The notes under the pieces are model-generated. The model had not been told where the DNA came from, ran no database searches, and saw only the letters and a list, made by a program, of their open reading frames with translations. Position numbers and translations under genes: made by a program. A stretch of 64,000 bases of DNA from Oceanospirillum maris DSM 6286 (GTDB lineage Bacteria; Pseudomonadota; Gammaproteobacteria; Pseudomonadales; Halomonadaceae), in the NCBI RefSeq assembly GCF_000422865.1, contig NZ_AUGW01000011.1, forward strand, positions 124,001 through 188,000, in the 5' to 3' direction. This document shows, in pieces, positions 1 through 64,000 of this stretch; position 1 is the first letter of the stretch; each line of letters opens with the position of its first letter.

Positions 1-557
1 ATCGTGAAGAGCAGCAGGTGGTGATGCGCATTGTGCATAGCGTGGGAATACCGGAAATCGCCTCGCAGGTACGCTTTAGTGCTAACGCCTGTCAGAGCGG
101 TTTGGCGGCATTATCCAATAACGAGCACAGGATCTTATGCGATGTCGAGATGGTTAAGCAGGGGATAACCAAGCGGATGATTGATCGTGAGCCACTTTGT
201 TTTTTGAACCATTCAGAGACTCAATCCCTTGCTAAAGAGCGTGGTGAAACACGATCTATGGCTGCGTTAGAGCTATGGCGGCCACGGTTAAAAGGCAGTG
301 TTGTTTTGATCGGCAATGCCCCTACGGCCCTGTTCCGGTTGTTGGAGATGATCCATCAAGGGGCCGATAGACCTGCGTTGATTATCGGAATGCCCGTGGG
401 CTTTGTCGGCGCGGAGGAGTCGAAAGCGGCACTGTGGCAGAGCCATCAGGATTTGGAGATAGAGTGCATTACCCTGTTGGGGCGGCAGGGTGGTAGCGCG
501 GTAACGTCTGCCAGCTGCAATGCTTTGTTGCGCTGTTTACGCGGAGAGTTCTACTGA
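1..557 (+). CDS. cobH: precorrin-8X methylmutase, 5' partial
   Basis: Moves the C11 methyl group of precorrin-8X to C12, giving hydrogenobyrinate, in corrin ring synthesis in the cytoplasm. The reading frame is open from base 3 at the window edge (REEQQVVMRIVHS...), so the true start lies upstream and about 30 residues are missing against the usual ~210. Family features are the ILCDVEMVKQGI stretch, the GETRSMAALELW block, the GNAPTALFRLLE block and the GMPVGFVGAEESK block near the C-terminus. Its TGA overlaps the ATG of cobL by one base, so the genes are translationally coupled. Identification is secure; only the N-terminus is unseen. Confidence 0.95.
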   Translation, partial: REEQQVVMRIVHSVGIPEIASQVRFSANACQSGLAALSNNEHRILCDVEMVKQGITKRMIDREPLCFLNHSETQSLAKERGETRSMAALELWRPRLKGSVVLIGNAPTALFRLLEMIHQGADRPALIIGMPVGFVGAEESKAALWQSHQDLEIECITLLGRQGGSAVTSASCNALLRCLRGEFY

Positions 558-2062
558 TGCTGCATGTGATCGGGCTTTCTGTCGATGGCGGTTCTGTCGA
601 TGGCGGTTCTGTCAATGGCAGTTCTGTCAATGATGGTACAGGGCTATTAACACCTGAGGCTTGCGCAGTGCTCTACGATGCCGCACTGGTAATAGGTTCT
701 AATCGGCAACTGGCTTTGGTTGAGCATTTATGGCAGGGACTTGAGTCTAGTCCTAAATCTAAACCTAGATATAAACCCGCAACCCTTGAACTGCCTAAGT
801 TAAAGCAGCTAAAGGCGGTGATTACACCCTATTTGGATCAAGGGCAGTCTGTGGTGGTGTTAGCCTCCGGTGATCCGCTTTTTTATGGTATTGGCCGTTG
901 GTTGGGACGGCAAGGGTTTCAGCCTGAACAGCTGCAGTTTTATCCGGCGGTTTCCAGCGTACAAGTGGTCTGTCATCGACTGGGCTTATCGCTACAGGAT
1001 GTGGAGGTTGTTAGCCTGCACGGGCGACCTTTAAACACCTTACGCCGCCACCTTAAACAGCGGAGCACACTGGTGCTTCTGACCGATTCGAAAAGCTATC
1101 CCCAAGCCATTGCTCAGTTATGCCTTGATACGGGGTTTACAGATTTTGAGCTAACTCTATGTGAAAACCTAGGCTATCCGCAGGAGCAGATTCGTCGTTA
1201 TAAAAGCACTTACCCAGAAAGCGATTTCTTAGAGAGCACTTTCTTAGAGAGAACTTTCTTAGAGAGCATTTGTTTAGAAAGACATATCTGGCCGGATGAT
1301 GATGTTGCCCCTTTGCACATTACTGTGTTGCGGCTCAATCAGGTGGATCATTCCCGAGGTTATCTGCCAGAGTTTCCCGGTATTGCTGATGCTGATTTTA
1401 TTACCCATATCGATAAGCAGGTGGTAGATGAGCAGGTGGGCTCTCGTTCTGGGGCTGGTTCGATTCAGAGCTCAAAAGGGCGGACGAGTGCGATGTTGAC
1501 TAAGCGAGAGGTTCGTTTGGGTATTTTGTCTCTGTTGCAGCTTGGTGCTGAAGAGACTCTGTGGGATATCGGTGCGGGTTGTGGCGGTGTGGCGGTAGAG
1601 CTGAGCTTTTGGCAGCCAAGGGCCCAGGTGTTTGCGATTGAGCATCATCCAGAGCGCTTTGCTTGCCTTGAAGCCAACCGCCAGCGCTTTGGTGTCTCCG
1701 CCAACCTGATACCCGTTCAAGGGCGTGCGCCGGATGTTTTAGCTGAGCTTCCCCCAGCCAATAAGGTCTTCATTGGCGGTAGTGATGGTGAGTTGTCGGC
1801 GCTATTAACACGCTGTTGGCAACAGTTGCCAGAGCATGGGGTTTTGGTGGCAAGCGCCGTTACCGAGAACAGTCGTCAAACCTTGTTGCGCTTTTTGGAT
1901 GATGGGCTGCAGGGGCAGTGTGAAACCCTGCAAATAGCGGTTAGTAAAGGCGATCAACTGGCAGGACAGTTGCTTTATCGACCGGCATTGCCCGTCACTC
2001 TGTTTAAGTTCAGCAAGCATCGTGTTAAACGCAATCAGAACAGTGGAGCACAAGGGTTATGA
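557..2062 (+). CDS. cobL: precorrin-6Y C5,15-methyltransferase (decarboxylating), CbiE-CbiT fusion
   Basis: Bifunctional AdoMet enzyme that methylates C5 and C15 of precorrin-6B and decarboxylates the C12 acetate. Residues ~1-260 form the CbiE tetrapyrrole methylase domain (VVLASGDPLFYGIG; FYPAVSSVQVVCHRLGLS). Residues ~310-480 form the CbiT Rossmann methyltransferase (TKREVRLGILSLL, then DIGAGCGGVAVELS as AdoMet loop). It has 501 residues where fused CobL proteins usually have about 400. The excess is largely in-frame tandem repeats at residues 9-28, 66-73, 219-243 and 286-295, which lie at the N-terminus, in a CbiE loop, at the end of CbiE and in the interdomain linker. It overlaps cobI by 4 bp. 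Confidence 0.95.
   Translation: MLHVIGLSVDGGSVDGGSVNGSSVNDGTGLLTPEACAVLYDAALVIGSNRQLALVEHLWQGLESSPKSKPRYKPATLELPKLKQLKAVITPYLDQGQSVVVLASGDPLFYGIGRWLGRQGFQPEQLQFYPAVSSVQVVCHRLGLSLQDVEVVSLHGRPLNTLRRHLKQRSTLVLLTDSKSYPQAIAQLCLDTGFTDFELTLCENLGYPQEQIRRYKSTYPESDFLESTFLERTFLESICLERHIWPDDDVAPLHITVLRLNQVDHSRGYLPEFPGIADADFITHIDKQVVDEQVGSRSGAGSIQSSKGRTSAMLTKREVRLGILSLLQLGAEETLWDIGAGCGGVAVELSFWQPRAQVFAIEHHPERFACLEANRQRFGVSANLIPVQGRAPDVLAELPPANKVFIGGSDGELSALLTRCWQQLPEHGVLVASAVTENSRQTLLRFLDDGLQGQCETLQIAVSKGDQLAGQLLYRPALPVTLFKFSKHRVKRNQNSGAQGL
581..640 (+). repeat. 15-bp in-frame tandem array, 4 units (cobL N-terminus)
   Basis: Four consecutive 15-bp units: GTCGATGGCGGTTCT twice exactly, then two diverged copies starting GTCAATG. 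They encode VDGGS-VDGGS-VNGSS-VNDGT, inserted between the first beta strand (HVIGLS) and the expected continuation of the CbiE fold. Divergence rises toward the 3' end, which suggests unequal age of copies. Confidence 0.9.
752..775 (+). repeat. 12-bp in-frame tandem duplication in cobL
   Basis: Two 12-bp units (CCTAAATCTAAA and CCTAGATATAAA, two mismatches) encoding PKSK-PRYK in a loop of the CbiE domain. Weaker than the 15-bp arrays in the same gene and listed because it fits the same pattern. Confidence 0.6.
1211..1285 (+). repeat. 15-bp in-frame degenerate tandem array, ~5 units (cobL)
   Basis: Core units TTCTTAGAGAGCACT, TTCTTAGAGAGAACT and TTCTTAGAGAGCATT at 1226-1270, flanked by one diverged copy on each side. 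They encode repeats of the type FLEST-FLERT-FLESI near the end of the CbiE domain, where the fold has a variable loop. Three core copies differ by one base each. Confidence 0.9.
1412..1441 (+). repeat. 15-bp in-frame tandem duplication (cobL linker)
   Basis: GATAAGCAGGTGGTA followed by GATGAGCAGGTGGGC, 12 of 15 identical, encoding DKQVV-DEQVG in the linker between the CbiE and CbiT domains. Confidence 0.75.
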
Positions 2063-2799
2063 GTCTAAGCGATCAGCAAACACAGGGCCGATTAATTGGC
2101 GTAGGGGTTGGCCCCGGTGATCCCGAGCTATTGACCTTAAAAGCTCTACGCCAGATTCAACGGGCTCCTGTGATTAGCTACTTAGCTAATGCAGAAGGCC
2201 GCTCTCAGGCAAAAGAGATTGCCCGTGAGGCCTTTGTCGGCTTACCACCGGATCACCCACTACGGGAGATTCCTATTGTTATGCCCATGAGCACTGACCG
2301 CCGTCTTGCAAACCAAGCCTACGATCACGCCGCCACTCAAATTGCCAAGGCGTTGACCCAAGGGCTTGATGTGGTGTTTTTGTGCGAGGGTGATCCGCTG
2401 TTCTTTGGCTCTTTTGCTTATTTGTTGGAGCGTTTGCAGGGGCAGTTTACTACCCAAGTTGTGCCCGGTATTTCATCGGTACATGCGGCGGCAGCTCAGT
2501 TACAACAGGCGTTAACCTTGCAACAAGAATCCTTTGCGGTGGTGAGTGGTCGCCATACGGATCAGCAAATTCGTCAAACGCTACAGAACCATGATTCTGT
2601 GGTGATTATGAAAGCGGGGTTGGCTCGACCGCGTATTTTAGCGCTTTTGGCGGAAACCCAGCGCAGCGCCGATGCCCGTTATCTGGAATATATTGGCCGT
2701 GATAATCAGCGGATTGAACCGGATGTTACGCAGTTGGTGGCGGAGTCTGGGCCTTACTTTTCGCTATTTGTGGTTACTCGACAGGCGGCGCGGCTGTGA
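2059..2799 (+). CDS. cobI: precorrin-2 C20-methyltransferase
   Basis: Class III AdoMet tetrapyrrole methylase adding the C20 methyl group to precorrin-2. The glycine-rich N-terminal motif GVGVGPGDPELLTLKAL, the LCEGDPLFFGSFAYLLERL substrate/AdoMet loop and VVPGISSVHAAAA are visible; 246 residues is normal for the family. SYLANAEGRSQAKEIARE near residue 40 is typical of CobI/CbiL and distinguishes it from CobJ and CobM. It overlaps cobL by 4 bp and cbiG by 4 bp, consistent with one polycistronic message. It contains none of the tandem repeats seen in the adjoining cobL. Confidence 0.95.
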   Translation: MSLSDQQTQGRLIGVGVGPGDPELLTLKALRQIQRAPVISYLANAEGRSQAKEIAREAFVGLPPDHPLREIPIVMPMSTDRRLANQAYDHAATQIAKALTQGLDVVFLCEGDPLFFGSFAYLLERLQGQFTTQVVPGISSVHAAAAQLQQALTLQQESFAVVSGRHTDQQIRQTLQNHDSVVIMKAGLARPRILALLAETQRSADARYLEYIGRDNQRIEPDVTQLVAESGPYFSLFVVTRQAARL

Positions 2800-3602
2800 T
2801 CACACTTTTTAGTTTAACCGAGCAAGGCTTGGCATTGGCTGAACGACTGATACAGCCTTTAGAGGTGCTAGGCTATCGCAGCCAAATTGAGCATAGGGCC
2901 AAGCCTTTTATACCACGGGTGCAACAGGTTTTTGCTGAGGCCGCTCCCCAGCAGGATGCGTTGGTTTTTATCTGCGCCACCGGCATTGTGATGCGGGCCT
3001 TAGGGCCGGTACTCAAAGATAAGTATCAGGATGCGCCGGTGCTGGTACTGGATGAGTGCGGTCAATTTGTGATTCCGCTGCTGTCCGGTCATGAAGGCGG
3101 TGCGAACCATTTGACACAACAGTTAGCCATACAGATTCAGGCACAGCCAGTGATTACCACCGCGCAGTCCTATCTTAATCCCCGCTACTGTATTGGGATG
3201 GGGTGTGAACGCCACTGCCCATTGGACGACCTTGAATGCTTATTAATGTCCTGTCTGGCGAAGGCCGGTATCCCGCTGTCACAGGTCGAGAGTTTGCACA
3301 GTATTGATATTAAAGCTGATGAGCAGGGGTTGATCACCCTAGCGGAAAAGTTAGGCCTCCCATTTTTCACTTGGCACAAAGATCAGCTGAATATGATGGA
3401 CCAGCGGCTAAGCACTCGCTCAGAGTATGTTTTTAATACGGTGGGCGTTTATGGCGTAGCAGAGTCCGCCGCTTTATATGGCGCTGATCAGAACCAGAAC
3501 TTAAACAAGAGCAGGGCAGAGTCAGAGCTGGTACTGCCTAAACACAAAAATCCCCGTGCGACCTGTGCTATTGCCCGATTTTATCGAGGAGATAAAACCT
3601 GA
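2796..3602 (+). CDS. cbiG: cobalt-precorrin-5A hydrolase-like protein, short form without central domain
   Basis: CbiG opens the delta-lactone of cobalt-precorrin-5A and releases the C20 carbon as acetaldehyde in the cobalt-early (anaerobic) pathway. Residues ~1-120 match the CbiG N-terminal domain (FICATGIVMRALGPVLKDKY, LDECGQFVIPLLSGHEGGAN, PVITTA). Residues ~128-265 match the C-terminal CobE/CbiG domain (IGMGCERHCPLDDLE, SIDIKADEQGL). These are joined almost directly, so the central module of canonical ~310-350-residue CbiG is absent and the total is 268. The start is GTG or a near-overlapping codon at 2796, overlapping cobI. Whether this short form performs lactone hydrolysis or acts like aerobic-pathway CobE cannot be told from sequence alone. 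Confidence 0.85.
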   Translation: MITLFSLTEQGLALAERLIQPLEVLGYRSQIEHRAKPFIPRVQQVFAEAAPQQDALVFICATGIVMRALGPVLKDKYQDAPVLVLDECGQFVIPLLSGHEGGANHLTQQLAIQIQAQPVITTAQSYLNPRYCIGMGCERHCPLDDLECLLMSCLAKAGIPLSQVESLHSIDIKADEQGLITLAEKLGLPFFTWHKDQLNMMDQRLSTRSEYVFNTVGVYGVAESAALYGADQNQNLNKSRAESELVLPKHKNPRATCAIARFYRGDKT

Positions 3603-3618
3603 TGAGAAAGCGATCATA

Positions 3619-4500
3619 ATGAGAAAACAACTGTATGTCGTCGGTATCGGCCCCGGTGATTTAGAACTGGTAGCCCCTAAGGCACTTAAAGCGATTCAAG
3701 CCAGTAGTGATTTAGTGGCTTACGGCCTTTATTTAGATCTATTAGGCGATCTGTGCCAGAACAAAGAGCACCACGACCTGCCTTTAGGTGAGGAGATTGG
3801 CCGCGCGCGTTTGGCTCTTGATTTAGCCGCTAGCGGTAAAACAACGGCTCTAATCTCCAGTGGTGATATCGGCATCTATGCGATGGCAACCTTGGTGTTT
3901 GAGCTGTTAGATCAGCAGTTACAGGGATTGGAGCAGCATCCAGAATGGCTGGATGTGGATATTGAGGTGATCCCTGGCATCTCCGCGATGCAGGCCGGAG
4001 CCAGTCGTGTGGGGGCTTTGCTCGGCCATGATTTTTGCACCATCTCCTTATCAGACCTGCTTACGCCCTGGGAAACCATCGACCAGCGTATTCATAGCGC
4101 AGGGCAAGGGGATTTTGTTGTCTCCTTCTACAATCCTGTTTCGAAAAAACGGGATTGGCAGCTCAACCATGCTCGGGATGTGCTTTTGCAATATCGACCG
4201 GCCAGCACACCAGTTCTTATTGGACGACAGTTAACCCGCAGTGATGAACAGATTCGTATTGTGCGCTTAGATCAACTGGATGCCTCACAGGTTGATATGT
4301 TCACCATGGTTAGCGTGGGTAATAGCGAGTCCCGTCATATTATTAACGGCAGTAAAGAGTGGCTTTATACCCCTAGGGGTTACCGTAAAAAGCTAAAAAC
4401 TGGCGGTACAGGTGTTGATGAGACCGATGTTGATGGCACCGATGTTGATGGCACCGATGTTGATAGGACAGAAAACGTCTTGCAAGAGGTAACCGTATGA
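3619..4500 (+). CDS. cobJ: precorrin-3B C17-methyltransferase
   Basis: Methylates C17 and drives ring contraction of precorrin-3B. Motifs are YVVGIGPGDLELVAPKA, ALISSGDIGIYAMATLVFE, VIPGISAMQAGASRVGALLGHDF and SFYNPVSKKRDWQL, all typical of CobJ/CbiH. I chose ATG 3619 because the protein then begins directly at the first beta strand and a GAGAAAG stretch lies 8 bases upstream; an in-frame upstream start at 3556 would overlap cbiG by 47 bp and add residues absent from the family. The last ~30 residues carry four 5-residue repeats (VDETD-type) beyond the normal C-terminus. The ATGA overlap with cobM shows coupling. Confidence 0.94.
   Translation: MRKQLYVVGIGPGDLELVAPKALKAIQASSDLVAYGLYLDLLGDLCQNKEHHDLPLGEEIGRARLALDLAASGKTTALISSGDIGIYAMATLVFELLDQQLQGLEQHPEWLDVDIEVIPGISAMQAGASRVGALLGHDFCTISLSDLLTPWETIDQRIHSAGQGDFVVSFYNPVSKKRDWQLNHARDVLLQYRPASTPVLIGRQLTRSDEQIRIVRLDQLDASQVDMFTMVSVGNSESRHIINGSKEWLYTPRGYRKKLKTGGTGVDETDVDGTDVDGTDVDRTENVLQEVTV
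4411..4470 (+). repeat. 15-bp in-frame tandem array, 4 units (cobJ C-terminus)
   Basis: GATGTTGATGGCACC occurs twice exactly (4426-4455), flanked by two diverged copies (GGTGTTGATGAGACC and GATGTTGATAGGACA). Encodes GVDET-DVDGT-DVDGT-DVDRT after the conserved end of CobJ. Confidence 0.92.
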
Positions 4501-5264
4501 CCGTTTATTTTATAGGTGCAGGCCCCGGCGATCCTGAGCTGATGACCCTAAAAGGCCAGCGTCTTCTGCAGGCTTGTCCTGTGGTGCTGTATGCGGGCTC
4601 TTTGATTCCCCGAGAGGTTGTTGCCAGTGTTGAGGGCAAGGCTGAGGTCATTGCGGATACAGCCCAGCTAAATCTGGATGAGATTATGCTTTATATTACC
4701 GCCGCCCATGACAAAGGGCAGGACGTTGCCCGTTTGCAGTGTGGTGATCCGGCTCTTTATGGTGCTATTGGTGAACAGATCCGGCGCTTAGAGCATGAGG
4801 GTATTCCCTATGAGGTGATCCCCGGTGTAAGTGCTGTATCCGCATCGGCGGCTTATCTGGGGAAAGAACTCACGTTATCCGGTGTCTCACAAACCTTAAT
4901 TTTGACCCGTTACGAGGGTAAAACCCCGTTCCCCGAGCGGGAACGTTTACCTGAATTGGCCCGTAGTGGCGCAACACTAGCGATTCACTTAGGCGTTACC
5001 CGTATCCATAAAATTGTGGCAGAGCTGATACCTCATTACGGCGAAGACTGCCCGATTGCGGTCTGTTATCGCAGCTCTTGGCCAGACCAAGATAAAGTGA
5101 CCGGCACTTTAAAGGATATTGTCGCTAAAGTGCGTGCTAAGGGGTTTACCCGAACCAGTTTGATTTTGGTGGGGCATGTTTTAGACAGTGATGACTTTGC
5201 CGATTCCTATTTGTATCACAAGGATCAGGCCCATGTTTTTCGGCCTAGGGTTCGTGGATTATAA
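4497..5264 (+). CDS. cobM: precorrin-4 C11-methyltransferase
   Basis: Adds the C11 methyl group to precorrin-4. Class III methylase features are YFIGAGPGDPELMTLKGQRLL, the [13 protein letters not shown] segment specific to CobM/CbiF, RLQCGDPALYGAIGEQIRRL and VIPGVSAVSASAAYLGKELT. At 255 residues it is of normal length and, unlike cobL and cobJ, carries no tandem repeat in its coding part. It overlaps cobJ by 4 bp. Its stop codon lies inside the first unit of a 16-bp tandem repeat that fills the cobM-cobW gap. Confidence 0.95.
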   Translation: MTVYFIGAGPGDPELMTLKGQRLLQACPVVLYAGSLIPREVVASVEGKAEVIADTAQLNLDEIMLYITAAHDKGQDVARLQCGDPALYGAIGEQIRRLEHEGIPYEVIPGVSAVSASAAYLGKELTLSGVSQTLILTRYEGKTPFPERERLPELARSGATLAIHLGVTRIHKIVAELIPHYGEDCPIAVCYRSSWPDQDKVTGTLKDIVAKVRAKGFTRTSLILVGHVLDSDDFADSYLYHKDQAHVFRPRVRGL

Positions 5265-5301
5265 GATCCGCAGATTATAAGTCCCGCGGATTAAAAACAG
5301 C
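5254..5301 (+). repeat. 16-bp tandem array, ~3 units, spanning cobM stop
   Basis: Units GTGGATTATAAGATCC, GCAGATTATAAGTCCC and GCGGATTAAAAACAGC. The first unit contains the cobM stop codon; the rest is intergenic. The period need not be a multiple of three here because it lies outside the frame. Confidence 0.75.
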
Positions 5302-5337
5302 GTTAATAAGCAAACAGACAGAGCGAGCGAGCACAGG

Positions 5338-6444
5338 ATGCAACTGAATAAAATTCCCGCCACGATTGTTACTGGTTTCTTAGGCAGTGGTAAAACCACT
5401 CTATTATCGAACTTACTAAAACAAGCGGCTGGCAAGCGTATTGCGGTGATTGTGAACGAGTTTGGTGAGCTGGATATTGATTCTGAACTGCTACGTTCGT
5501 GTCCTTTGGAGTGCGAAACAGATGGTCAGGATGGTGTTGATGGACAGAACGTCGTCGATGGACAGAACACCCTAGGAACAAAAGGTATTTACGAACTGGC
5601 TAACGGCTGTATCTGCTGCACGGTAGAGGAAGAGTTCTTACCGGTTATGCAGCAATTGGTGGCGCGCCGCCATGATATTGACCATATCTTGATTGAAACC
5701 AGTGGACTTGCACTGCCTAAGCCTCTGGTTCAGGCGTTTAACTGGCCTGACATTAAACAGTTCTGCACCGTTGATGCGGTGATTACACTGGTTGATGGCC
5801 CCGCCGTTGCTGCGGGTCGCTTTGCGGATAACGAGGCCCGTGTCCAAGCTCAGCGCCTTGCGGATGAAAGTCTTGATCATGATCCTAGCTTGCAAGAACT
5901 GTTGGACGACCAGCTCAGTGCCGCCGATTTAGTGATTGTCAGCAAGCAAGACCTGCTATCTGAGGCGGAGCAAGAAACCGTCGCCAAAGTGGTTGCCGAG
6001 CAGGTGTCCGACAAGGTGAAAACCCTGTATTTGGATCACCATGCAACGGATCTTAATCTGCTTTTGGGTGTGGGTGCTGCCACAGAAGAGCATATTAACG
6101 AGGTACATAATCACCACGATCATCACCATAGTCATGGTGCTCATCACGAACATGCCCATGATCATTTTGACTCCTTTGTGGTCACCCTGCCGGAAGTGGA
6201 TAGCGAGCGCCTACAGGCTTGTTTGAACCAACTGCTGCAGCAACAGAATATCTTTCGCATTAAAGGCTTTGCGGCCTTGCCGGATAAACCGATGCGGCAG
6301 GTTTTACAGGCGGTAGGTCAACGTTTGGAATGTTACTTTGATCGCCTGTGGCAATCGAATGAAGCCCGTCAAACGCAGTTGGTCTTTATTGGTAAAGGTA
6401 TCCATCAAGCCGATATTGAAGCGGTACTGAACAAGGCGGTCTGA
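5338..6444 (+). CDS. cobW: CobW-type G3E GTPase, cobalt metallochaperone
   Basis: GTP-dependent metal chaperone thought to supply Co(II) to the cobaltochelatase CobN. Motifs in order are Walker A GFLGSGKTTLL (residue ~13), NEFGELDID, the metal-binding GCICCTVEEE (CxCC type), ETSGLALP as Walker B, SKQDLL as guanine-specificity motif, a His-rich stretch (HNHHDHHHSHGAHH, residues ~258-277) and the CobW C-terminal domain. Tandem repeats with an 18-bp period insert about 17 residues at 62-78, just before the CICC motif. It sits directly between cobM and cobN, one base from cobN, fitting delivery of cobalt to CobN. Confidence 0.95.
   Translation: MQLNKIPATIVTGFLGSGKTTLLSNLLKQAAGKRIAVIVNEFGELDIDSELLRSCPLECETDGQDGVDGQNVVDGQNTLGTKGIYELANGCICCTVEEEFLPVMQQLVARRHDIDHILIETSGLALPKPLVQAFNWPDIKQFCTVDAVITLVDGPAVAAGRFADNEARVQAQRLADESLDHDPSLQELLDDQLSAADLVIVSKQDLLSEAEQETVAKVVAEQVSDKVKTLYLDHHATDLNLLLGVGAATEEHINEVHNHHDHHHSHGAHHEHAHDHFDSFVVTLPEVDSERLQACLNQLLQQQNIFRIKGFAALPDKPMRQVLQAVGQRLECYFDRLWQSNEARQTQLVFIGKGIHQADIEAVLNKAV
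5521..5571 (+). repeat. 18-bp in-frame tandem array, ~2.8 units (cobW)
   Basis: GATGGTCAGGATGGTGTT, GATGGACAGAACGTCGTC, then GATGGACAGAACACC. Encodes DGQDGV-DGQNVV-DGQNT between the switch region and the CICC metal motif. Confidence 0.85.
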
Positions 6445-6445
6445 T

Positions 6446-9400
6446 ATGCATCTGTTAGCGGCGCAGCCCGGTGGTTTTGTGGACGATGAAGGTATTGTCG
6501 ATTTACAGCAAAGCCCTGGGGATCTGGTTATTTTGGCGGCAGCAGACACTAGCCTTGCAGCTTTGTCTGCTGGAGTTTCTCGTTTTTCGGACGCTTTGGC
6601 CACAGGCGTTAGCTCTGATAAACATGAACCCAGAATCCGGTTGGCAAACTGGATGCAGCTATTAAAACCTGCGGCCTATGATCTGTATGAAAGCGCCGTG
6701 CTGGAAGAAACAGAGTTGGTGGTGGTGTCACTATTAGGTGGGCAAAGTTATTGGCCCTATGGGTTTGAGCGGTTGCAGCGTTGGAGTGAAGGCTATACTT
6801 CCAAGGGGAAAAAACGTCAGTTGATTCTGGTGCCTGGGGATAACAGCCCTGACCTTGAGCTGTTCGGTGCCTCTAATGTGGCAAAAGACATTTGTTTAAA
6901 AGTTTGGGCTTATCTGCGTCAAGGGGGCGTGGCAAACAGTGAAAATCTGCTGCGCTTTTTAATGGATCAGCTATTGCTTGATTCGTTCTTAGCGGATGAC
7001 CGATTAAGTGATCGTTCGCCTGCAAGAGCTTATCTTCACGCATGGCAAGAGCCACAAATGTTGCCTAACGCCTTGGTTTATCAAGAGGCTGATACTCCAT
7101 CAGATCAACCGGTCTGTGTGCTGCTGTTTTATCGCAGCCATCTTCAAAGCGCAAACACGCAGGTGTTTGATCAGTTCTTAGCCCTGTTACGCCAACAAGG
7201 ACTTAATCCTCTGGCAGTGGCGGTATCCTCTCTTAAAGATGCTGAATCCCTTACTTTGGTCAATCAGTTGGTGGAAGCACATAACGCCTGCTTGATTTTA
7301 AATAGCACCAGCTTTGCCAGTAATCGTGTTCAACAGAATCAGACGTATCAGAATCAGAGTCGTGCTCATCGGGACATCCTTGAACAGGGCGTAAGCTCTG
7401 AGCCAACCCTGTTTGATTCCCCTTTTGAACGCCAGATTCCGGTGCTGCAGCTGATTCTATCCGGTAGCACTCAAGAGGATTGGCAGCAATACAGCCAGGG
7501 ATTACGCAGCAGAGATATTGCTATGCAGGTGGTACTGCCAGAGATGGACGGTCGTATTATCAGTCGTGCGATTAGTTTTAAAGCCCAATCTCATTTTGAT
7601 GAACGCTGCCAGCTTCCTGTGGTGCGTTACCAATTGCATCAGGAGCGTGCCACCTTCGTTGCTCAGTTGGCAAAGGCCTATTGTCGTTTAGGGGCAAAGG
7701 CGAATAAAGACAAACGTATTGCACTTATTTTAGCCAACTACCCCACTAAAGATGGTCGTATCGGCAATGGTGTTGGGTTGGATACACCGCAATCCATGGT
7801 CAATATTCTGCGGGCGTTGGCCGAGGCGGGCTATCCATTACCCGAGCATGATTTGCCGCAATCTGGAACAGAGCTGATTGAATGGTTGCTGGAGTCGGTA
7901 ACGAATAACCCCAATACGCTGCATCAACTGCCCTGCTGGCAAAGTATGGCGCTGAATGAATACCAACAGTATTTTGAGCAGTTGCCGGAGGCTAACCAGC
8001 AAGCGGTATTGCAGCGTTGGGGAATGCCTCAGCAAGATATAAAATACCGCGCCGGTCGATTGATGCTATCAGGCTTGCGTTTGGGGGATGTCTTTATCGG
8101 TATTCAACCTGCACGGGGTTTCAATATTGATCTGGTCGCTAACTATCACGACCCTGATCTTGTGCCGCCCCACAGTTATCTGGCGTTTTATTTTTGGCTA
8201 CGACACTGCTATCAAGTGGACGCGGTGGTGCATGTGGGTAAACACGGCAATTTAGAATGGCTGCCCGGCAAGGGAACCGCCTTATCGGCTCAGTGTTGGC
8301 CGGATATTGCCCTTGGCCCATTGCCGCATTTTTATCCCTTTATCGTTAATGACCCCGGAGAAGGCGCGCAGGCTAAGCGTCGTACTCAGGGGGTTATTAT
8401 TGATCATCTGATGCCACCGATGACTCGGGCTGAAAGCTATGGCGAGCTGGCAGAGCTGGAGAATCTCGTGGATGAGTATTATCAAGCTCTGGGGATGGAT
8501 CAACGCCGTGAAGACTGGCTCAAACAAGAGATTCTAAAGCAGGTGCAAAGCAGTCATCTGTTGGAAGAATTAGGCTTAAATATATCTGAACCCCCATCAA
8601 CTGAACCCCCATCAACTGAACCCCCATCGATTGAACGCCTATCGACAAAAGGCGTTGATGATAATCAGGTTCTAGAGCAGTTAGATGCCTATCTCTGTGA
8701 GATTAAAGAAGCTCAGATTCGGCACGGCCTGCATATTTTAGGGCAGCTACCGGAGCGGGATAAGCTAGCGGATACCTTAGTGGCTTTGTTGCGACTTCCT
8801 CGGGGTAGCACTCCTGAGAGCCAAGGTATTCTGCATAATCTTAGTCAAGACTTAGGTTTGGCTGTTACACAGGCTGATGGCGGTATATTTAATCCCCTAA
8901 AAGCCGATGCAGAACCTTGGCTAGGAGCCAAGCCTGATATTCTCGTCGCACAAAGCACTCGTCCGTGGCGCACCCGTGCAGATACCCGAGAGCGATTAGA
9001 GCTATTGGCGCTGGCGCTGATTCAGCGTTATTTATTAGACGATGACTCCTGTTCTAATTCTGATACGGCGAATGGCTTTAGTTTAGATTTAGCACGCTTA
9101 CCCCGAACGGCACAGCAATTTGAATATGTGGAAAATAGATTATTCAAAGCATTGCAACAAAGTGCTCATCTAGAATTACACTCTTTGGTTTCAGGTCTTA
9201 ATGGGCAGTTTGTACCGCCGGGGCCAAGTGGCGCACCGACTCGGGGGCGGTTAGATACGCTGCCAACGGGGCGTAATTTTTTCTCCTTAGATAGCCGCGC
9301 TATTCCATCGCCTGCTGCTTGGGCTATTGGCGAACGTTCCGCTGAGGCGTTGATCCAGAGGCACCTGCAAGAGCAGGGCGATTACCCGAAACAGCTAGGA

Positions 9401-10531
9401 TTATCGGTTTGGGGGACGGCGACCATGCGTACCGGTGGCGATGATATTGCTCAGGCTTTTGCGTTAATGGGCATACGTCCGGTATGGGCTAGCGGCTCTA
9501 ACCGCGTGGTGGATTTTGAGATCGTCAGCTGCTTACGCCTAGGTCGTCCAAGGGTTGATGTTACCTTGCGGGTGTCAGGCTTTTTTCGTGATGCCTTCCC
9601 TAATGTGATGAAGCTTTATGATGCGGCGGTACAGGCCTTGGTGGATTACCAAGAGGCGGGTAACGGCAATACCATTAAAGCTCATATTGTTAAGCGTCAG
9701 CAGGGGTTAATTGCAGAGGGGCTTAGCTCTGCACAGGCGCTACGCCAAGCCAGTTATCGCGTTTTTGGTAGCAAACCGGGAGCCTACGGCGCGGGTTTAC
9801 AGGGGTTAATTGATGAGCGTTGTTGGGAGAAAAAGAGCGACTTAGCGGAGGCTTATCTCAATTGGGGGGGATATGCCTATGGCAGCGGTACCGATGAGGA
9901 TTCATCATCAGATCAACCCTCTGGCGACGGTGTGGCAGCACATCAAGCCTTTGAGTATCGTCTTTCTCAGTTGGAGGCGGTGGTGCAAAACCAGGACAAC
10001 CGAGAACATGATCTGCTGGATTCCGATGATTACTATCAGTTTCAAGGCGGCATGAGCAACGCGGTTACTGTGTATTCTGGCACAACACCGCAGGTCTATC
10101 ATGGGGATCACTCAAATCCTGCAGACCCTAACATTCGCACCTTAAAAGAAGAGTTGAATCGCGTCATCCGCAGTCGGGTGTTAAATCCTAAATGGATTAA
10201 TGGGATGCGAGAGCATGGTTACAAAGGCGCCTTTGAGATGGCGGCCAGTGTTGATTACCTCTTCGCCTATGATGCAACCACAGACCTGATTGACGATTAC
10301 CAATATGAAAAAGTGGCCGATGCGCTGGTGCTTGATACGACCAATCAAGCGTTTTTGCAGGAGCATAACCCCAATGCATTGGAAGAGATGGCGGAACGCC
10401 TAATGGAGGCGATCCAGCGCGGGCAATGGCAGCAGCCAGAACATTATCAGCAACAGTTACAGCAGTTGCTATTGGCATTAGATGAAGCCCGAGAAGGTTT
10501 ATCTTCGATAGGTAAACCTGAGTTATTTTAG
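6446..10531 (+). CDS. cobN: cobaltochelatase large subunit CobN
   Basis: Large, substrate-binding subunit of the ATP-dependent cobaltochelatase that inserts cobalt into hydrogenobyrinate a,c-diamide in the cobalt-late pathway; homologous to the magnesium chelatase H subunit. Diagnostic blocks are NYPTKDGRIGNGVGLDTPQS, VHVGKHGNLEWLPGKG, PPGPSGAPTRGRLDTLPTGRN and DAFPNVMKLYDAAV. At 1361 residues it is longer than the usual ~1250-1280; part of the excess is two tandem arrays at residues ~296-305 and ~715-734. It starts one base after the cobW stop. The AAA+ partners (CobS/CobT or ChlI/ChlD types) are not in this window. Confidence 0.96.
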   Translation: MHLLAAQPGGFVDDEGIVDLQQSPGDLVILAAADTSLAALSAGVSRFSDALATGVSSDKHEPRIRLANWMQLLKPAAYDLYESAVLEETELVVVSLLGGQSYWPYGFERLQRWSEGYTSKGKKRQLILVPGDNSPDLELFGASNVAKDICLKVWAYLRQGGVANSENLLRFLMDQLLLDSFLADDRLSDRSPARAYLHAWQEPQMLPNALVYQEADTPSDQPVCVLLFYRSHLQSANTQVFDQFLALLRQQGLNPLAVAVSSLKDAESLTLVNQLVEAHNACLILNSTSFASNRVQQNQTYQNQSRAHRDILEQGVSSEPTLFDSPFERQIPVLQLILSGSTQEDWQQYSQGLRSRDIAMQVVLPEMDGRIISRAISFKAQSHFDERCQLPVVRYQLHQERATFVAQLAKAYCRLGAKANKDKRIALILANYPTKDGRIGNGVGLDTPQSMVNILRALAEAGYPLPEHDLPQSGTELIEWLLESVTNNPNTLHQLPCWQSMALNEYQQYFEQLPEANQQAVLQRWGMPQQDIKYRAGRLMLSGLRLGDVFIGIQPARGFNIDLVANYHDPDLVPPHSYLAFYFWLRHCYQVDAVVHVGKHGNLEWLPGKGTALSAQCWPDIALGPLPHFYPFIVNDPGEGAQAKRRTQGVIIDHLMPPMTRAESYGELAELENLVDEYYQALGMDQRREDWLKQEILKQVQSSHLLEELGLNISEPPSTEPPSTEPPSIERLSTKGVDDNQVLEQLDAYLCEIKEAQIRHGLHILGQLPERDKLADTLVALLRLPRGSTPESQGILHNLSQDLGLAVTQADGGIFNPLKADAEPWLGAKPDILVAQSTRPWRTRADTRERLELLALALIQRYLLDDDSCSNSDTANGFSLDLARLPRTAQQFEYVENRLFKALQQSAHLELHSLVSGLNGQFVPPGPSGAPTRGRLDTLPTGRNFFSLDSRAIPSPAAWAIGERSAEALIQRHLQEQGDYPKQLGLSVWGTATMRTGGDDIAQAFALMGIRPVWASGSNRVVDFEIVSCLRLGRPRVDVTLRVSGFFRDAFPNVMKLYDAAVQALVDYQEAGNGNTIKAHIVKRQQGLIAEGLSSAQALRQASYRVFGSKPGAYGAGLQGLIDERCWEKKSDLAEAYLNWGGYAYGSGTDEDSSSDQPSGDGVAAHQAFEYRLSQLEAVVQNQDNREHDLLDSDDYYQFQGGMSNAVTVYSGTTPQVYHGDHSNPADPNIRTLKEELNRVIRSRVLNPKWINGMREHGYKGAFEMAASVDYLFAYDATTDLIDDYQYEKVADALVLDTTNQAFLQEHNPNALEEMAERLMEAIQRGQWQQPEHYQQQLQQLLLALDEAREGLSSIGKPELF
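7331..7360 (+). repeat. 15-bp in-frame tandem duplication (cobN)
   Basis: CAACAGAATCAGACG followed by TATCAGAATCAGAGT, encoding QQNQT-YQNQS in a variable loop of CobN. Confidence 0.75.
8588..8647 (+). repeat. 15-bp in-frame tandem array, 4 units (cobN)
   Basis: GAACCCCCATCAACT twice exactly (8588-8617), then GAACCCCCATCGATT and GAACGCCTATCGACA. Encodes EPPST-EPPST-EPPSI-ERLST in a linker after the LEELGLN segment. First copies are identical, later ones diverged, as in the cobL N-terminal array. Confidence 0.93.
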
Positions 10532-10583
10532 TTGATTGAATTTTTTCTAACAGATCGTATTAGCGTTTAAGGGAGATAATAAT

Positions 10584-11666
10584 ATGGCAAAGCAAGGCAT
10601 TATGGTGTGTGGGCACGGTAGCCGAGATAAAGATGCTGAACGTGAGTTTGGCCGTGTGGCAGAAGGGCTAAAAAAACGTTTTCCCGATCTACCTGTGGAA
10701 TATGGCTTTTTGGAGTTTTCTGCACCGAATATCCATATGGGCTTAAATGCGTTAGTGGATCAAGGTGTTGAAGAAATTTATGCCGTACCGGGAATGCTAT
10801 TTGCCGCGACCCATGCCAAAAATGATATTCCTTCAGTGTTGACCACGTTTCAGGATTCTCAGCGGGGTTTAACGGTTAAATACGGCAGTGAGCTGGGTTT
10901 GCATGATGCGATGATCTCCGCCTTTCAGACCCGGATTTATGAGTCATTAGGCCTGGATGCGAATAACCCACCAGACAACTTATATGACACATTACTGGTG
11001 GTGGTGGGACGTGGCACATCTGATACACATGCGAATGCGGAGGCTGCAAAGCTAACCCGAATCGTCAACGAGAATATGGGCTTTGGTTGGGCGGATACCG
11101 TGTATTCCGGCGTTACCTACCCTTCTGTTGGGGTTGGCTTAGAGAAGCTACTCAAATTGGGTTATAAGCGAGTGGTTATTGCCCCTTACTTCCTGTTCAC
11201 CGGACGTTTGATTAAGCGGATTTACGGCTACGTTGATAAAGTTGCGGCGGAAAATCCAGAGATCGAGTTTATTAAGGCGCAGTACTTAAACGACCATGAA
11301 AAAGTGATCGACGCTTTTGAAGTTCGCGTACGGGAGATTATGCAGCAAGACGAAGCTGGGCCAGAAAGTCTAATGAGCGCCTTTAAGCGCCGTTTAGCGT
11401 CTGGTGAGGTGGATATTCATCACCATCATGCAGAGTTTCAGCCTCATAAACACTCACATGATCACGGTCATCATCATTCCCATGATCATTCCCACAGCCA
11501 TAGTCACGGTGTTTACCGGCATATAGGCCATCCTTTAGGCCCAAGAACCATGATAGGTGAGAATATTTGCTGCTGCTTTATGGGACAGTTCCCTCAATCT
11601 ATCTTAGATGAGGAGCAGGAGCGTATCGCACTAAACTGCCCTGAAAATGCTTTAGCCCATCGTTAG
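10584..11666 (+). CDS. cbiX: CbiX-type sirohydrochlorin cobaltochelatase, large form with His-rich tail
   Basis: ATP-independent class II chelatase that in the cobalt-early pathway inserts Co(II) into sirohydrochlorin. Two chelatase repeats are visible: residues ~1-120 with the active-site HGSRD motif at ~11, and ~130-250 with VVGRGTSD at the equivalent position. A His-rich tail follows (HHHHAEFQPHKHSHDHGHHH and onward, ~277-312), then a conserved ending with the Cys cluster ENICCCFMGQF. Such tails in CbiX are proposed to store cobalt or carry an Fe-S cluster. It is 52 bp behind cobN with its own GGGAGA ribosome-binding site, probably in the same operon. A general CbiX/SirB role is likely; the exact metal is inferred from context. 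Confidence 0.88.
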   Translation: MAKQGIMVCGHGSRDKDAEREFGRVAEGLKKRFPDLPVEYGFLEFSAPNIHMGLNALVDQGVEEIYAVPGMLFAATHAKNDIPSVLTTFQDSQRGLTVKYGSELGLHDAMISAFQTRIYESLGLDANNPPDNLYDTLLVVVGRGTSDTHANAEAAKLTRIVNENMGFGWADTVYSGVTYPSVGVGLEKLLKLGYKRVVIAPYFLFTGRLIKRIYGYVDKVAAENPEIEFIKAQYLNDHEKVIDAFEVRVREIMQQDEAGPESLMSAFKRRLASGEVDIHHHHAEFQPHKHSHDHGHHHSHDHSHSHSHGVYRHIGHPLGPRTMIGENICCCFMGQFPQSILDEEQERIALNCPENALAHR

Positions 11667-11734
11667 AGCATCAGTGTATTTGAAGCGCTTAGCAAAACTC
11701 CGCGTAAACCCTCGCCGGTCAGGGTGGGGAGCAG

Positions 11735-12649
11735 TCACACCTTGGTTCGATCATAAATGGTGTCGTAGATAAACTGGCGAAACCATTTATGCAAAGGGTC
11801 GTGGTGAATACGAGCGTGCCAGAACATTGAAATATCCATTTCAGGAATAGCAAAAGGTGGTTCTAGTACGGCATATTTTTCGGCGGATACATAGCGGCGT
11901 ACAAATTTGGCCGGTAGTAGAATCATCATGTCTGTCGTAGCGATAATCTCTAATGCGGCAAAAAAGTGAGGCACTCGCACGCTAATATGACGCGAGTGCC
12001 CTTCTAATGAAAGCACGTCATCAATGCCGCTGGTACCTGTGCCTGTTGGGCTAATCATCACATGTTTTTGCGTCAGATAATCATCTAAGCTCACCCCTTG
12101 GGCATTGGGATGTTCCCGTCGTACCACCACCACAAAGCGATCATGGGCGACGATCCGCTGAAAAATATCGGCAGGGGGTTGAGTTGCACCGCCAATAATA
12201 AGATCAACACGGTTTTCTTCTAATTCAGTTAACAGATTAGAGCGCCAGTCCACAGCGGTTAAGCTAACTTTGGGGGCTACCTCATTTAAGGTTGGCACTA
12301 GGCGTGGTAATAGACTGTGGGTTCCATAATCTGTGGTGGCTAGTCGAATACTGCCGGTATAGGTGGCAGGGTCAAATTGTTCTGGTAGCAATAGAGCGCT
12401 GGCGCTTTCTAGTAGAGCGTTAAGTTGCGGCTGTAGCTTTTCTGCGCGATTGGTTAGGGCTAAATGCTTGCCCGATTTAACAAGTAGTGGATCATTAAAC
12501 ATATCCCGTAGCTTGGCTAAAGTCCGACTAACAGCTGATTGAGTTAGATTGAGCTGGGTTGCGGTATGGGTAACATGCTGCTCATCTAATAGCACCTTGA
12601 GCGTGACTAATGCATTAAGATCGATTTTTTTAAGTGTCCGAATATTCAT
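11735..12649 (-). CDS. LysR-family transcriptional regulator
   Basis: LysR-type DNA-binding regulator of 304 residues. The N-terminal winged HTH (residues ~8-67, VTHTATQLNLTQSAVSRTLAKLR) is followed by a periplasmic-binding-like effector domain beginning around SIRLATTDYGTHSLLPRL. FNDPLLVKSGKHLALTNRAE after the HTH is typical of the NodD/LeuO-like branch of LysR proteins. It is transcribed divergently from the thioesterase at 12877, with about 230 bp between the starts, so that gene is the most likely target; nothing in the sequence names the effector. Confidence 0.88.
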   Translation of the reverse strand: MNIRTLKKIDLNALVTLKVLLDEQHVTHTATQLNLTQSAVSRTLAKLRDMFNDPLLVKSGKHLALTNRAEKLQPQLNALLESASALLLPEQFDPATYTGSIRLATTDYGTHSLLPRLVPTLNEVAPKVSLTAVDWRSNLLTELEENRVDLIIGGATQPPADIFQRIVAHDRFVVVVRREHPNAQGVSLDDYLTQKHVMISPTGTGTSGIDDVLSLEGHSRHISVRVPHFFAALEIIATTDMMILLPAKFVRRYVSAEKYAVLEPPFAIPEMDISMFWHARIHHDPLHKWFRQFIYDTIYDRTKV

Positions 12650-12816
12650 CGTGCTCGACCATTGTTGTTATTGTATTGATGATTAAAAATCATGACTTGG
12701 ATTTGAATTATGAATTTAACTTATACCAAAGAAAACGCCACAATGCTGCAACTGCGATTGAAAAATCTGAGTGATAGAGTCAGGCTTCTGTTTTTTTGGG
12801 CTAACGTATTCAACCT

Positions 12817-12861
12817 TTTTTAAGGTCAGCGTTTTTAAGATCAACGTTTTAAGATCAACAA
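12817..12861 (+). repeat. 15-bp tandem array, 3 units, in the leader of the thioesterase gene
   Basis: TTTTTAAGGTCAGCG, TTTTTAAGATCAACG and TTTTAAGATCAACAA in direct succession, ending a few bases before the GGAGATA ribosome-binding site of the gene at 12877. Same 15-bp period as the coding arrays in the cob operon although noncoding here. Confidence 0.85.
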
Positions 12862-12876
12862 TGGAGATACGATAAA

Positions 12877-13311
12877 ATGACTGAGCAACCGGTATTATTT
12901 AGCAAGAAAATTGAAGTACGTTGGGCTGACTGTGATGCCAACCAACATATGCGCCACAGCGCCTATGCTGATTTTTGCGCCCACACTCGTATAGGTTACA
13001 TGATTGATATTGGCATGACTCCTGAGTGGCTTAAACAGCAAGGGTTAGGGCCTGTGTTATTTAAAGAGGAAACGGAGTATTTCCGCGAGTTATTTATGGG
13101 CGAAGTGGTCGATGTCACGATAGAAATTGGTGAACCAACAGGATCTGCTAAATCGGTACAGCTGGTTAATAGCATTTATCGTCAGGATGGCGAGCTAGCG
13201 GCACGTCATAAGGCTATATTTGGTTGGTTTTCCATGCGTGAGCGTAAAGTGGTTGCACTGCCTGATATTGTAAAATCTCATATGCTAGCCCACGATATTG
13301 AACCTGCCTGA
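12877..13311 (+). CDS. hotdog-fold acyl-CoA thioesterase (4HBT/FadM-like)
   Basis: 144-residue single-hotdog protein likely to hydrolyse acyl-CoA thioesters in the cytoplasm. The 4HBT signature is VRWADCDANQHMRHSAYADF (residues ~14-33) with the catalytic Asp in the DxNxHM-like stretch, followed by the helix with YMIDIGM. Start ATG 12877 is preceded by TGGAGATACGATAAA. Its divergent LysR neighbour may regulate it. Substrate chain length cannot be inferred. Confidence 0.88.
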   Translation: MTEQPVLFSKKIEVRWADCDANQHMRHSAYADFCAHTRIGYMIDIGMTPEWLKQQGLGPVLFKEETEYFRELFMGEVVDVTIEIGEPTGSAKSVQLVNSIYRQDGELAARHKAIFGWFSMRERKVVALPDIVKSHMLAHDIEPA

Positions 13312-13419
13312 AGCACTGGGTAACATTTGGGTTTTATTGGATATAAGAAATAAGAAAACAGAGATGCTAAGACGCAAAGTAAAGCTCGTTGTTGCACAGA
13401 GGAACAAGCGTGAATAAAA

Positions 13420-13453
13420 AAGATAAGGTGGGTAAAAAGACCCACCTTATCTT
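13420..13453. terminator. bidirectional rho-independent terminator
   Basis: Perfect 14-bp inverted repeat: AAGATAAGGTGGGT (13420-13433), 6-base loop, ACCCACCTTATCTT (13440-13453). Preceded by an A-run, so it can serve both the thioesterase (+) and, in the opposite sense, the convergent gene at 13490 (-). Confidence 0.9.
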
Positions 13454-13489
13454 CCTGTACAGCAATGGTTTTATCCCTAAAACACTAGG

Positions 13490-14461
13490 CTACTTCAACC
13501 AGCTGTTGAGTGTTGCAGGAGAGCGCTCTAACCAAACAGCCATCTCTTTTAAGATGCTAGCGGCTTTAGCTTCAGTTGCTAGATTATTACGAGCCTGCGT
13601 TAGCGTATTATTACGCTTGCGGCTTTGTAGGTCATCTCGGCTCACCTCAAATTGAATGCAAGCTTGCTCGATAATATGATCAATGCCAACAGTACCGCTG
13701 ATGTCCTCTGCTTTTGCCTTCTTGGTTTTTGCAGGTTTAGCTTTAACCTTTTCAGGCTTACTTGGTGCAGCGGCATTTGCGGTAGTGCTAGTATCCGTAA
13801 TAACGGCACCGTTAATGGCAGGCAGTAAGCTTAAGCTCTTAACATGACAGTCTAATAAGTGAGCAACTTCTGGACTCAGTTGGCTGCGAATGTCTTCTGC
13901 AACCGGTTCTTTCAATATTAGGTAGGTTTCCTGTGGCAGCGTAATATTCTGGGCCACAGTGATGGGCATTAAGAGATCAAAGCGTACTAGCTCCATCATC
14001 CGTTGACCCGTGACAGAAAATAAACGCTGGGCACGATCCAGATCGTTAATGACTTCCCGTAGTTTTCGGGTTGGCTTGCTTTTAGAGGTTAGCAGTTTTT
14101 GGCCTGCTCCCTGAAAATGCGGTGCCTGGGGGTAGTACGCTAGCTTAATATCTCGCTGTTTTAGCATCCACGTGAAAGGATACATTCTCAGCAAATTGGG
14201 CTGCTGCTTTAGACTCCATTGACCATTCTTAATGAGATGGTCACCATGAGCCGTAAAAAGAGCGATAATTTCAATAGTCCCCATTGGGTTACGATGAAAA
14301 ACCACTGGCAAGCTTTTAGATAGCTCTACCGCTTCTTTTATGTGAACAGGAACTGATGACCACTGATGGGCAAAATTCAGGTCGGGTTCTTCATGAAAGC
14401 GCAAACCATGATCATGGTCTGGGGAAAACAAGTCTATCGTTTGATTCTTCATACTCATCAT
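13490..14461 (-). CDS. SapC-family protein with DnaA-domain-IV-like C-terminal HTH
   Basis: 323 residues. Residues ~35-220 resemble the SapC family (LPVVFHRN, IEIIALFTAHGDHLI, NGQWSLKQQPNLLRMYPF, KLLTSKSKPTRKLREVINDL), whose role is unclear although the name comes from an S-layer gene context. A Lys/Ala/Pro-rich linker (~232-255) leads to residues ~262-323, where IIEQACIQFEVSRDDLQSRK, LTQARNNLATEA and the closing helix match the layout of DnaA domain IV or the DnaA_C-like HTH of RAYT transposases. This suggests a DNA-binding tail; the fusion is an inference from motif spacing. Three ATG codons cluster at the start (14461, 14458, 14452). Function unknown. Confidence 0.7.
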   Translation of the reverse strand: MMSMKNQTIDLFSPDHDHGLRFHEEPDLNFAHQWSSVPVHIKEAVELSKSLPVVFHRNPMGTIEIIALFTAHGDHLIKNGQWSLKQQPNLLRMYPFTWMLKQRDIKLAYYPQAPHFQGAGQKLLTSKSKPTRKLREVINDLDRAQRLFSVTGQRMMELVRFDLLMPITVAQNITLPQETYLILKEPVAEDIRSQLSPEVAHLLDCHVKSLSLLPAINGAVITDTSTTANAAAPSKPEKVKAKPAKTKKAKAEDISGTVGIDHIIEQACIQFEVSRDDLQSRKRNNTLTQARNNLATEAKAASILKEMAVWLERSPATLNSWLK

Positions 14462-14832
14462 TTTTTATTATTTCCGCTCTTATCCCAGAGTGAAAAAGCC
14501 TAGATCCGTGGGGTTAAATCCACCTTATTAAAGCCTATCATGGATATTTCCCCTGAAGGCCTCCTGTACGTTACAGGCCAGAGGGCGTAAAAACATCGGC
14601 GCGTATCTTAACAGTCTTAGGCTGTGTGAACCAGTTGTCGGCTGGCGTGGTCGGTAATGTAATGTAAAGGTTCTAATTTCAATGAGGTCTTTTGTCGTAT
14701 GTGCTTCTTATCGTGTGTACTACAGCTCTGCTCTGTATCATAATGAAAAGGTTGTTATGCTTTCTTTTTGATAGTTTTGGCTTTTTTAATAAGCCGCTTG
14801 TTTGATTTTTTTATTAAGAGGCTTGTTTTATT
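14462..14832. other. intergenic region without a gene (371 bp)
   Basis: Lies between two divergent genes and should hold both promoters. I see a small perfect hairpin CCTGTA-CGT-TACAGG near 14562-14576 and, just before the diguanylate cyclase start, an imperfect ~25-bp direct duplication (CTTTTTTAATAAGCCGCTTG and TTTTTTATTAAGAGGCTTG, about 14784-14830). No reading frame with a convincing ribosome-binding site is present. Confidence 0.5.
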
Positions 14833-17064
14833 TTGCTAAAAGTCCTATTTCAGCGCGATCCGTTTATAGGTTTTCAGACTGAACTTTCAGCTTTTGCACT
14901 ACGCTTGAGTTGTATTCTGATGCTATGTTTGATGATCACTTTCCCTTTTCAAACCTTCGCGGCTTCGGATTTACAACTGACGCCTGAAGAGCAGGCGTAC
15001 CTGAACGGTAAGCCTTATATTTCTGTTTATGTTTCAGATGCCTTCCCTCCTTTTAGTTTTATGGAAAACGGTTCATTAAAAGGTTACTCATTAGACTATG
15101 TGCGCCTGATGGGGCAAGTGCTTGGTGCTGATATTAGATTTGAATCAGAGCCGTGGTTTGAGGCGCTAGACAAGCTAAAAAAAGGCGAGCTAGATTTAAT
15201 CCCCTATATTGCTATTACAGAAGAACGTCAGCAGTTTGTGGATTACACGCCTTATAGTCATATTGAGTACACAACAGGGGCTGTTTTCCGAAAAGATATG
15301 CAACTGAGCCAAAATCAGCTCAAAGATGCAGTGATTGCTGTCTCTAAAAATACGTTTTTGCACGCTTATCTTAAGAAAAACTACCCTGATAACAAACTGT
15401 TTATGAGCACATCAACCGCTGGTGCGGTACTCGCTGTTTCAGACGGTAAGGCCGATATTGCGGTGGGAAGTTTACCGGCTTTAGAGTTTTATATTCAAAA
15501 GAACTGGCTGAGTAATTTAAATGTTAGTCAAGTAGAAGGCTTAGCGCTTCCCCAGACAACGGTACTGCCGATGGGCGTTACCAAAGGTAATGAGCTTTTA
15601 CGCAGTATTTTGGTTAAAGCCCATGCTCAAATTTCCTATAGCGAGGCCGCTGCATTAAAAAGCAAATGGATGAACCAGTTTGATACCGTAGGCGTTGAGG
15701 GTTTAAGCGAAGAAGAAATTGCTTTTTTAGATGAGCGTAAACATATCACAACGTGTGTTGATCCTAGATGGTTGCCGTTAGAGGCGATTGACAAGGGTCT
15801 GCATGTTGGTATTTCTGCGGATTTTCTAGCGCTTATTGAAACACGCTTAGATATTCAGTTTGATCTTGTGCCCAGTAAGAGCTGGCAAGGGTCTTTACAA
15901 TTAGGGCGAGAGGGACTTTGCGATATATTTCCTTTAATAACGCAAACGCCATCAAGGGAAGAGTTTCTAAATTTCACCCAGCCTTATATTAAAACACCTC
16001 TTGTGTTGGCAACCGATATCCAAATCCCCTATATTGCTGATATCACTCAACTGACCGGTAAGCGTATAGGGGTTAGTAGTGGCTACGCTTTTTATCCCGT
16101 TTTGGTTGAGCAATACCCTGACCTCAATTTTGTCGAAGTAGCTAATATTGATGAAGGTTTACAGAAAGTTCAGGCCGGTGAGCTATTTGGTTATGCGGAC
16201 TCGTTGGTCTCCGTTGGTTACTCAATTCAACATGAATATCTTGGTCAGCTGAAAGTATCTTCAGAATTTGATAAAAATTGGCAACTGGGCATGGGGGTGC
16301 AGAAGAGTTTGCAGCCGCTGCTCAGTATTCTAGATAAGGCCATTGCACAGACGACAGCGTTTGAACGGCAAGAAATTATCAATAAGTGGATCTCAATTCG
16401 CTACCAAAAAGGCACGAATTGGTGGATTACGGGTATTGGTGTTTTAGCTACCGTCCTCATTTTAGGGGCCGTTATCGCTTGGTATAGCCGCTTAAATAAG
16501 CGATTAGGGAAAGAAGTATTGCTGCGCCAGCAGGCAGAGCAAGAGGCGATTAACCTAGCTCATACGGATCAACTAACAGGGTTGTTAAATCGTCATGGCA
16601 GTGCAGAGTTGATTAAGCAAGAGATGGCAAGAAATCAGCGTAAAGGGACACCGGTAAGCTTGATGATCATGGATGTTGATCATTTTAAGCATGTTAATGA
16701 TGAATACGGGCATAAAGTTGGCGATGATGTTTTAAAGCTATTAGCCGCTACTCTAACCGCCCAAATGCGCGCCACAGATCACCTTGTTCGCTGGGGTGGT
16801 GAAGAGTTTTTAGTGTTGGTGCCTGATGTCGCCGTTGATGATGCGGTGGCTTTAGCGGATAAATACCGCACCGCCGTTGAGAATATTGCCGCCCCGAACC
16901 TTCCTCGATTTACCGTGAGCATTGGCGTTGCTCAGCTTGCTGAGAATGAAGGTTTCTCTCATTGGTATCAGCATACCGATGCCGCACTTTACAAGGCTAA
17001 AAATAGTGGCCGTAACCGCGTCTGTGCATGGCAGGAAGGAGACCCGGTCGATCAGGACGGTTAA
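14833..17064 (+). CDS. diguanylate cyclase with two periplasmic solute-binding sensor domains
   Basis: Membrane sensor making cyclic di-GMP. A signal sequence (LRLSCILMLCLMITFPFQTFAA) is followed by two bacterial type-3 solute-binding (PBPb) domains at residues ~50-285 and ~300-530 (YISVYVSDAFPPFSFMENG; CVDPRWLPLEA). One transmembrane helix follows (WWITGIGVLATVLILGAVIA), then a short coiled segment and a GGDEF domain with an intact catalytic RWGGEEFLVL and the DQLTGLLNRHG entry motif. The two sensor domains suggest control by periplasmic amino-acid-like ligands. The start is a TTG at 14833 with AAGAGG 11 bases upstream; ATG 14920 is possible but would remove the basic n-region of the signal. 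Confidence 0.88.
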   Translation: MLKVLFQRDPFIGFQTELSAFALRLSCILMLCLMITFPFQTFAASDLQLTPEEQAYLNGKPYISVYVSDAFPPFSFMENGSLKGYSLDYVRLMGQVLGADIRFESEPWFEALDKLKKGELDLIPYIAITEERQQFVDYTPYSHIEYTTGAVFRKDMQLSQNQLKDAVIAVSKNTFLHAYLKKNYPDNKLFMSTSTAGAVLAVSDGKADIAVGSLPALEFYIQKNWLSNLNVSQVEGLALPQTTVLPMGVTKGNELLRSILVKAHAQISYSEAAALKSKWMNQFDTVGVEGLSEEEIAFLDERKHITTCVDPRWLPLEAIDKGLHVGISADFLALIETRLDIQFDLVPSKSWQGSLQLGREGLCDIFPLITQTPSREEFLNFTQPYIKTPLVLATDIQIPYIADITQLTGKRIGVSSGYAFYPVLVEQYPDLNFVEVANIDEGLQKVQAGELFGYADSLVSVGYSIQHEYLGQLKVSSEFDKNWQLGMGVQKSLQPLLSILDKAIAQTTAFERQEIINKWISIRYQKGTNWWITGIGVLATVLILGAVIAWYSRLNKRLGKEVLLRQQAEQEAINLAHTDQLTGLLNRHGSAELIKQEMARNQRKGTPVSLMIMDVDHFKHVNDEYGHKVGDDVLKLLAATLTAQMRATDHLVRWGGEEFLVLVPDVAVDDAVALADKYRTAVENIAAPNLPRFTVSIGVAQLAENEGFSHWYQHTDAALYKAKNSGRNRVCAWQEGDPVDQDG

Positions 17065-17087
17065 TTGAAGTGAGCCTGAAGGACTGA

Positions 17088-17120
17088 AACAAGAGCGAGG
17101 GTTTATTCTCGCTCTTGTTT
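17088..17120. terminator. bidirectional terminator
   Basis: Inverted repeat AACAAGAGCGAG ... CTCGCTCTTGTT with an 8-base loop and T/A-rich flanks, between the convergent cyclase (+) and flavoprotein (-) genes. Confidence 0.9.
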
Positions 17121-17152
17121 AAACGTTAGCCTTGAAATATGCGAAGCAAAAC

Positions 17153-18466
17153 TTAAACAACCTCCCCAGCTACCCAGCCAGAACTCCACGCCCATTGAAA
17201 GTTAAATCCGCCTAAATGGCCTGAAACATCGACAACTTCGCCGATAAAGTGCAGTCCTGGGGCTTTTTTCGCCTCTAAGGTTTTGGAGGATAGTTCATCG
17301 GTATCCACGCCGCCAAGGGTCACTTCTGCTGTACGGTAGCCCTCGGTACCTGAGATATTCGGCTGCCAGCGCTGTACCTTTTCTGTAATTTCGGTGATTT
17401 TAGCGTTACTAAGCTCGCTGATGGTCGTATTTTCAAACCAGTTCTCACAGATCGCTTTGGCAAGGCGGGCGGGTAAATGTTCACTGAGTACTGTTTTAAG
17501 CTCTACCTTCGGGCGATTTTGGCGCAGTTCTTTTAGATGTTCATCCAGCTCAATATCCGGCAACAGGTTAATGGTTAGGGTATCCCCTGCCCGCCAATAA
17601 GACGATATTTGTAATACTGGTGGGCCACTCAGGCCGCGATGGGTAAAGAGTAGGCTACCGGTAAAGCTTATGCTTGGGCGCGGATGAGTATTCTTACCGT
17701 CTTTACTGGCTTCGCTATCTGAGGCCGGTTCGCAGGTTAAAGTCGCTGGTGTGCTGAGGCCTGAAAGAGGCTCTGTTAATGCTTTCTCATCGGGCTGTAA
17801 GGTAAAGGGCACAAGTGCTGCACTGCGTGGCAGTAGTGTAATACCAAATTGCTCGGCTACTTGATAGCCAAAACCACTGGCTCCCATGGTTGGCATAGAT
17901 AGCCCACCAGTGGCGACCACTAAAGACTGGCACTGATAAACGTGCTGGTCTTCCCCGTGCCGTGTTTGTAGTTGGTAGCGATAGGGCGCGGCCTTTTCCG
18001 GCAAGGCGGTAATCGTTACGATTTCAGTTTTTAGCTGAATACGCGCCCCGGCACTGGCGACTTCCTTTAACATCATATCCAGTATGGCCTTGGATTTGTT
18101 GTCAGAGAATAGCTGGCCTTCTTCTTTTTCGTGGTAAGGCAGGCCATGTTTCTCGACCAAGGCGATAAAATCCCATTGGGTATAACGGCTTAAGGCGGAT
18201 TTGCAAAAGTGGGGATTGCGTGAGAGGTAGCGATTCGGCTCAATATAATAGTTGGTGAAGTTGCAGCGACCACCACCGGATACCATAATTTTATTGCCGG
18301 TTTTACGGGCATGATCCAGTATCAGTACATCACGTTGGCGCTGCCCTGCACTAATCGCACACATTAAACCTGCAGCACCGGCTCCAATAATAATGACATC
18401 ATGCTTTTGTGACTTAGGCTGTTGTAATTTAGCGGATTGAGTTTGTTCTGGATGAGAATGTTGCAT
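17153..18466 (-). CDS. HI0933-family FAD-dependent oxidoreductase (BaiN/YhiN-like)
   Basis: 437-residue cytoplasmic flavoprotein. The FAD dinucleotide motif is VIIIGAGAAGLMCAISAGQR at residue ~25, followed by the family-specific KIMVSGGGRCNFTN and VATGGLSMPTMGASGFGYQVAEQFG; it ends with the HFIGEVVDVSGHLGGFNFQWAWSSG block that closes the FAD site. Members are annotated as aminoacetone-oxidase-like or BaiN-like, but the physiological substrate is generally unknown. A more divergent relative of the same superfamily lies at 50327-51697. Confidence 0.92.
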   Translation of the reverse strand: MQHSHPEQTQSAKLQQPKSQKHDVIIIGAGAAGLMCAISAGQRQRDVLILDHARKTGNKIMVSGGGRCNFTNYYIEPNRYLSRNPHFCKSALSRYTQWDFIALVEKHGLPYHEKEEGQLFSDNKSKAILDMMLKEVASAGARIQLKTEIVTITALPEKAAPYRYQLQTRHGEDQHVYQCQSLVVATGGLSMPTMGASGFGYQVAEQFGITLLPRSAALVPFTLQPDEKALTEPLSGLSTPATLTCEPASDSEASKDGKNTHPRPSISFTGSLLFTHRGLSGPPVLQISSYWRAGDTLTINLLPDIELDEHLKELRQNRPKVELKTVLSEHLPARLAKAICENWFENTTISELSNAKITEITEKVQRWQPNISGTEGYRTAEVTLGGVDTDELSSKTLEAKKAPGLHFIGEVVDVSGHLGGFNFQWAWSSGWVAGEVV

Positions 18467-18562
18467 TGTTCGCTACCCCGTTTCTGCAGAGGGCGAACTC
18501 TATTGAAATGCCGTTTGGCTGTAAAGGCTAACCTGAGAAAGTTAGCTATTTCACCGCAAACA

Positions 18563-18584
18563 AGCCCCGCCTTTAAACGGGGCT
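18563..18584 (-). terminator. GC-rich hairpin downstream of the 58-residue ORF
   Basis: AGCCCCG (18563-18569) pairs with CGGGGCT (18578-18584) across an 8-base loop. It lies 30 bp past the stop of the small minus-strand gene at 18613 and could end its transcript; the T-run is interrupted, so strength is uncertain. Confidence 0.55.
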
Positions 18585-18612
18585 ATCTTTAAATTGGACT
18601 ATATTAACAGGG

Positions 18613-18789
18613 CTATGCCTTTACCTTGTCCGTTAATGGGTACGTACGACGATAGCTTTCAGCCAACTCATTCAGTCGGAAAAGATCCGTCAAACTGTTG
18701 ACCTCTGATACGGTAAGTAATCTCTTTACACCGTCTAGCAGATCGTTGTTATCCCACTGCTGAAGTGCTTGAAACTCTTGCTCTGACAT
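18613..18789 (-). CDS. hypothetical small protein, 58 residues
   Basis: Begins ATG at 18789 with a strong AAGGAAG ribosome-binding site 6 bases upstream, and encodes MSEQEFQALQQWDNND, continuing as an acidic, helix-prone chain with VKRLLTVSEVNSLTDLFRLN and the ending PLTDKVKA. No family recognised and no membrane segment or cysteine. The good ribosome-binding site, amphipathic composition and hairpin after the stop argue that it is real. It is transcribed toward the flavoprotein gene and could be a regulatory small protein, but this is not shown. Confidence 0.6.
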   Translation of the reverse strand: MSEQEFQALQQWDNNDLLDGVKRLLTVSEVNSLTDLFRLNELAESYRRTYPLTDKVKA

Positions 18790-18887
18790 ACTGCTTCCTT
18801 TTTTTTACTACCGATAACTAAAGCTTTAACAGATTGCTGTTATCTTATTGAGTACGCACCAGACTTATCGAATCAAGACGTCATGCC

Positions 18888-18930
18888 ATTAGCGCTGTAT
18901 TAGCTCACATTAGCACTATATTAGATAATG
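18888..18930 (+). repeat. ATTAG-headed 10-11-bp tandem array, 4 units
   Basis: ATTAGCGCTGT, ATTAGCTCAC, ATTAGCACTAT and ATTAGATAATG in succession, about 100 bp upstream of the small gene at 18789. It could be a multi-site operator or another product of the local tandem duplication tendency. Confidence 0.6.
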
Positions 18931-19031
18931 TCCGCCTATATGCTGCATATCGACTTTACTCTTACAAATTGTGCGATGCAATATTTAACGCAAGATATAT
19001 TAATGCCCAAGTAAGGATCGGGGTAGCGCCA

Positions 19032-20303
19032 TTAGCTGGCTTCCATTGCCTGATTATCCGTCTTTTTTTGTTGCTTTAGATGAGTTGCCGCTAGGGTGTA
19101 ACCTCCATCAGCGCCATCCACAAAGTGGAAATGATCGGTACCATGCTGAAAAACCAAACAGGTGAGTAAAGCCGCTTCTGATTGAGACACGCCATAATAA
19201 AGCTTGCCGGCTTGGTACTGCTCCTCTAACCAAGATCCCAACTGTTGGCGCTGTTCGTGGCTGCCTGCGAGCACCATTCTTAACATATTGTCGAATTTTA
19301 AGTGGTCGGAGTGATGAATCATATCTTCCTTATAGCCACCCCAGTTATAGCCTTTGATAACGACATTATTAGCCATCATCAGGCTACCGATTACCGCAAT
19401 TACACGAATTTTAACGCCATAGCTCAGCTTGTATAGCCAGCTTTTTCCTACGGAGTAGAGGCGGGCTTCCGTGCGTAATTTTTCTGCGGATAGCGTCATA
19501 TGCATTTTATCCGCTTGCAAAGGGTGGTGTTGATCTTGATCACCGTAGATTTCGGTGATTTTGTTCATGGTTTGCTGGTAGAGGTCGCTTTGCTTGCTTA
19601 GGGATTCGCAACGGCTCTCTATCAAGAGTGAAACGGTTTCTTCCTTTGGGCTTGGTATACGATCCCAGCGACATTGCAGTCCACTAAAGTCAGCCTCTGC
19701 CGGTATATTGTCAGGTATAGCGTGGCGATCTGGGTATTGCTTTATCCAAAGCTCGGCTTGGGTCATACCGCTACCGGCAAAGGCCGCTTGAAAGGCATGG
19801 TTGCTGACTTGCATCTTGCTTACCAGAACTTCGTGTCCTGCGTCTCTTAACGCTGAAACAGCAATAAAGCCTGTCCGCAACTCAAGGCTGTAGGCTTGCT
19901 GTGATACTTTTTGGGTACCTTTGAGGGCTGCTAAAGCTTGATTAAGATAAGATGGAGGTACGCAAAAAGAGGCCCCATCACCGCCAAAAACATAGGGTAT
20001 ATTTTCTCGGCTGTTTTGAATGGCAGCTGTTTTTTTAGACGCTGTTTGATCATCAATAATGATGTTGTTTTTACATGCATTTAGCACTGCAATAATGCAG
20101 CTAGCGCCTAGAGTATTCACATCTTGATAACGGTTGTTCAAAATGGCACCGGTTGAGTTAACCACATCTGCCACTAAAACAAACCAATCATCCGGTACAG
20201 GTTGATAGGTATCCAGCACTAATATCTTGGAAAAATCTTGTACCGCCGACAGGTCGCGGTAAAAATTAGGTTGTGCGGTGGTCGCTGGTGTAAGCACTGA
20301 CAT
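19032..20303 (-). CDS. DUF3095 family protein, nucleotide-cyclase-like
   Basis: 423 residues. The N-terminal half has cyclase-like signatures: WFVLVADVVNSTGAILNNRY (residues ~40-59, with the metal-binding Asp) and YVFGGDGASFCVPP (~104-117), resembling the class III cyclase/GGDEF palm fold. LELRTGFIAVSAL follows. DUF3095 proteins are often annotated as adenylate-cyclase-related, but activity has not been established to my knowledge. ATG 20303 has GGAGC 9 bases upstream. It lies 40 bp from the asparaginase gene on the same strand, so the two are probably cotranscribed. Confidence 0.82.
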   Translation of the reverse strand: MSVLTPATTAQPNFYRDLSAVQDFSKILVLDTYQPVPDDWFVLVADVVNSTGAILNNRYQDVNTLGASCIIAVLNACKNNIIIDDQTASKKTAAIQNSRENIPYVFGGDGASFCVPPSYLNQALAALKGTQKVSQQAYSLELRTGFIAVSALRDAGHEVLVSKMQVSNHAFQAAFAGSGMTQAELWIKQYPDRHAIPDNIPAEADFSGLQCRWDRIPSPKEETVSLLIESRCESLSKQSDLYQQTMNKITEIYGDQDQHHPLQADKMHMTLSAEKLRTEARLYSVGKSWLYKLSYGVKIRVIAVIGSLMMANNVVIKGYNWGGYKEDMIHHSDHLKFDNMLRMVLAGSHEQRQQLGSWLEEQYQAGKLYYGVSQSEAALLTCLVFQHGTDHFHFVDGADGGYTLAATHLKQQKKTDNQAMEAS

Positions 20304-20343
20304 TCATTAAGCTCCATAGGGCTGATATCTAGTCTGCTAATGA

Positions 20344-21564
20344 CTATACGCTGAATTCGCCACTAAGGTTTCGTTGAAATGCTATTTTAACGTCTTCTAT
20401 GGATAAACCAGACATGAGCAACAAGCTTAGTTTGCTAAAAGCAGCTTCGCAGGTCATATCAAAAGCACTAATAATACCGGCCTTCGCTAAGGCAGAACCT
20501 GCCGCGTAGTTTGTACTGACAGAGCCTTGTGGGCACTGGCTGCGATTGACGATAATAATGCCTTGATCAGTTGCTGCTTTTAATGCGGCTAATAATGGTT
20601 GGTTCAGATCTGGGGCATTGCCGCTACCATAGCTTTCTAATACGACCCCTTTTATGGGTGAAGCCAGCAAGCTGCCCACTTGATGGGCTTGAATCCCAGG
20701 CCAAAGCTTTAAAATAACCACTTGGGCGTCCGACACCTGAAGCTGCGGCTTTGGGGTTATTTTAGTGATGGTGGTGATTGTCTCCGTGCTTGGCGCTTTT
20801 TGAGTGTTTGGTTGTAGTTTGCCATGATTGTAAAAGCGTAGCGGCTCGGTGTTTGGGCTATCAAACCCCTGTGGTGAGTAGGTGCTTACCTTCGTCATAC
20901 GGTTGCCTTGCAGTATTTTGCCGCCAAAGACACCGGATACACCAAGTTCTGAAGGCGTACTATTGCTGATGGGTGGTGATACCTGTTGTTCAAGACTATT
21001 TTTTTCTGGGCTATTTTGTTTAAGACTTTTTTGATGAGAGCTAAGCTGAGTATAAAGCAGTGCGCCTTCAATATTGTTGATCGCATCGGTATTGTCAGCT
21101 TCTAACGGATACTGAGAACCCGTGATCAATATTTTTTTGTTTGAGGGGGCGATAAAACTGAGAGCAGAAGCGGTATAGGCCAAAGTGTCTGTGCCGTGCA
21201 AAATAATAAAGGCGTGGTACTGTGCGGCATATTGATGAATGAGCTGATTGAGCTGCAACCAATCATGGGGTGTGGCGTTCGAGCTATCAATTAAGCGGGG
21301 TAATGTTATTAAGTCAAAGTTTGGTAGGGCTTGAAAGCGTTCTGAGGGCAATCGCAACAGGGCTTTTAACAGGCGCTGGGACATATTCCCCCCAGGTATT
21401 AGGCCCTGTTCACTGTTAACCATGCCGATGGTGCCGCCCGTATAAATGACGGCAACCGGCAGCAGGTCTTGTTGAGGGCTTTTTTGCCCGCCAGCATTGT
21501 TTGATGCATCAAGAGTATGTAGCTGAATACGTATGATTTCTGGTTGTTCGGCAGGTGATTGCAT
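20344..21564 (-). CDS. ansA: type I (cytoplasmic) L-asparaginase
   Basis: Hydrolyses asparagine to aspartate and ammonia. The first catalytic Thr lies in VIYTGGTIGMVNSEQGL (residues ~37-53), the second in ILHGTDTLAYTASALSF, with ITGSQYPLEADNTDAINNI following. No signal peptide, consistent with the low-affinity cytoplasmic AnsA class. It has 406 residues against about 340 in E. coli AnsA. The excess is an N-terminal extension, an insertion around residues 175-205 containing a 15-bp-period repeat, and a Thr/Ile-rich stretch (TETITTITKITPK) near 260-275. Good AAGGA ribosome-binding site before ATG 21564. Confidence 0.9.
   Translation of the reverse strand: MQSPAEQPEIIRIQLHTLDASNNAGGQKSPQQDLLPVAVIYTGGTIGMVNSEQGLIPGGNMSQRLLKALLRLPSERFQALPNFDLITLPRLIDSSNATPHDWLQLNQLIHQYAAQYHAFIILHGTDTLAYTASALSFIAPSNKKILITGSQYPLEADNTDAINNIEGALLYTQLSSHQKSLKQNSPEKNSLEQQVSPPISNSTPSELGVSGVFGGKILQGNRMTKVSTYSPQGFDSPNTEPLRFYNHGKLQPNTQKAPSTETITTITKITPKPQLQVSDAQVVILKLWPGIQAHQVGSLLASPIKGVVLESYGSGNAPDLNQPLLAALKAATDQGIIIVNRSQCPQGSVSTNYAAGSALAKAGIISAFDMTCEAAFSKLSLLLMSGLSIEDVKIAFQRNLSGEFSV
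20983..21027 (-). repeat. 15-bp in-frame tandem array, 3 units (ansA)
   Basis: On the coding strand AGTCTTAAACAAAAT, AGCCCAGAAAAAAAT and AGTCTTGAACAACAG, encoding SLKQN-SPEKN-SLEQQ. Same unit size as the cob operon arrays but unrelated in sequence, and inside a family-atypical insertion. Confidence 0.8.
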
Positions 21565-21590
21565 GGCGGCATATCCTTTTTTTATTTGAT

Positions 21591-21830
21591 CTAAAGGTCT
21601 CGCGATGGGCGTGCAAGCTCATGACCGAAGGCTTGGTTGAGTAGAAGCTCCATTGTCTTTAGATCGAACTCGACTAAATAAATTTTACCGTTAACCAGCT
21701 CTATATTGCAGGACCGTTCGTCATTTTCTGAAATTTCCAATATATGATCGGCATGGATCAGTCGTTGAATAACGTCATTGCCTTCGCAAACAGGTAGGCG
21801 CAGGAAAGGGTTTCGACTTTGGCGACTCAT
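21591..21830 (-). CDS. hypothetical protein, 79 residues
   Basis: Small acidic protein without recognised family. ISENDERSCNIELVNGKIYLVEFDLKTMELLLNQAFG suggests a small beta-hairpin plus helix. Stop lies 26 bp before the asparaginase start on the same strand, so it probably heads a three-gene unit with ansA and the DUF3095 gene. AGGAACCACC just upstream of ATG 21830 serves as ribosome-binding site. The promoter would lie in the 225-bp gap that also holds the Zur box. Confidence 0.6.
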   Translation of the reverse strand: MSRQSRNPFLRLPVCEGNDVIQRLIHADHILEISENDERSCNIELVNGKIYLVEFDLKTMELLLNQAFGHELARPSRDL

Positions 21831-21850
21831 GGTGGTTCCTTATCTTTTCT

Positions 21851-21880
21851 TGTTGTATTGGAAACTGTTGTATTGGAAAC
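21851..21880 (+). repeat. exact 15-bp tandem duplication, intergenic
   Basis: TGTTGTATTGGAAAC twice without mismatch, in the divergent promoter region between the 79-residue gene and the G3E GTPase gene. Exact identity suggests a recent event. Confidence 0.9.
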
Positions 21881-21952
21881 GTCGCTAGCATAGCAAATAA
21901 AGCTTCGCAGGCTGTAGGATTAGATGCGGGGATGAATATTGAATACTCAAGC

Positions 21953-21975
21953 GAAATGTTGTTATGTAACATTTG
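21953..21975. promoter_or_regulatory. predicted Zur operator
   Basis: A 23-bp near-palindrome with half sites GAAATGTT (21953-21960) and AACATTTG (21968-21975), matching the proteobacterial Zur consensus GAAATGTTATA-N-TATAACATTTC except near the centre and at the last base. It lies about 80 bp upstream of the COG0523 GTPase start, the usual place for a Zur-repressed zinc chaperone gene. Confidence 0.85.
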
Positions 21976-22055
21976 GCTTGATTAAGTATTATATGGCCGC
22001 ATAATCTAGCCTGCTTCATCGTTGCTCTATTCTGTTTGTTAATCTGGAGTTTTTC

Positions 22056-23231
<1,176 letters not shown>

Positions 23232-23261
23232 TGGTTAAAACTTGAGTGATTACTTGGGTGA

Positions 23262-24719
23262 TTAAAAGCAGCGGCCAATACGTTTAATGCCTTCTAAAAC
23301 TTCCTCTTCAGGACACGCACAGCAGTTAATTCTTAAATAGCGGCTGTAAAGATCACTGGTAGGGGAAAAGACATCTCCGGGTAGAAACATGACGCCTTTT
23401 TCTAAGGCTCGTTCATGCAAGGAAATCGCCTTAAACGGTTCGGGTAGCTCGATCCAAAGCACAAATCCTGCTTGGGGGAGCGACACCCGTGTTCCTTCTG
23501 GGAAATAACGCAGTACCCATTCTCGGGTTTGATGAACACGGTTTTTGTGCTGGGCCGCATTTTTACGGACAGACTTCTGATATAGCCCCTGCTCTAGCAT
23601 ATAAGCGATGCTGAGTTGGCAAGGCGTGCTGACACTCACGTTATTGAGGAACTTTCGCGCAGTAGCAGAATGAGTGTCTTCTGCGGGAAGCAGCCAACCG
23701 ACTCGAAGTGCAGGTGATAGGCTTTTAGAAAATGACCCGCACTGACTGACGATACCGTAGGTGTCCAGTGATCGTAGCGAACGTACATGATAGTCGGTGT
23801 AGCTTAAATCCAGATAGATGACATCTTCAATAAGCCGCGTGCCGTGTCGGTAGCACAGCTCGATTAATGCTTTTTTTTGCACTTCTGGCATAACAAAGCC
23901 TAAGGGATTATGACCCACCGGATTGACGACACAGGCATCCACGCGAATCGCTGACATCATCGAGGCGAGGTGGTCTAAATCAATACCTGTTTCGGGTGAT
24001 GTGGGCACTTCCAGTGCTTTTAAACCTAGACTTTCCAGTTGCTGCAAAATGGTAAAATAGGTGGGAGACTCAATGGCGACTACATCGCCAGGGCGTGTGC
24101 ATTCCCCTAGAGCGATACGCAGTGCTTCGGTGCAGCCATTGGTGATCAGCAGTTGTTCGGGTGTGCAGTGTACTTCCCGTTGTTGTAAATGTTGCGACAA
24201 GGCCTGTTGAAGTAAAGGCTCACCACCCACGGGACTGTAACCACCGTAGGCCCACTGGGGTTTTCGGCTGATCTGGCGTTGTATTTTAGCAAGGGCTTCT
24301 AAGGGTAGTAAGCCCGGCTCGGGAACCGCCGTGCCTAAATTGATGACGGGTTTCTGTCGGCTAAGTGAGAGCATGTGTATCATCAGTTCGCTAACATTGA
24401 CCCGTTCTGCAGCAGGATTAGCGGCTGGAATCTGTGGCTGTAGCGTACTAGGCACGACCTGCTTCGGTAAATAGTAGCCGGAACGTGGTCGTACAACCAC
24501 TAAGCCTTGATCAATTAAATATTGATAGGCACTCTGGGCTGTGCTTAAACTAATATCAAAGCGTTCACTCACTTGGCGTAAGCTCGGAAGTTTTTGATCC
24601 GGCTTAGCATATTGAATGACGCGTTCGTGCAGCTTTCGGCCCACCTGTTTATAGAGAGGGTTGGGTGTATGGCTCTGTAAATCGGTTTGATCAGGCATCT
24701 GTTTGCGCATTTTATTCAA
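23262..24719 (-). CDS. MocR-family regulator (GntR HTH fused to aminotransferase fold)
   Basis: 485-residue PLP-dependent regulator. GntR winged HTH at residues ~18-85 (KLPSLRQVSERFDISLSTAQSAYQYL), linker, then a fold-type I aminotransferase domain with the PLP-lysine motif GSFSKSLSPALRVGW and NPVGHNPLGFVMP. MocR proteins usually sense PLP or an amino-acid adduct. It is divergent from an aminotransferase gene whose start is ~155 bp away, so that gene is the probable target. Three CTGTAT direct repeats lie between them. Confidence 0.9.
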   Translation of the reverse strand: MNKMRKQMPDQTDLQSHTPNPLYKQVGRKLHERVIQYAKPDQKLPSLRQVSERFDISLSTAQSAYQYLIDQGLVVVRPRSGYYLPKQVVPSTLQPQIPAANPAAERVNVSELMIHMLSLSRQKPVINLGTAVPEPGLLPLEALAKIQRQISRKPQWAYGGYSPVGGEPLLQQALSQHLQQREVHCTPEQLLITNGCTEALRIALGECTRPGDVVAIESPTYFTILQQLESLGLKALEVPTSPETGIDLDHLASMMSAIRVDACVVNPVGHNPLGFVMPEVQKKALIELCYRHGTRLIEDVIYLDLSYTDYHVRSLRSLDTYGIVSQCGSFSKSLSPALRVGWLLPAEDTHSATARKFLNNVSVSTPCQLSIAYMLEQGLYQKSVRKNAAQHKNRVHQTREWVLRYFPEGTRVSLPQAGFVLWIELPEPFKAISLHERALEKGVMFLPGDVFSPTSDLYSRYLRINCCACPEEEVLEGIKRIGRCF

Positions 24720-24739
24720 TATGATAAAATTTTATTAAT

Positions 24740-24789
24740 CTGTATGCCTGTTATTGTAGACTGTATGGGCTGCTTTTAGCGAACTGTAT
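24740..24789. promoter_or_regulatory. candidate MocR operator: three CTGTAT direct repeats
   Basis: CTGTAT at 24740, 24761 and 24784, spaced 21 and 23 bp, i.e. about two helical turns, in the divergent promoter region. MocR/GabR-type regulators commonly bind spaced direct repeats. The motif is short, so chance is not excluded. Confidence 0.4.
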
Positions 24790-24874
24790 CTTTTCTGTGT
24801 GTCTGCTCCGTTTCCATAATGGAGCCTATACGTTGTCACTACACTGTCATCACTTATTCAAAAGGATCACTCTA

Positions 24875-26041
24875 ATGTCCAGTCCTTCACCGGAATTGAA
24901 ACTGTCCGCTTACGCTAATCGTTTACCGGGTTCCCCTGTCCGTGAAATTTTATCGGTTAGTCAACAACCGGGCATGATCTCTTTTGCCGGTGGTTTGCCC
25001 GATGCCTCTGTTATGCCAGAAATGCCCGTGCTGGATGATTCAACATTAACCAGCATTAAGCAATACGGTACTTCTGATGGTGAGGTGCTGATCAAGCAAG
25101 AGCTTGTTAAGTGGCTGGGTCAAGAGGGCTTAGTGTGTACTGAAGATCAGGTTATGATCACTTCGGGTTCTCAGCAGGGTTTGGATTTAGCGGCTCGCAT
25201 TTTGGTTGACGCTGGTACTCAAGTGGTTGTTGAAGACCCTACTTATTTGGCTATGCTGCAGGTTTTGCGCGGCTTAGGTGCTGATTTGTTACCCTTCGAT
25301 CTAGGTGAGAACGGCGTTAACCTAGAATCTCTAGAGCAGCAGTTAAAGAATAATAATCCGCGTATGGTTTATTTGATTCCTACGTTCCAAAACCCAACGG
25401 GTTACAGCTACACCGAACAAGAACGTATTGCTGTTGCGGAGCTGCTGGATCGTTATGATGTTACCTTGATTGAAGATGACCCGTACCGTGTTCTGAACTA
25501 CGATAACGCCTTTACCCGACCTATCTGTTCTTATTTGAAGAAAGCAACGTGGATGTACATGGGCTCTTTCTCCAAAATGTTATGGCCAGGTCTGCGTACC
25601 GGTTATGTGGTTGCTCATCCTGACTTGTACCCTTGGATTCTGCGTGCTAAACAAGCGACGGATCTGCACAGTAACCGTTTGGGTCAGAAAATCATTGGTG
25701 ATTACCTTGCTTCTGGTAATCTGCCTGCACATATTGATCGCCTGCAAAACCATTACCGCACGAAGCGTGATTTAATGCAGAAACTGTTGAAGCAGTACCT
25801 GCCAGAAAGCGTTAAATGGAAGTTACCCGCTGGCGGTATGTTCTTCTGGTTAGAGCTTGAGCAAGATACACGCGATCTGCTAACAAAAGGTATTGAAGCG
25901 AAGGTGGTTCCTTTACCGGGTACACCTTTTGAAGTGGAAAAATCAGCGGCCCGTGCACTGCGTTTAAGCTTTAGCCAAATGACACCGGAAGATATTGATG
26001 AAGGTTTGCAGCGCTTAGCTAAAGTGCTAAAAACCGCATAA
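24875..26041 (+). CDS. PLP-dependent aminotransferase, class I/II
   Basis: Fold-type I aminotransferase of 388 residues of the LysN/kynurenine-aminotransferase-like group. Motifs are FAGGLPDASVMPEM near residue 30, TSGSQQGLDLAARIL, PTFQNPTGYSY, IEDDPYRVLNY and the PLP-lysine MGSFSKMLWPGLRTGYV. I chose ATG 24875, which has AAAGGATCA upstream and starts near the conserved PELKLSAYANRL; an upstream in-frame codon at 24797 would add unconserved residues. Likely controlled by the divergent MocR protein. Substrate cannot be fixed; 2-aminoadipate or branched/aromatic amino acids are options. Confidence 0.87.
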   Translation: MSSPSPELKLSAYANRLPGSPVREILSVSQQPGMISFAGGLPDASVMPEMPVLDDSTLTSIKQYGTSDGEVLIKQELVKWLGQEGLVCTEDQVMITSGSQQGLDLAARILVDAGTQVVVEDPTYLAMLQVLRGLGADLLPFDLGENGVNLESLEQQLKNNNPRMVYLIPTFQNPTGYSYTEQERIAVAELLDRYDVTLIEDDPYRVLNYDNAFTRPICSYLKKATWMYMGSFSKMLWPGLRTGYVVAHPDLYPWILRAKQATDLHSNRLGQKIIGDYLASGNLPAHIDRLQNHYRTKRDLMQKLLKQYLPESVKWKLPAGGMFFWLELEQDTRDLLTKGIEAKVVPLPGTPFEVEKSAARALRLSFSQMTPEDIDEGLQRLAKVLKTA

Positions 26042-26116
26042 TTTTTGCTGATGAAGAGAAGAGGCTTTATTTGAATAGCTTTTATTTGAAGTGCTTCTGA
26101 AAATCTCCTACTAACT

Positions 26117-26166
26117 AAAAGCCCCTCAGTAATTGAACATTGAATGTTTAATATTGAGGGGCTTTT
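26117..26166. terminator. bidirectional terminator
   Basis: AAAAGCCCCTCA (26117-26128) pairs with TGAGGGGCTTTT (26155-26166); the 26-base loop contains a second small inverted repeat (AACATTGAATGTT). It separates the aminotransferase (+) from convergent rlmG (-). Confidence 0.9.
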
Positions 26167-26176
26167 ATCGTTTCCG

Positions 26177-27328
26177 TTAGCGTTTTATGGCTTTTAAAAC
26201 GACAAATTTCTTGTTACTAGCAATAACCGTACAGTTACCCATAAGGCGCTTAAGCGCACCTTGATAACCCAAATGCCTATTGCCTACCACCCATAGAGTG
26301 CCGCCTTGCTTTAATACTTTCTTCGATTCTATAAACATCTGCTGTGCAATAAAGTCTCCCACCACATTTTGCTGATGAAACGGCGGATTATTCATAATCA
26401 TATCCACACTATTTTCCTCTAGCCCGCCTAGGCAGTCCATGGTGCTAAACTGTGCGCTTCGGTTTGGAAAAGCGTGCTGAAAATTGATGCGAGCAGAATC
26501 GACGGCCATATAGGACTCATCTACAAAGTGCAATTGAGCGTTGGGGAAACGTTCGGCAACGATTAAACCCACAATGCCATTACCGCAGCCAAGATCGACC
26601 ATTGAAAGTGCTTCGTCGGAAACCGGCTGGCTTTTTACCAGTGTTTCTAAGAAGAAGCGAGAACCGATATCCATACCTTCCCGAGAAAATACATTGGCAT
26701 GGTTGCTCATGGTGTATTCCTGTTGGGTGAATTTCTCTGGGGATAGATTTAAAGACAGAGGATAAGGGTTTTCTGGTAAGTTGATATCCGTAACGGTTGA
26801 AAAAATAAGCCGTGCTTTTTTAACCGCAAGGGATGTTTTTGTTGGGCCAATTAAGCGCTCAAAGAGCTTTAACGTATTGGTGTGAACCATCTTGGTCATC
26901 GCACCGGCGATAATGGTAGTCTTGGCATTAATAAAAGGGCGAATGCGGTGTAGTTGCTCTTCTAGCATCGCATGGCTTTTAGGGATTTTTATCAGCACAA
27001 GATCCAATGTTGTGTTTGGTGTTTGCAGGCTATTAATAAAATGAACGCTGTCTGGAGCGAGATGATTGTGCTGTAAATTCTGCTTGATCCCCTGCTCTGC
27101 TAAGTAAGAATCGCTCAGGGTTGTCGGCTTGTGTGTTGCAAGGGCAGTGCTTAAAGCCCCAAAGGTATCGTTGATAATCAGAATATTACCCTTGAGGGCA
27201 ATATTTTCATCATTAAGATAGTTAAGGAGATACTCATCGGCGGCATCCCAAGCTCGTAGGCTGTCTTTAGGTCGGATAGGGAAACGGCTGAGTTGGAATT
27301 GACCTTGGGGAGTGTTGAGTTGTTCCAT
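26177..27328 (-). CDS. rlmG: 23S rRNA (guanine-1835-N2)-methyltransferase
   Basis: Modifies G1835 of 23S rRNA. Two Rossmann-like halves as in E. coli RlmG/YgjO: the N-terminal non-catalytic half includes LRAWDAADEYLLNYL, ILIINDTFGALSTAL and KIPKSHAMLEEQL. The C-terminal catalytic half has NHANVFSREGMDIGSRFFLE, the AdoMet motif VDLGCGNGIVGL and the N6/N2-methylase NNPPFHQQ motif; it ends FVVLKAIKR. I start at ATG 27328 (MEQLNTP); a TTG at 27349 is in frame but lacks a ribosome-binding site. Confidence 0.93.
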   Translation of the reverse strand: MEQLNTPQGQFQLSRFPIRPKDSLRAWDAADEYLLNYLNDENIALKGNILIINDTFGALSTALATHKPTTLSDSYLAEQGIKQNLQHNHLAPDSVHFINSLQTPNTTLDLVLIKIPKSHAMLEEQLHRIRPFINAKTTIIAGAMTKMVHTNTLKLFERLIGPTKTSLAVKKARLIFSTVTDINLPENPYPLSLNLSPEKFTQQEYTMSNHANVFSREGMDIGSRFFLETLVKSQPVSDEALSMVDLGCGNGIVGLIVAERFPNAQLHFVDESYMAVDSARINFQHAFPNRSAQFSTMDCLGGLEENSVDMIMNNPPFHQQNVVGDFIAQQMFIESKKVLKQGGTLWVVGNRHLGYQGALKRLMGNCTVIASNKKFVVLKAIKR

Positions 27329-27448
27329 GGGATAAGCCTGTGTTATCAATCAAATAAGAGCATTTTAGCGTTAGCCAATAAAAAAACGACGCGCGCTACA
27401 ATGAAAGAATCTGTCGCGGGCGTCGTCTTGGGATGTTGTCGAGCGGAT

Positions 27449-27931
27449 TTACTTCTTTTCGGGGGTAAAACTACTGACTTCTAGGTAAGGTGCAGCATCC
27501 AGTTTTTCAGCATTCATCATTTGAGCAATACGTTGAACTGAGGACAGTAGAAGGTTTTGCTCCCAGTTATCTAAGCTTTGGAACTTAGCGATAAACTCTT
27601 CCTGTAGTGCCTTTGGCGAATCGCTAAGCAGCTCTTTACCGTTGTCTGTTAAAAGAACATGCACTTTACGCTTATCAATAGTACTGCGCTGGCGCACAAC
27701 GAGATCTTTAACTTCCAGTCTATCCAAAATGGTCGTTACTGTTGCTTGGCTTAAATTGACCATCTGAGATAACTCTCGGATTGTGAAGTGCTCACCGCCC
27801 TTTTCTAGTTCTTGCAAAATAACCAGCTGAGGGCCTGTCAGGCCAGTGCTTTTATTTAGCCTTCTGGAGTGGAGGTCGATGCCGCGTATGATTTGGCGGA
27901 TAGCTACAAGAACTTCTTCGTACGATTGCAT
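27449..27931 (-). CDS. ectR: MarR-family regulator, EctR-like
   Basis: 160-residue winged-HTH regulator. TGLTGPQLVILQELEKGGEHF, IRELSQMVNLSQATVTTILDRLE and DKRKVHVLLTDNGKELL are MarR features, and the RQIIRGIDLHSRRLNKSTGLT region resembles EctR proteins that repress ectABC in halophilic methylotrophs and other proteobacteria. Its position 1.4-3.8 kb from ectCBA supports the assignment, although an exporter gene intervenes. Start taken as ATG 27931 (MQSYEEVL); a TTG at 27970 would add 13 residues. Confidence 0.75.
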   Translation of the reverse strand: MQSYEEVLVAIRQIIRGIDLHSRRLNKSTGLTGPQLVILQELEKGGEHFTIRELSQMVNLSQATVTTILDRLEVKDLVVRQRSTIDKRKVHVLLTDNGKELLSDSPKALQEEFIAKFQSLDNWEQNLLLSSVQRIAQMMNAEKLDAAPYLEVSSFTPEKK

Positions 27932-28282
27932 GAGTCTTCTTAATATTAATCTAGTTGTGGAGTCTATCAATAGCTAATGATAACGGGTTTATAGGGTTTA
28001 GCTAGCATAAACTGACGGGACAGTCCTGAATTTTACAGGCTTTAAGCCTAGGGACGTTTTTTTATAAGCGTATATAAGCATGAGTTGAACTTTCGCTGTA
28101 TCCCTAGCGGAGAATTGTCTATTTTTTTGAGTGCGAAAGATATATTTAACTCACTGAAAAATAAACAATATTTTGTTTTCAGTTGGTTTGTAGATCAGCG
28201 CTTAATCTTTTCAGTAAACCTGTTACCATCTCGGGTTAAATTTGCCATTGAATTTGTTATAGGGACGGGAGTCATCTGAAAC
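27932..28282. other. intergenic region between ectR-like gene and exporter (351 bp)
   Basis: Divergent promoter region. An in-frame stretch at 28085-28279 has no ribosome-binding site and no family resemblance and I do not regard it as a gene. GGGACGGGAG just before 28283 could serve the exporter. No clear palindrome for EctR was identified by eye. Confidence 0.4.
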
Positions 28283-29203
28283 ATGAACGGTGTTATTTTA
28301 TTATTATCGTCATCAGTGCTGTTTGCAGTGCTTTATTACTATCCCGCATGGCTGGTTCCACTTGATGGTGAGCAGATTTTTGGATGGCGTATGCTACTAA
28401 CCTTGCCGAGTGTTAGCCTTTATCTCTGGCTGACGGGTGAGTGGCGACTTATCCTGTCTCTGGTACGGGAAATCAAACACAAACCTTTTCTTTGGCTAGG
28501 ATTGCCGTTATCAGCTTTTTTGGTGGGGGTTCAGCTTTGGATGTTTATGTGGGCGCCGGTTAATGGCCGTGGTCTACCGGTATCCTTGGGTTACTTTATG
28601 ATGCCTTTGGTGATGGTGGTTCTGGGGCGTATTGTTTATGGAGAACAGTTGTCGCGTTTACAAGTTCTAGCGGTAATCGCTGCTGTTTTTGGCGTAGGGT
28701 ATCAGGTTTTTTATACCGGCGGGGTTTCTTGGGAAACGTTTGTCGTGGCTATCGGTTATCCACTTTATTTCTTACTGAGACGTTGGCAGGGCAATGATCA
28801 CCTTGGTGGTGTTTGGTGTGATATGTTTTTGCTATTGCCCATGGCGGTTTGGTTTGCTTTCGGTTCTGGTGACCAAAGTGCTTTTACTGAGAATGCGTCG
28901 CTTTGGTGGCTCGTCATCGGTCTTGGCCTGATTAGTGCGCTGGCGCTAATTTTCTATCTGTTGTCAGCAAAAATGTTGACGTTCAGCCTTTTTGGTCTGC
29001 TCAGTTATTTAGAGCCGGTACTGCTGGTTTTTGTCTCATTGCTATTAGGAGAGAGTATTGCAGATCATGAATGGTTAACCTATATCGCTATTTGGATCGC
29101 GGTGGGCTTACTGGTGCTAGAAGGCATACAGAAGGCTTGGCGTTTTAAGCTGTATTCTAGTGGGTCAACTGATAAACAGAGTTTGGGTAACGGGCGTGAT
29201 TAG
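28283..29203 (+). CDS. EamA/RarD-like drug-metabolite transporter
   Basis: 306-residue inner-membrane protein with about ten predicted transmembrane helices in two EamA repeats. RarD-like features are the FGWRMLLTLPSVSLYLW region, LWMFMWAPVNGRGLPVSLGYFMMPLVMVVLGRIVYGE and the second-repeat LLSYLEPVLLVFVSLLLGE. It sits between the ectR-like regulator and ectABC, on the opposite strand to both, so an osmolyte-related export role is conceivable but unproven. A bidirectional terminator follows. Confidence 0.85.
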   Translation: MNGVILLLSSSVLFAVLYYYPAWLVPLDGEQIFGWRMLLTLPSVSLYLWLTGEWRLILSLVREIKHKPFLWLGLPLSAFLVGVQLWMFMWAPVNGRGLPVSLGYFMMPLVMVVLGRIVYGEQLSRLQVLAVIAAVFGVGYQVFYTGGVSWETFVVAIGYPLYFLLRRWQGNDHLGGVWCDMFLLLPMAVWFAFGSGDQSAFTENASLWWLVIGLGLISALALIFYLLSAKMLTFSLFGLLSYLEPVLLVFVSLLLGESIADHEWLTYIAIWIAVGLLVLEGIQKAWRFKLYSSGSTDKQSLGNGRD

Positions 29204-29243
29204 TGAATGTAAAGGTGGTGCCAAGAAGAGGGGTACAAAAAAG

Positions 29244-29277
29244 TAGCCCGCTGCTATTGATTAAAGGCAGCGGGCTA
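29244..29277. terminator. bidirectional terminator
   Basis: TAGCCCGCTGC (29244-29254) and GCAGCGGGCTA (29267-29277) form an 11-bp stem flanked by A- and T-rich runs, between the exporter (+) and ectC (-). Confidence 0.92.
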
Positions 29278-29330
29278 TTTTGTTCAAAGCAGCTAGTGCT
29301 GTTCGTTATCTGTTTTCGATAACCGGACTG

Positions 29331-29735
29331 CTATTCTGCCAGCTCATCAGCATCTAGTGGGTATACGCCGTTTTCATCATGTACTTCTTTACCGTTTAAC
29401 GGTGGATTGAAGGCGCAAGCAAAAACAATATCTTCACCTTCGTGGGCTCTAAGTAGATGCTTGTCATTCTGGTCTAAGATATAGATGGTGCCGGGGCTAA
29501 TAGGATAAACCTTTCCGTCGGCAACCGTTTCTACTTCACCGTAACCACTGATGCAGTAAACCGTTTCTAGGTGATTCTGGTAATGAATCGGCGTTTCAGT
29601 ACCGGCATAGATCGTTGTGATATGGAAAGAGAAACCCATATTGTCATTTTTAAGAGACATACGAACGCTTTTCCAGTTATCGGATTTTACGCAGCGGTCG
29701 GTTTTTTCAACATCTTGAAGTTGACGAACAATCAT
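29331..29735 (-). CDS. ectC: L-ectoine synthase
   Basis: Cyclises N-gamma-acetyl-L-2,4-diaminobutyrate to ectoine; cupin-fold iron enzyme of 134 residues. [14 protein letters not shown] is the typical EctC N-terminus; [29 protein letters not shown] carries the iron ligands (Glu, Tyr, His region), followed by [16 protein letters not shown]. Start ATG 29735 has GAGGTATTTC upstream; a longer frame to 29768 adds residues absent from EctC. Last gene of ectABC. It is 59 bp from ectB. Confidence 0.96.
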
Positions 29736-29794
29736 GAAATACCTCGTTGTTTTTAACCTGGAGTTCAAAGTAAAGGCGTAACGTTGGCGTATTA

Positions 29795-31063
29795 TTAGCT
29801 CGCCTTTTTTAGATCCATATGAGCACTGTAGTACTGCTCAAAAGCACGCTCTAGAACACTAAGGCCTTGGGCCATTTCTTCTTCTGTCACCGTCAGTGGC
29901 GGGAAGCATTTGACAACCTCTCCTTCAGGGCCGCTGGTTTCGATAATCAGGTTTTCTTTAAAGCATAGCGATGTAATATCATCGGCAATGTCACCGGATG
30001 GGCAGCAGATACCTTGCATCAAACCACGACCTTTACGGTATAAATCTGGGTATGTATCACTAATGCGGTTAAGAATTTGCTTCAGCTGTTCGCTACGAGC
30101 GTGGATATGGCTCGCAAACTTGTCGTCAGCCCAGTACGTTTCTAGTGCTTTTGTCGCCGTAATAAAGGCGTGGTTGTTGCCTCGAAAAGTACCGTTATGC
30201 TCACCTGGCTTCCAGATATCCAGTTTACGGTCAAACAAGGTTACCGCAAACGGTAAACCAAAACCGCTCAGAGATTTAGACAAGGTAACGATATCTGGCT
30301 TGATATCAAATTGATCAAAGCTAAAGAAGGTACCGGTACGGCCACAGCCCGCTTGAATATCGTCTGCGATAAACAGTATGCCATGCTCTTTACATAGAAT
30401 AGATAGCTCTTTTAGCCATTTTCCTGATGCCGTATTCAGACCACCCTCACCCTGAACGATCTCAATGATAACCGCTGCAGGCATATCTAGGCCGCTGGAA
30501 TTGTCGGTTAACATCTTCTTGAATAGCTCAAGGGTATTAAAGTTATCACCTAAGTAGCCATCGTAAGGCAGGCGCGTTACGCCGCTTAAAGGTTGGCCTG
30601 CTCCACCGCGATGGTGGCTATTACCGGTTGCCGCTAAAGCGCCCAGTGTGCAGCCGTGGAAACCATTAGTGAAAGAAACAATGTTATGACGTCCGGTTAC
30701 TTTGCGTGCCAGCTTAAGAGCGGCTTCAACGCAGTTAGCACCGGTTGGGCCTGTAAACTGCACTTTGTAATCCAGTCCGCGGGGCTTCAGGATGATGTCG
30801 CTAAATGCCTGTAGAAAACCTGCTTTGGCTTCTGTGTGCATATCTAAACCGTGGGCAACGCCATCACTTTGGATGTATTCGATCAAGCTCTCTTTGAGAA
30901 TTGGATTGTTATGTCCGTAGTTCAAAGAACCTGCACCTGCTAGAAAATCAAGGTATTCGTTGTCGTTCGTGTCATACAGCTTGCTGCCTTTCGCTTTGTT
31001 GAAAATAACTGGGAAAGAACGTGCGTAGCTCTGAACTTCAGACTCATACTCTTTAAAAATCAT
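29795..31063 (-). CDS. ectB: diaminobutyrate-2-oxoglutarate aminotransferase
   Basis: Converts aspartate semialdehyde to L-2,4-diaminobutyrate with glutamate as donor, the first ectoine-specific step. Class III aminotransferase of 422 residues: [50 protein letters not shown] and [12 protein letters not shown] precede the PLP lysine in [16 protein letters not shown] lies 9 bases before ATG 31063. The gap to ectA is 127 bp, wider than usual, but no terminator is visible in it. Confidence 0.96.
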
Positions 31064-31190
31064 CGTGTGCTCCGTTATATTTTAATTCGTTAAATATCAG
31101 CATGTTGCTAGCTGCATTCTTGATTGATGGGGTAACTTGAACACAATCAAGGCTTAAAAGGACAGGCGTTGGGCCTTAACACTTCCAGTT

Positions 31191-31697
31191 TTACGGGTGC
31201 TGGAAAGGTCCGATCTCAAGCAGCTCTTCGGATTCGTGCAGACCGTGAAAATGCAACTCTTTGTCAAGGAAATCGAAAGTACGGGATTCGCATTTCAGAG
31301 TGCGGGTTAGGCCTGCAAACATCCGCCATGATGCGGTGTTATCCGGTGAAATCGTGGTGTGCAGCACTTTGGCTGGCTGGCTGGCGGGGCGATTGAGTAT
31401 TTCAAGAATCATGCGCTTGGCAAGTTGTTTGCCTCGGGCATCCTCGTGAACGGCAACCTGCCAGATAAAGAGGGCTTCGGGTTGATCTGGGCGGATAAAT
31501 GCGGAAACAAAGCCAATAAGCTTATCGCCTTCCCAGGCACATACCGATGTTTCTGCCCAAAGAGAGCAGCACAGCATGTAACAATAGCTTGAGTTCAGAT
31601 CAAGTGGTGGTGAGTTTTGGATCAGGTCTGTAACAGCAAGACCGTCCTTTAATGCGGGTTGGGTAAATCTAATTAAGTCTATAATGTCACTATTCAT
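31191..31697 (-). CDS. ectA: L-2,4-diaminobutyric acid acetyltransferase
   Basis: GNAT-fold enzyme acetylating the gamma-amino group of diaminobutyrate. IRFTQPALKDGLAVTDLIQ, SSYCYMLCCSLWAETSVCAWE and the acetyl-CoA-binding VAVHEDARGKQLAKRMI with TTISPDNTASWRMFAGL are EctA hallmarks; 168 residues is normal. First gene of ectABC. An imperfect promoter on the minus strand (TTGAAA, 17 bases, TATTGT) lies ~20-50 bp upstream of the start. Confidence 0.95.
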   Translation of the reverse strand: MNSDIIDLIRFTQPALKDGLAVTDLIQNSPPLDLNSSYCYMLCCSLWAETSVCAWEGDKLIGFVSAFIRPDQPEALFIWQVAVHEDARGKQLAKRMILEILNRPASQPAKVLHTTISPDNTASWRMFAGLTRTLKCESRTFDFLDKELHFHGLHESEELLEIGPFQHP

Positions 31698-32093
31698 AAT
31701 ATTTGTTTAGGGTTCAAAGTATATTTATACAATAACCCGCTGATATTTTTCTTTCAAGGGCTAATTTTTTCTGGAGTTAGTGCTTTTTATAGGGATTGTT
31801 AGCGTGCAAATGTTTTGTGGTGGTTTGTTTAGTGGTCTATTTCTAATTGATAGCAGGCTTGATGTTGGGCACAAAAAAAGCCTGACATCCCAGTAGGATT
31901 GCAGGCTTTAGCGTGGTTCGTGAGTTGTTTTAATTTGGTGCTTGGTGTGCACGACTTGCTTATTTATAGTGCGTTTTTTTGCGGTATTTGCCCGATGCTC
32001 TATACGACTATTTGGCGAATGTTTTTATTTGTACAAAGGCTTTTTTTACGTCATACAACAGGTTTTTTTATCGATTTAACCGTTTGTTTTAAC
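31698..32093. other. intergenic region between ectA and pyk (396 bp)
   Basis: Contains the ectA promoter region near 31698-31760 and, at 31873-31909, a terminator reading out of pyk. The stretch 31910-32093 is AT-rich with no credible gene; an open frame on + there has no ribosome-binding site or family resemblance. Confidence 0.5.
31873..31909 (-). terminator. rho-independent terminator downstream of pyk
   Basis: On the minus strand the stem AAAGCCTG ... CAGGCTTT is followed by a run of T residues (A-run at 31873-31879 on +). It is about 190 bp past the pyk stop, so pyk mRNA would carry a long 3' UTR. Confidence 0.8.
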
Positions 32094-33509
32094 TTATACA
32101 ACGGGAATAATCGTCATCGTATGGGTGCCTTGATGGTCGCCTCGGGTCAAAATAACGGTGTCTCCAGCGGCAACAGCATGACGCTGTTTTAGCTCATCAA
32201 TGGCTTTGTTAATCGATTCTGGGTCGGTACTACTGTGGTTAAAAGGTACGGTTGTAACGCCACGATAGAGAGCAACTCTCTTTTGGGTGCGCTCTTTGGC
32301 TGTAAACGCAAAAATAGGCAGGCCTGAGCGAATGCGAGACATCAACAGGGGGGTTAGTCCTGAACGGGTCATACAGATAATCGCTTTAACACCTTTTAAA
32401 TGGTTCGCAGCATACATAGCAGAAAGCGCTACGGCTTCGTTAACATGGCTAAAGCCTTCGTGCATACGGTGATTAGACTGCTGGGCAACACGCTCAAGTT
32501 CTGCACCACGACAAAGACGGTCCATTGCCTGTACGGTTTCTAGCGGAAATTCGCCAACGGCGGTTTCTGCGGACAGCATAACGGCGTCGGTGCCATCTAA
32601 TACAGCATTGGCAACATCAAACACTTCGGCACGGGTTGGCAGAGGGCTAGAAATCATAGATTCCATCATCTGGGTTGCCGTGATAACGACTTTGTTCAGG
32701 CTGCGGGCGCGTTGAATAAGGCGTTTCTGTACGCCAATAAGCTGTGCATCACCAATCTCTACGCCAAGATCGCCACGGGCAACCATAACACCTTCGCAGG
32801 CGTTGATGAGATCATCCATAACGTCGTCGTTAGCAACCGCTTCTGCCCGCTCAACCTTGGCAATAAGATGAATATCTTTGCCTTCATCGCCCAATAGCGC
32901 CCGAGCTTCTCGCATATCATCCCCGGTGCGAGGGAATGATACCGCAAGATAATCCATATCAAGGGCGATGGCCGTTTTGATATCTTTCCTATCTTTTTCA
33001 GTTAGTGCCGCAGCAGAAAGGCCGCCGCCTTGCTTATTGATGCCTTTATTGTTGGACAGTTTTCCGCCCACCGTGACGGTGCAGCGTACTTCCTGACCAA
33101 CAACCTCGTTCACTTTGAGCTGGATGCGGCCATCATCTAACAGCAGGGTGTCACCAGAGATCACATCATTGGCTAGCTGAGGGTAATCAACCCCTACACG
33201 GTTTTGATCGCCAGCATCACGCTCTAGGGCCATGTCCAGTGTAAATAGATCGCCTACGGCTAGCTTGATCGGGCCATCATTAAAGCGAGCAACACGAATT
33301 TTAGGCCCTTGAAGGTCGCCTAATACGGCAACAAAACGACCGATCTCTTTGGCTGTTTTGCGAACGGCTTCAACCCGAGCTTGATGTTCCTCGGGTTCGC
33401 CGTGGGAGAAGTTAACACGTACTACGTCGATATATTGCAGTATTTTGGCAAGTCGTTCAGGGCTGTCCGTTGCAGGGCCTAAAGTGGCAACGATTTTGGT
33501 TCTACGCAT
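32094..33509 (-). CDS. pyk: pyruvate kinase
   Basis: Transfers phosphate from phosphoenolpyruvate to ADP in glycolysis. 471 residues with [31 protein letters not shown], the active-site [11 protein letters not shown] lysine/glutamate segment, [16 protein letters not shown] and [21 protein letters not shown]. Closest in style to the PykA-type enzymes of gammaproteobacteria. Start has AAGGAATCACAAAGA upstream. It lies 28 bp behind gap on the same strand, so the two glycolytic genes are likely cotranscribed. Confidence 0.96.
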
Positions 33510-33537
33510 TCTTTGTGATTCCTTAATCTTGCAGGTT

Positions 33538-34545
33538 TCAGAGCTTTGTTTGCATCAGTGCTTGCGCGGTATCCAGCATACGATTTGAAAATCCCCATTC
33601 ATTATCATACCAAGCCATGACTTTAATAAGACGGCCTTGAACCCGTGTATGGTTACTGTCAAAAACGGAGGAGTCGGAGCAATGGTTAAAATCAATGGAT
33701 ACCAAGGGTAGGCTATTATAACCCATGACTGGTGAGTCTTGGGCGGCTTTTTCAAGGGTTCGATTGATCTGTTCTGCGCTAATAGGGTTGCTGACCACAA
33801 TACTTAAATCCACCAAGGATACGTTGTTGGTGGGTACGCGAACGGCCAGACCATCGAATTTCCCCTCCAGCTCCGGCAGTACTAGTCCGATAGCGGCAGC
33901 AGCCCCTGTTTTTGTGGGGATCATGGACTGAGTCGCAGAACGGGCACGGTAAGGATCCGTGTGATAAACATCCGTAAGATGCTGGTCGTTGGTGTAAGCG
34001 TGAATGGTTGTCATCATGCCGCTTTCAATATTCAGGGTGTCATGCAGAACTTTCACCACAGGGGCTAAGCAGTTGGTTGTGCATGAGGCGTTGGAGACAA
34101 TCTGGTGTTCGGCTTTTAGTATGTGTTCGTTAACACCAAAAACTACGGTTGCATCGGCATCAGGGGATGGGGCGGAAATTAACACTTTTTTCGCACCGGC
34201 GGTTAAATGTGCTGCGGCTTTATCTCGCTGAGTAAAAAGCCCGGTGCACTCAAGGACAACATCAATATTTAGCTTATCCCAAGGCAGTCTGCTTGGATCG
34301 CGCTCGGCGAAAACTTCGATGGTATGTCCGTCAACGGTTAGTGAGTGTTCGTCATGACTCACTTCATAGCCAAAACGCCCATGAACAGAATCATATTGCA
34401 GTAGATGCGCATTAATAGCCGCATCGCCAAGGTCGTTGATCGCGACAATTTCAAGGGTATCCGTGTGATGGCCTTCAAAATAAGCACGAAGAATATTGCG
34501 GCCAATACGGCCAAACCCGTTTATAGCAACTCGAATAATGGTCAT
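33538..34545 (-). CDS. gap: type I glyceraldehyde-3-phosphate dehydrogenase
   Basis: NAD-dependent oxidation of glyceraldehyde-3-phosphate. 335 residues: [20 protein letters not shown] Rossmann start, [19 protein letters not shown], catalytic Cys in [19 protein letters not shown], then [13 protein letters not shown] and [23 protein letters not shown] fits phosphorylating GAPDH better than erythrose-4-phosphate dehydrogenase, but Epd-like specificity is not excluded. It heads the gap-pyk unit; the promoter must lie in the 670-bp gap upstream. Confidence 0.92.
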
Positions 34546-35214
34546 GGTTTCTATCCTCGTTAAAGCGTGTTCAATAAAAAGCTTTATAGGAAGACTGTGC
34601 AGAGCTGGCGTGGTCGGCCCTTAATATTGCTGCAGGCTCTTCCTTGTTGAAAGGGTGAAAGTTGTTAATAAAAGGGTGAGAGTTTAAATGGTGTTGTTGA
34701 TGCTTTTAGCGTGACTGTCTTGCTGGCTGACAGGGTCGTTCTGATGATTAATATGTCGACACATTTGTTTTTTCACCCAACTTCATCCTAAGATTGGAGG
34801 GTAACCGTAAGAAAAGCAATGCTTTTTCAAAAAGGCAGTCAGAGATAAAGGGTTGTAACCACAGTGTTTTTAGTCATTACAATGCTTTTAGATGGCCTCT
34901 CGCATCGTTTTAAGGCATAAAAAGCCTTTTTTGATGTTGGGGCTGGAACTCTTTAATCTGCTGGGGTAGTTTATACGCCTTTTTTAGGTAGTACTTGACA
35001 AGGTGTGTCGTATCTTGCAAAAGAGGCGCATATTTTTTGTTACCGAGTTAAATGTGTTATCGAATTAACCGTTGTATTTTTGGTTCTCTGGTCTGGATGT
35101 TGGTGCTGTCAGTGAGTTACTCGTTAGTTGCCTTCGAATAAATTACGCCAAAAGTACAGACTTACTTTCTTGAATATACTGTTTCTTAACAGCCTTAGAT
35201 AAAGAGACGCTCTA
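34546..35214. other. long intergenic region between gap and topA (669 bp)
   Basis: Divergent regulatory region without a convincing gene. A small hairpin AAGGC-loop-GCCTT with T-run lies at about 34912-34935. An imperfect duplication (GTTGAAAGGGTGAAAG, then GTTAATAAAAGGGTGAGAG) is near 34646-34682, and TTGACA stands alone at 34996 without a good -10 at 17 bp. I could not identify a HexR- or Cra-type palindrome by eye. Confidence 0.4.
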
Positions 35215-37872
35215 ATGGGAAAAGCACTGGTTATCGTCGAGTCTCCTGCAAAGGCTAAAACGATCAACAAGTATCTGGGCAAAGACTTCATCGTCAAGTC
35301 GAGTGTAGGTCATATTCGTGATCTACCAACGAGCGGTGGTGTAAAAGAGCCTATTGATGCTAAAGCGCGGGCCAAAGCGGCAGCGATTACCCGAAAGATG
35401 AGTCCGGATGAAAAAGCGATTCATAAAAAGCGCAAAGCACGAGAGCAATTAATTGTGCGCATGGGTATCGATCCTGAACATGATTGGGAAGCGCATTATA
35501 AAATTTTGCCGGGTAAAGAGAAGGTCGTTTCTGAACTGCAAAAGCTGGCAGCAGATGCTGACCAAATCTATCTGGCAACGGATTTGGACCGCGAAGGGGA
35601 AGCCATCGCTTGGCACCTGCGGGAAACTATTGGTGGTGATGAAGAGCGTTATCACCGCGTTGTATTTAATGAAATCACTAAAAATGCGATTCAGGATGCG
35701 TTTAAAGAACCTGGTCGCCTTGATATGAGCCGAGTAAATGCTCAACAAGCACGTCGCTTTCTAGATCGTGTTGTCGGCTACATGGTATCGCCGCTGCTAT
35801 GGGCCAAGGTTGCCCGCGGCCTGTCTGCCGGTCGAGTGCAATCGGTTGCTGTGCGCTTAATTGTTGAGCGTGAGCGTGAAATTCGTGCCTTTGTCCCTGA
35901 AGAATACTGGGACGTACATGCGGATCTAAACCGTGATGGTACGATGGCTTTTCAGTGTGAAGTAACCAAAGAGAACGGTAAGGGCTTTCGCCCGACCAGT
36001 AAAGACCAGACTGATGCTGCCTTGGCTATTCTTAACTCAGCGGCCTTTACGGTTGCTAAGCGCGAAGACAAGCCAACGCAGACCAAACCTACGGCACCTT
36101 ACATTACCTCAACGCTACAGCAGGCCGCGAGTACTCGCTTAGGCTATAGCGTTAAGAAAACGATGATGTTAGCGCAACGCTTGTACGAGGCGGGTTATAT
36201 AACCTATATGCGTACTGACTCGACCAATTTGAGTCAAGAGGCCGTTGATAACTGCCGTGATTATATTGCCGATAATTTTGGTAAAAACTATCTGCCAGAA
36301 GATCCGGTTCGCTATAGCAGCAAGGAAGGTGCCCAAGAGGCCCACGAAGCGATTCGTCCATCGGATGTCACTCGTAAGTCAACGGCGTTAACCGGTATGG
36401 AGCGCGATGCAGAGAAGCTCTATGAGCTTATTTGGCGTCAATTCGTGGCTTGCCAAATGGTGCCTGCGGAGTTTATGAGCACTTCTCTGGTTGTTGCCTC
36501 AGGGCCGTTTGAATTGCGCGCCCGTGGTCGTGTGATGCAGTTTGATGGCTTTACCCGAGTGATGCCGTCTAACAGCAAAAAAGATGAAGATCAGTCTCTG
36601 CCTGATTTGCAGGTTGGGGATGTATTAACCCTAGAACAACTGCTGCCTAAGCAACACTTTACCAAGCCAGTTGCGCGCTTTACTGAGGCGAGCTTGGTCA
36701 AAGAGCTTGAGAAACGAGGTATTGGCCGTCCTTCGACCTACGCTGCGATTATTTCAACCATTCAGGATCGTGGTTATGCACGCCTTGAAAATCGACGTTT
36801 CTATGCGGAAAAAATGGGCGATATTGTCACCGATCGTCTCACGGAAAGCTTTAGCGACTTAATGGACTTTAGCTTTACCGCTCGCATGGAAGAGGCGCTG
36901 GATGATGTCGCCGAGGGCAAAAATGACTGGAAGAACTTGCTGAATAGCTTCTACAAAGATTTCAGTCAGCAGTTAGTTCAGGCCGAGTCTGAGGAAGGCG
37001 GTATGCGTCCGAATCAGGCCGTTGAAACTTCCATTACCTGTCCAAGCTGTGGCCGCCCAATGCAGATTCGCACAGCAAGTACCGGTGTTTTCTTAGGATG
37101 TTCAGGCTATGCCCTGCCACCTAAAGAACGCTGTAAAACTACGATCAATCTAACGCCTGGTGAAGAGGCGATTAGTGCGGATGCGGGTGATGAAGCGGAA
37201 ACACAGGCATTACGGGCTAAGCGTCGTTGCCCTAAGTGCGGTACAGCCATGGAAAGTTACCTGATTGATGAGCAGCGCAAGCTTCACGTCTGTGGTAATA
37301 ACCCAGATTGCACGGGATACGAGGTTGAGCAGGGCGAGTTTAAGATTAAGGGTTACGATGGCCCTGTGCTTGAGTGTGATAAGTGCGGATCTGAGATGCA
37401 GCTAAAAACAGGGCGTTTTGGTAAGTACTTTGGTTGCACCAGCGAGAGCTGCAAAAATACCCGTAAGCTGCTGAAAAGTGGTGAAGCAGCGCCCCCTAAA
37501 ATGGATCCTGTGCCTATGCCGGAGCTAGCCTGTCAAAAAGTTGAAGATCATTATGTCCTGCGTGATGGTGCTTCTGGACTATTCTTGGCCGCAAGTCAGT
37601 TCCCGAAAAATCGTGAAACACGTCCACCTCAGCTGGTTGAAATTCTGCCGCACAAAGCAGAAATTGATCCTAAGTATAACTTTTTGATGGATGGCCCTAC
37701 TCACGATGGGGATGGAAATCCAACCGTTATCCGCTTTAGCCGTAAGAATAAAGAGCAATACCTTATGACAGAAATAGAAGGTAAGGCCACGGGCTGGCAA
37801 GCTTTTTATGAGGGAGGTCAATGGGTTAGCCGTGAGAAGAAAAAAGCGGTACGAAAAACAGCTAAAAGCTAG
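35215..37872 (+). CDS. topA: DNA topoisomerase I
   Basis: Type IA topoisomerase relaxing negative supercoils. 885 residues: the TOPRIM domain starts [21 protein letters not shown] and includes [17 protein letters not shown]. The catalytic tyrosine lies in [18 protein letters not shown]. The C-terminal part has three Cys4-type zinc ribbons (CPSCGRPM..., CPKCGTAM..., CDKCGSEM...), then a longer proteobacterial tail rich in Lys at the very end. AAAGAGACGCTCTA precedes ATG 35215. It is followed by a strong terminator. Position beside lexA and psrA parallels Pseudomonas. Confidence 0.97.
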
Positions 37873-37920
37873 TTCACATCCTGTGGATTTCAGCTAAACT
37901 GTGCGGAAAATGACGTCTAT

Positions 37921-37946
37921 AAAAGGCCGGTTAAGACCGGCCTTTT
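37921..37946 (+). terminator. rho-independent terminator of topA
   Basis: AAAAGGCCGGT, TTAAG-type loop, ACCGGCCTTTT: an 11-bp stem with T-run about 50 bp after the topA stop. The symmetrical A/T ends allow function in both directions. Confidence 0.93.
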
Positions 37947-38013
37947 AGCGTTCTGAATCTATGTGTTTTCAAAAGCACATGCCTATTTCTGGTCTGAATC
38001 AGGTTTTCCTTCT

Positions 38014-38520
38014 ATGGCATCGTTTGCATCACGAACTATGCAGAAGCTCTATTCTGCACGGTTATTGTTACAACATTTCGATCAGATTGACGCACAGGAT
38101 GAATTAATTCGTCCGGCGTATGCCTCTGCTCATTTTGAAGCGGTTGTGTTTCATCTTCAGGGTGCTTTACAGGCGTTACTGTATGAGATTGCAGAGACCG
38201 CTCGATTGCCAGCCGGAGAGTGGAAAACGCCGTCAGATTTACAGCAAGCGGCGGAAAAACATGGGTGTGTATTGCCGCAGCTTAACCGTGTGCTTGCATT
38301 AGAAGCAGATAGCTTTAGCTGGCTAAGCCAGCTGCAAAAGCGCTATCAAGCTTGCTGGCTACCTGAACCGAGTAAAGCGGAAGCAGTCCCTGTGGATTCT
38401 AATATAGATTTGATTTCGGCCGTAAGTGACTCGACATCAGATCAACAGCAATTACGTTTATGGCTGGATCATATGCACGCTTTTGTGGACGATTTACGTC
38501 AAACCATGCAGGAATTTTGA
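38014..38520 (+). CDS. DUF6586-like conserved hypothetical protein
   Basis: 168 residues, helix-rich, without signal or membrane segment. RTMQKLYSARLLLQHFDQID near the N-terminus and the FEAVVFHLQGALQALLYEIAE helix resemble the uncharacterised protein encoded beside topA in Pseudomonas. I prefer ATG 38014 over the GTG at 37963 because family members begin just before the R-T-x-Q-K-L-Y motif and because the GTG lies inside the terminator-proximal region. Function unknown; conserved synteny with topA/lexA is the main clue. Confidence 0.7.
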   Translation: MASFASRTMQKLYSARLLLQHFDQIDAQDELIRPAYASAHFEAVVFHLQGALQALLYEIAETARLPAGEWKTPSDLQQAAEKHGCVLPQLNRVLALEADSFSWLSQLQKRYQACWLPEPSKAEAVPVDSNIDLISAVSDSTSDQQQLRLWLDHMHAFVDDLRQTMQEF

Positions 38521-38570
38521 TACAAGCAGCATGAACTGTCTCATTCTTTATTTTTTTAGAGGTAACCACC

Positions 38571-38813
38571 TTGTCTGACAGCCCGTTTCTTGAAATTGTT
38601 GAGCTTGCCGATGGCGATGTCATTTTGCAATCCGCCGACGACCATCAAGGTGAACCCTTGGTGCGCATTCGTTTTGCACCAGAGATTGTTGAGCACCTAC
38701 GTGGCGCAAGTTTTGATATCGCCCGTGAAATGATCGATAAAGCGATTCAGGATAACCGCCTATGGGGCGAAGAGGATGAGGAAGGCCCAACGGAGCACTC
38801 GGTTATTCACTAG
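38571..38813 (+). CDS. conserved small protein of the topA-lexA region
   Basis: 80 residues starting at TTG 38571, with AGAGGTAACC upstream. SDSPFLEIVELADGDVILQSADD, then GEPLVRIRFAPEIVEHLRG and an acidic tail. Similar short proteins lie at the same place in pseudomonads. No known domain, function unknown. It is 50 bp behind the DUF6586-like gene and followed by a terminator, so the two are probably one unit. Confidence 0.75.
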   Translation: MSDSPFLEIVELADGDVILQSADDHQGEPLVRIRFAPEIVEHLRGASFDIAREMIDKAIQDNRLWGEEDEEGPTEHSVIH

Positions 38814-38861
38814 GGTAGATATGGATCGTGTGACGTGATTTTGATATTAAGACAATGAATT

Positions 38862-38901
38862 AACCCCCAATGGCTGGACAGCCTATATTGGGGGTTTTTT
38901 T
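38862..38901. terminator. rho-independent terminator
   Basis: AACCCCCAAT (38862-38871) pairs with ATTGGGGGTT (38887-38896), followed by T residues; also works toward lexA's 3' end. The terminator after livF at 59099 uses almost the same stem. Confidence 0.92.
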
Positions 38902-38933
38902 AATGATTTTTTTAAGGATGGGGGAATAAAAAT

Positions 38934-39551
38934 TTACTGCAAACCTTGCCCGTAACCGCCACGAATAATGCCGACGCCAATGCCTTCAATCGCTAGAGAG
39001 TCGGTTTCTAGGTCAACAATAATAGGTTCAAACTCTTCGTTTTCGGCAATGAGATAAACCAAGTTACCTTCCTGTTTAAAACGCTTCACAGTTACTTCGT
39101 CGCCAATACGAGCAATAACAATTTGACCATCGCGAATATCACCGGTTTGATGAACGGCGAGCAAGTCCCCATCCATAATGCCAATGTTTTTCATGCTTAG
39201 GCCTCTCACTCTTAGCATGTAGTGTGCTTTTGGCCTAAAAAAGCTGGCGCTAACACCAGAATAACTTTCGATATGCTCTTGAGCCAAAATAGGGCTACCG
39301 GCGGCAACTTGGCCGATCACAGGCAAACCTTGATGGCTATGCGTCGGTAGTTTGATTCCACGAGAGGTGCCCGGAATCATTTCTATGGCACCTTTGCGGG
39401 CAAGGGCTCTAAGGTGCTCTTCTGCTGCATTGGGAGACCGAAAGCCCAGTGCTTTAGCGATTTCGGCTCGTGTTGGAGGGTATCCGGTAGACTCCATGTG
39501 TGACGTAATGAAGTCGAGCACTTCTTGCTGGCGTTTAGTCAGTTTTATCAT
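38934..39551 (-). CDS. lexA: LexA repressor, SOS regulator
   Basis: Represses DNA-damage genes and self-cleaves with RecA. 205 residues. N-terminal winged HTH ([22 protein letters not shown]). Cleavage bond Ala84-Gly85 in QVAAGSP, catalytic Ser119 in [14 protein letters not shown] and Lys156 in EVTVKRF match E. coli numbering exactly. A CTG-N10-CAG box lies 10 bp upstream of the start, so it is autoregulated. No sulA-type cell division inhibitor gene is next to it, unlike in Pseudomonas aeruginosa. Confidence 0.97.
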
Positions 39552-39559
39552 GATGTCTC

Positions 39560-39579
39560 ATCTGTCATTTTATACAGCG
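39560..39579 (-). promoter_or_regulatory. LexA (SOS) box of lexA
   Basis: CTG (39562-39564), ten bases (TCATTTTATA), CAG (39575-39577) within a 20-bp site, matching CTGT-N8-ACAG. Position immediately upstream of the lexA start fits autoregulation. Confidence 0.85.
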
Positions 39580-39909
39580 TGTACTTGCATACAGTTTACA
39601 CAAAAATAGCTTTTTGTCTTCCCCGATAGGCATTTTTATAAGGAATCTTTAAGGAGGGCACCTCAGGAGAGGAGGTTCGGTCATTATTTTTATGGCGATT
39701 TCTGATGCTTTTCTATAAATACTTCAAGATGATGCCTTTAATTGCCCTTGGTTGTGCGGATTCTTGACTTTGCTTCCGATTGTATTTATGTTTTAAACAT
39801 TCGTTTGATAATTGCTTCTTGGTTAGCTTGTTGGTGCAGTGCTTTATATTGGGTCCCGTGCTCTTTAAGTTAGTCGTGCCGCAGTAAAAAGATACTTATA
39901 GAGGTGAGC
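39580..39909. other. lexA-psrA divergent intergenic region
   Basis: Holds promoters of both regulators and the PsrA box at 39794. A purine-rich patch (AGGAGGGCACCTCAGGAGAGG, split over 39651-39671) looks like stacked ribosome-binding sites but no open frame of useful length follows it. Confidence 0.45.
39794..39808 (+). promoter_or_regulatory. predicted PsrA operator
   Basis: TAAAC-ATTC-GTTTGA, matching the Pseudomonas PsrA consensus (G/C)AAAC-N2-4-GTTT(G/C). It lies about 100 bp upstream of psrA, consistent with known autoregulation. Confidence 0.75.
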
Positions 39910-40605
39910 ATGGCTCAATTAGATACCGTCAGTCGTATTTTGGATACCGCTGAAATGTTGTTTGCTGAGAAAGGTTTTGCAGAAACCTCCTTGCGGACAA
40001 TAACCAGTAAGGCCAAGGTTAACCTTGCTGCAGTAAACTATCATTTTGGCTCTAAAAAGGCTTTGATACAGGCTGTTTTTGCCCGTTATTTAGACCCTTT
40101 TTCTGCGCGATTTAATGATGAAATGGATCGGCTTGAAGAACAATACAAAGGTGAAGAGATCCCGTTGAATGCGGTTTTAGAAACCCTAACGACAACGGTT
40201 ATTACCATGCCAAGCCCGACCCGTAATGGCTTGTCTGTTTTTATGCGTTTGCTGGGTTTGGCTTATACTCAGGCTCAAGGTCATATGCGCCGCTACCTAC
40301 AGGAACAATACGGTAGCGTGTTTTTCCGTTTTACAAGTATGGTACGTGATGCTTCTAGTGATCTACCGGATGTTGAGCGTTTTTGGCGGCTGCACTTTAT
40401 GCTAGGTTCCGCTGTTTTTACGATGTCTAGCTTAGATGCTCTTAAAGATATTGCTGAACAGGATTTTAATGAACAAACCCGAGTTCGAGATGTGGTTCAG
40501 CGGTTAATCCCTTTTGTCTCTGCCGGTATGTCGGCACCGATTCCTGATGTTCTGGCCGTTCCAGATGCTCTAACAGAGCCGAGTGAAGCGAGTGTAGAGA
40601 TCTAA
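39910..40605 (+). CDS. psrA: TetR-family regulator PsrA
   Basis: Fatty-acid-responsive regulator that in Pseudomonas represses beta-oxidation genes and activates rpoS. 231 residues; the HTH region AEMLFAEKGFAETSLRTITSKAKVNLAAVNYHFGSKKALIQAVF is nearly that of PsrA, and FMRLLGLAYTQAQGHMRRYL plus the FWRLHFMLGSAVFTMSSL effector segment also match. Start ATG 39910 with GAGGTGAGC upstream; a GTG two codons earlier is in frame. It is next to lexA divergently, as in Pseudomonas, and one base from the L,D-transpeptidase gene. Confidence 0.93.
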   Translation: MAQLDTVSRILDTAEMLFAEKGFAETSLRTITSKAKVNLAAVNYHFGSKKALIQAVFARYLDPFSARFNDEMDRLEEQYKGEEIPLNAVLETLTTTVITMPSPTRNGLSVFMRLLGLAYTQAQGHMRRYLQEQYGSVFFRFTSMVRDASSDLPDVERFWRLHFMLGSAVFTMSSLDALKDIAEQDFNEQTRVRDVVQRLIPFVSAGMSAPIPDVLAVPDALTEPSEASVEI

Positions 40606-40606
40606 A

Positions 40607-41161
40607 ATGACCCATGCTAACGAAGAGGGTGGTTATCAACCGGCATTAGCGCCTGACTGGTCGTTTTTTGCGACTTCTGGGCATTGGTTGCAAGTCGATA
40701 TATCGCATCAAAAACTTTACGTCATTCGCAGAGGTATTGTTGAGCTTAGCTTTCCTGTTTCTACCGGCCTTAACGGCGTGGGGGAAGAGGAAGGCAGCGG
40801 TCAAACCCCGTTGGGTTGGCACTTGGTTCGTGCAAAAATTGGTCAAGGGCATCCGGCTAATGCGGTATACCGTGGGCGACGCTGGACTGGTGAGTGCTAT
40901 ACCGAGCAATTAGGTCGAGAAAACCCTGATAGAGACTGGATTCTAGGGCGCATCTTATGGCTGAGTGGCTTGGAACTGGGTCGTAACCGTCTTGGTAATA
41001 GGGATACGATGCGTCGCTATATTTACCTGCATGGCACTCCCGATACGGAACCTATGGGAATTGCTCAATCCCACGGCTGTATCCGAATGCGGCTACAGGA
41101 TATTGTTTTGTTGTTTGAGGTTGTTCCCGTTTATTTGCCAGTCTATATTGGGAATGTTTAG
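40607..41161 (+). CDS. L,D-transpeptidase (YkuD domain)
   Basis: 184 residues. YkuD/ErfK catalytic signature YIYLHGTPDTEPMGIAQSHG followed by CIRM, with the active Cys after His-Gly; the strand WLQVDISHQKLYVIRRGIVELSFPVSTG opens the domain. Such enzymes form 3-3 peptidoglycan crosslinks or anchor lipoprotein. No signal peptide is visible, as in several cytosol-start annotated homologues, so localisation is uncertain. Directly after psrA and before nagZ, which supports a cell-wall recycling context. Confidence 0.88.
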   Translation: MTHANEEGGYQPALAPDWSFFATSGHWLQVDISHQKLYVIRRGIVELSFPVSTGLNGVGEEEGSGQTPLGWHLVRAKIGQGHPANAVYRGRRWTGECYTEQLGRENPDRDWILGRILWLSGLELGRNRLGNRDTMRRYIYLHGTPDTEPMGIAQSHGCIRMRLQDIVLLFEVVPVYLPVYIGNV

Positions 41162-41339
41162 CTATATTTGCTGAATGATGTAGTTTTTTCTGCATATAGT
41201 TCTACATATCGTTCCATTTGTTGCTTCTTTACTGTTTTTTTCCCTTCAAATACGGGCGTTGGTACGTTTAAGGTTTTTTTCTTGGCCGTTCTCTGCTAAA
41301 TTTCGCGGTTTATTCACTTCTTTACAGGATAATGTCGCT

Positions 41340-42356
41340 ATGACCCATGGTCCCCTAATGCTTGATCTGGAAGGGTACGAGCTGACCGATGATGAGCGTG
41401 AGCTGGCAGTTCACCCGATGGTGGGCGGTATTATTCTGTTTTCCCGTAATTATCGAGACCCTGCCCAGCTGGAATACTTAACACGCAGTATTCGTGAATT
41501 ACGTCCTGATATCCTTATCTCTGTTGATCATGAAGGTGGCCGTGTACAGCGCTTTAGGAATGGTTTTACTCGCATTCCGCCAATGGCGAGTCTTGGCGCA
41601 TTATTTATGAAAGACCCAGAAGCGGCTCTTGAACTGGCATGGGATATTGGTTGGTTAATGGCTTCTGAGCTATTGGCCTATGGGCTAGACTTTACTTTTG
41701 CCCCTGTGTTGGATCTGGACTACGGCACCAGTGATGTTATTGGTGATCGAGCTTTCTCAGGCCGTCCTGATGTTGTGACTCGTTTGGCAGATGCTTTGAT
41801 TGAAGGGTTGCATGAAGCGGGTATGCCCGCTATTGGCAAGCACTTTCCTGGGCATGGCTTTGTGGCTGCAGATTCTCATGTGGACTTACCTGTTGATGAG
41901 CGCTCATTTTCAGAGATTGATGCTAGTTGTTTAAAACCGTTTACGGCGTTATGCCCAATGCTTGATGGTGTGATGCCTGCCCATGTGATCTATAAGCAGG
42001 TTGCACCGGAACCGGCAGGCTTTTCCCCTTACTGGCTGAAAGACATTCTACGCCGCCAGTTAGGCTTTAAAGGGGTGATCTTTAGCGATGACCTTGGCAT
42101 GGCCGGTGCAGCCATAGCGGGCGATTATGGCGCACGAACCCATGCTGCTTTATCCGCCGGTTGTGACATGGTTTTGGTGTGTAATGATCGAGCAGGCGCG
42201 TTACAAGTATTAGATGCACTGGAGGACTATGAGTTTTCTCCGCGCTCGGAGCAACGTCTTGCTGCGTTAAGTGTGCATTCACGACCGACATTGGATGCCC
42301 TTGATGCAGACCCTCGCTATAACCGTGTAGCGGACTTACTTGAGTCACTTGTCTAA
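41340..42356 (+). CDS. nagZ: beta-N-acetylglucosaminidase NagZ
   Basis: Cytoplasmic GH3 enzyme removing GlcNAc from anhydro-muropeptides in peptidoglycan recycling. 338 residues: HPMVGGIILFSRNYRDPAQL, SVDHEGGRVQRFRNGFTRIP, the catalytic loop GKHFPGHGFVAADSHVDLP and the nucleophile Asp in IFSDDLGMAGA. Start ATG 41340 preceded by ACAGGATAATG; a longer frame to 41259 would add a non-family N-terminus. NagZ activity also feeds AmpC induction in related bacteria. Confidence 0.95.
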   Translation: MTHGPLMLDLEGYELTDDERELAVHPMVGGIILFSRNYRDPAQLEYLTRSIRELRPDILISVDHEGGRVQRFRNGFTRIPPMASLGALFMKDPEAALELAWDIGWLMASELLAYGLDFTFAPVLDLDYGTSDVIGDRAFSGRPDVVTRLADALIEGLHEAGMPAIGKHFPGHGFVAADSHVDLPVDERSFSEIDASCLKPFTALCPMLDGVMPAHVIYKQVAPEPAGFSPYWLKDILRRQLGFKGVIFSDDLGMAGAAIAGDYGARTHAALSAGCDMVLVCNDRAGALQVLDALEDYEFSPRSEQRLAALSVHSRPTLDALDADPRYNRVADLLESLV

Positions 42357-42456
42357 ACGGCTCTGAGATATTCAATGAATCCCAGCTCAGTGCTTTAATG
42401 GCATTTAGCTGGGATTTAACTATTTGATGACATAAAAAAACCGTTGGAATAAAACA

Positions 42457-43020
42457 ATGCCAGTCGAAAATAACCTGGAACGTATTAAAAAAGTCTTTAC
42501 TGAATCAGATTGCCTTTGTACAAAAGAGCAGGTTGATTCCGCATTAGATAAAATGGCTGAAGACATTTCTCAGCAATTGGGCGATACACTGCCTGTTGTC
42601 TATTGTGTTATGAATGGCGGCTTAATTACGACAGGTCACTTGCTAACTCGTTTAGAGTTTCCTCTAGAAGTTGACTATATTCATGCGACACGTTACCGAG
42701 GTGAAACGACCGGCGGTGAGCTCTACTGGCGTGTGCCACCAGAAGTGAATATGAAAGACCGCACGGTTTTGATTATTGATGACATTTTAGATGAAGGCCA
42801 CACTCTGGCTGCTATTCTAGAGTATTGTAATGAGCAAGGTGCAAAAGCGGTTTATAGTGCGGTTTTAGTCGATAAAATGCATGATCGTAAAGCTGAGAAA
42901 GGTATGAAAGCGAACTTCACAGGGCTTGACGTTGAAGACCGCTACCTCTTTGGTTACGGCATGGATTTCCAAGGATTTTTGCGTAATGCACCGGGTATTT
43001 ATGCGCCTAAAGGTATGTAA
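42457..43020 (+). CDS. hpt: hypoxanthine(-guanine) phosphoribosyltransferase
   Basis: Purine salvage enzyme making IMP or GMP from the base and PRPP. 187 residues; the PRPP loop is VLIIDDILDEGHTLAAIL, with VVYCVMNGGLITTGHLL and YIHATRYRGETTGGELYW. It belongs to the HPT branch found beside the methylthioinosine phosphorylase gene in pseudomonads; that neighbour releases hypoxanthine, which this enzyme can recycle. Confidence 0.9.
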   Translation: MPVENNLERIKKVFTESDCLCTKEQVDSALDKMAEDISQQLGDTLPVVYCVMNGGLITTGHLLTRLEFPLEVDYIHATRYRGETTGGELYWRVPPEVNMKDRTVLIIDDILDEGHTLAAILEYCNEQGAKAVYSAVLVDKMHDRKAEKGMKANFTGLDVEDRYLFGYGMDFQGFLRNAPGIYAPKGM

Positions 43021-43050
43021 ACTCAAGTACATGTAGATCTAGACGTAAAG

Positions 43051-43078
43051 GCCGCTGGCAATGTGCAGCGGCTTTTTT
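43051..43078 (+). terminator. rho-independent terminator after hpt
   Basis: GCCGCTG (43051-43057) and CAGCGGC (43066-43072) with TTTTTT following. Weakly separates hpt from the next gene. Confidence 0.9.
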
Positions 43079-43112
43079 ATTTTAATGGGAACGGTTTTAG
43101 GGTAGAGGATAA

Positions 43113-43856
<744 letters not shown>

Positions 43857-44041
43857 TTTTTTGTCGATTATTGTCATAAAAATATCGATGATATGTCACC
43901 TTGGCGTCATTAATTCACACTAGTCTTATTCATATGATGGACGGTGACGCCATAGCAGTAGACTTAACGGTGTAATCTAACGGTAGAGTTGAGGCTGTCA
44001 TAGGTCGTCATATTAAATAAAGATGACAACAGGGTAAGCCC

Positions 44042-44416
44042 ATGACACGTCGTTATATTGATCAAGTTCTAACACACTTTTCCGATGAGCTGGCAAAGGT
44101 TGATGGCCAAGCAATGACGCTTTCTCTGCGAGCGCATTTGCTCCATGAGGCTAAGCGTCTGCACGAAACGTTAAAGGCATTAGTGCTTCAACGTGAGCTG
44201 AATTATTCTGAAGTGTTCTTTATTAATGCTCTTGAGCACTTTACCGCGTGTGCTCGCTTTGAGCGAGCGGAGTGCTTGAAATTATCTTGTTCACGACTAA
44301 AGAATGAAATACCACAAACGACCACACACATAAACGTGTCCCCGTTTAAACTGTGGGCTACGGATGCTAAGACCCGGCTTCAAGATCAAGCGGCAGTTCA
44401 AGAGCGTACCGTTTAG
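44042..44416 (+). CDS. hypothetical protein, 124 residues
   Basis: Helix-rich protein starting MTRRYIDQVLTHFSDELAKVD with a GGGTAAGCCC upstream region. The middle (RAHLLHEAKRLHETLKALVLQRELNYSEVFFINALEHFTACARFERAE) looks like two long helices. No family recognised. Its 3' end overlaps the convergent gene at 44367 by 50 bp, so no terminator separates them. Confidence 0.6.
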   Translation: MTRRYIDQVLTHFSDELAKVDGQAMTLSLRAHLLHEAKRLHETLKALVLQRELNYSEVFFINALEHFTACARFERAECLKLSCSRLKNEIPQTTTHINVSPFKLWATDAKTRLQDQAAVQERTV

Positions 44417-44930
44417 AAAGTAGAAGCTCTTCTCGACGCTTGATTAGCATAATATTGACCCCGTCATTAATGGCCGATTCAATATCGAAATCAGGAAAAG
44501 CTGGGATAAGTTTACGGCGTAGATCAACAATCGGAGTGCCTTCAGGGAACTCACCAATAGGCAGTTTTACGCTGCGGGTGGATTTTCCGCGCCTAACCGG
44601 TATCTTGTTTAATGTGCTCCAGGCGAGCACAAAGCGCTTCTCATCATCCATTGGTGGGATATCAACCGACGATGGTTCTTGCTTGGCTCGGTCAAGAGCG
44701 ATACCGTCGAGTAAATGACCAGACCCATGTAAAACCCCTTCATCCACTAAATGTTTTTCAAGGCCTTCTCGGTCAGCGGGGTCGGCAATTACCCCATCGC
44801 TTACCAACTGCTTGATCATTTTTGTATCGGCATAAACGGGATTGCCTTCGCAATCGAAAATATCATAAGTTGGCCTGAACATTTTGTTGAAGCCGTGGTA
44901 GTACCCAAGAGTCATGTATTGCTGAGTCAT
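44367..44930 (-). CDS. hypothetical protein, 187 residues
   Basis: Acidic soluble protein with no recognised domain. MTQQYMTLGYYHGFNKMFRPTYDIFDCEGNPVYADTKMI opens it; later ELPIGEFP-like segments (KLPIGEFPEGTPIVDLRRKLIPAFPDFDIE) read as a compact alpha/beta fold. ATG 44930 has AAAGAGGG 12 bases upstream; a TTG at 44942 has that sequence directly adjacent and is less likely. Overlaps the convergent gene at 44042-44416. Confidence 0.6.
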   Translation of the reverse strand: MTQQYMTLGYYHGFNKMFRPTYDIFDCEGNPVYADTKMIKQLVSDGVIADPADREGLEKHLVDEGVLHGSGHLLDGIALDRAKQEPSSVDIPPMDDEKRFVLAWSTLNKIPVRRGKSTRSVKLPIGEFPEGTPIVDLRRKLIPAFPDFDIESAINDGVNIMLIKRREELLLSKRYALELPLDLEAGS

Positions 44931-45320
44931 AAGCTGGTTCAACCCTCTTTAACGGTCATTGTTTTAAATTCTCGTTCCGTGAGACGGATTCTGAGCGAAA
45001 AATATTATAGACTTGGCTTCATTGCAAAAACGAGTATTTTTTATATCAAATATATTGTTTCCCATTGTTTATGCTCAGTGGGTTGATGCGAATCAAATCT
45101 AAGTTAACCTTAATTGCTTGATTTAAGAGGTTAAACGGTCATCAATGATGTGACAAAGATCATGATCAACAGCATTAAAAGTGACATGCAACCAAGTTTT
45201 GATACACTCCGTTTTTAGCTGATGTCTCTCTGGCACCGCAGATAATCCTCTGCAAGAATGTCGAAATAAAAGAGCAGATGTTTGAAAGAGTGCTAAATGC
45301 GTGGTGACAGGAGCAGCAAA
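44931..45320. other. intergenic region (390 bp) before the orphan antitoxin
   Basis: Divergent promoter region, AT-rich. No gene seen. A short open frame begins at 45297 in phase with the antitoxin but lacks a ribosome-binding site. A toxin gene is not hidden here on either strand as far as I can read. Confidence 0.45.
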
Positions 45321-45557
45321 ATGATGATGACCACTAAAGAGTTTGCTCAACAAATTGATCAGCTTGTTGATAAAACGGCCCAAACCCATGAAACGGTATT
45401 TATCAAAGGCGATAGTGGCAATGTTGTTATGATTTCCGAGGAAGACTGGAACTCCATCAACAGTATTTTGCAAGTAGTTTCCATGTCAGGTATTGCGGAG
45501 TCGATTCGTTCGGGGTTGCAGGAAGAGATAGATACGACGGCGGATAACATCGATTGA
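45321..45557 (+). CDS. Phd/YefM-type antitoxin, orphan
   Basis: 78 residues starting ATG 45321 with AGGAGCAGCAAA upstream. MTTKEFAQQIDQLVDKTAQTHETVFIKGDSGNVVMISEEDWNSI is the YefM/Phd fold, followed by a short variable C-terminus (GIAESIRSGLQEE) where a toxin would be bound. No YoeB/Doc-like gene follows: downstream are 110 bp of repeat-bearing spacer and then a convergent DUF4240 gene. It may be an orphan regulator, a relic of a lost module, or partner of a toxin elsewhere. Confidence 0.82.
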   Translation: MMMTTKEFAQQIDQLVDKTAQTHETVFIKGDSGNVVMISEEDWNSINSILQVVSMSGIAESIRSGLQEEIDTTADNID

Positions 45558-45584
45558 TCTATTTTTTTGGGTCAAGCATTCTGT

Positions 45585-45621
45585 TTCTTGAATCAAACAC
45601 CTTGGTTCTTAAATCAAACAC
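45585..45621 (+). repeat. 21-bp period tandem duplication, intergenic
   Basis: TTCTTGAATCAAACAC (45585-45600) and TTCTTAAATCAAACAC (45606-45621) with one mismatch and a 5-bp spacer, directly after the orphan antitoxin. Confidence 0.75.
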
Positions 45622-45670
45622 GTCACTTTTAAGGCCTGCCTTTCCCTAAGCCAGCCTTGTCATTTTTAGG

Positions 45671-46222
45671 TTATTCTTCCGCAGGGCCTAATTCATAGGT
45701 TCTGCTGTTATCCCAGTATTTATTGAATAAATTGGGTAACATTTTTGCCAGCGCATCAATATCTTCTGGCCAGAGGTAGTTCATTTCAGGGTCTGGTAGG
45801 GTTCTTACGCGTTTTAAAAAGTCCTCTTTACCGGTTGCGGCCTCATACGCTTCCTGTGCGGCAAACACTAAACCTTCTCCTGTAATATCTTCAATAGGGT
45901 CTTTTACGTTGCTAAAAGATGCTAAGTTGTCAGCATTATCTAGAATATTAGAAAATTTCTCCTGACCAAAAGAGATCAACCAAAGCCGAAAATCTTCAAA
46001 AATATCATCATTGATATAGCTTTGAAGAATAAAATTAGCCATTAATACGGGAAAGCTAAAGGCGTTATTTTTCTGTTTCGCTAGGTGGTTCTCAAATTGA
46101 ATAAGTTCTTCTTCAGGAAGTGATGCTAACGCCTGTGCAATCTCCTGATACTGGCCTTCAGAGCCAGACGGATGTTGCACGAGAGAAGAGTTAATAATGT
46201 CCCAAAAGCCTTGTTCTGTCAT
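45671..46222 (-). CDS. DUF4240 domain-containing protein
   Basis: 183 residues. MTEQGFWDIINSSL, FRLWLISFGQEKFSNILDNADNLASF and GLVFAAQEAYEAATG show the DUF4240 pattern (W-I-I start; F-x-x-WLI-x-G; AYE-x-x-TG). Members are scattered and often near toxin-immunity or SMI1-like genes, but the biochemical role is unknown. Gene lies convergent to the orphan antitoxin. Confidence 0.8.
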   Translation of the reverse strand: MTEQGFWDIINSSLVQHPSGSEGQYQEIAQALASLPEEELIQFENHLAKQKNNAFSFPVLMANFILQSYINDDIFEDFRLWLISFGQEKFSNILDNADNLASFSNVKDPIEDITGEGLVFAAQEAYEAATGKEDFLKRVRTLPDPEMNYLWPEDIDALAKMLPNLFNKYWDNSRTYELGPAEE

Positions 46223-46440
46223 CGCGCTAATCTCGTGTTTGATAGGTGCTTCGATTATAACTTCTGCATTTGAGGCGAATGCCGACAGAGATCAAAAAAG
46301 AAGTGATGCACTGATTTAGTGCGATTCTTGTATGATATACATCACAATGTTCAACGGTTACTTACGTTTCAAGTCTAGAGAATACTGAACATTTTAAATC
46401 TAGTGGGCATAGAACCTCATTCACCGTATCATCCATATTC

Positions 46441-46480
46441 GTTTGATTTTTACGGCATACGTTTGATTTTTACGGCATAG
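46441..46480 (+). repeat. 20-bp tandem duplication upstream of the S4 gene
   Basis: GTTTGATTTTTACGGCATAC and its copy differing only in the last base, at 46441-46460 and 46461-46480. Ends 18 bp before the start codon. Confidence 0.9.
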
Positions 46481-46498
46481 CATAAAGAGAGCAATCCA

Positions 46499-46711
46499 AT
46501 GAGAGATGTGATTATCACCCAAGAACCTGTTGAATTATTCAAGATTTTGAAATTTGAAAGCTTGGTGAATAGCGGTGGTGAGGCAAAAATGGCGATTGAG
46601 CAGGGGTATGTCATGGTCAACAATCAGCAAGAAACGCGTAAACGTCGTAAAATTGTTTCTGGCGACTGTGTTGAGTTCAACCAGCAGCGCTTAAATATTG
46701 TGCTGGCTTAG
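46499..46711 (+). CDS. S4-domain RNA-binding protein (YbcJ-like)
   Basis: 70-residue protein made of one S4 domain: ELFKILKFESLVNSGGEAKMAIEQGYVMVNN, then ETRKRRKIVSGDCVEF, nearly the E. coli YbcJ layout. It presumably binds structured RNA; its cellular target is unknown. AAAGAGAGCAATCC precedes ATG 46499, within a few bases of the 20-bp tandem duplication. Confidence 0.9.
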   Translation: MRDVIITQEPVELFKILKFESLVNSGGEAKMAIEQGYVMVNNQQETRKRRKIVSGDCVEFNQQRLNIVLA

Positions 46712-46757
46712 AGATCAAGCGGTCAGCGTTTTAATGACGTTGACCGCACCTGACAAT

Positions 46758-47531
46758 CTAACTTTCTACAAAGGCTCGCTCAATAACGTAGTGGCCTGCT
46801 TCGCTATTTTTAGCTTCTTTAAAGCCCCGCTCGTTCAGAATCTCACAGGTTTCTTTCAGCATGCTTGGCCCACCACAGATCATAAAACGATCTGTTTCTA
46901 GGTTAAATGCTGGGAGATTGAGATCCTTGAACAGTTGCCCGCTCACCATAAGATCTGTCAGCCGACCTTGGTTTTTGTAAGCTTCACGGGTAACGCTTGG
47001 GTAGTAGACTAGTTTGTCTCGAATTAAATCACCAAAATATTCATGATTAGGCAGCTCTTCAAGAATAAGCTCTTGGTAAGCCAGCTCAGAGGTGTAACGT
47101 ACACCGTGGGTTAGAATGACTTTGTCGTATTGCTCATAAATATCAGGGTCTCGGATAATGCTCAAAAATGGCGCTAAGCCTGTGCCTGTACTGATTAGGT
47201 AAAGGTTTTTACCTGGTAGTAAGTGGTCATTAATTAACGTGCCCGTTGGTTTGCTACTGAGCATCAGCTCATCGCCCGGCTTGATACTTTGCAGGCGAGA
47301 GGTTAATGGCCCATCAGGTACTTTGATACTAAAAAACTCTAAATGATCTTCATGGTTGGCGCTGGCGATGCTGTAAGCCCGCATAAGAGGCCGACCTTCG
47401 ACCTCTAGGCCGATCATAATAAAATGACCATTTTTAAAACGAAGGCTTGATGCTCGGCTGGTTTTAAAGCTGAACAGGTTATCATCCCAGTGATGAACAC
47501 TGAGGACTTCTTCTTTAATAAATGCAGCCAT
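46758..47531 (-). CDS. fpr: ferredoxin-NADP+ reductase
   Basis: FAD flavoenzyme exchanging electrons between NADPH and ferredoxin/flavodoxin, important in oxidative stress. 257 residues: FAD-binding RPLMRAYSIASANHEDHLEFFSIKV, NADP-binding LISTGTGLAPFLSIIRD, and CGGPSMLKETCEIL near the C-terminus; ends in the short -AFVES tail of bacterial Fpr. ATG 47531 has GGAGGCACC upstream; the longer frame to 47576 lacks a site. Divergent to a FinR-like LysR gene, as in Pseudomonas putida. Confidence 0.94.
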   Translation of the reverse strand: MAAFIKEEVLSVHHWDDNLFSFKTSRASSLRFKNGHFIMIGLEVEGRPLMRAYSIASANHEDHLEFFSIKVPDGPLTSRLQSIKPGDELMLSSKPTGTLINDHLLPGKNLYLISTGTGLAPFLSIIRDPDIYEQYDKVILTHGVRYTSELAYQELILEELPNHEYFGDLIRDKLVYYPSVTREAYKNQGRLTDLMVSGQLFKDLNLPAFNLETDRFMICGGPSMLKETCEILNERGFKEAKNSEAGHYVIERAFVES

Positions 47532-47721
47532 GGTGCCTCCAGCCTCCTCTTCTGTTTCTATATAGAGTGTCCGCATAGAATTAGAAAAAGTGCATAAAAT
47601 ATTGGTATAAGAAAATCTGTTGCAGGTAGTGTAACGTCCTATTAATCTATTTGTTAAACAGATAATTTAGATTATATTTATCAGTAAAATCGATATGTGT
47701 AGTTGATGTTGAGGCTTCACC

Positions 47722-48621
47722 ATGAAATACAGTTTGCGACAGTTACAGGTTTTCCTTGCTGCGGCTCATTTTGAAAATATTACTCGAGCGGCGCGCAGTC
47801 TCTCTATGTCGCAATCGGCAGCCAGTAGTGCATTAAAAGAGCTTGAGCAGCAGTTTGACATCCAGCTGTTTGATCGTGTGGGAAAACGCCTTCAGCTAAA
47901 TGAACTCGGGCGCTTGGTTCGGCCTCAAGCGGAAGCGCTTTTGGCTCAAGCTCAAGAGTTAGAGGTGGCTTTGCAGCAGCACCAGCAACCGGGGAATCTA
48001 AATGTGGGCGCTACGCTCAGTATCGGTAATTACTTGGCGGTGAATCTTATGGCTCGCTACATGGCGGATCAACCCAATGCTAAAGTGCGCTTGGATGTTG
48101 AGAATACAGCGGCCATTGCCCAAAAAGTGATTAACTTTGAATTGGATGTTGGCTTGGTTGAGGGGGAAATTCAGCACCCTGAACTTGAAGTCATTCCTTG
48201 GCGAGAAGATGAGTTGGTGGTGTTCGCCAGCCCCGATCATCCGCTGGCAACTCGACAGCGTTTATCAGATCATGATTTAAAAGCCGCTAGCTGGATTCTG
48301 CGTGAATCAGGTTCCGGTACACGACAAACGTTTGATCGTATTATGAGTGGGATTCTGCCTGAGTTAAATGTTCTGCTTGAATTACAGCATACCGAGGCGA
48401 TTAAACGGGCCGTTGACGCAGGGATGGGCTTGGGTTGTCTCTCCCGTGTTACTCTTGAAGATGCTTTTGCTCGGGGCAATCTTGTGCCTTTAGCGATTCC
48501 ACAGCGTAATACCCAGCGGTTATTTTATTTTGTTTTGCATAAGCAAAAATACCGTAGTGCAGGAGTTAATCGTTGGTTGGAGCTGTGTCGAGAAAGCGTG
48601 ACGGAAGAGAATCATTCTTGA
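47722..48621 (+). CDS. finR: LysR-family regulator FinR
   Basis: 299 residues. N-terminal HTH (LRQLQVFLAAAHFENITRAARSLSMSQSAASSALKELEQQFDIQLFDRVGKRLQL) and an effector domain starting LNVGATLSIGNYLAVNLM. FinR activates fpr under superoxide and sulfite/osmotic stress in P. putida; the divergent arrangement with fpr here, start-to-start about 190 bp, supports the name. The intergenic region should hold its operator; I did not identify one by eye. Confidence 0.85.
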   Translation: MKYSLRQLQVFLAAAHFENITRAARSLSMSQSAASSALKELEQQFDIQLFDRVGKRLQLNELGRLVRPQAEALLAQAQELEVALQQHQQPGNLNVGATLSIGNYLAVNLMARYMADQPNAKVRLDVENTAAIAQKVINFELDVGLVEGEIQHPELEVIPWREDELVVFASPDHPLATRQRLSDHDLKAASWILRESGSGTRQTFDRIMSGILPELNVLLELQHTEAIKRAVDAGMGLGCLSRVTLEDAFARGNLVPLAIPQRNTQRLFYFVLHKQKYRSAGVNRWLELCRESVTEENHS

Positions 48622-48736
48622 CTCTTAACTGAGCTAAGGCACACTATCTTTTTTTGGCATATTTCGGGTTGTTTTTTGCGCTCATTTTTTACTTATCTTT
48701 TTACTTATATTGACACTTATTAAAGAGGGACAGGCT

Positions 48737-49648
48737 TTGTTACGGTTGATAAATGGACGTCTTGGTTTATATTCGGTTATGGCTAAAGATTCAATTATAG
48801 CGAGCCACGGGGTCGTCTCTAAGCTAGGGCTCTCTTGCTTGTTAATAGCTTTATTTCTCTTTTCTAGTGTGTCTTATGGTGGGTTTGTACCGAAGGACTC
48901 ACGGGTTCCTGGAGGGGTAGCCGTTATTGCGTTGCCACAGAAAGGCGATGCCCCTCCTCATGTTTTCTTCCAAAAGAAACGTGTCTTTACCGCTCGACTA
49001 TCGGGGCAATGGTATGCATGGGTTGGCTTGCCATTATCATTAAAAACAGGCGACTACAGCGCATACTGGCGCACAAAGGAAGGCGATAAACCGCTTTCTT
49101 TTTCGGTAAAAAATAAAGAGTATCAGAAGCAATACCTGACGGTTAAGAATAAGCATGTCAACCTAAGTGCTGAACAATTAACACGGGTACGTCGTGAAAC
49201 GCCTGAGATACGGGGTGCGATGGATACCTTTAAACCCGTTATCTATGAGCTGCCAGAACAGGTTGTTCAACCAACAAAAGGGCGTATTAGTAGCTCTTTT
49301 GGCTTACGTCGTGTTTTTAATGGTCAATCAAGGAACCCTCATAGCGGTATGGATATCGCTGCCGCTACCGGTACCCCCGTGCTTTCAGCCTTAAATGGCA
49401 AAATTGCTGCCATTGGCGATTACTACTTTAATGGTAAAACCGTTATCGTGGATCATGGCCAAGGTTTAACCACACTTTATTGCCATCTCTCTAAAACAGA
49501 AGCCTTAAAGGTCGGTGATAAAGTTGATGCAGGTACAAAGCTGGGTGAGGTGGGAGCAACGGGTCGTGTGACAGGGCCGCACCTGCATTGGACGGTGACA
49601 TTAAACGGTGCCCGAGTAGATCCTGCTTTGTTTTTATCTGTTGAGTAG
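48737..49648 (+). CDS. M23-family peptidoglycan endopeptidase
   Basis: Secreted or periplasmic zinc endopeptidase. A hydrophobic signal segment (LGLSCLLIALFLFSSVSYG) precedes a beta-rich N-terminal region. The LytM domain has GRISSSFGLRRVFNGQSRNPHSG with first zinc ligands His-x3-Asp (HSGMD), and GATGRVTGPHLHWTV with the HxH ligand pair. Start is taken as TTG 48737 because GAGGGA is 6 bases upstream; ATG 48779 and TTG 48710 are alternatives that do not change the mature protein. Confidence 0.85.
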   Translation: MLRLINGRLGLYSVMAKDSIIASHGVVSKLGLSCLLIALFLFSSVSYGGFVPKDSRVPGGVAVIALPQKGDAPPHVFFQKKRVFTARLSGQWYAWVGLPLSLKTGDYSAYWRTKEGDKPLSFSVKNKEYQKQYLTVKNKHVNLSAEQLTRVRRETPEIRGAMDTFKPVIYELPEQVVQPTKGRISSSFGLRRVFNGQSRNPHSGMDIAAATGTPVLSALNGKIAAIGDYYFNGKTVIVDHGQGLTTLYCHLSKTEALKVGDKVDAGTKLGEVGATGRVTGPHLHWTVTLNGARVDPALFLSVE

Positions 49649-49656
49649 AAAATACG

Positions 49657-50337
49657 ATGAGTCGGAAAAAAATTGCTAAAGTTATAGATTATCTTTTGTG
49701 TCTGCCTAAATCTGTGTTTTTTAATTTGTATTATTTGCCTTTTTCTCAGGCGATAAAGCTCCCAGTGCTTATTTGCCATCGCTCCTCTTTACGATCTTTA
49801 GGCGGAACTGTATCCGTGCCAAAAAATGCGAGGTTTGGAAAAATAAAACTCGGGTTTGGGGTGGTACAAATTTCAGATAATAAATACTCCCGATTTATCT
49901 GGTCTGTGGAGCCTAACGGACACGTCAGTCTAGGGAATAATATTCGAATAGGTACTGGCAGCCGTTTGTTTGTTTCCGGCAGGCTGACGGTTTCTAATGG
50001 TGCAAATTTTTCTGGTGAAGCGACAATCGTGTGTAAAAAAGAAATCTTTTTTGGTGAGAAGTGTTTGGTCTCTTGGCAAACACTTTTTATGGACACTGAT
50101 ATGCACGATGTTATTAATACCGCTGGCGAAACGCTGAATAGCGATGCAGCCGTTGCTATTGGAGCGCGAGTTTGGGTTGGAGCAAGGTCGACTATCTTAA
50201 AAGGTGTATCAGTCGATGAAAACTCAATCGTTGCTTCTGGGGCTCATATCGTTAAGTCGTTTCCCGCGAACAGTATTTTAGGCGGTAATCCGGCAAAAAT
50301 TGTAGGGGATATGACGGATAAGAGTTTTATTCATTAA
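49657..50337 (+). CDS. left-handed beta-helix acyltransferase
   Basis: 226-residue hexapeptide-repeat protein, likely an O-acetyltransferase. Isoleucine-patch hexads run from about residue 85 to 215 (NNIRIGTGSRLFVSG, GARVWVGARSTILKGVSVDENSIVASGAHI). The end GGNPAKIVGDM is typical of WbbJ/LacA-like enzymes, and MDTDMHDV supplies the usual catalytic His region. The N-terminus has a short hydrophobic helix. Eight bp after the peptidase gene, so probably cotranscribed; a surface polysaccharide substrate is inference. Confidence 0.8.
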   Translation: MSRKKIAKVIDYLLCLPKSVFFNLYYLPFSQAIKLPVLICHRSSLRSLGGTVSVPKNARFGKIKLGFGVVQISDNKYSRFIWSVEPNGHVSLGNNIRIGTGSRLFVSGRLTVSNGANFSGEATIVCKKEIFFGEKCLVSWQTLFMDTDMHDVINTAGETLNSDAAVAIGARVWVGARSTILKGVSVDENSIVASGAHIVKSFPANSILGGNPAKIVGDMTDKSFIH

Positions 50338-51697
50338 GTAAAAAATCAGCCATACCCTCCCCCGCTTTTTTTCCTGTTGCTAGGCAGGCGGTGAGCAGAT
50401 AACCACCGGTGGGGGCTTCCCAGTCAAGCATTTCACCGGCAAAAAATAACCCTTGATGGGTTTTGCTCATAAAGTGATCAGTCAGCTGGCTTATGGATAC
50501 ACCACCGGCGGTACTGATTGCTTCATCAATCGGTTGGGTTTGAGTGAGCGGCAGCGGCAGTGCTTTAATTGCTTGTGCCAAGGCGTTAGGGCTTTGAAAG
50601 GTTTCTTTATCGGTTAGCTGCTTAAGTAGAGCCTGCTTGATCGGGCTAATTTTATACAGCTTTAGGCATTGGCTAATTGACTTTTTCCCGCGATGACGCA
50701 AGGCATGGCAAAGCGTTTCTTGGCTACGGGCAGGTAAAAGGTCTAACAAGAGCATCGCCCGACCTTGTGCCGCAATTTGATCTCTTAACGGCGCTGAAAG
50801 TGCATAAACAAGACCACCCTCGATACCGCTTTGGCTGATCATCATATCACCGGATTTTTCATAGGTGATACCATTGGGGCTAATCGCTTTTACGGTAATG
50901 CTTTTGACGGGCTGGCCTGAAAATACCTGCTGGAAATCTTCGGGCCAGTCCACTTTAAAGCCACAGTTGGCGGGTTTTAATAACGTTGTTTCGATCCCTT
51001 GTTGTTTCAGAGGCGTTTGCCATAGGCCATCACTGCCGAGTTTTTTCCAGCTGCCGCCACCAAGAGCTAAAAGGCACGCCTTAGCGGTGACCAAGCAAGG
51101 GCCGTTTGATGTTAAAAAACGTAGCATTTTATTTTGCTCATCTTTGTTATCTTTTCTATCGCCCTCGCCTTGCCAGCCTTGCCAATAATGACGGGTATGC
51201 AGTTTTAGCCCCAGTGTTTTTAGATGCTGCAGCCAGCGTCTTAATAGAGGTGCGGCTTTCATGCCGGTGGGGAATACTCGACCAGAGGAGCCGACGAATG
51301 TTTCTATCTCATAAGTTTCAACCCATGCTTTTACCTGATGGTTATCAAACGCGGCGACAGCCTTTGTCAGATAAGGGTGTGCTGGTAGATCTGAGGATTG
51401 GGCGTAGCGGGTGATAAAGTGTTCAGGGGCTTCAATATGAGTGATATTCATACCGCTTTTGCCTGCATAGAGAAATTTTCTGGCAACGGTCGGCATCGCT
51501 TCAAAAAGATCGACACTAACCCCTCGCTCTAGTAAGACCTGTGCTGCCATAAGCCCTGCAGGCCCTCCGCCGATAATCACCGCACCGTTGGCGGTTATGT
51601 GGTGAGTTGCAATGATGGGGCTAGCATCAGGCGTTATTTGAGATAGCTCTTGAGATTGAGATAGCGTCTGAGGAGGTGTCGAAAGCATAGAAGGCAT
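50327..51697 (-). CDS. TIGR03862-type flavoprotein (HI0933-like)
   Basis: 456 residues. FAD motif AVIIGGGPAGLMAAQVLLERG near residue 38, followed by KFLYAGKSGMNITH, ALGGGSWKKLGSDG and the closing GLFFAGEMLDWEAPTGGYLL. These features place it in the flavoprotein group related to, but distinct from, the HI0933 protein encoded at 17153-18466. Substrate unknown. The N-terminal 35 residues are low-complexity (LSQSQELSQ). It overlaps the convergent acyltransferase gene by 11 bp. Confidence 0.88.
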   Translation of the reverse strand: MPSMLSTPPQTLSQSQELSQITPDASPIIATHHITANGAVIIGGGPAGLMAAQVLLERGVSVDLFEAMPTVARKFLYAGKSGMNITHIEAPEHFITRYAQSSDLPAHPYLTKAVAAFDNHQVKAWVETYEIETFVGSSGRVFPTGMKAAPLLRRWLQHLKTLGLKLHTRHYWQGWQGEGDRKDNKDEQNKMLRFLTSNGPCLVTAKACLLALGGGSWKKLGSDGLWQTPLKQQGIETTLLKPANCGFKVDWPEDFQQVFSGQPVKSITVKAISPNGITYEKSGDMMISQSGIEGGLVYALSAPLRDQIAAQGRAMLLLDLLPARSQETLCHALRHRGKKSISQCLKLYKISPIKQALLKQLTDKETFQSPNALAQAIKALPLPLTQTQPIDEAISTAGGVSISQLTDHFMSKTHQGLFFAGEMLDWEAPTGGYLLTACLATGKKAGEGMADFLLNE

Positions 51698-51878
51698 AAA
51701 GAGATAGGTGCTCTTAAAGGTAAGCTAATAATGGTGAATAAAAAGGACGGTATATATAGATGGTGTAACAATAGAAGGGTGTGATTTTAAAGCAGCCCGC
51801 CGCGTTTGTCTGCTAAGAACAGATCGCTTGTAGGCTGCGTTGTTAGTTTTAAGTGCTCAAGAAGCACTTTTAGGGCGA

Positions 51879-53096
51879 TTAATCCTCGCTGGTTGCTCCG
51901 ATTTTATGGATGCTAAGGTCAGCCCCGTTGAACTCATCCTCTTCTTCAAGGCGAAGGCCGACGACTTTGTTGATTAAGCCATATACCGCAAACCCGCCAA
52001 GAACCGCAATGATGATACCGATGATCGTGCCTGCGAACTGAGCAAGAAAGGTTACGCCACCAATACCGCCTAACGCTTCTAAGCCGAAGATGCCTGCAGC
52101 AATACCGCCCCAAGCACCGCACAGACCATGTAAGGGCCATACACCCAATACGTCATCTAAGCGTGGCCACTTATTTTGGGCCAATGTAAACATCATCACA
52201 AATAGCGCGCCTGCGATACCACCGGTGATAAGGGCTCCAATGGGATGCATGATATCTGAACCGGCGCAGACCGCGACTAAGCCTGCCAGTGGGCCGTTAT
52301 GAATAAAGCCTGGGTCATTTTTACCAAGAGCCATTGAGGCGATAATTCCGCCGACCATCGCCATTAAGGAGTTAACGGCCACTAAACCGCTGATACCGTC
52401 CAAGGTTTGCGCCGACATCACATTAAAACCAAACCAGCCAACCGTTAGAATCCAAGAGCCTAGTGCTAAAAATGGAATATTAGAGGGTGCAAAGGCGACC
52501 ACCTTGCCATTACGGTAGCGACCTCTGCGTGCGCCTAAAACCAGCACAGCCGCTAGCGCGATCCAACCGCCAACACCGTGTACGACTACGGAACCTGCAA
52601 AATCATGGAAAGGCGCACCAAATGAGCTTTCAATCCAGCTTTGAAAACCGTAATTGCCATTCCAGCTCATGCCTTCAAATAGCGGATAAACCAAACCGAC
52701 AATAAGCGCTGAGGCGGTTAGCATGGGATAGAAGCGGGCGCGTTCAGCCACGCCGCCAGAAATAATCGCAGGAATAGCCGCGGCAAATGTTAGCAAAAAG
52801 AAGAATTTGACTAAAGCATAGCCATTGCCTTCTGCTAGCACCGTTGCACTGCTAAAAAAGGTAATGTCGTAGGCGATCCAGTAGCCTATAAAAAAATAGG
52901 CTAGGGTTGAAAAGCCAAAATCGGTCATGATTTTGACCAGCGCATTTACTTGGTTTTTCTTGCGTACAGTGCCCACTTCTAGAAAAGCAAAGCCGGCGTG
53001 CATGGCGAGTACTAAAATAGCCCCTATCAAGATAAAGAGCGTATTTGCTCCCTGCATCAATGTTTCAACAGCACTATTGATGGTGTCCACAGGCAT
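51879..53096 (-). CDS. amt: ammonium transporter (Amt family)
   Basis: Inner-membrane ammonium channel, 405 residues, about eleven helices. DTINSAVETLMQGANTLFILIG, LAMHAGFAFLEVGTVRKKNQ, HDFAGSVVVHGVGGW (first conserved His) and HGLCGAWGGIAAGIFG are Amt features. No glnK gene is adjacent. A candidate sigma-54 promoter lies ~230 bp upstream, which fits nitrogen control. GAGGGGATGCCTGTG at the start codon supplies the ribosome-binding site. Confidence 0.93.
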   Translation of the reverse strand: MPVDTINSAVETLMQGANTLFILIGAILVLAMHAGFAFLEVGTVRKKNQVNALVKIMTDFGFSTLAYFFIGYWIAYDITFFSSATVLAEGNGYALVKFFFLLTFAAAIPAIISGGVAERARFYPMLTASALIVGLVYPLFEGMSWNGNYGFQSWIESSFGAPFHDFAGSVVVHGVGGWIALAAVLVLGARRGRYRNGKVVAFAPSNIPFLALGSWILTVGWFGFNVMSAQTLDGISGLVAVNSLMAMVGGIIASMALGKNDPGFIHNGPLAGLVAVCAGSDIMHPIGALITGGIAGALFVMMFTLAQNKWPRLDDVLGVWPLHGLCGAWGGIAAGIFGLEALGGIGGVTFLAQFAGTIIGIIIAVLGGFAVYGLINKVVGLRLEEEDEFNGADLSIHKIGATSED

Positions 53097-53117
53097 CCCC
53101 TCGGTAGATCGGTTATT

Positions 53118-53134
53118 TGCACAATAACGGTGCG
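53118..53134. promoter_or_regulatory. NtrC-site-like inverted repeat
   Basis: TGCACA-ATAAC-GGTGCG, two mismatches from TGCACC-N5-GGTGCA. It lies only ~22 bp upstream of the amt start and downstream of the candidate sigma-54 promoter, an unusual place for an enhancer, so confidence is low. Confidence 0.3.
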
Positions 53135-53194
53135 TTATGATATTGAATATCGCACACTTATTGCGCGGTAGAAGCTTATAAATAGGGCGTACTA

Positions 53195-53240
53195 TTTTTA
53201 GTTTTATGGTGCGCAGCTTTTAATTTTATAGTGCGCAACG
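53195..53240 (+). repeat. 22-bp period tandem duplication in the amt leader
   Basis: Two copies of a TTTTA-rich unit ending in GTGCGCA (GTTTTATGGTGCGCAG and ATTTTATAGTGCGCAA), offset by 22 bp. Imperfect. Confidence 0.6.
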
Positions 53241-53272
53241 CCCTAACTCATTGGTTTTATTGTGATTAAAGT

Positions 53273-53308
53273 GCTTTTTATTAGTGCTTTTACGCACCAA
53301 TAAAAAGC
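53273..53308. promoter_or_regulatory. long inverted repeat in the amt 5' region
   Basis: Outer arms GCTTTTTATT (53273-53282) and AATAAAAAGC (53299-53308) are perfect; inner GTGC and GCAC extend the stem. It sits just downstream of the predicted sigma-54 start on the minus strand, so it would form at the very 5' end of the amt mRNA. A terminator is less likely because no T-run follows on either strand. Confidence 0.6.
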
Positions 53309-53325
53309 ATTACGCTGTATTTTAA

Positions 53326-53341
53326 AGCAGGATATGTGCCA
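53326..53341 (-). promoter_or_regulatory. candidate sigma-54 promoter for amt
   Basis: On the minus strand TGGCACATATCCTGCT, which fits TGGCAC-N5-TTGC(A/T) with GG and GC exactly 12 bp apart and one mismatch in the -12 box. The start point would be near 53315, giving an approximately 220-nt leader. Confidence 0.65.
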
Positions 53342-53386
53342 TAAATATGTGCTTGTTATGACAGGGGTACGCGGGGAAAGATTTGT

Positions 53387-53734
53387 TTACAGATGGCGGT
53401 TGAACGGGATGACATTATCTCGATAAGGGCAGGTTATCATGGTTCTTTTATTCACGATGATAAATGGCTGGAAAAGCGCATCTAGCTCTGTACGCATTTG
53501 TTCAAAGGAATCATGCATCAGTGCCGCAATTTTTATACAACTCTGCAAGGGGGTCTTACAGCGCTGGCGCTCCATATCTATTTTAAAGTTAATGCCTTCA
53601 AGCCTTTGTCGCATATGGGGTGATGTGCGATGGATGATTTCATCCGTCAAAGTCTTGCGTAATGTTTCCAGTTGCTCGGGATTGTTTTGGGCTAGTTCCA
53701 TTAGCACATCAAAGGACGGTAGCGGGCTAGCCAT
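53387..53734 (-). CDS. DUF3135 family protein
   Basis: 115 residues; PSFDVLMELAQNNPEQLETLRKTLTDEIIHRTSPHMRQRLEGINFKIDMERQR is the DUF3135 pattern of conserved helices, with the QCKTPLQSC-like segment following. Function unknown in the family. AGGTGAATT-type sequence precedes ATG 53734. It lies upstream of amt on the same strand but the long leader and the sigma-54 candidate suggest separate transcription. Confidence 0.8.
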   Translation of the reverse strand: MASPLPSFDVLMELAQNNPEQLETLRKTLTDEIIHRTSPHMRQRLEGINFKIDMERQRCKTPLQSCIKIAALMHDSFEQMRTELDALFQPFIIVNKRTMITCPYRDNVIPFNRHL

Positions 53735-54203
53735 AATTCACCTCAATTGTCATTGCGCTTAGTATTAGGTCTAGTCTAAAAATCAGCGCTTTGCTAAAAA
53801 AAAGTAAGATAATCATTTTGCTAAGTTACTGAAATAAAAAAAAATGACCTTGAAAACTTAGATGTAAGAAAAACGTTACAAACGGGGTTAAGGTCGATAT
53901 TTGCGATTTCATCTGGTTTAAATTTCTATTATTTTACTTTTAAGCAGAATAAATGACTGTTGTTTTCCTCTTGATGCAGTCTTTTTTGTTTGATTGGTTA
54001 CGTGAGCGTTAAAATTTGTATCAATACAAGCTAGACAAAGGTCAGAAGTTGAGTGAATAATCCTTAGTCGAAGGTCTGGTGTTTTGGTGTCTTGATCATA
54101 GCAAGCGATGTCATCAAACGGACTGCCAGAAAATTTAGCTGGAACAAGATCCCTGTTTATTCAGCTTAAATTTGAATTATTAATAATAAAATGGGAAATA
54201 ATA
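53735..54203. other. upstream region of livK (469 bp)
   Basis: AT-rich divergent regulatory region. No gene is convincing; an in-frame extension of livK to 54108 has no ribosome-binding site. The length suggests complex control of the liv operon (for example Lrp), but I cannot point to a specific site. Confidence 0.45.
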
Positions 54204-55319
54204 ATGAAGAGCATAGTGAAAAAGACGCTTATCGGAATGAGTGTTTCTGCAGCATTGATGGGTACATCTTTGGCCCAAGCTGATATTAAAATCGCACTTG
54301 CAGGCCCTGTATCTGGCCCTGTTGCACAGTACGGTGATATGCAGTTTATCGGCGCAGAAATGGCAATCGAACAGATCAACAAAAAAGGCGGTGTAAACGG
54401 CGAGAAACTTGTTGGTATTAAATACGATGACGCTTGTGACCCTAAACAAGCGGTTGCTGTTGCCAACAAAATCGTTAACGATGACATCAAGTTTGTTGTG
54501 GGTCATCTGTGCTCAAGCTCTACTCAGCCAGCCACTGACATTTATGAAGATGAAGGCATCGTCATGGTCACGGCGGCATCAACTAACCCTGATATCACGC
54601 TACAGGGTTATCAGCTAATTTTCCGTACGATTGGTCTAGATAGCCTGCAAGGCCCTGTTGCTGGTCGTTTTGTGGCTGACAGTATTAAACCGAAGCGTAT
54701 GGCTGTTATCCATGATAAACAGCAATACGGTGAAGGTATTGCGACGGCGGTTAAGAAAACCGTTGAAGAATCTGGTGTTGATGTTGTGATGTTTGAAGGT
54801 ATCACGGCAGGTGATAAAGATTTCTCAGCATTAGTGGCTAAATTAAAACGCAACAACGTTGATTTTGTTTACTACGGTGGTTATCACCCAGAGCTAGGTC
54901 TGATCTTGCGTCAGTCTGCTGAGCTAGGTCTAGATGCTCAGTTTATGGGCCCTGAAGGCGTCGGTAACAAAGATATTTCTGCGATTGCTGGTGAAGCATC
55001 TGAAGGTCTTTTGGTAACACTTCCGCCTAGCTTTGAACTAGATCCTAAAAACAAAGGTTTAGTTGATGCGTTTGAGAAGAAAAACCAAGATCCTTCTGGT
55101 CCTTTTGTAATGCCTGCTTACGCTGCCGTTCAAGTGATGGCTGACAGCATGAAAGCAACAGGTAGCACTGATGCTGAAGAAGTTGCTGAGTACATGCATA
55201 AAGCCTCTTTCACCACACCAATTGGCGATGTTAAATACGACGAAAAAGGCGATCTAACGTCATTTAATTTCGTTGTCTACAATTGGCATGCGGATGGCAC
55301 CAAATCTCCTGCTAAATAA
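54204..55319 (+). CDS. livK: branched-chain amino acid ABC transporter substrate-binding protein
   Basis: Periplasmic Leu/Ile/Val-binding protein, 371 residues. Signal peptide MKSIVKKTLIGMSVSAALMG ending TSLAQA before DIKIALAGPVSGPVAQYGDM. Family motifs include QINKKGGVNGEKLVGIKYDDACDPKQAVAVANKIV and VVGHLCSSSTQPATDIYEDE, then YYGGYHPELGLILRQ. ATG 54204 has GGGAAATAAT upstream. The high-expression gap to the next gene (about 115 bp) contains a CTTGAGCCTG-CCATAAG-CAGGCTCAAG hairpin that may attenuate or stabilise livK mRNA. Confidence 0.95.
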   Translation: MKSIVKKTLIGMSVSAALMGTSLAQADIKIALAGPVSGPVAQYGDMQFIGAEMAIEQINKKGGVNGEKLVGIKYDDACDPKQAVAVANKIVNDDIKFVVGHLCSSSTQPATDIYEDEGIVMVTAASTNPDITLQGYQLIFRTIGLDSLQGPVAGRFVADSIKPKRMAVIHDKQQYGEGIATAVKKTVEESGVDVVMFEGITAGDKDFSALVAKLKRNNVDFVYYGGYHPELGLILRQSAELGLDAQFMGPEGVGNKDISAIAGEASEGLLVTLPPSFELDPKNKGLVDAFEKKNQDPSGPFVMPAYAAVQVMADSMKATGSTDAEEVAEYMHKASFTTPIGDVKYDEKGDLTSFNFVVYNWHADGTKSPAK

Positions 55320-55377
55320 ACTTTAATAATAATACTGAACTGAACAGCCCGCTTACAAAGTACGCTGTGAACGTTCC

Positions 55378-55405
55378 CCTTGAGCCTGCCATAAGCAGGC
55401 TCAAG
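55378..55405 (+). terminator. hairpin between livK and livH
   Basis: CTTGAGCCTG (about 55379-55388) pairs with CAGGCTCAAG (about 55396-55405) across a 7-base loop; no strong T-run follows. More likely an mRNA-stability or attenuation element for the abundant binding protein than a full terminator. Confidence 0.65.
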
Positions 55406-55434
55406 GCTTTGCGTTGCTCTCAAGGTGTCAACCT

Positions 55435-56361
55435 ATGTCCGAGTCTATTTACTATTTCCTTCAGCAGATTGCTAATGGTTTAACCATAGGTAGCACCTAT
55501 GCGTTAATCGCCATTGGCTACACGATGGTTTACGGCATCATCGGTATGATCAACTTCGCCCACGGCGAGGTCTACATGATTGGTACTTACGTTGCCTTTA
55601 TCGCCCTAGCGGGCCTAAGTATGCTGGGTATTGATAACCCTTTTCTGTTAATTGGTATTGCTTTAGCCGTGAGTATTGTCGTCGCGAGCGCTTATGGTTT
55701 CTCTATTGAGCGGGTGGCTTATAGGCCGCTTCGTAGCAGTAAGCGTTTGATTGCACTGATCTCTGCTATCGGTATGTCTATTTTTCTACAGAACTATATT
55801 CGTTTGGCTCAAGGTTCCCGTGATATTGCGATGCCGAGCATGATTAAAGGGGGATTCTTATTTGGTAGCCCAGAAGGCAGCCATATTATGATCTCTTACA
55901 TGCAAGTGATCATCATGGTGACAACGGTTCTGTGCATGGTTGGTTTAACCCTGTTTATTACCCGCTCTCGGATGGGTCGTGCTTGCCGAGCTTGTGCTCA
56001 AGATATCGGTATGACGAACCTTTTGGGAATTAATTCAAACAACGTTATTGCCGTAACTTTTATTATTGGTGCTTCTTTGGCCGCTGTTGCTGGTATGTTG
56101 TTAGGTCTCTACTACGGTGTTGTAAACCCGTATATCGGCTTTATTGCTGGTCTCAAAGCTTTTACCGCCGCAGTGTTAGGTGGTATCGGCAGTATTCCTG
56201 GTGCGATGCTTGGCGGTTTGATTCTTGGTGTTTCTGAGAGTTTAACGGGCGGTTATTTAACTGCAGAATACAAAGATGTTGTTGCATTTTCATTGCTGAT
56301 TTTGATTCTGCTGTTTATGCCACAAGGTATTCTAGGTAAACCTGAGGTGGAGAAAATCTAA
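55435..56361 (+). CDS. livH: branched-chain amino acid ABC transporter permease LivH
   Basis: Inner-membrane permease of the LIV system, 308 residues, about eight helices. [39 protein letters not shown] is the LivH/BraD opening; [16 protein letters not shown] is the cytoplasmic coupling (EAA-like) loop, followed by [24 protein letters not shown] 55435 is preferred to an in-frame ATG at 55414 because the family starts just before the first helix. ATG of livM overlaps the stop. Confidence 0.94.
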
Positions 56362-57614
56362 TGTCTCGAGTGACTTCTGCATTTGTCGCCGCCTTAATTA
56401 CTCTAATATTGGGTGGTTTTCTTCTGGGGTTATCATTAACCTCAGAAGGTATCAATTTAGTGGTTGGGCCATCAACGCCAGGAAAGATCACCTTCCTGTT
56501 TGTCGGTGTTGCGATTGTTTTTGTACTTCAGTATTTCCGTGAACATGTTGGGCGTTTTACCACTCATATGCGCAGTGATCAGCGTATGGAGTTACCCTCT
56601 TTTCTACGGTCTTCACAGCAGCAACGCATCTGGACGATGTTCGTTATTATCGGTCTGCTACTGTTTCCGTTTTTAAGTTCACGGGGCGCGGTGGATATCG
56701 CCACGCTAACGCTGATCTATGTCATGCTGGGCTTAGGTCTAAACGTCGTTGTGGGCTTGGCGGGTCTATTGGACTTAGGCTACGTTGGCTTCTACGCCGT
56801 GGGTGCTTACACCTATGCCTTGCTGAATATGTACTTTGGCGTTTCCTTCTGGGTGGCTCTGCCGATTGCCGGTGGTTTAGCGGCACTGTTTGGCTTTTTA
56901 TTGGGCTTTCCGGTGTTGCGTTTACGGGGTGACTATCTAGCGATTGTAACCTTGGGCTTTGGTGAGATTATCCGTATCTTGCTGAATAACTGGACAGACC
57001 TGACCGGAGGCCCGAACGGTATTGCCCGTATTCCTAAGCCAACGCTATTCGGTTTGGAGTTTAGCCGTCGTCCATCAGAAGAAGGCGCAACCACCTTCCA
57101 TGAGTTCTTTGGCATAAGCTACAGCAGTGAATATAAGGTCATTTTCCTTTATCTAATGGCTCTGTTACTGGTATTGCTAACCGTTTATGTGATTCGCCGT
57201 TTAATTCGTATGCCGATTGGCCGTGCATGGGAAGCCCTGCGTGAAGATGAAATCGCTTGTCGTGCCTTGGGTTTAAACCCAACCATGATTAAGCTCGGTG
57301 CCTTTACCATTGGCGCATCTTTTGCAGGTTTTGCAGGCTCTTTCTTTGCTGCTCGACAGGGCTTTATCAGCCCCGAATCGTTCACCTTTATTGAATCGGC
57401 CATTATTCTTGCGATTGTGGTACTGGGTGGCATGGGGTCCCAGTTAGGGGTTATCTTAGCCGCTATTGCGATGACCGTACTGCCGGAACTTGCCCGAGAA
57501 TTCGATGAATACCGGATGCTATTGTTTGGCTTGATGATGGTATTGATGATGATCTGGCGTCCACAAGGATTGCTACCGATGAAACGTCCTCATATGGAGC
57601 TAAAACGTGACTAA
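56361..57614 (+). CDS. livM: branched-chain amino acid ABC transporter permease LivM
   Basis: 417-residue second permease. The N-terminal ~100 residues with two helices and an amphipathic linker are the LivM/BraE extension; the core contains [59 protein letters not shown] and the coupling loop [27 protein letters not shown]. Overlaps livH by one base and livG by 8 bp. Confidence 0.94.
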
Positions 57615-58374
57615 GAATCTGTTAACAGTAAAAGATTTGACGATGCGCTTTGGTGGCCTGCTGGCGGTCAATGGTGTCAATCTTGAAGTAGGTGAAAAAC
57701 AAATTGTCTCGGTTATTGGCCCCAATGGTGCCGGTAAAACAACCGTATTTAACTGTGTGAGTGGATTTTATATTCCATCCTCTGGCTCTGTTATGTTCCA
57801 AGGCAAAGAACTTCGAGGCAAGCCCGGCCACCTGATTGCCCGTGAAGGCATGGTGCGTACCTTCCAGAACGTGCGCCTGTTCAAAGAGATGACCGTTATT
57901 GAAAACCTTTTAGTTGCCCAGCATATTCACGCTGAGCACAATATGCTGAAAGGCTTCTTTATGACGCCAGGCTTTAAGAACCGTGAGCAAGAACTGATGG
58001 ATCGTGCCGCACACTGGCTTGAGCGCGTGGGTCTTATCGAATTTGCCAACCGTGAAGCTGGTAATCTCGCTTACGGCCAACAACGCCGTCTAGAAATTGC
58101 CCGTTGCATGGTGACAGAACCTAAACTCCTTATGCTGGATGAACCCGCTGCGGGTCTTAACCCCAACGAAACAAAAGCGTTAGACGAGTTGATTGTTCAG
58201 TTACGTGATGAGCAAGGCATCTCCATTCTTCTGATCGAGCATGACATGGGGTTGGTTATGGGTATTTCTGACCAAATCTATGTGGTGAATCAGGGAGAAC
58301 CTTTAGCCGAAGGAACCCCCGCTGAAATTCAGGGTAATCCTGAAGTGATCAAAGCCTATTTGGGAGAAGAGTAA
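57607..58374 (+). CDS. livG: branched-chain amino acid ABC transporter ATPase LivG
   Basis: 255-residue ABC ATPase. Walker [19 protein letters not shown]-loop [12 protein letters not shown], signature [15 protein letters not shown] and Walker [34 protein letters not shown] opens the fold. GTG start at 57607 with GGAGC upstream inside the end of livM. Overlaps livF by one base. Confidence 0.95.
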
Positions 58375-59072
58375 TGCTGAGACTGGATAATATTCACACG
58401 CACTACGGCCCCATCGAGGCCTTGAAAGGCGTCTCACTGAATATTGATAAGGGCGAAATCGTTACCTTAATTGGAGCGAACGGCGCAGGCAAAACAACCC
58501 TGTTGATGACTGTTTGTGGCGAACCTCGCGCCTCATCCGGCACGGTTACTTGGAAAGGCAATGATATTACTCAGAAAGAAACCTCTGAGATCATGCGGAC
58601 GGGTCTTGCTGTTGTGCCTGAGGGACGGCGCGTCTTCTCCGGCATGACCGTTGAAGAAAACCTTGCGATGGGGGGATTCTTTAACTACACCAACTACGAC
58701 GAGCGACTGGCTCACGTACTGGAACTGTTTCCACGCTTAAAAGAGCGTTACAGCCAGCGTGCCGGTACGATGTCTGGTGGTGAACAGCAGATGCTCGCCA
58801 TTGGCCGCGCGATGATGAGTAATCCCGAGCTACTGATTCTTGATGAGCCATCCCTTGGGTTGGCACCTATCATCATCAACCAGATTTTCGAGATTATCGA
58901 TCAGTTGCGTAAAGAAGGCACGACCATCTTCTTGGTCGAACAGAACGCCAACCAAGCGCTAAGGCTTGCCGATCGCGGCTACGTTATCGAACACGGCCAC
59001 ATCGTGCTAGAAGACACCGGCGACAACCTACTGGTGAATGAAGACGTACGTAAGGCTTATTTAGGCGGTTAA
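58374..59072 (+). CDS. livF: branched-chain amino acid ABC transporter ATPase LivF
   Basis: 232-residue ABC ATPase pairing with LivG. Walker A GANGAGKTTLLMTVCGEPR, signature TMSGGEQQMLAIGRAM, Walker B LLILDEPSLGLAP and the LivF-typical FLVEQNANQALRLADRGYVIEHG. Last gene of livKHMGF; a strong terminator follows within 30 bp. Confidence 0.95.
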   Translation: MLRLDNIHTHYGPIEALKGVSLNIDKGEIVTLIGANGAGKTTLLMTVCGEPRASSGTVTWKGNDITQKETSEIMRTGLAVVPEGRRVFSGMTVEENLAMGGFFNYTNYDERLAHVLELFPRLKERYSQRAGTMSGGEQQMLAIGRAMMSNPELLILDEPSLGLAPIIINQIFEIIDQLRKEGTTIFLVEQNANQALRLADRGYVIEHGHIVLEDTGDNLLVNEDVRKAYLGG

Positions 59073-59098
59073 ACGTTAACCCGCTTTAAAGCCTAAGA

Positions 59099-59132
59099 AA
59101 CCCCCAATATGGATATCCGTATTGGGGGTTTT
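59099..59132 (+). terminator. rho-independent terminator of the liv operon
   Basis: AAACCCCCAATA (59099-59110) pairs with TATTGGGGGTTT (59121-59132); the loop TGGATATCCG adds a GGATATCC inner palindrome. Marks the end of the conserved backbone before the accessory region. Confidence 0.93.
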
Positions 59133-59154
59133 GTGTTTCTAAGGCCGCTATAAT

Positions 59155-59340
59155 TCAACAAAGGTTTTTTGGGGTCAATCCTATGAACACCGCCGCCAAT
59201 GGATTCTGGGTCATTTAACCGCGCTGGATCAGATGTTTGCGGTAGATGTATGCGCTTACGCCATTATGTTCAATCATGATAAAATTATGGGCGTCCTAAA
59301 TAATTCCCGCCATGACCTGACTTCACAAAAACTGCGCTAA
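59155..59340 (+). pseudogene. fragment of a Y1 (IS200-like/RAYT) transposase
   Basis: The + frame reads NKVFWGQSYEHRRQWILGHL, then TALDQMFAVDVCAYAIMFNHDKIMGVLNNS and stops at 59340. This resembles the YEHRRQWI...FAIDVCAYAVMSNHYHLV segment of Y1-family transposases. The HUH-type SNHYH motif is degraded to FNHDK, no start codon is present, and both ends are missing. The last bases overlap the 3' end of the minus-strand LLM gene. Clear relic, about 60 residues. Confidence 0.75.
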
Positions 59341-60330
59341 CTTTGTATAGCTGTCAATGCGTTCGTCCTGACCATAAGTGACCGTTACCGTTGCAATCTC
59401 TTCTGTGCCGAACTGATCCGACAGCTGTCTGATTTCATCCCAGCACTGCTCCGGCGTACCTATGGTATAGCCCGCCGCGATTTGATCAAACATGGCTTTG
59501 TGGGACTCTGACATGTGGCGGTAGCGGTCTTTCACCTCTTCCGGTTTCAGAAAGTCTTCACGCTGTCCTATCTGGGCTGAATACTTACGATAGACGGCAG
59601 TACCTGCTCTTAAATAGGCTTGTTCTTCTGTTTCAGCACAGATACAGGCGATGGCCAGCATGCGGCTTGGCGGGTGCTGATGACCGGATTTGTGCCAGGC
59701 GTTCTGGTGGGCTGCAAAAATTTCCGGACGGCAATTATCTGGGCCAATAAAGCGCGCCAATGCGATGTTGTAACCCAGTTCACCGGCCAGTGCTGCACTG
59801 CCTCCGCTGGAACCCAGCATCCAGAGTTCTGGTTTTTCACTGCTGTCGGGCAGAATATGGATATTACGATAAGGGTGCTCGTTATTCAGTGACTGATTGA
59901 TAAATCCTGCCAGCAGAGCCGCCTGGTCAGCATAATACTCACCCTGAAGCGGGGCGTTGGGAAAAGCCAGTGCGCTGGAGGTCAGGCCTGTTCCGCCTGG
60001 AGCACGGCCAATACCAAGATCGATGCGGCTAGGGAAAAGGTTAGCCATCATAGAGAAGGTTTCAGCCACTTTTAACGGACTGTAGTGAGAAAGCATGACG
60101 CCACCGCTGCCAACTTTGATGTTTTTGGTGATGCTGGCAATATGGGCGACTAGGATTTCCGGGCAAGGGTTGGCGAAGTGCAGGCTGTCATGGTGCTCGG
60201 CAACCCAGTACCTGTAGTAACCCAGCTGATCGCATAACTGCGCCAGTTCAACGGAAAGGGAAGGAGCCTCCTTCCTGGAATGAGAGCCGTGAACGGGGCT
60301 TTGGTCAACAACAGACAGTTTGATGCTCAT
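59323..60330 (-). CDS. LLM-class flavin-dependent monooxygenase (MsnO8-like)
   Basis: Luciferase-like TIM-barrel protein, 335 residues, probably using reduced FMN. LSVVDQSPVHGSHSRKEAPSLSVELAQLCDQLGYYRYWVAEHHDS at the N-terminus, the GSGGVMLSHYSPLKVAETF block, LGIGRAPGGTGLTSSAL and the LGSSGGSAALAGELG substrate loop are typical. GGAG precedes ATG 60330. The C-terminus (SYTKLAQFL) lies within transposase-relic DNA, so the end may have been altered by that insertion, although length is normal. Substrate unknown. Confidence 0.88.
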   Translation of the reverse strand: MSIKLSVVDQSPVHGSHSRKEAPSLSVELAQLCDQLGYYRYWVAEHHDSLHFANPCPEILVAHIASITKNIKVGSGGVMLSHYSPLKVAETFSMMANLFPSRIDLGIGRAPGGTGLTSSALAFPNAPLQGEYYADQAALLAGFINQSLNNEHPYRNIHILPDSSEKPELWMLGSSGGSAALAGELGYNIALARFIGPDNCRPEIFAAHQNAWHKSGHQHPPSRMLAIACICAETEEQAYLRAGTAVYRKYSAQIGQREDFLKPEEVKDRYRHMSESHKAMFDQIAAGYTIGTPEQCWDEIRQLSDQFGTEEIATVTVTYGQDERIDSYTKLAQFL

Positions 60331-60349
60331 GGATAACTCCGTGATTTAT

Positions 60350-60370
60350 TTTGTTAACATGTTAAACAAA
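60350..60370. promoter_or_regulatory. AT-rich palindrome, possible operator
   Basis: TTTGTTAACATG and its partner TTAAACAAA form a near-palindrome between the LLM gene (-) and the toxin remnant (+). Suitable for a small repressor such as the antitoxin, but unproven. Confidence 0.35.
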
Positions 60371-60388
60371 TACCGGAGAATTTGAAAT

Positions 60389-60701
60389 ATGAGCTATAAG
60401 AAAGGCCAGCCAGGCGGTAGCGGATGCCAGAAAGATCTGGACTGAAGAGGAGCGAAGCGTCTTCTTCTCTTGGTTGGCAGCCAACCCGGAGATTGGCGAT
60501 CCTATTCCTGGTAGCGGCGGGTGTCGAAAGGTTCGATGGTCGGTAGCGGGTTCAGGGAAGCGTGGTGGGGTGCGAGTCATCTACTTCACCAGATTGGCAA
60601 ATGGTGAGATCTGGTTATTGGTGATCTACAAAAAGGCCGTTAAGGAAAACATACCCGCGTATATCCTGAAGTCGATTCGTGAGGTACTGGAAAATGATTA
60701 A
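60389..60701 (+). pseudogene. RelE/HigB-like toxin with N-terminal frameshift
   Basis: From 60393 the frame reads AIRKASQAVADARKIWTEEE, then RSVFFSWLAANPEIGDPIPGSGG, and continues through KVRWSVAGSGKRGGVRVIYF to IWLLVIYKKAVKENIPAYIL. This is the RelE-superfamily pattern KIWTEEER...ANP-GD-IPG-GG-RK-RW...GKRGG-RVIYF. The ATG with a GGAG site (60389) is in a different frame; removing one T near 60395 would join it and give about 103 residues, the family norm. As it stands, only a TTG at 60474 could start a ~75-residue C-terminal piece. Toxin is therefore probably inactive. Stop overlaps the antitoxin start by 8 bp. Confidence 0.7.
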
Positions 60702-60993
60702 CGAGACTCTGAGTGTAGAGGAACTTGGTAACAAGTTGCTCCAATCTGTTAAAGAAATGAAAGCCGGAAAAGCTGCACGAGTTAGTCGTGTTGAGCCTAA
60801 CGAGGTTGCAGAGGCCCGCGGCAAAACTGGCCTGACTCAGATAGAGTTTGCTGAAGTACTGCATATCTCTCCGCGTACTCTGCAGGAGTGGGAGCAAGGT
60901 CGACGTAAACCTTCTGGTCCAGCAAAAGCGCTGATCGAGATTGCCTTTCGCCATCCAGAGGTAATTCGGGAAGATCTTGAACTAAGAGGTTAA
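60694..60993 (+). CDS. higA: HigA-type antitoxin, XRE-family HTH
   Basis: 99 residues with MINETLSVEELGNKLLQSVK, RVSRVEPNEVAEARGKTGLTQ and the XRE HTH EFAEVLHISPRTLQEWEQGRRKPSGPAKAL. Helix-turn-helix proteins of this length directly behind RelE/HigB toxins bind the toxin and repress the pair. The ATG lies inside the last codons of the toxin remnant. It appears intact although its toxin is frameshifted, the arrangement expected when toxin loss is tolerated. Confidence 0.88.
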   Translation: MINETLSVEELGNKLLQSVKEMKAGKAARVSRVEPNEVAEARGKTGLTQIEFAEVLHISPRTLQEWEQGRRKPSGPAKALIEIAFRHPEVIREDLELRG

Positions 60994-61449
60994 TCGGATA
61001 GCCGAGGGTTTCTAGCCCTCAGCCCCCACAACACCCTGCATGCGGCTCCGCACAGGGCGTTTCCTAAAGATGCTTAAAGCAAGATGGCCGATTAGCTCCG
61101 ACTTACTCCAATGCTGGCTTCTGCTTTTGCGCCAATGTTTCTTAGCTCGGTCGGGAATGAAACGTTGAGCTCTGCTCGTTTTGTCCGACTTAATGCTCGG
61201 TTTACCGGTGCGGCGAGATTGGATAAGCTGTAAAATCAATGCATTATGGAAACCGTGCTTGTCCTTTTTTTAAGAGCACAGGCGCACGGCTGCTCTTGAA
61301 TTAAAGAGCGCGACTATGCGCATGCGCATTTAGCAGGGAAGCAGTCAGATCAGAAAACGGATTTTTCCTTTCTAATCAAACTCTTTCCTCGATATCTGTC
61401 GGTATATTGAAATCGGCAAAATAAGCATGCCTATGATTAAAATAATGAG
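60994..61449. other. 456-bp gene-free stretch with a structured segment
   Basis: Minus-strand bases ~61060-61000 fold into CCCTG-TGCGG-AG-CCGCA-TG-CAGGG followed by a second hairpin GAGGGCTAGAAACCCTC. Such 3' blocks are, from memory, often next to group II intron reverse transcriptases, but none is present here. Around 61314-61330 is the self-complementary ATGCGCATGCGCAT. A minus-strand open frame at 61012-61239 has no family. I see no intact gene. Confidence 0.35.
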
Positions 61450-61498
61450 ATGGACGCCCCGCCTATACTAGACTTATACCTCGGCGGAGGATTTTGTT

Positions 61499-62529
61499 AT
61501 GGGACATCTCGCAGTAATAGGTATTGATTTAGCTAAGAACGTTTTTCAGCTTCATGGTGTTGATAAGCAAGGTCGATGTATTTTAAAAAAGATGCTTCGA
61601 CGTTCACAGATGCTTAAGTTTTTTGCTCAAACTGAACCTTGCTTAATCGGCATGGAGGCTTGCGGTAGTGCTCATTATTGGGCACGAGAACTCAGTTCTT
61701 TAGGGCATGAGGTTCGCTTAATGCCACCGCAATACGTTAAGCCGTATGTCAAAACGAATAAAAACGATGAAGCAGACGCCGAGGCGATCAGCGAAGCGGT
61801 AACACGACCTAATATGCGTTTTGTTTCGGTAAAAAGTGTCGAGCAACAAACACTGCTTTTGATCCATCGGGAGAGGGATGGGTTGGTCAAAGAAAGAACT
61901 GCATTAATTAGCCGTATTAGGGCGACACTTTCCGAGTTTGGCATTGTGATTCCAGCAGGAAGACGTCGATTTAAAAACTGGTTTTTAACGGAATATGGAA
62001 AGTTCGAGGACAAATTGCCACAGCTTTTACAGCAACATATTGCATTTATGCTGAACCGTTTACATCAGAAAGAAAGCGATATAGAGCAGTTGGAAGTAGA
62101 GATTGACCAGCAAAGTAAGCGTAACGCAGAGTGCAAGCGCTTATTGGAAGTACCCGGCATACCGGCATAGGGCGTTTAACGTCTTCAGCACTGGTGGCGA
62201 CAGTGGGTGATGCGAGGGTGTTTAAGTCGGGTCGTCAACTGTCAGCGTGGTTGGGGATTGTACCCAAGCAGTATTCCAGTGGAGGAAAGCAGACACTACA
62301 AGGTATCAGCAAACGTGGTGATGCGTATCTGAGGCGACTTCTTATTCATGGGGCAAGAGCGGTTATCCGCCATTCAAAGCCCGGTAGTCCTTGGTATAAC
62401 TGGATACAGAGTTTAGAAAGCCGAATGCACAAAAACAAAGTGATTGTAGCGTTGGCGAATAAATTAGCGCGAATAGCTTGGGCCTTGCTGGCTAAAGGTG
62501 TTCGTTATCAAAGAGTAGAGGAAGCCTGA
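61499..62529 (+). pseudogene. IS110-family DEDD transposase, split by an 8-bp tandem duplication
   Basis: Residues 1-220 (IGIDLAKNVFQLHGVDKQGR, GMEACGSAHYWARELSSLGH, KTNKNDEADAEAISEA) hold the RuvC-like DEDD part; the second part (TSSALVATVGDARVFKSGRQLSAWLGIVPKQYSSGGKQ) is the Tnp/transposase-20 domain with the catalytic serine region. CCGGCATA at 62154-62161 is repeated at 62162-62169. Deleting one copy restores LLEVPGIGRLTSSALVA in frame. With the duplication the first frame ends at TAG 62168-62170. It can be counted as a pseudogene unless programmed slippage compensates, which is not known here. Confidence 0.88.
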
Positions 62530-62733
62530 TTTTGCGCAGGTAATATCAACGATGACACAACAGGTTGAACCGTGATCTGGACGCTCTGGCCCTAACATCG
62601 TTCCGATAAGAGAACGCTAAAATGATTAGAACCGGATCAGCGAAGCTCATCAGGGATAGGGTAAATACCCGAATAAAATCCGAATAGATGACTGCAAACC
62701 TTTTTATGTTGTCGGAAATTACTTGCCAAAATA
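62530..62733 (+). ncRNA. putative bridge-RNA-encoding noncoding end of IS1111-group element
   Basis: IS110 elements encode a bridge RNA in a noncoding end; in the IS1111 group this is the end downstream of the transposase. The 204-bp gap between the transposase stop and the right inverted repeat is the only candidate. I did not fold it; the assignment rests on position and family knowledge. Confidence 0.4.
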
Positions 62734-62838
62734 GGGGCGTCCATAGATGTTATGCGCCTAAACATCGAGTTCACCTTCGATGGATGGTTTGCTAGCAATA
62801 AAATATGTAAAAATGGTATTTAAAAGGAAGTGATTCCA

Positions 62839-63300
62839 GTGTCAGAAGAAACATCTCAGTTAGATTTTCTACAAAATGAAATTTCAAATAGCATTGACAA
62901 ATTAAAAGAAAAAGTTAAATCAAGTAAAAGAAAGACTAGCTTTGTAAATGCTTTATCCATTACTTTAGGGGCAATTATCACTCTTACTTTAGGTTTGGAT
63001 GTTTCAGATGAAAATATACAGTTTCAAAAGAATTTAGCTTTATTATTTGGTGCCTTACTTACTATCACAAGTAGCTGGAATGCACTTTTCGACTACAAAA
63101 AACTGTGGGTTCGACAAAAAAGTACGTTGTTAGCTTTATATCAGATTCAGAATGAGTTGGGCTATAGAAAGTCGAAAAACGGTGAGTCTCAATTTGATGA
63201 TATTTTTGAAAAATATCAAGACATTTGGGAAAAGGACGGTAGCGAGTGGAGAAACATTTTTCAAAGTGTGAAGATTGCTAACAATGATGTTTCTAAATGA
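62839..63300 (+). CDS. SLATT-domain (DUF4231-like) membrane protein
   Basis: 153 residues. Lys/Ser-rich helix (EISNSIDKLKEKVKSSKRK), then two transmembrane segments (FVNALSITLGAIITLTLGL and FQKNLALLFGALLTITSSWNALFDY) and a long C-terminal helical tail (KLWVRQKSTLLALYQIQNELGY). This is the SLATT topology found with SMODS and other nucleotide-signalling effectors, where it is predicted to form a pore. GTG 62839 has AAGGAAG 8 bases upstream; a GTG at 62830 is less likely. AT-rich, unlike the backbone, and 21 bp before the NA37-like gene. Confidence 0.75.
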   Translation: MSEETSQLDFLQNEISNSIDKLKEKVKSSKRKTSFVNALSITLGAIITLTLGLDVSDENIQFQKNLALLFGALLTITSSWNALFDYKKLWVRQKSTLLALYQIQNELGYRKSKNGESQFDDIFEKYQDIWEKDGSEWRNIFQSVKIANNDVSK

Positions 63301-63321
63301 GAGAAATAGGAATTAGTTTCT

Positions 63322-64000
63322 GTGAATATTATTAATCTAAAAATACAAAAAATTGTCATTCACCAAATACATCAGCGTGACAATGATGGAAATAAGGTAG
63401 CGCCAAGTAGGAGTACTGAATTCATAAAGTTTGATGATGAAGCAATGGATACATTTAAGTCTAGATTTATAAATGCTATAGGTTTAGATTCAAAAGCTGT
63501 TCCGATGTCGATTGTCAACCAAGAGTCAACTGACCTCCCCCAGCTTGTAGATAAAATAAGCGATAGCTGTGACGATGATTACATTTCCTTGTCATATGAT
63601 GTTGCAAACAAATTAGCAGATGCTCAACAGAGAAGAAATTTACCAGGTGGGATTGTGGTAGTTTTCAGCGGTAACTATGGAGCAACACCCAAAAAATTCG
63701 TGGGCATTATGAAGGCGGAAATTCACAGCGCATACGAAAAAAGGGTTAATGAACTAACTCAAGAAATCACTCTTCAATATATTGAAGAGGCCCTTCTTAC
63801 ACCAGCGACAAAACTATATAAAACGGCTGCTTTTTTTGAAAAAGGCTCTACACCTGAAGGAGACGACTTAAACTCGAAATGGGATGTTCTTGTTTCTGAT
63901 TCACAGATTAGCCAAACTGAAGGAAAAGCTGCTGCGCATTATTTTTACTCAAGTTTCCTAGGCTGTGGTTACCCTGAAACAAGTGCACGAACAACGAAAA
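63322..64000 (+). CDS. NA37/NdpA-like nucleoid-associated protein, 3' partial
   Basis: Open from GTG 63322 (AGGAATT upstream) to the window end without a stop, at least 226 residues. KIQKIVIHQIHQRD, then LSYDVANKLADAQQRRNLPG, GGIVVVFSGNYGATPKKFVGIMKAEIHSAY and YFYSSFLGCGYPETSARTTK fit the YejK/NdpA (37-kDa nucleoid-associated protein) pattern, including the FLGC near the point where the window ends. Such proteins bind DNA. Here it follows a SLATT gene by 21 bp, an unusual partner, in AT-rich DNA behind an IS. A role in phage defence is a hypothesis only. Confidence 0.72.
   Translation, partial: MNIINLKIQKIVIHQIHQRDNDGNKVAPSRSTEFIKFDDEAMDTFKSRFINAIGLDSKAVPMSIVNQESTDLPQLVDKISDSCDDDYISLSYDVANKLADAQQRRNLPGGIVVVFSGNYGATPKKFVGIMKAEIHSAYEKRVNELTQEITLQYIEEALLTPATKLYKTAAFFEKGSTPEGDDLNSKWDVLVSDSQISQTEGKAAAHYFYSSFLGCGYPETSARTTK

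Follow-up and report, generated by a model that had tools for sequence, protein, structure and literature searches.

In-frame tandem arrays and other inserts concentrated in the corrin-ring operon of Oceanospirillum maris

The corrin-ring (vitamin B12) operon of Oceanospirillum maris extends over 18.8 kb and 16 open reading frames (ORFs) and starts upstream of the window, the 64,000-nucleotide stretch analysed here; a cobalamin riboswitch (RF00174, 86.8 bits) marks the operon head, at 11515-11768 of L147, a stretch holding part of the operon. All operon features described in the window lie on the + strand. They include cobL (557..2062), a CbiE-CbiT fusion of 501 aa with TIGR02467 and TIGR02469 above cut-off and the highest insert load in the window, cobI and cbiG (2059..3602), which carry few inserted residues in O. 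maris by comparison with O. beijerinckii, and cobM (4497..5264), which in a pairwise comparison has no insert relative to that species. At the operon end stands a cbiX-like gene (10584..11666) that we take, following earlier reading and not a family call, to be cbiX, and whose His-rich tail varies among aligned relatives. Curated family cut-offs were passed by CbiE, CbiT, CobI, CobJ, CobM, CobW, CobN and CbiD, while CbiG, CobK, CbiO and a chlID-type protein fell below the NCBI cut-offs, and CobH was truncated by the window start in the family-profile scan. ORFs were taken as the longest open frames, which puts some starts, such as that of cobJ, too far upstream.

A preliminary description of this DNA had listed eight arrays in cobL, cobJ, cobW and cobN, and these proved unequal, with four being strong by Tandem Repeats Finder (TRF), the one in cobW moderate and three weak. 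The strong ones are all in-frame 15-bp arrays. The first, VDGGS/VNGSS, occupies an N-terminal loop of CobL (577..640; 15 bp x 3.7 at 577-632, TRF score 91), where site occupancy among 24 relatives is 0.00 and the structure model has pLDDT below 50 (residues 12-27). The second, FLEST/FLER, fills another CobL loop (1211..1291; at 1225-1282 TRF 81 at period 15 and 88 at period 30) and is an insert by occupancy (0.00-0.06), with pLDDT below 50 at residues 221-244. The third, DVDGT, forms a C-terminal extension of CobJ (4396..4497; 15 bp x 3.5 at 4413-4464, TRF 90; occupancy 0.06 in 46 relatives), and the fourth, EPPST, lies in a CobN loop (8586..8650; 15 bp x 3.4 at 8586-8643, TRF 88; occupancy 0.07 in relatives), opposite which the solved CobN chain 9uk9_A is mostly gap. 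Mean occupancy at the strong sites was thus 0-0.07 among the 24-80 aligned relatives per gene, these being the best-scoring ORF per locus after removal of weaker matches by score (CobL 24, CobJ 46, CobW 80, CobN 77).

The moderate array is an 18/15-bp repeat, VDGQN, in the CobW loop before the GCICC motif (5521..5571), with an occupancy of 0.05 in 80 relatives and pLDDT below 50 at residues 49-82. Among the weak ones, a 12-bp repeat in a CobL loop (752..790) scored 38 by TRF (752-777) and below 10 in our in-frame scan; occupancy at 758-790 was 0.21 and block pLDDT 63 and 88, and O. beijerinckii has a larger, dissimilar insert there in the alignment. The other two are 15-bp repeats, one in an insert of the CbiE/CbiT linker of CobL (1412..1483; occupancy 0.08 in relatives; pLDDT below 50 at 290-293 and 295-314) and one in the CobN insert TYQNQSRAHRDILEQG (7331..7390; occupancy 0.00, 77 relatives). 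TRF made no call at score 30 for cobW 5521-5571, cobL 1412-1441 or cobN 7331-7360, which reached 12, 10 and 10 in the in-frame scan; as repeats the latter two are near chance, yet they sit within inserts. A further CobN insert, LDSFLADDRLSDRSPAR (6977..7027), shows no visible array and has a mean occupancy of 0.06 in 77 relatives. The placement of the arrays in open frames and in loops, linkers or termini, as originally proposed, was borne out by the frames, the alignments and the low pLDDT in CobL and CobW, and the low occupancy in relatives agrees with lineage-specific insertion; cbiX, in contrast, which had been called free of clear arrays, holds a weak His-rich repeat (score 11 in the in-frame scan), and relatives have repeats of a similar kind.

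Head-to-tail units exceeded chance in the four strong arrays (cobL 577, cobL 1225, cobJ 4413 and cobN 8586), and an all-period scan returned period 15 for them again, the in-frame scan being restricted to periods that are multiples of three. A single codon shuffle left 6.6 arrays per 100 kb at a score of at least 10 in background genes and none in the operon. Period-15 arrays scoring at least 15 numbered four in the first 10.5 kb, against four in 702 kb of sampled own-genome coding sequence. Across 51 own-genome stretches (the CRISPR-like L156 left out, L147 with its part of the operon included and the window uncounted), periods of arrays scoring at least 15 were multiples of three in 24 of 24 coding cases and in 7 of 28 non-coding ones, the latter having a period between 10 and 24 bp in all but two cases. 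Since only coding arrays keep to multiples of three and non-coding periods are mostly 10-24 bp, 15 bp is the usual length of a duplication once a frame filter has acted, in keeping with the local duplication first suggested. Between adjacent units of four arrays we counted 18 non-synonymous and 3 synonymous codon differences.

The operon as a whole carried 14 in-frame arrays with a score of at least 10, against 2.4 expected from a sampled background of 118 in 933 kb; at scores of at least 12 and at least 15 the counts were 9 (0.8 expected) and 6 (0.4 expected). Expressed as density, this is 74.5 weak arrays per 100 kb versus 12.6, or about six-fold above its own genome. The pattern seen in cobL, cobJ, cobW and cobN also reaches upstream of the window, into cbiO, the chlID-type gene, cbiD and cobK. 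The preliminary description had further expected an elevated frequency throughout the genome, and this failed: period-15 coding arrays occurred at 0.57 per 100 kb in O. maris (4 arrays), no higher than the 0.88, 0.74 and 0.76 of three sampled congeners (3, 1 and 1 arrays) and beside a rate of 0.47 (7 arrays) across 80 named loci. L156, which supplied 9 of the 31 coding hits of the period-15 census, was dropped from later counts. The excess is local to the corrin-ring operon, the sampled genome rate being normal, and repeat proneness of the entire genome was rejected as a cause. The cobS gene (PF02654) and its neighbours, at a separate locus, have weak arrays (scores 10-13) or none. Within the 80 named loci, two of them from Oceanospirillum, weak arrays occurred at 15.2 per 100 kb in cob genes other than cbiX (95 arrays) and at 8.8 in non-cob genes (70), which means that cob genes at large share some of the effect and that it is not purely genus-specific. 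High weak-array density was met in other loci too, in L088 (59.4 per 100 kb) and L071 (43.6) over about 7 kb, and the length excess of loci L080 and L039 was near 5%.

In comparison with O. beijerinckii, indels amounted to 10.7 residues for every 100 aligned in 11 operon genes and to 1.5 in 87 other genes (Mann-Whitney p 1.5e-5), and the operon load was never reached in 100,000 random draws of 11 genes from 83 others; gene pairs with a length ratio beyond 0.6-1.67 or fewer than 100 aligned residues had been dropped, and the operon ORFs outside the 11 (cbiM, NikL-like, cbiQ, cbiO and chlID-type) were without partner in the O. beijerinckii locus examined. CobL has 58 aa inserted relative to O. 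beijerinckii, whose cobI and cbiG in turn have 20 and 34 aa inserted, while cobH and cobM differ by 1 and 0 indel residues. The insert load thus goes beyond the visible arrays, and a second Oceanospirillum lineage is equally loaded: in O. beijerinckii and O. sediminis the same enzymes carry inserts, at partly different sites, mostly unlike those of O. maris and mostly devoid of visible repeats. The O. beijerinckii cob locus has six arrays scoring at least 10, three of them His-rich, and the O. sediminis locus four, one of which falls within a compared cob gene; between these two species small indels separate CobL, CobN, CbiX and CobJ.

Other genera have fewer inserts in the same enzymes, and one genus loads much of the pathway at ordinary substitution divergence. 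The Oceanospirillum pair stood above the highest other-genus pair in 5 of 11 genes (cbiD, cobL, cobI, cobJ and cobN) and was also highest in cobK, where there are just four other-genus pairs, at higher identity; in cobH, cobM, cobW, cbiG and cbiX it did not exceed the highest other-genus pair. For genes with more than 500 pairs, all Oceanospirillum pairs and 350 random others were used.

Taken together, these data point to an insertion hotspot tied to one pathway, and we consider it probable that the arrays are ordinary short tandem duplications (10-24 bp) retained where they were in frame and in tolerant loops. Replication slippage or misalignment would produce tandem duplications of about 10-24 bp at many places in the genome, and in coding sequence those that keep the frame and fall in surface loops, linkers or termini would survive. 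The corrin-ring operon of Oceanospirillum would take in many more such duplications than the remaining genes do, with cores staying strongly conserved, and its loops and termini would lengthen and afterwards diverge with little constraint, to the point where their tandem origin could no longer be seen, the arrays in the window presumably representing the youngest layer. Slippage is the likely mutational step, inserts lacking visible repeats, most of those in congeners included, may have had the same tandem origin, and retention would reflect tolerance and not benefit. That congener inserts mostly have no visible arrays lowers our confidence in this account, which covers the origin and retention of the inserts and not the choice of these enzymes in Oceanospirillum; tolerance alone does not account for the far fewer inserts in other genera.

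One alternative is that the inserts are selected, their disordered polar or charged segments serving the pathway, for example by holding enzymes together and passing on unstable intermediates. The loading of successive corrin-ring enzymes in two lineages, the scarcity of arrays around cobS and an insert dN/dS below 1 would all suit such a role, which we nevertheless think rather improbable: inserts of one genome share no sequence beyond one or two pairs, adjacent units differ mostly by amino-acid changes, and cobH and cobM are practically insert-free. We are just as doubtful of its extension, in which a property borne by the operon, and not its chromosomal place, causes its enzymes to gain disordered inserts again and again, and selected flexible segments hold consecutive B12 enzymes together as an assembly. 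If that held, tandem duplications would be the raw material, and the two lineages would have reached one outcome through different inserts. The many insert sites, together with insert-poor relatives, offer a natural set for asking whether such segments are ballast or aid the hand-over between B12 enzymes.

We judged it unlikely that decay of the operon, or a relaxation of selection on it, lets insertions accumulate freely. The pathway is patchy and could be dispensable: of six Oceanospirillum genomes, three have a close CobN, a fourth has a distant one (28-35% identity) and two have none; 13 of the 16 operon ORFs are below the genome median of codon adaptation, and the four families under NCBI cut-offs would also fit decay. 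However, the array-bearing genes keep open frames, the remaining families pass curated cut-offs, and amino-acid identity to O. beijerinckii matches that of other genes (72.6 vs 73.4%). In the O. beijerinckii/O. sediminis pair, which stands here in place of O. maris itself, dN/dS was 0.056 in the enzyme cores and 0.45 in the inserts (354 codons, a value below 1), whole-gene dN/dS was 0.078 for cob genes and 0.060 for others, and identity was 96.0% in 11 cob genes versus 91.0% in 14 other genes; in this pair the cores are under strong purifying selection and the inserts are loose. Indel tolerance is usually ascribed to protein fold and expression. Low expression, as read from codon bias, was rejected as a cause, given that array-bearing and array-free genes showed no difference in codon adaptation (38 vs 891 genes, p 0.76) despite the low values of the operon.

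Equally unlikely is a regional mutation hotspot producing duplications at the operon's chromosomal position. The array excess is sharply local and the GC content of the operon stretch is raised (0.498, against a background-stretch mean of 0.462, sd 0.014), and the flanks, with 18.2 and 19.6 weak arrays per 100 kb (from 2 and 3 arrays), are slightly above background; but these are far under the density of the operon, and a single array was counted in the 20 kb that follow on the upstream side. Moreover, cobB directly precedes cbiD in O. beijerinckii, whereas in O. maris a chlID-type gene does and cobB is on another contig, and both operons are insertion-rich, as judged from this immediate neighbour; the near absence of indels in cobH and cobM also speaks against a position effect. 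Decay, position and expression inferred from codon bias thus do not account for the concentration in the operon.

Like the coding minisatellites or VNTRs of bacteria, the operon arrays consist of 10-24 bp in-frame tandem units whose copies are part identical and part diverged, and they lie where model confidence is low. In one census, bacterial proteins with many repeat regions are typically pathogenesis-linked binding proteins, and its method detects some repeat in more than 30% of bacterial proteins (PMC7230257); the operon arrays, in contrast, are gathered in the cytosolic enzymes of a single pathway. Repeats are described as sitting in disordered segments and arising mostly from duplication (PMC7230257; PMC12457776 on exons). 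Those are proteome-wide trends, whereas here a single operon stands out from its own genome. Tandem duplications of the KPC enzyme reportedly lie in loops. Natural tandem-repeat-mediated variants of KPC (PMC12593533) likewise place a tandem duplication inside an enzyme, but they concern one enzyme under drug selection, whereas the inserts described here are spread over many enzymes encoded in a single operon and no benefit of them is known. A phase-variable contingency locus was rejected, the strong arrays having 15-bp units inside genes, where a change in copy number would switch neither the frame nor a promoter. Among the open-licence papers listed, titles and abstract openings yielded nothing on inserts or repeats in Oceanospirillum cobalamin enzymes; the mutational step is ordinary, and its concentration in one operon is new to us.

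Rickettsia palindromic elements are in-frame insertions in metabolic genes and form palindromic, many-copy families. The operon inserts share that setting but are mostly unlike each other, and one sequence at many sites, as expected of such a mobile family, was not found, the cobL-cobN pair being suggestive. The repeat units had been called unrelated, which holds for most pairs but not for cobL 577 and cobN 8586, which align in inverted orientation over 12 of 15 bases (score 42; column-permutation p 0.0002-0.0006, uncorrected for 10 pairs); the cobL-cobW pair gave p 0.0006, and cobL 1225 showed no resemblance to the four other arrays of the operon with which it was compared. When random segments of coding sequence served as the reference, p 0.01 was reached by 4 of 120 own insert pairs (1.2 expected) and by 7 of 153 in O. 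beijerinckii (1.5 expected); with codon composition kept, these became 2 of 156 (1.6 expected) and 5 of 182 (1.8 expected), and at p 0.005 the own comparisons gave 2 of 156 versus 0.8 expected. The octamers GTTGATGG, GTCGATGG and GCTGGTGG, in a test for Chi-like or over-represented words, showed no excess over the initial 400 kb of the sample. It is highly improbable that a single repeat family, mobile or copied ectopically, spread within the operon, even though all three perfect genomic matches to GTYGATGG-N7-GTYGATGG, a pattern chosen after the arrays were known, lie in the operon and the other 100 family genomes searched have no such matches from separate arrays within 10 kb of each other. 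A genome-wide BLAST with the cobL array as query listed no further copy, a weak test that missed the cobN array as well. For one or two pairs a shared repeat family is suggested by the sequence likeness. In a calibration on 325 array pairs p values were near uniform, so that the cobL-cobN pair was unremarkable by p alone, though it had the highest score of the 20 lowest-p pairs of the 325.

The corrin-ring (cobalamin) operon of O. maris (G000:C7:116891-135670) lies in a genome of 3.71 Mb and begins upstream of the window, in the stretch L147 that directly precedes it on the same contig, with a cobalamin riboswitch at its head (RF00174, 86.8 bits, L147:11515-11768), and L147 also carries cbiM, a NikL-family gene, cbiQ, cbiO, a chlID-type chelatase gene, cbiD and cobK (cbiM and cbiQ are presumed names, given by look and place). 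The ORFs of cobH, cobL, cobI, cbiG, cobJ, cobM, cobW and cobN follow in this order (window 18-10531), and a cbiX-like gene comes after cobN. GC content is 0.498 in the operon, whereas background stretches average 0.462 (sd 0.014). The genus also includes O. beijerinckii DSM 7166 and O. sediminis D5; a close CobN was found in three of six genomes of the genus and a distant one in a fourth.

Within its own genome, the operon is special in its load of in-frame tandem arrays. It holds 14 arrays of score at least 10, versus 2.4 expected from the 118 in 933 kb of other coding sequence, 9 versus 0.8 at scores of at least 12, and 6 versus 0.4 at scores of at least 15; the corresponding Poisson values, multiplied by 197 possible places, were 5e-5, 5e-5 and 6e-4, and serve as guides, as the region was picked because of the finding. 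Each of 38 other 20-kb stretches contained 0 to 7 arrays of score at least 10, and the operon flanks, with 2 arrays over 11.0 kb on the upstream side and 3 over 15.3 kb on the downstream side, slightly exceeded the background and stayed well under the operon's density.

Among the arrays listed in the preliminary description, the four strong 15-bp ones (cobL 577, cobL 1225, cobJ 4413 and cobN 8586) were recovered by Tandem Repeats Finder, while the cobW array proved moderate and the remaining three weak. The strong arrays occupy segments absent from relatives, with a mean column occupancy of 0 to 0.07 (n=24 for CobL, 46 for CobJ and 77 for CobN), as does the CobW array segment (0.05, 80 relatives), and three of the four combine two identical neighbouring copies with diverged ones. 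The CobN array falls mostly in a gap against the solved CobN 9uk9_A. In AlphaFold models built from our own alignments, predicted confidence was low (pLDDT <50) at the insert places of CobL (residues 12-27, 221-244, 290-293 and 295-314) and CobW (49-82), though both models also have low-pLDDT stretches away from inserts and the CobW model averages only 70; the CobL segment near 68-78 did not fall under this limit, with block means of 63 and 88.

The excess extends beyond visible arrays. In reciprocal best pairs with O. beijerinckii, 11 operon genes showed 3.9 residues inserted in O. maris and 6.8 in O. beijerinckii per 100 aligned, compared with 0.5 and 1.0 in 87 other genes (0.29 and 0.76 in an earlier run with 56), at mean identities of 72.6% and 73.4%, respectively. 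Leaving out cbiX and cobL still gave 3.2 and 5.1 for the operon. None of 100,000 random sets of 11 from 83 other genes reached the value of the full operon set (maximum 3.1). The Oceanospirillum pair exceeded the maximum of other-genus pairs (62-85% identity) for cbiD, cobI, cobJ, cobN and cobL, the last with only 10 comparison pairs and itself at 61% identity, but not for cobH, cobM, cobW, cbiG and cbiX; cobK was also above, but at 55% identity and against 4 pairs. Ranked by total protein length, the three Oceanospirillum species came first, 6.5, 8.9 and 8.6% above the median, ahead of 21 other loci in which 7 or more of the 10 genes were present, some of these loci being incomplete. O. beijerinckii and O. 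sediminis share most inserts and have few visible tandem arrays.

In this sister pair the cores are tightly held and the inserts loosely, dN/dS being 0.056 in the 3,855 codons that the pair has in common with O. maris and the outgroups and 0.45 in the 354 codons within inserts; whole-gene values were 0.078 for the cob set and 0.060 for 14 other genes. Synonymous divergence between their cob genes was 0.31, versus 0.94 for the 14 other genes, which hints at a recent operon exchange between species.

A repeat-prone genome was rejected as the source, since period-15 coding arrays (score at least 15) occur at similar rates in congeners: 4 in 702 kb of coding sequence in O. maris, 3 in the 341 kb sampled from O. 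beijerinckii, and a single one in each of two others (135 and 132 kb), with 7 in 1,480 kb across 80 named loci; the first 10.5 kb of the window hold 4. Decay, position and expression, each tested within limits, likewise do not account for the operon excess, and so we favour, with moderate confidence, tolerance of loops in these enzymes, which would explain retention and not the genus-specific part. As for origin, undirected short tandem duplication followed by a frame filter would be expected to yield the observed periods: at scores of at least 15 in 51 own-genome stretches, all 24 coding periods were multiples of three, as were 7 of 28 non-coding ones, and 26 of these 28 ranged from 10 to 24. 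The 15-bp unit, prominent in the preliminary description, is thus a usual duplication size and not a special one. Slippage or misalignment is the established route to such duplications, and is the putative step here.

Most pairs of units were indeed unrelated, as first described, but the cobL 577 and cobN 8586 arrays match in inverted orientation, and shared codon use cannot explain this pair; once the number of comparisons is taken into account, the sequence match is suggestive only.

A cobB-type gene of O. maris, recognised as the partner of O. beijerinckii cobB, is located on a different contig and carries a 21-bp repeat at its N-terminus. In L162:5098-13372 it neighbours F420-type genes, which from their sequence we take to be cofE, cofC, cofD, cofH and cofG (F420 synthesis), two of them with low-complexity N-termini (PSPSPS, SASAPKPKP), and with 4 arrays of score at least 12, L162 exceeds all other background stretches at that threshold. 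The cobS gene in the stretch L250 and its neighbours, presumably cobT and cobC, had no strong array. A second CobW-like ORF carries an 18-bp His/Asp repeat with a metal-binding look (window 22731-22833), and a presumably asparaginase-like ORF (window 20344-21564, minus strand) a weak in-frame repeat with a 30-bp unit (QKSLKQNSPEKNSLEQ, score 11). Elsewhere, we observed a CRISPR-like array of period 60 (L156:16278-18825, another own-genome stretch) and a match to the group II intron family (RF00029, 46.9 bits, window 60993-61062, minus strand).
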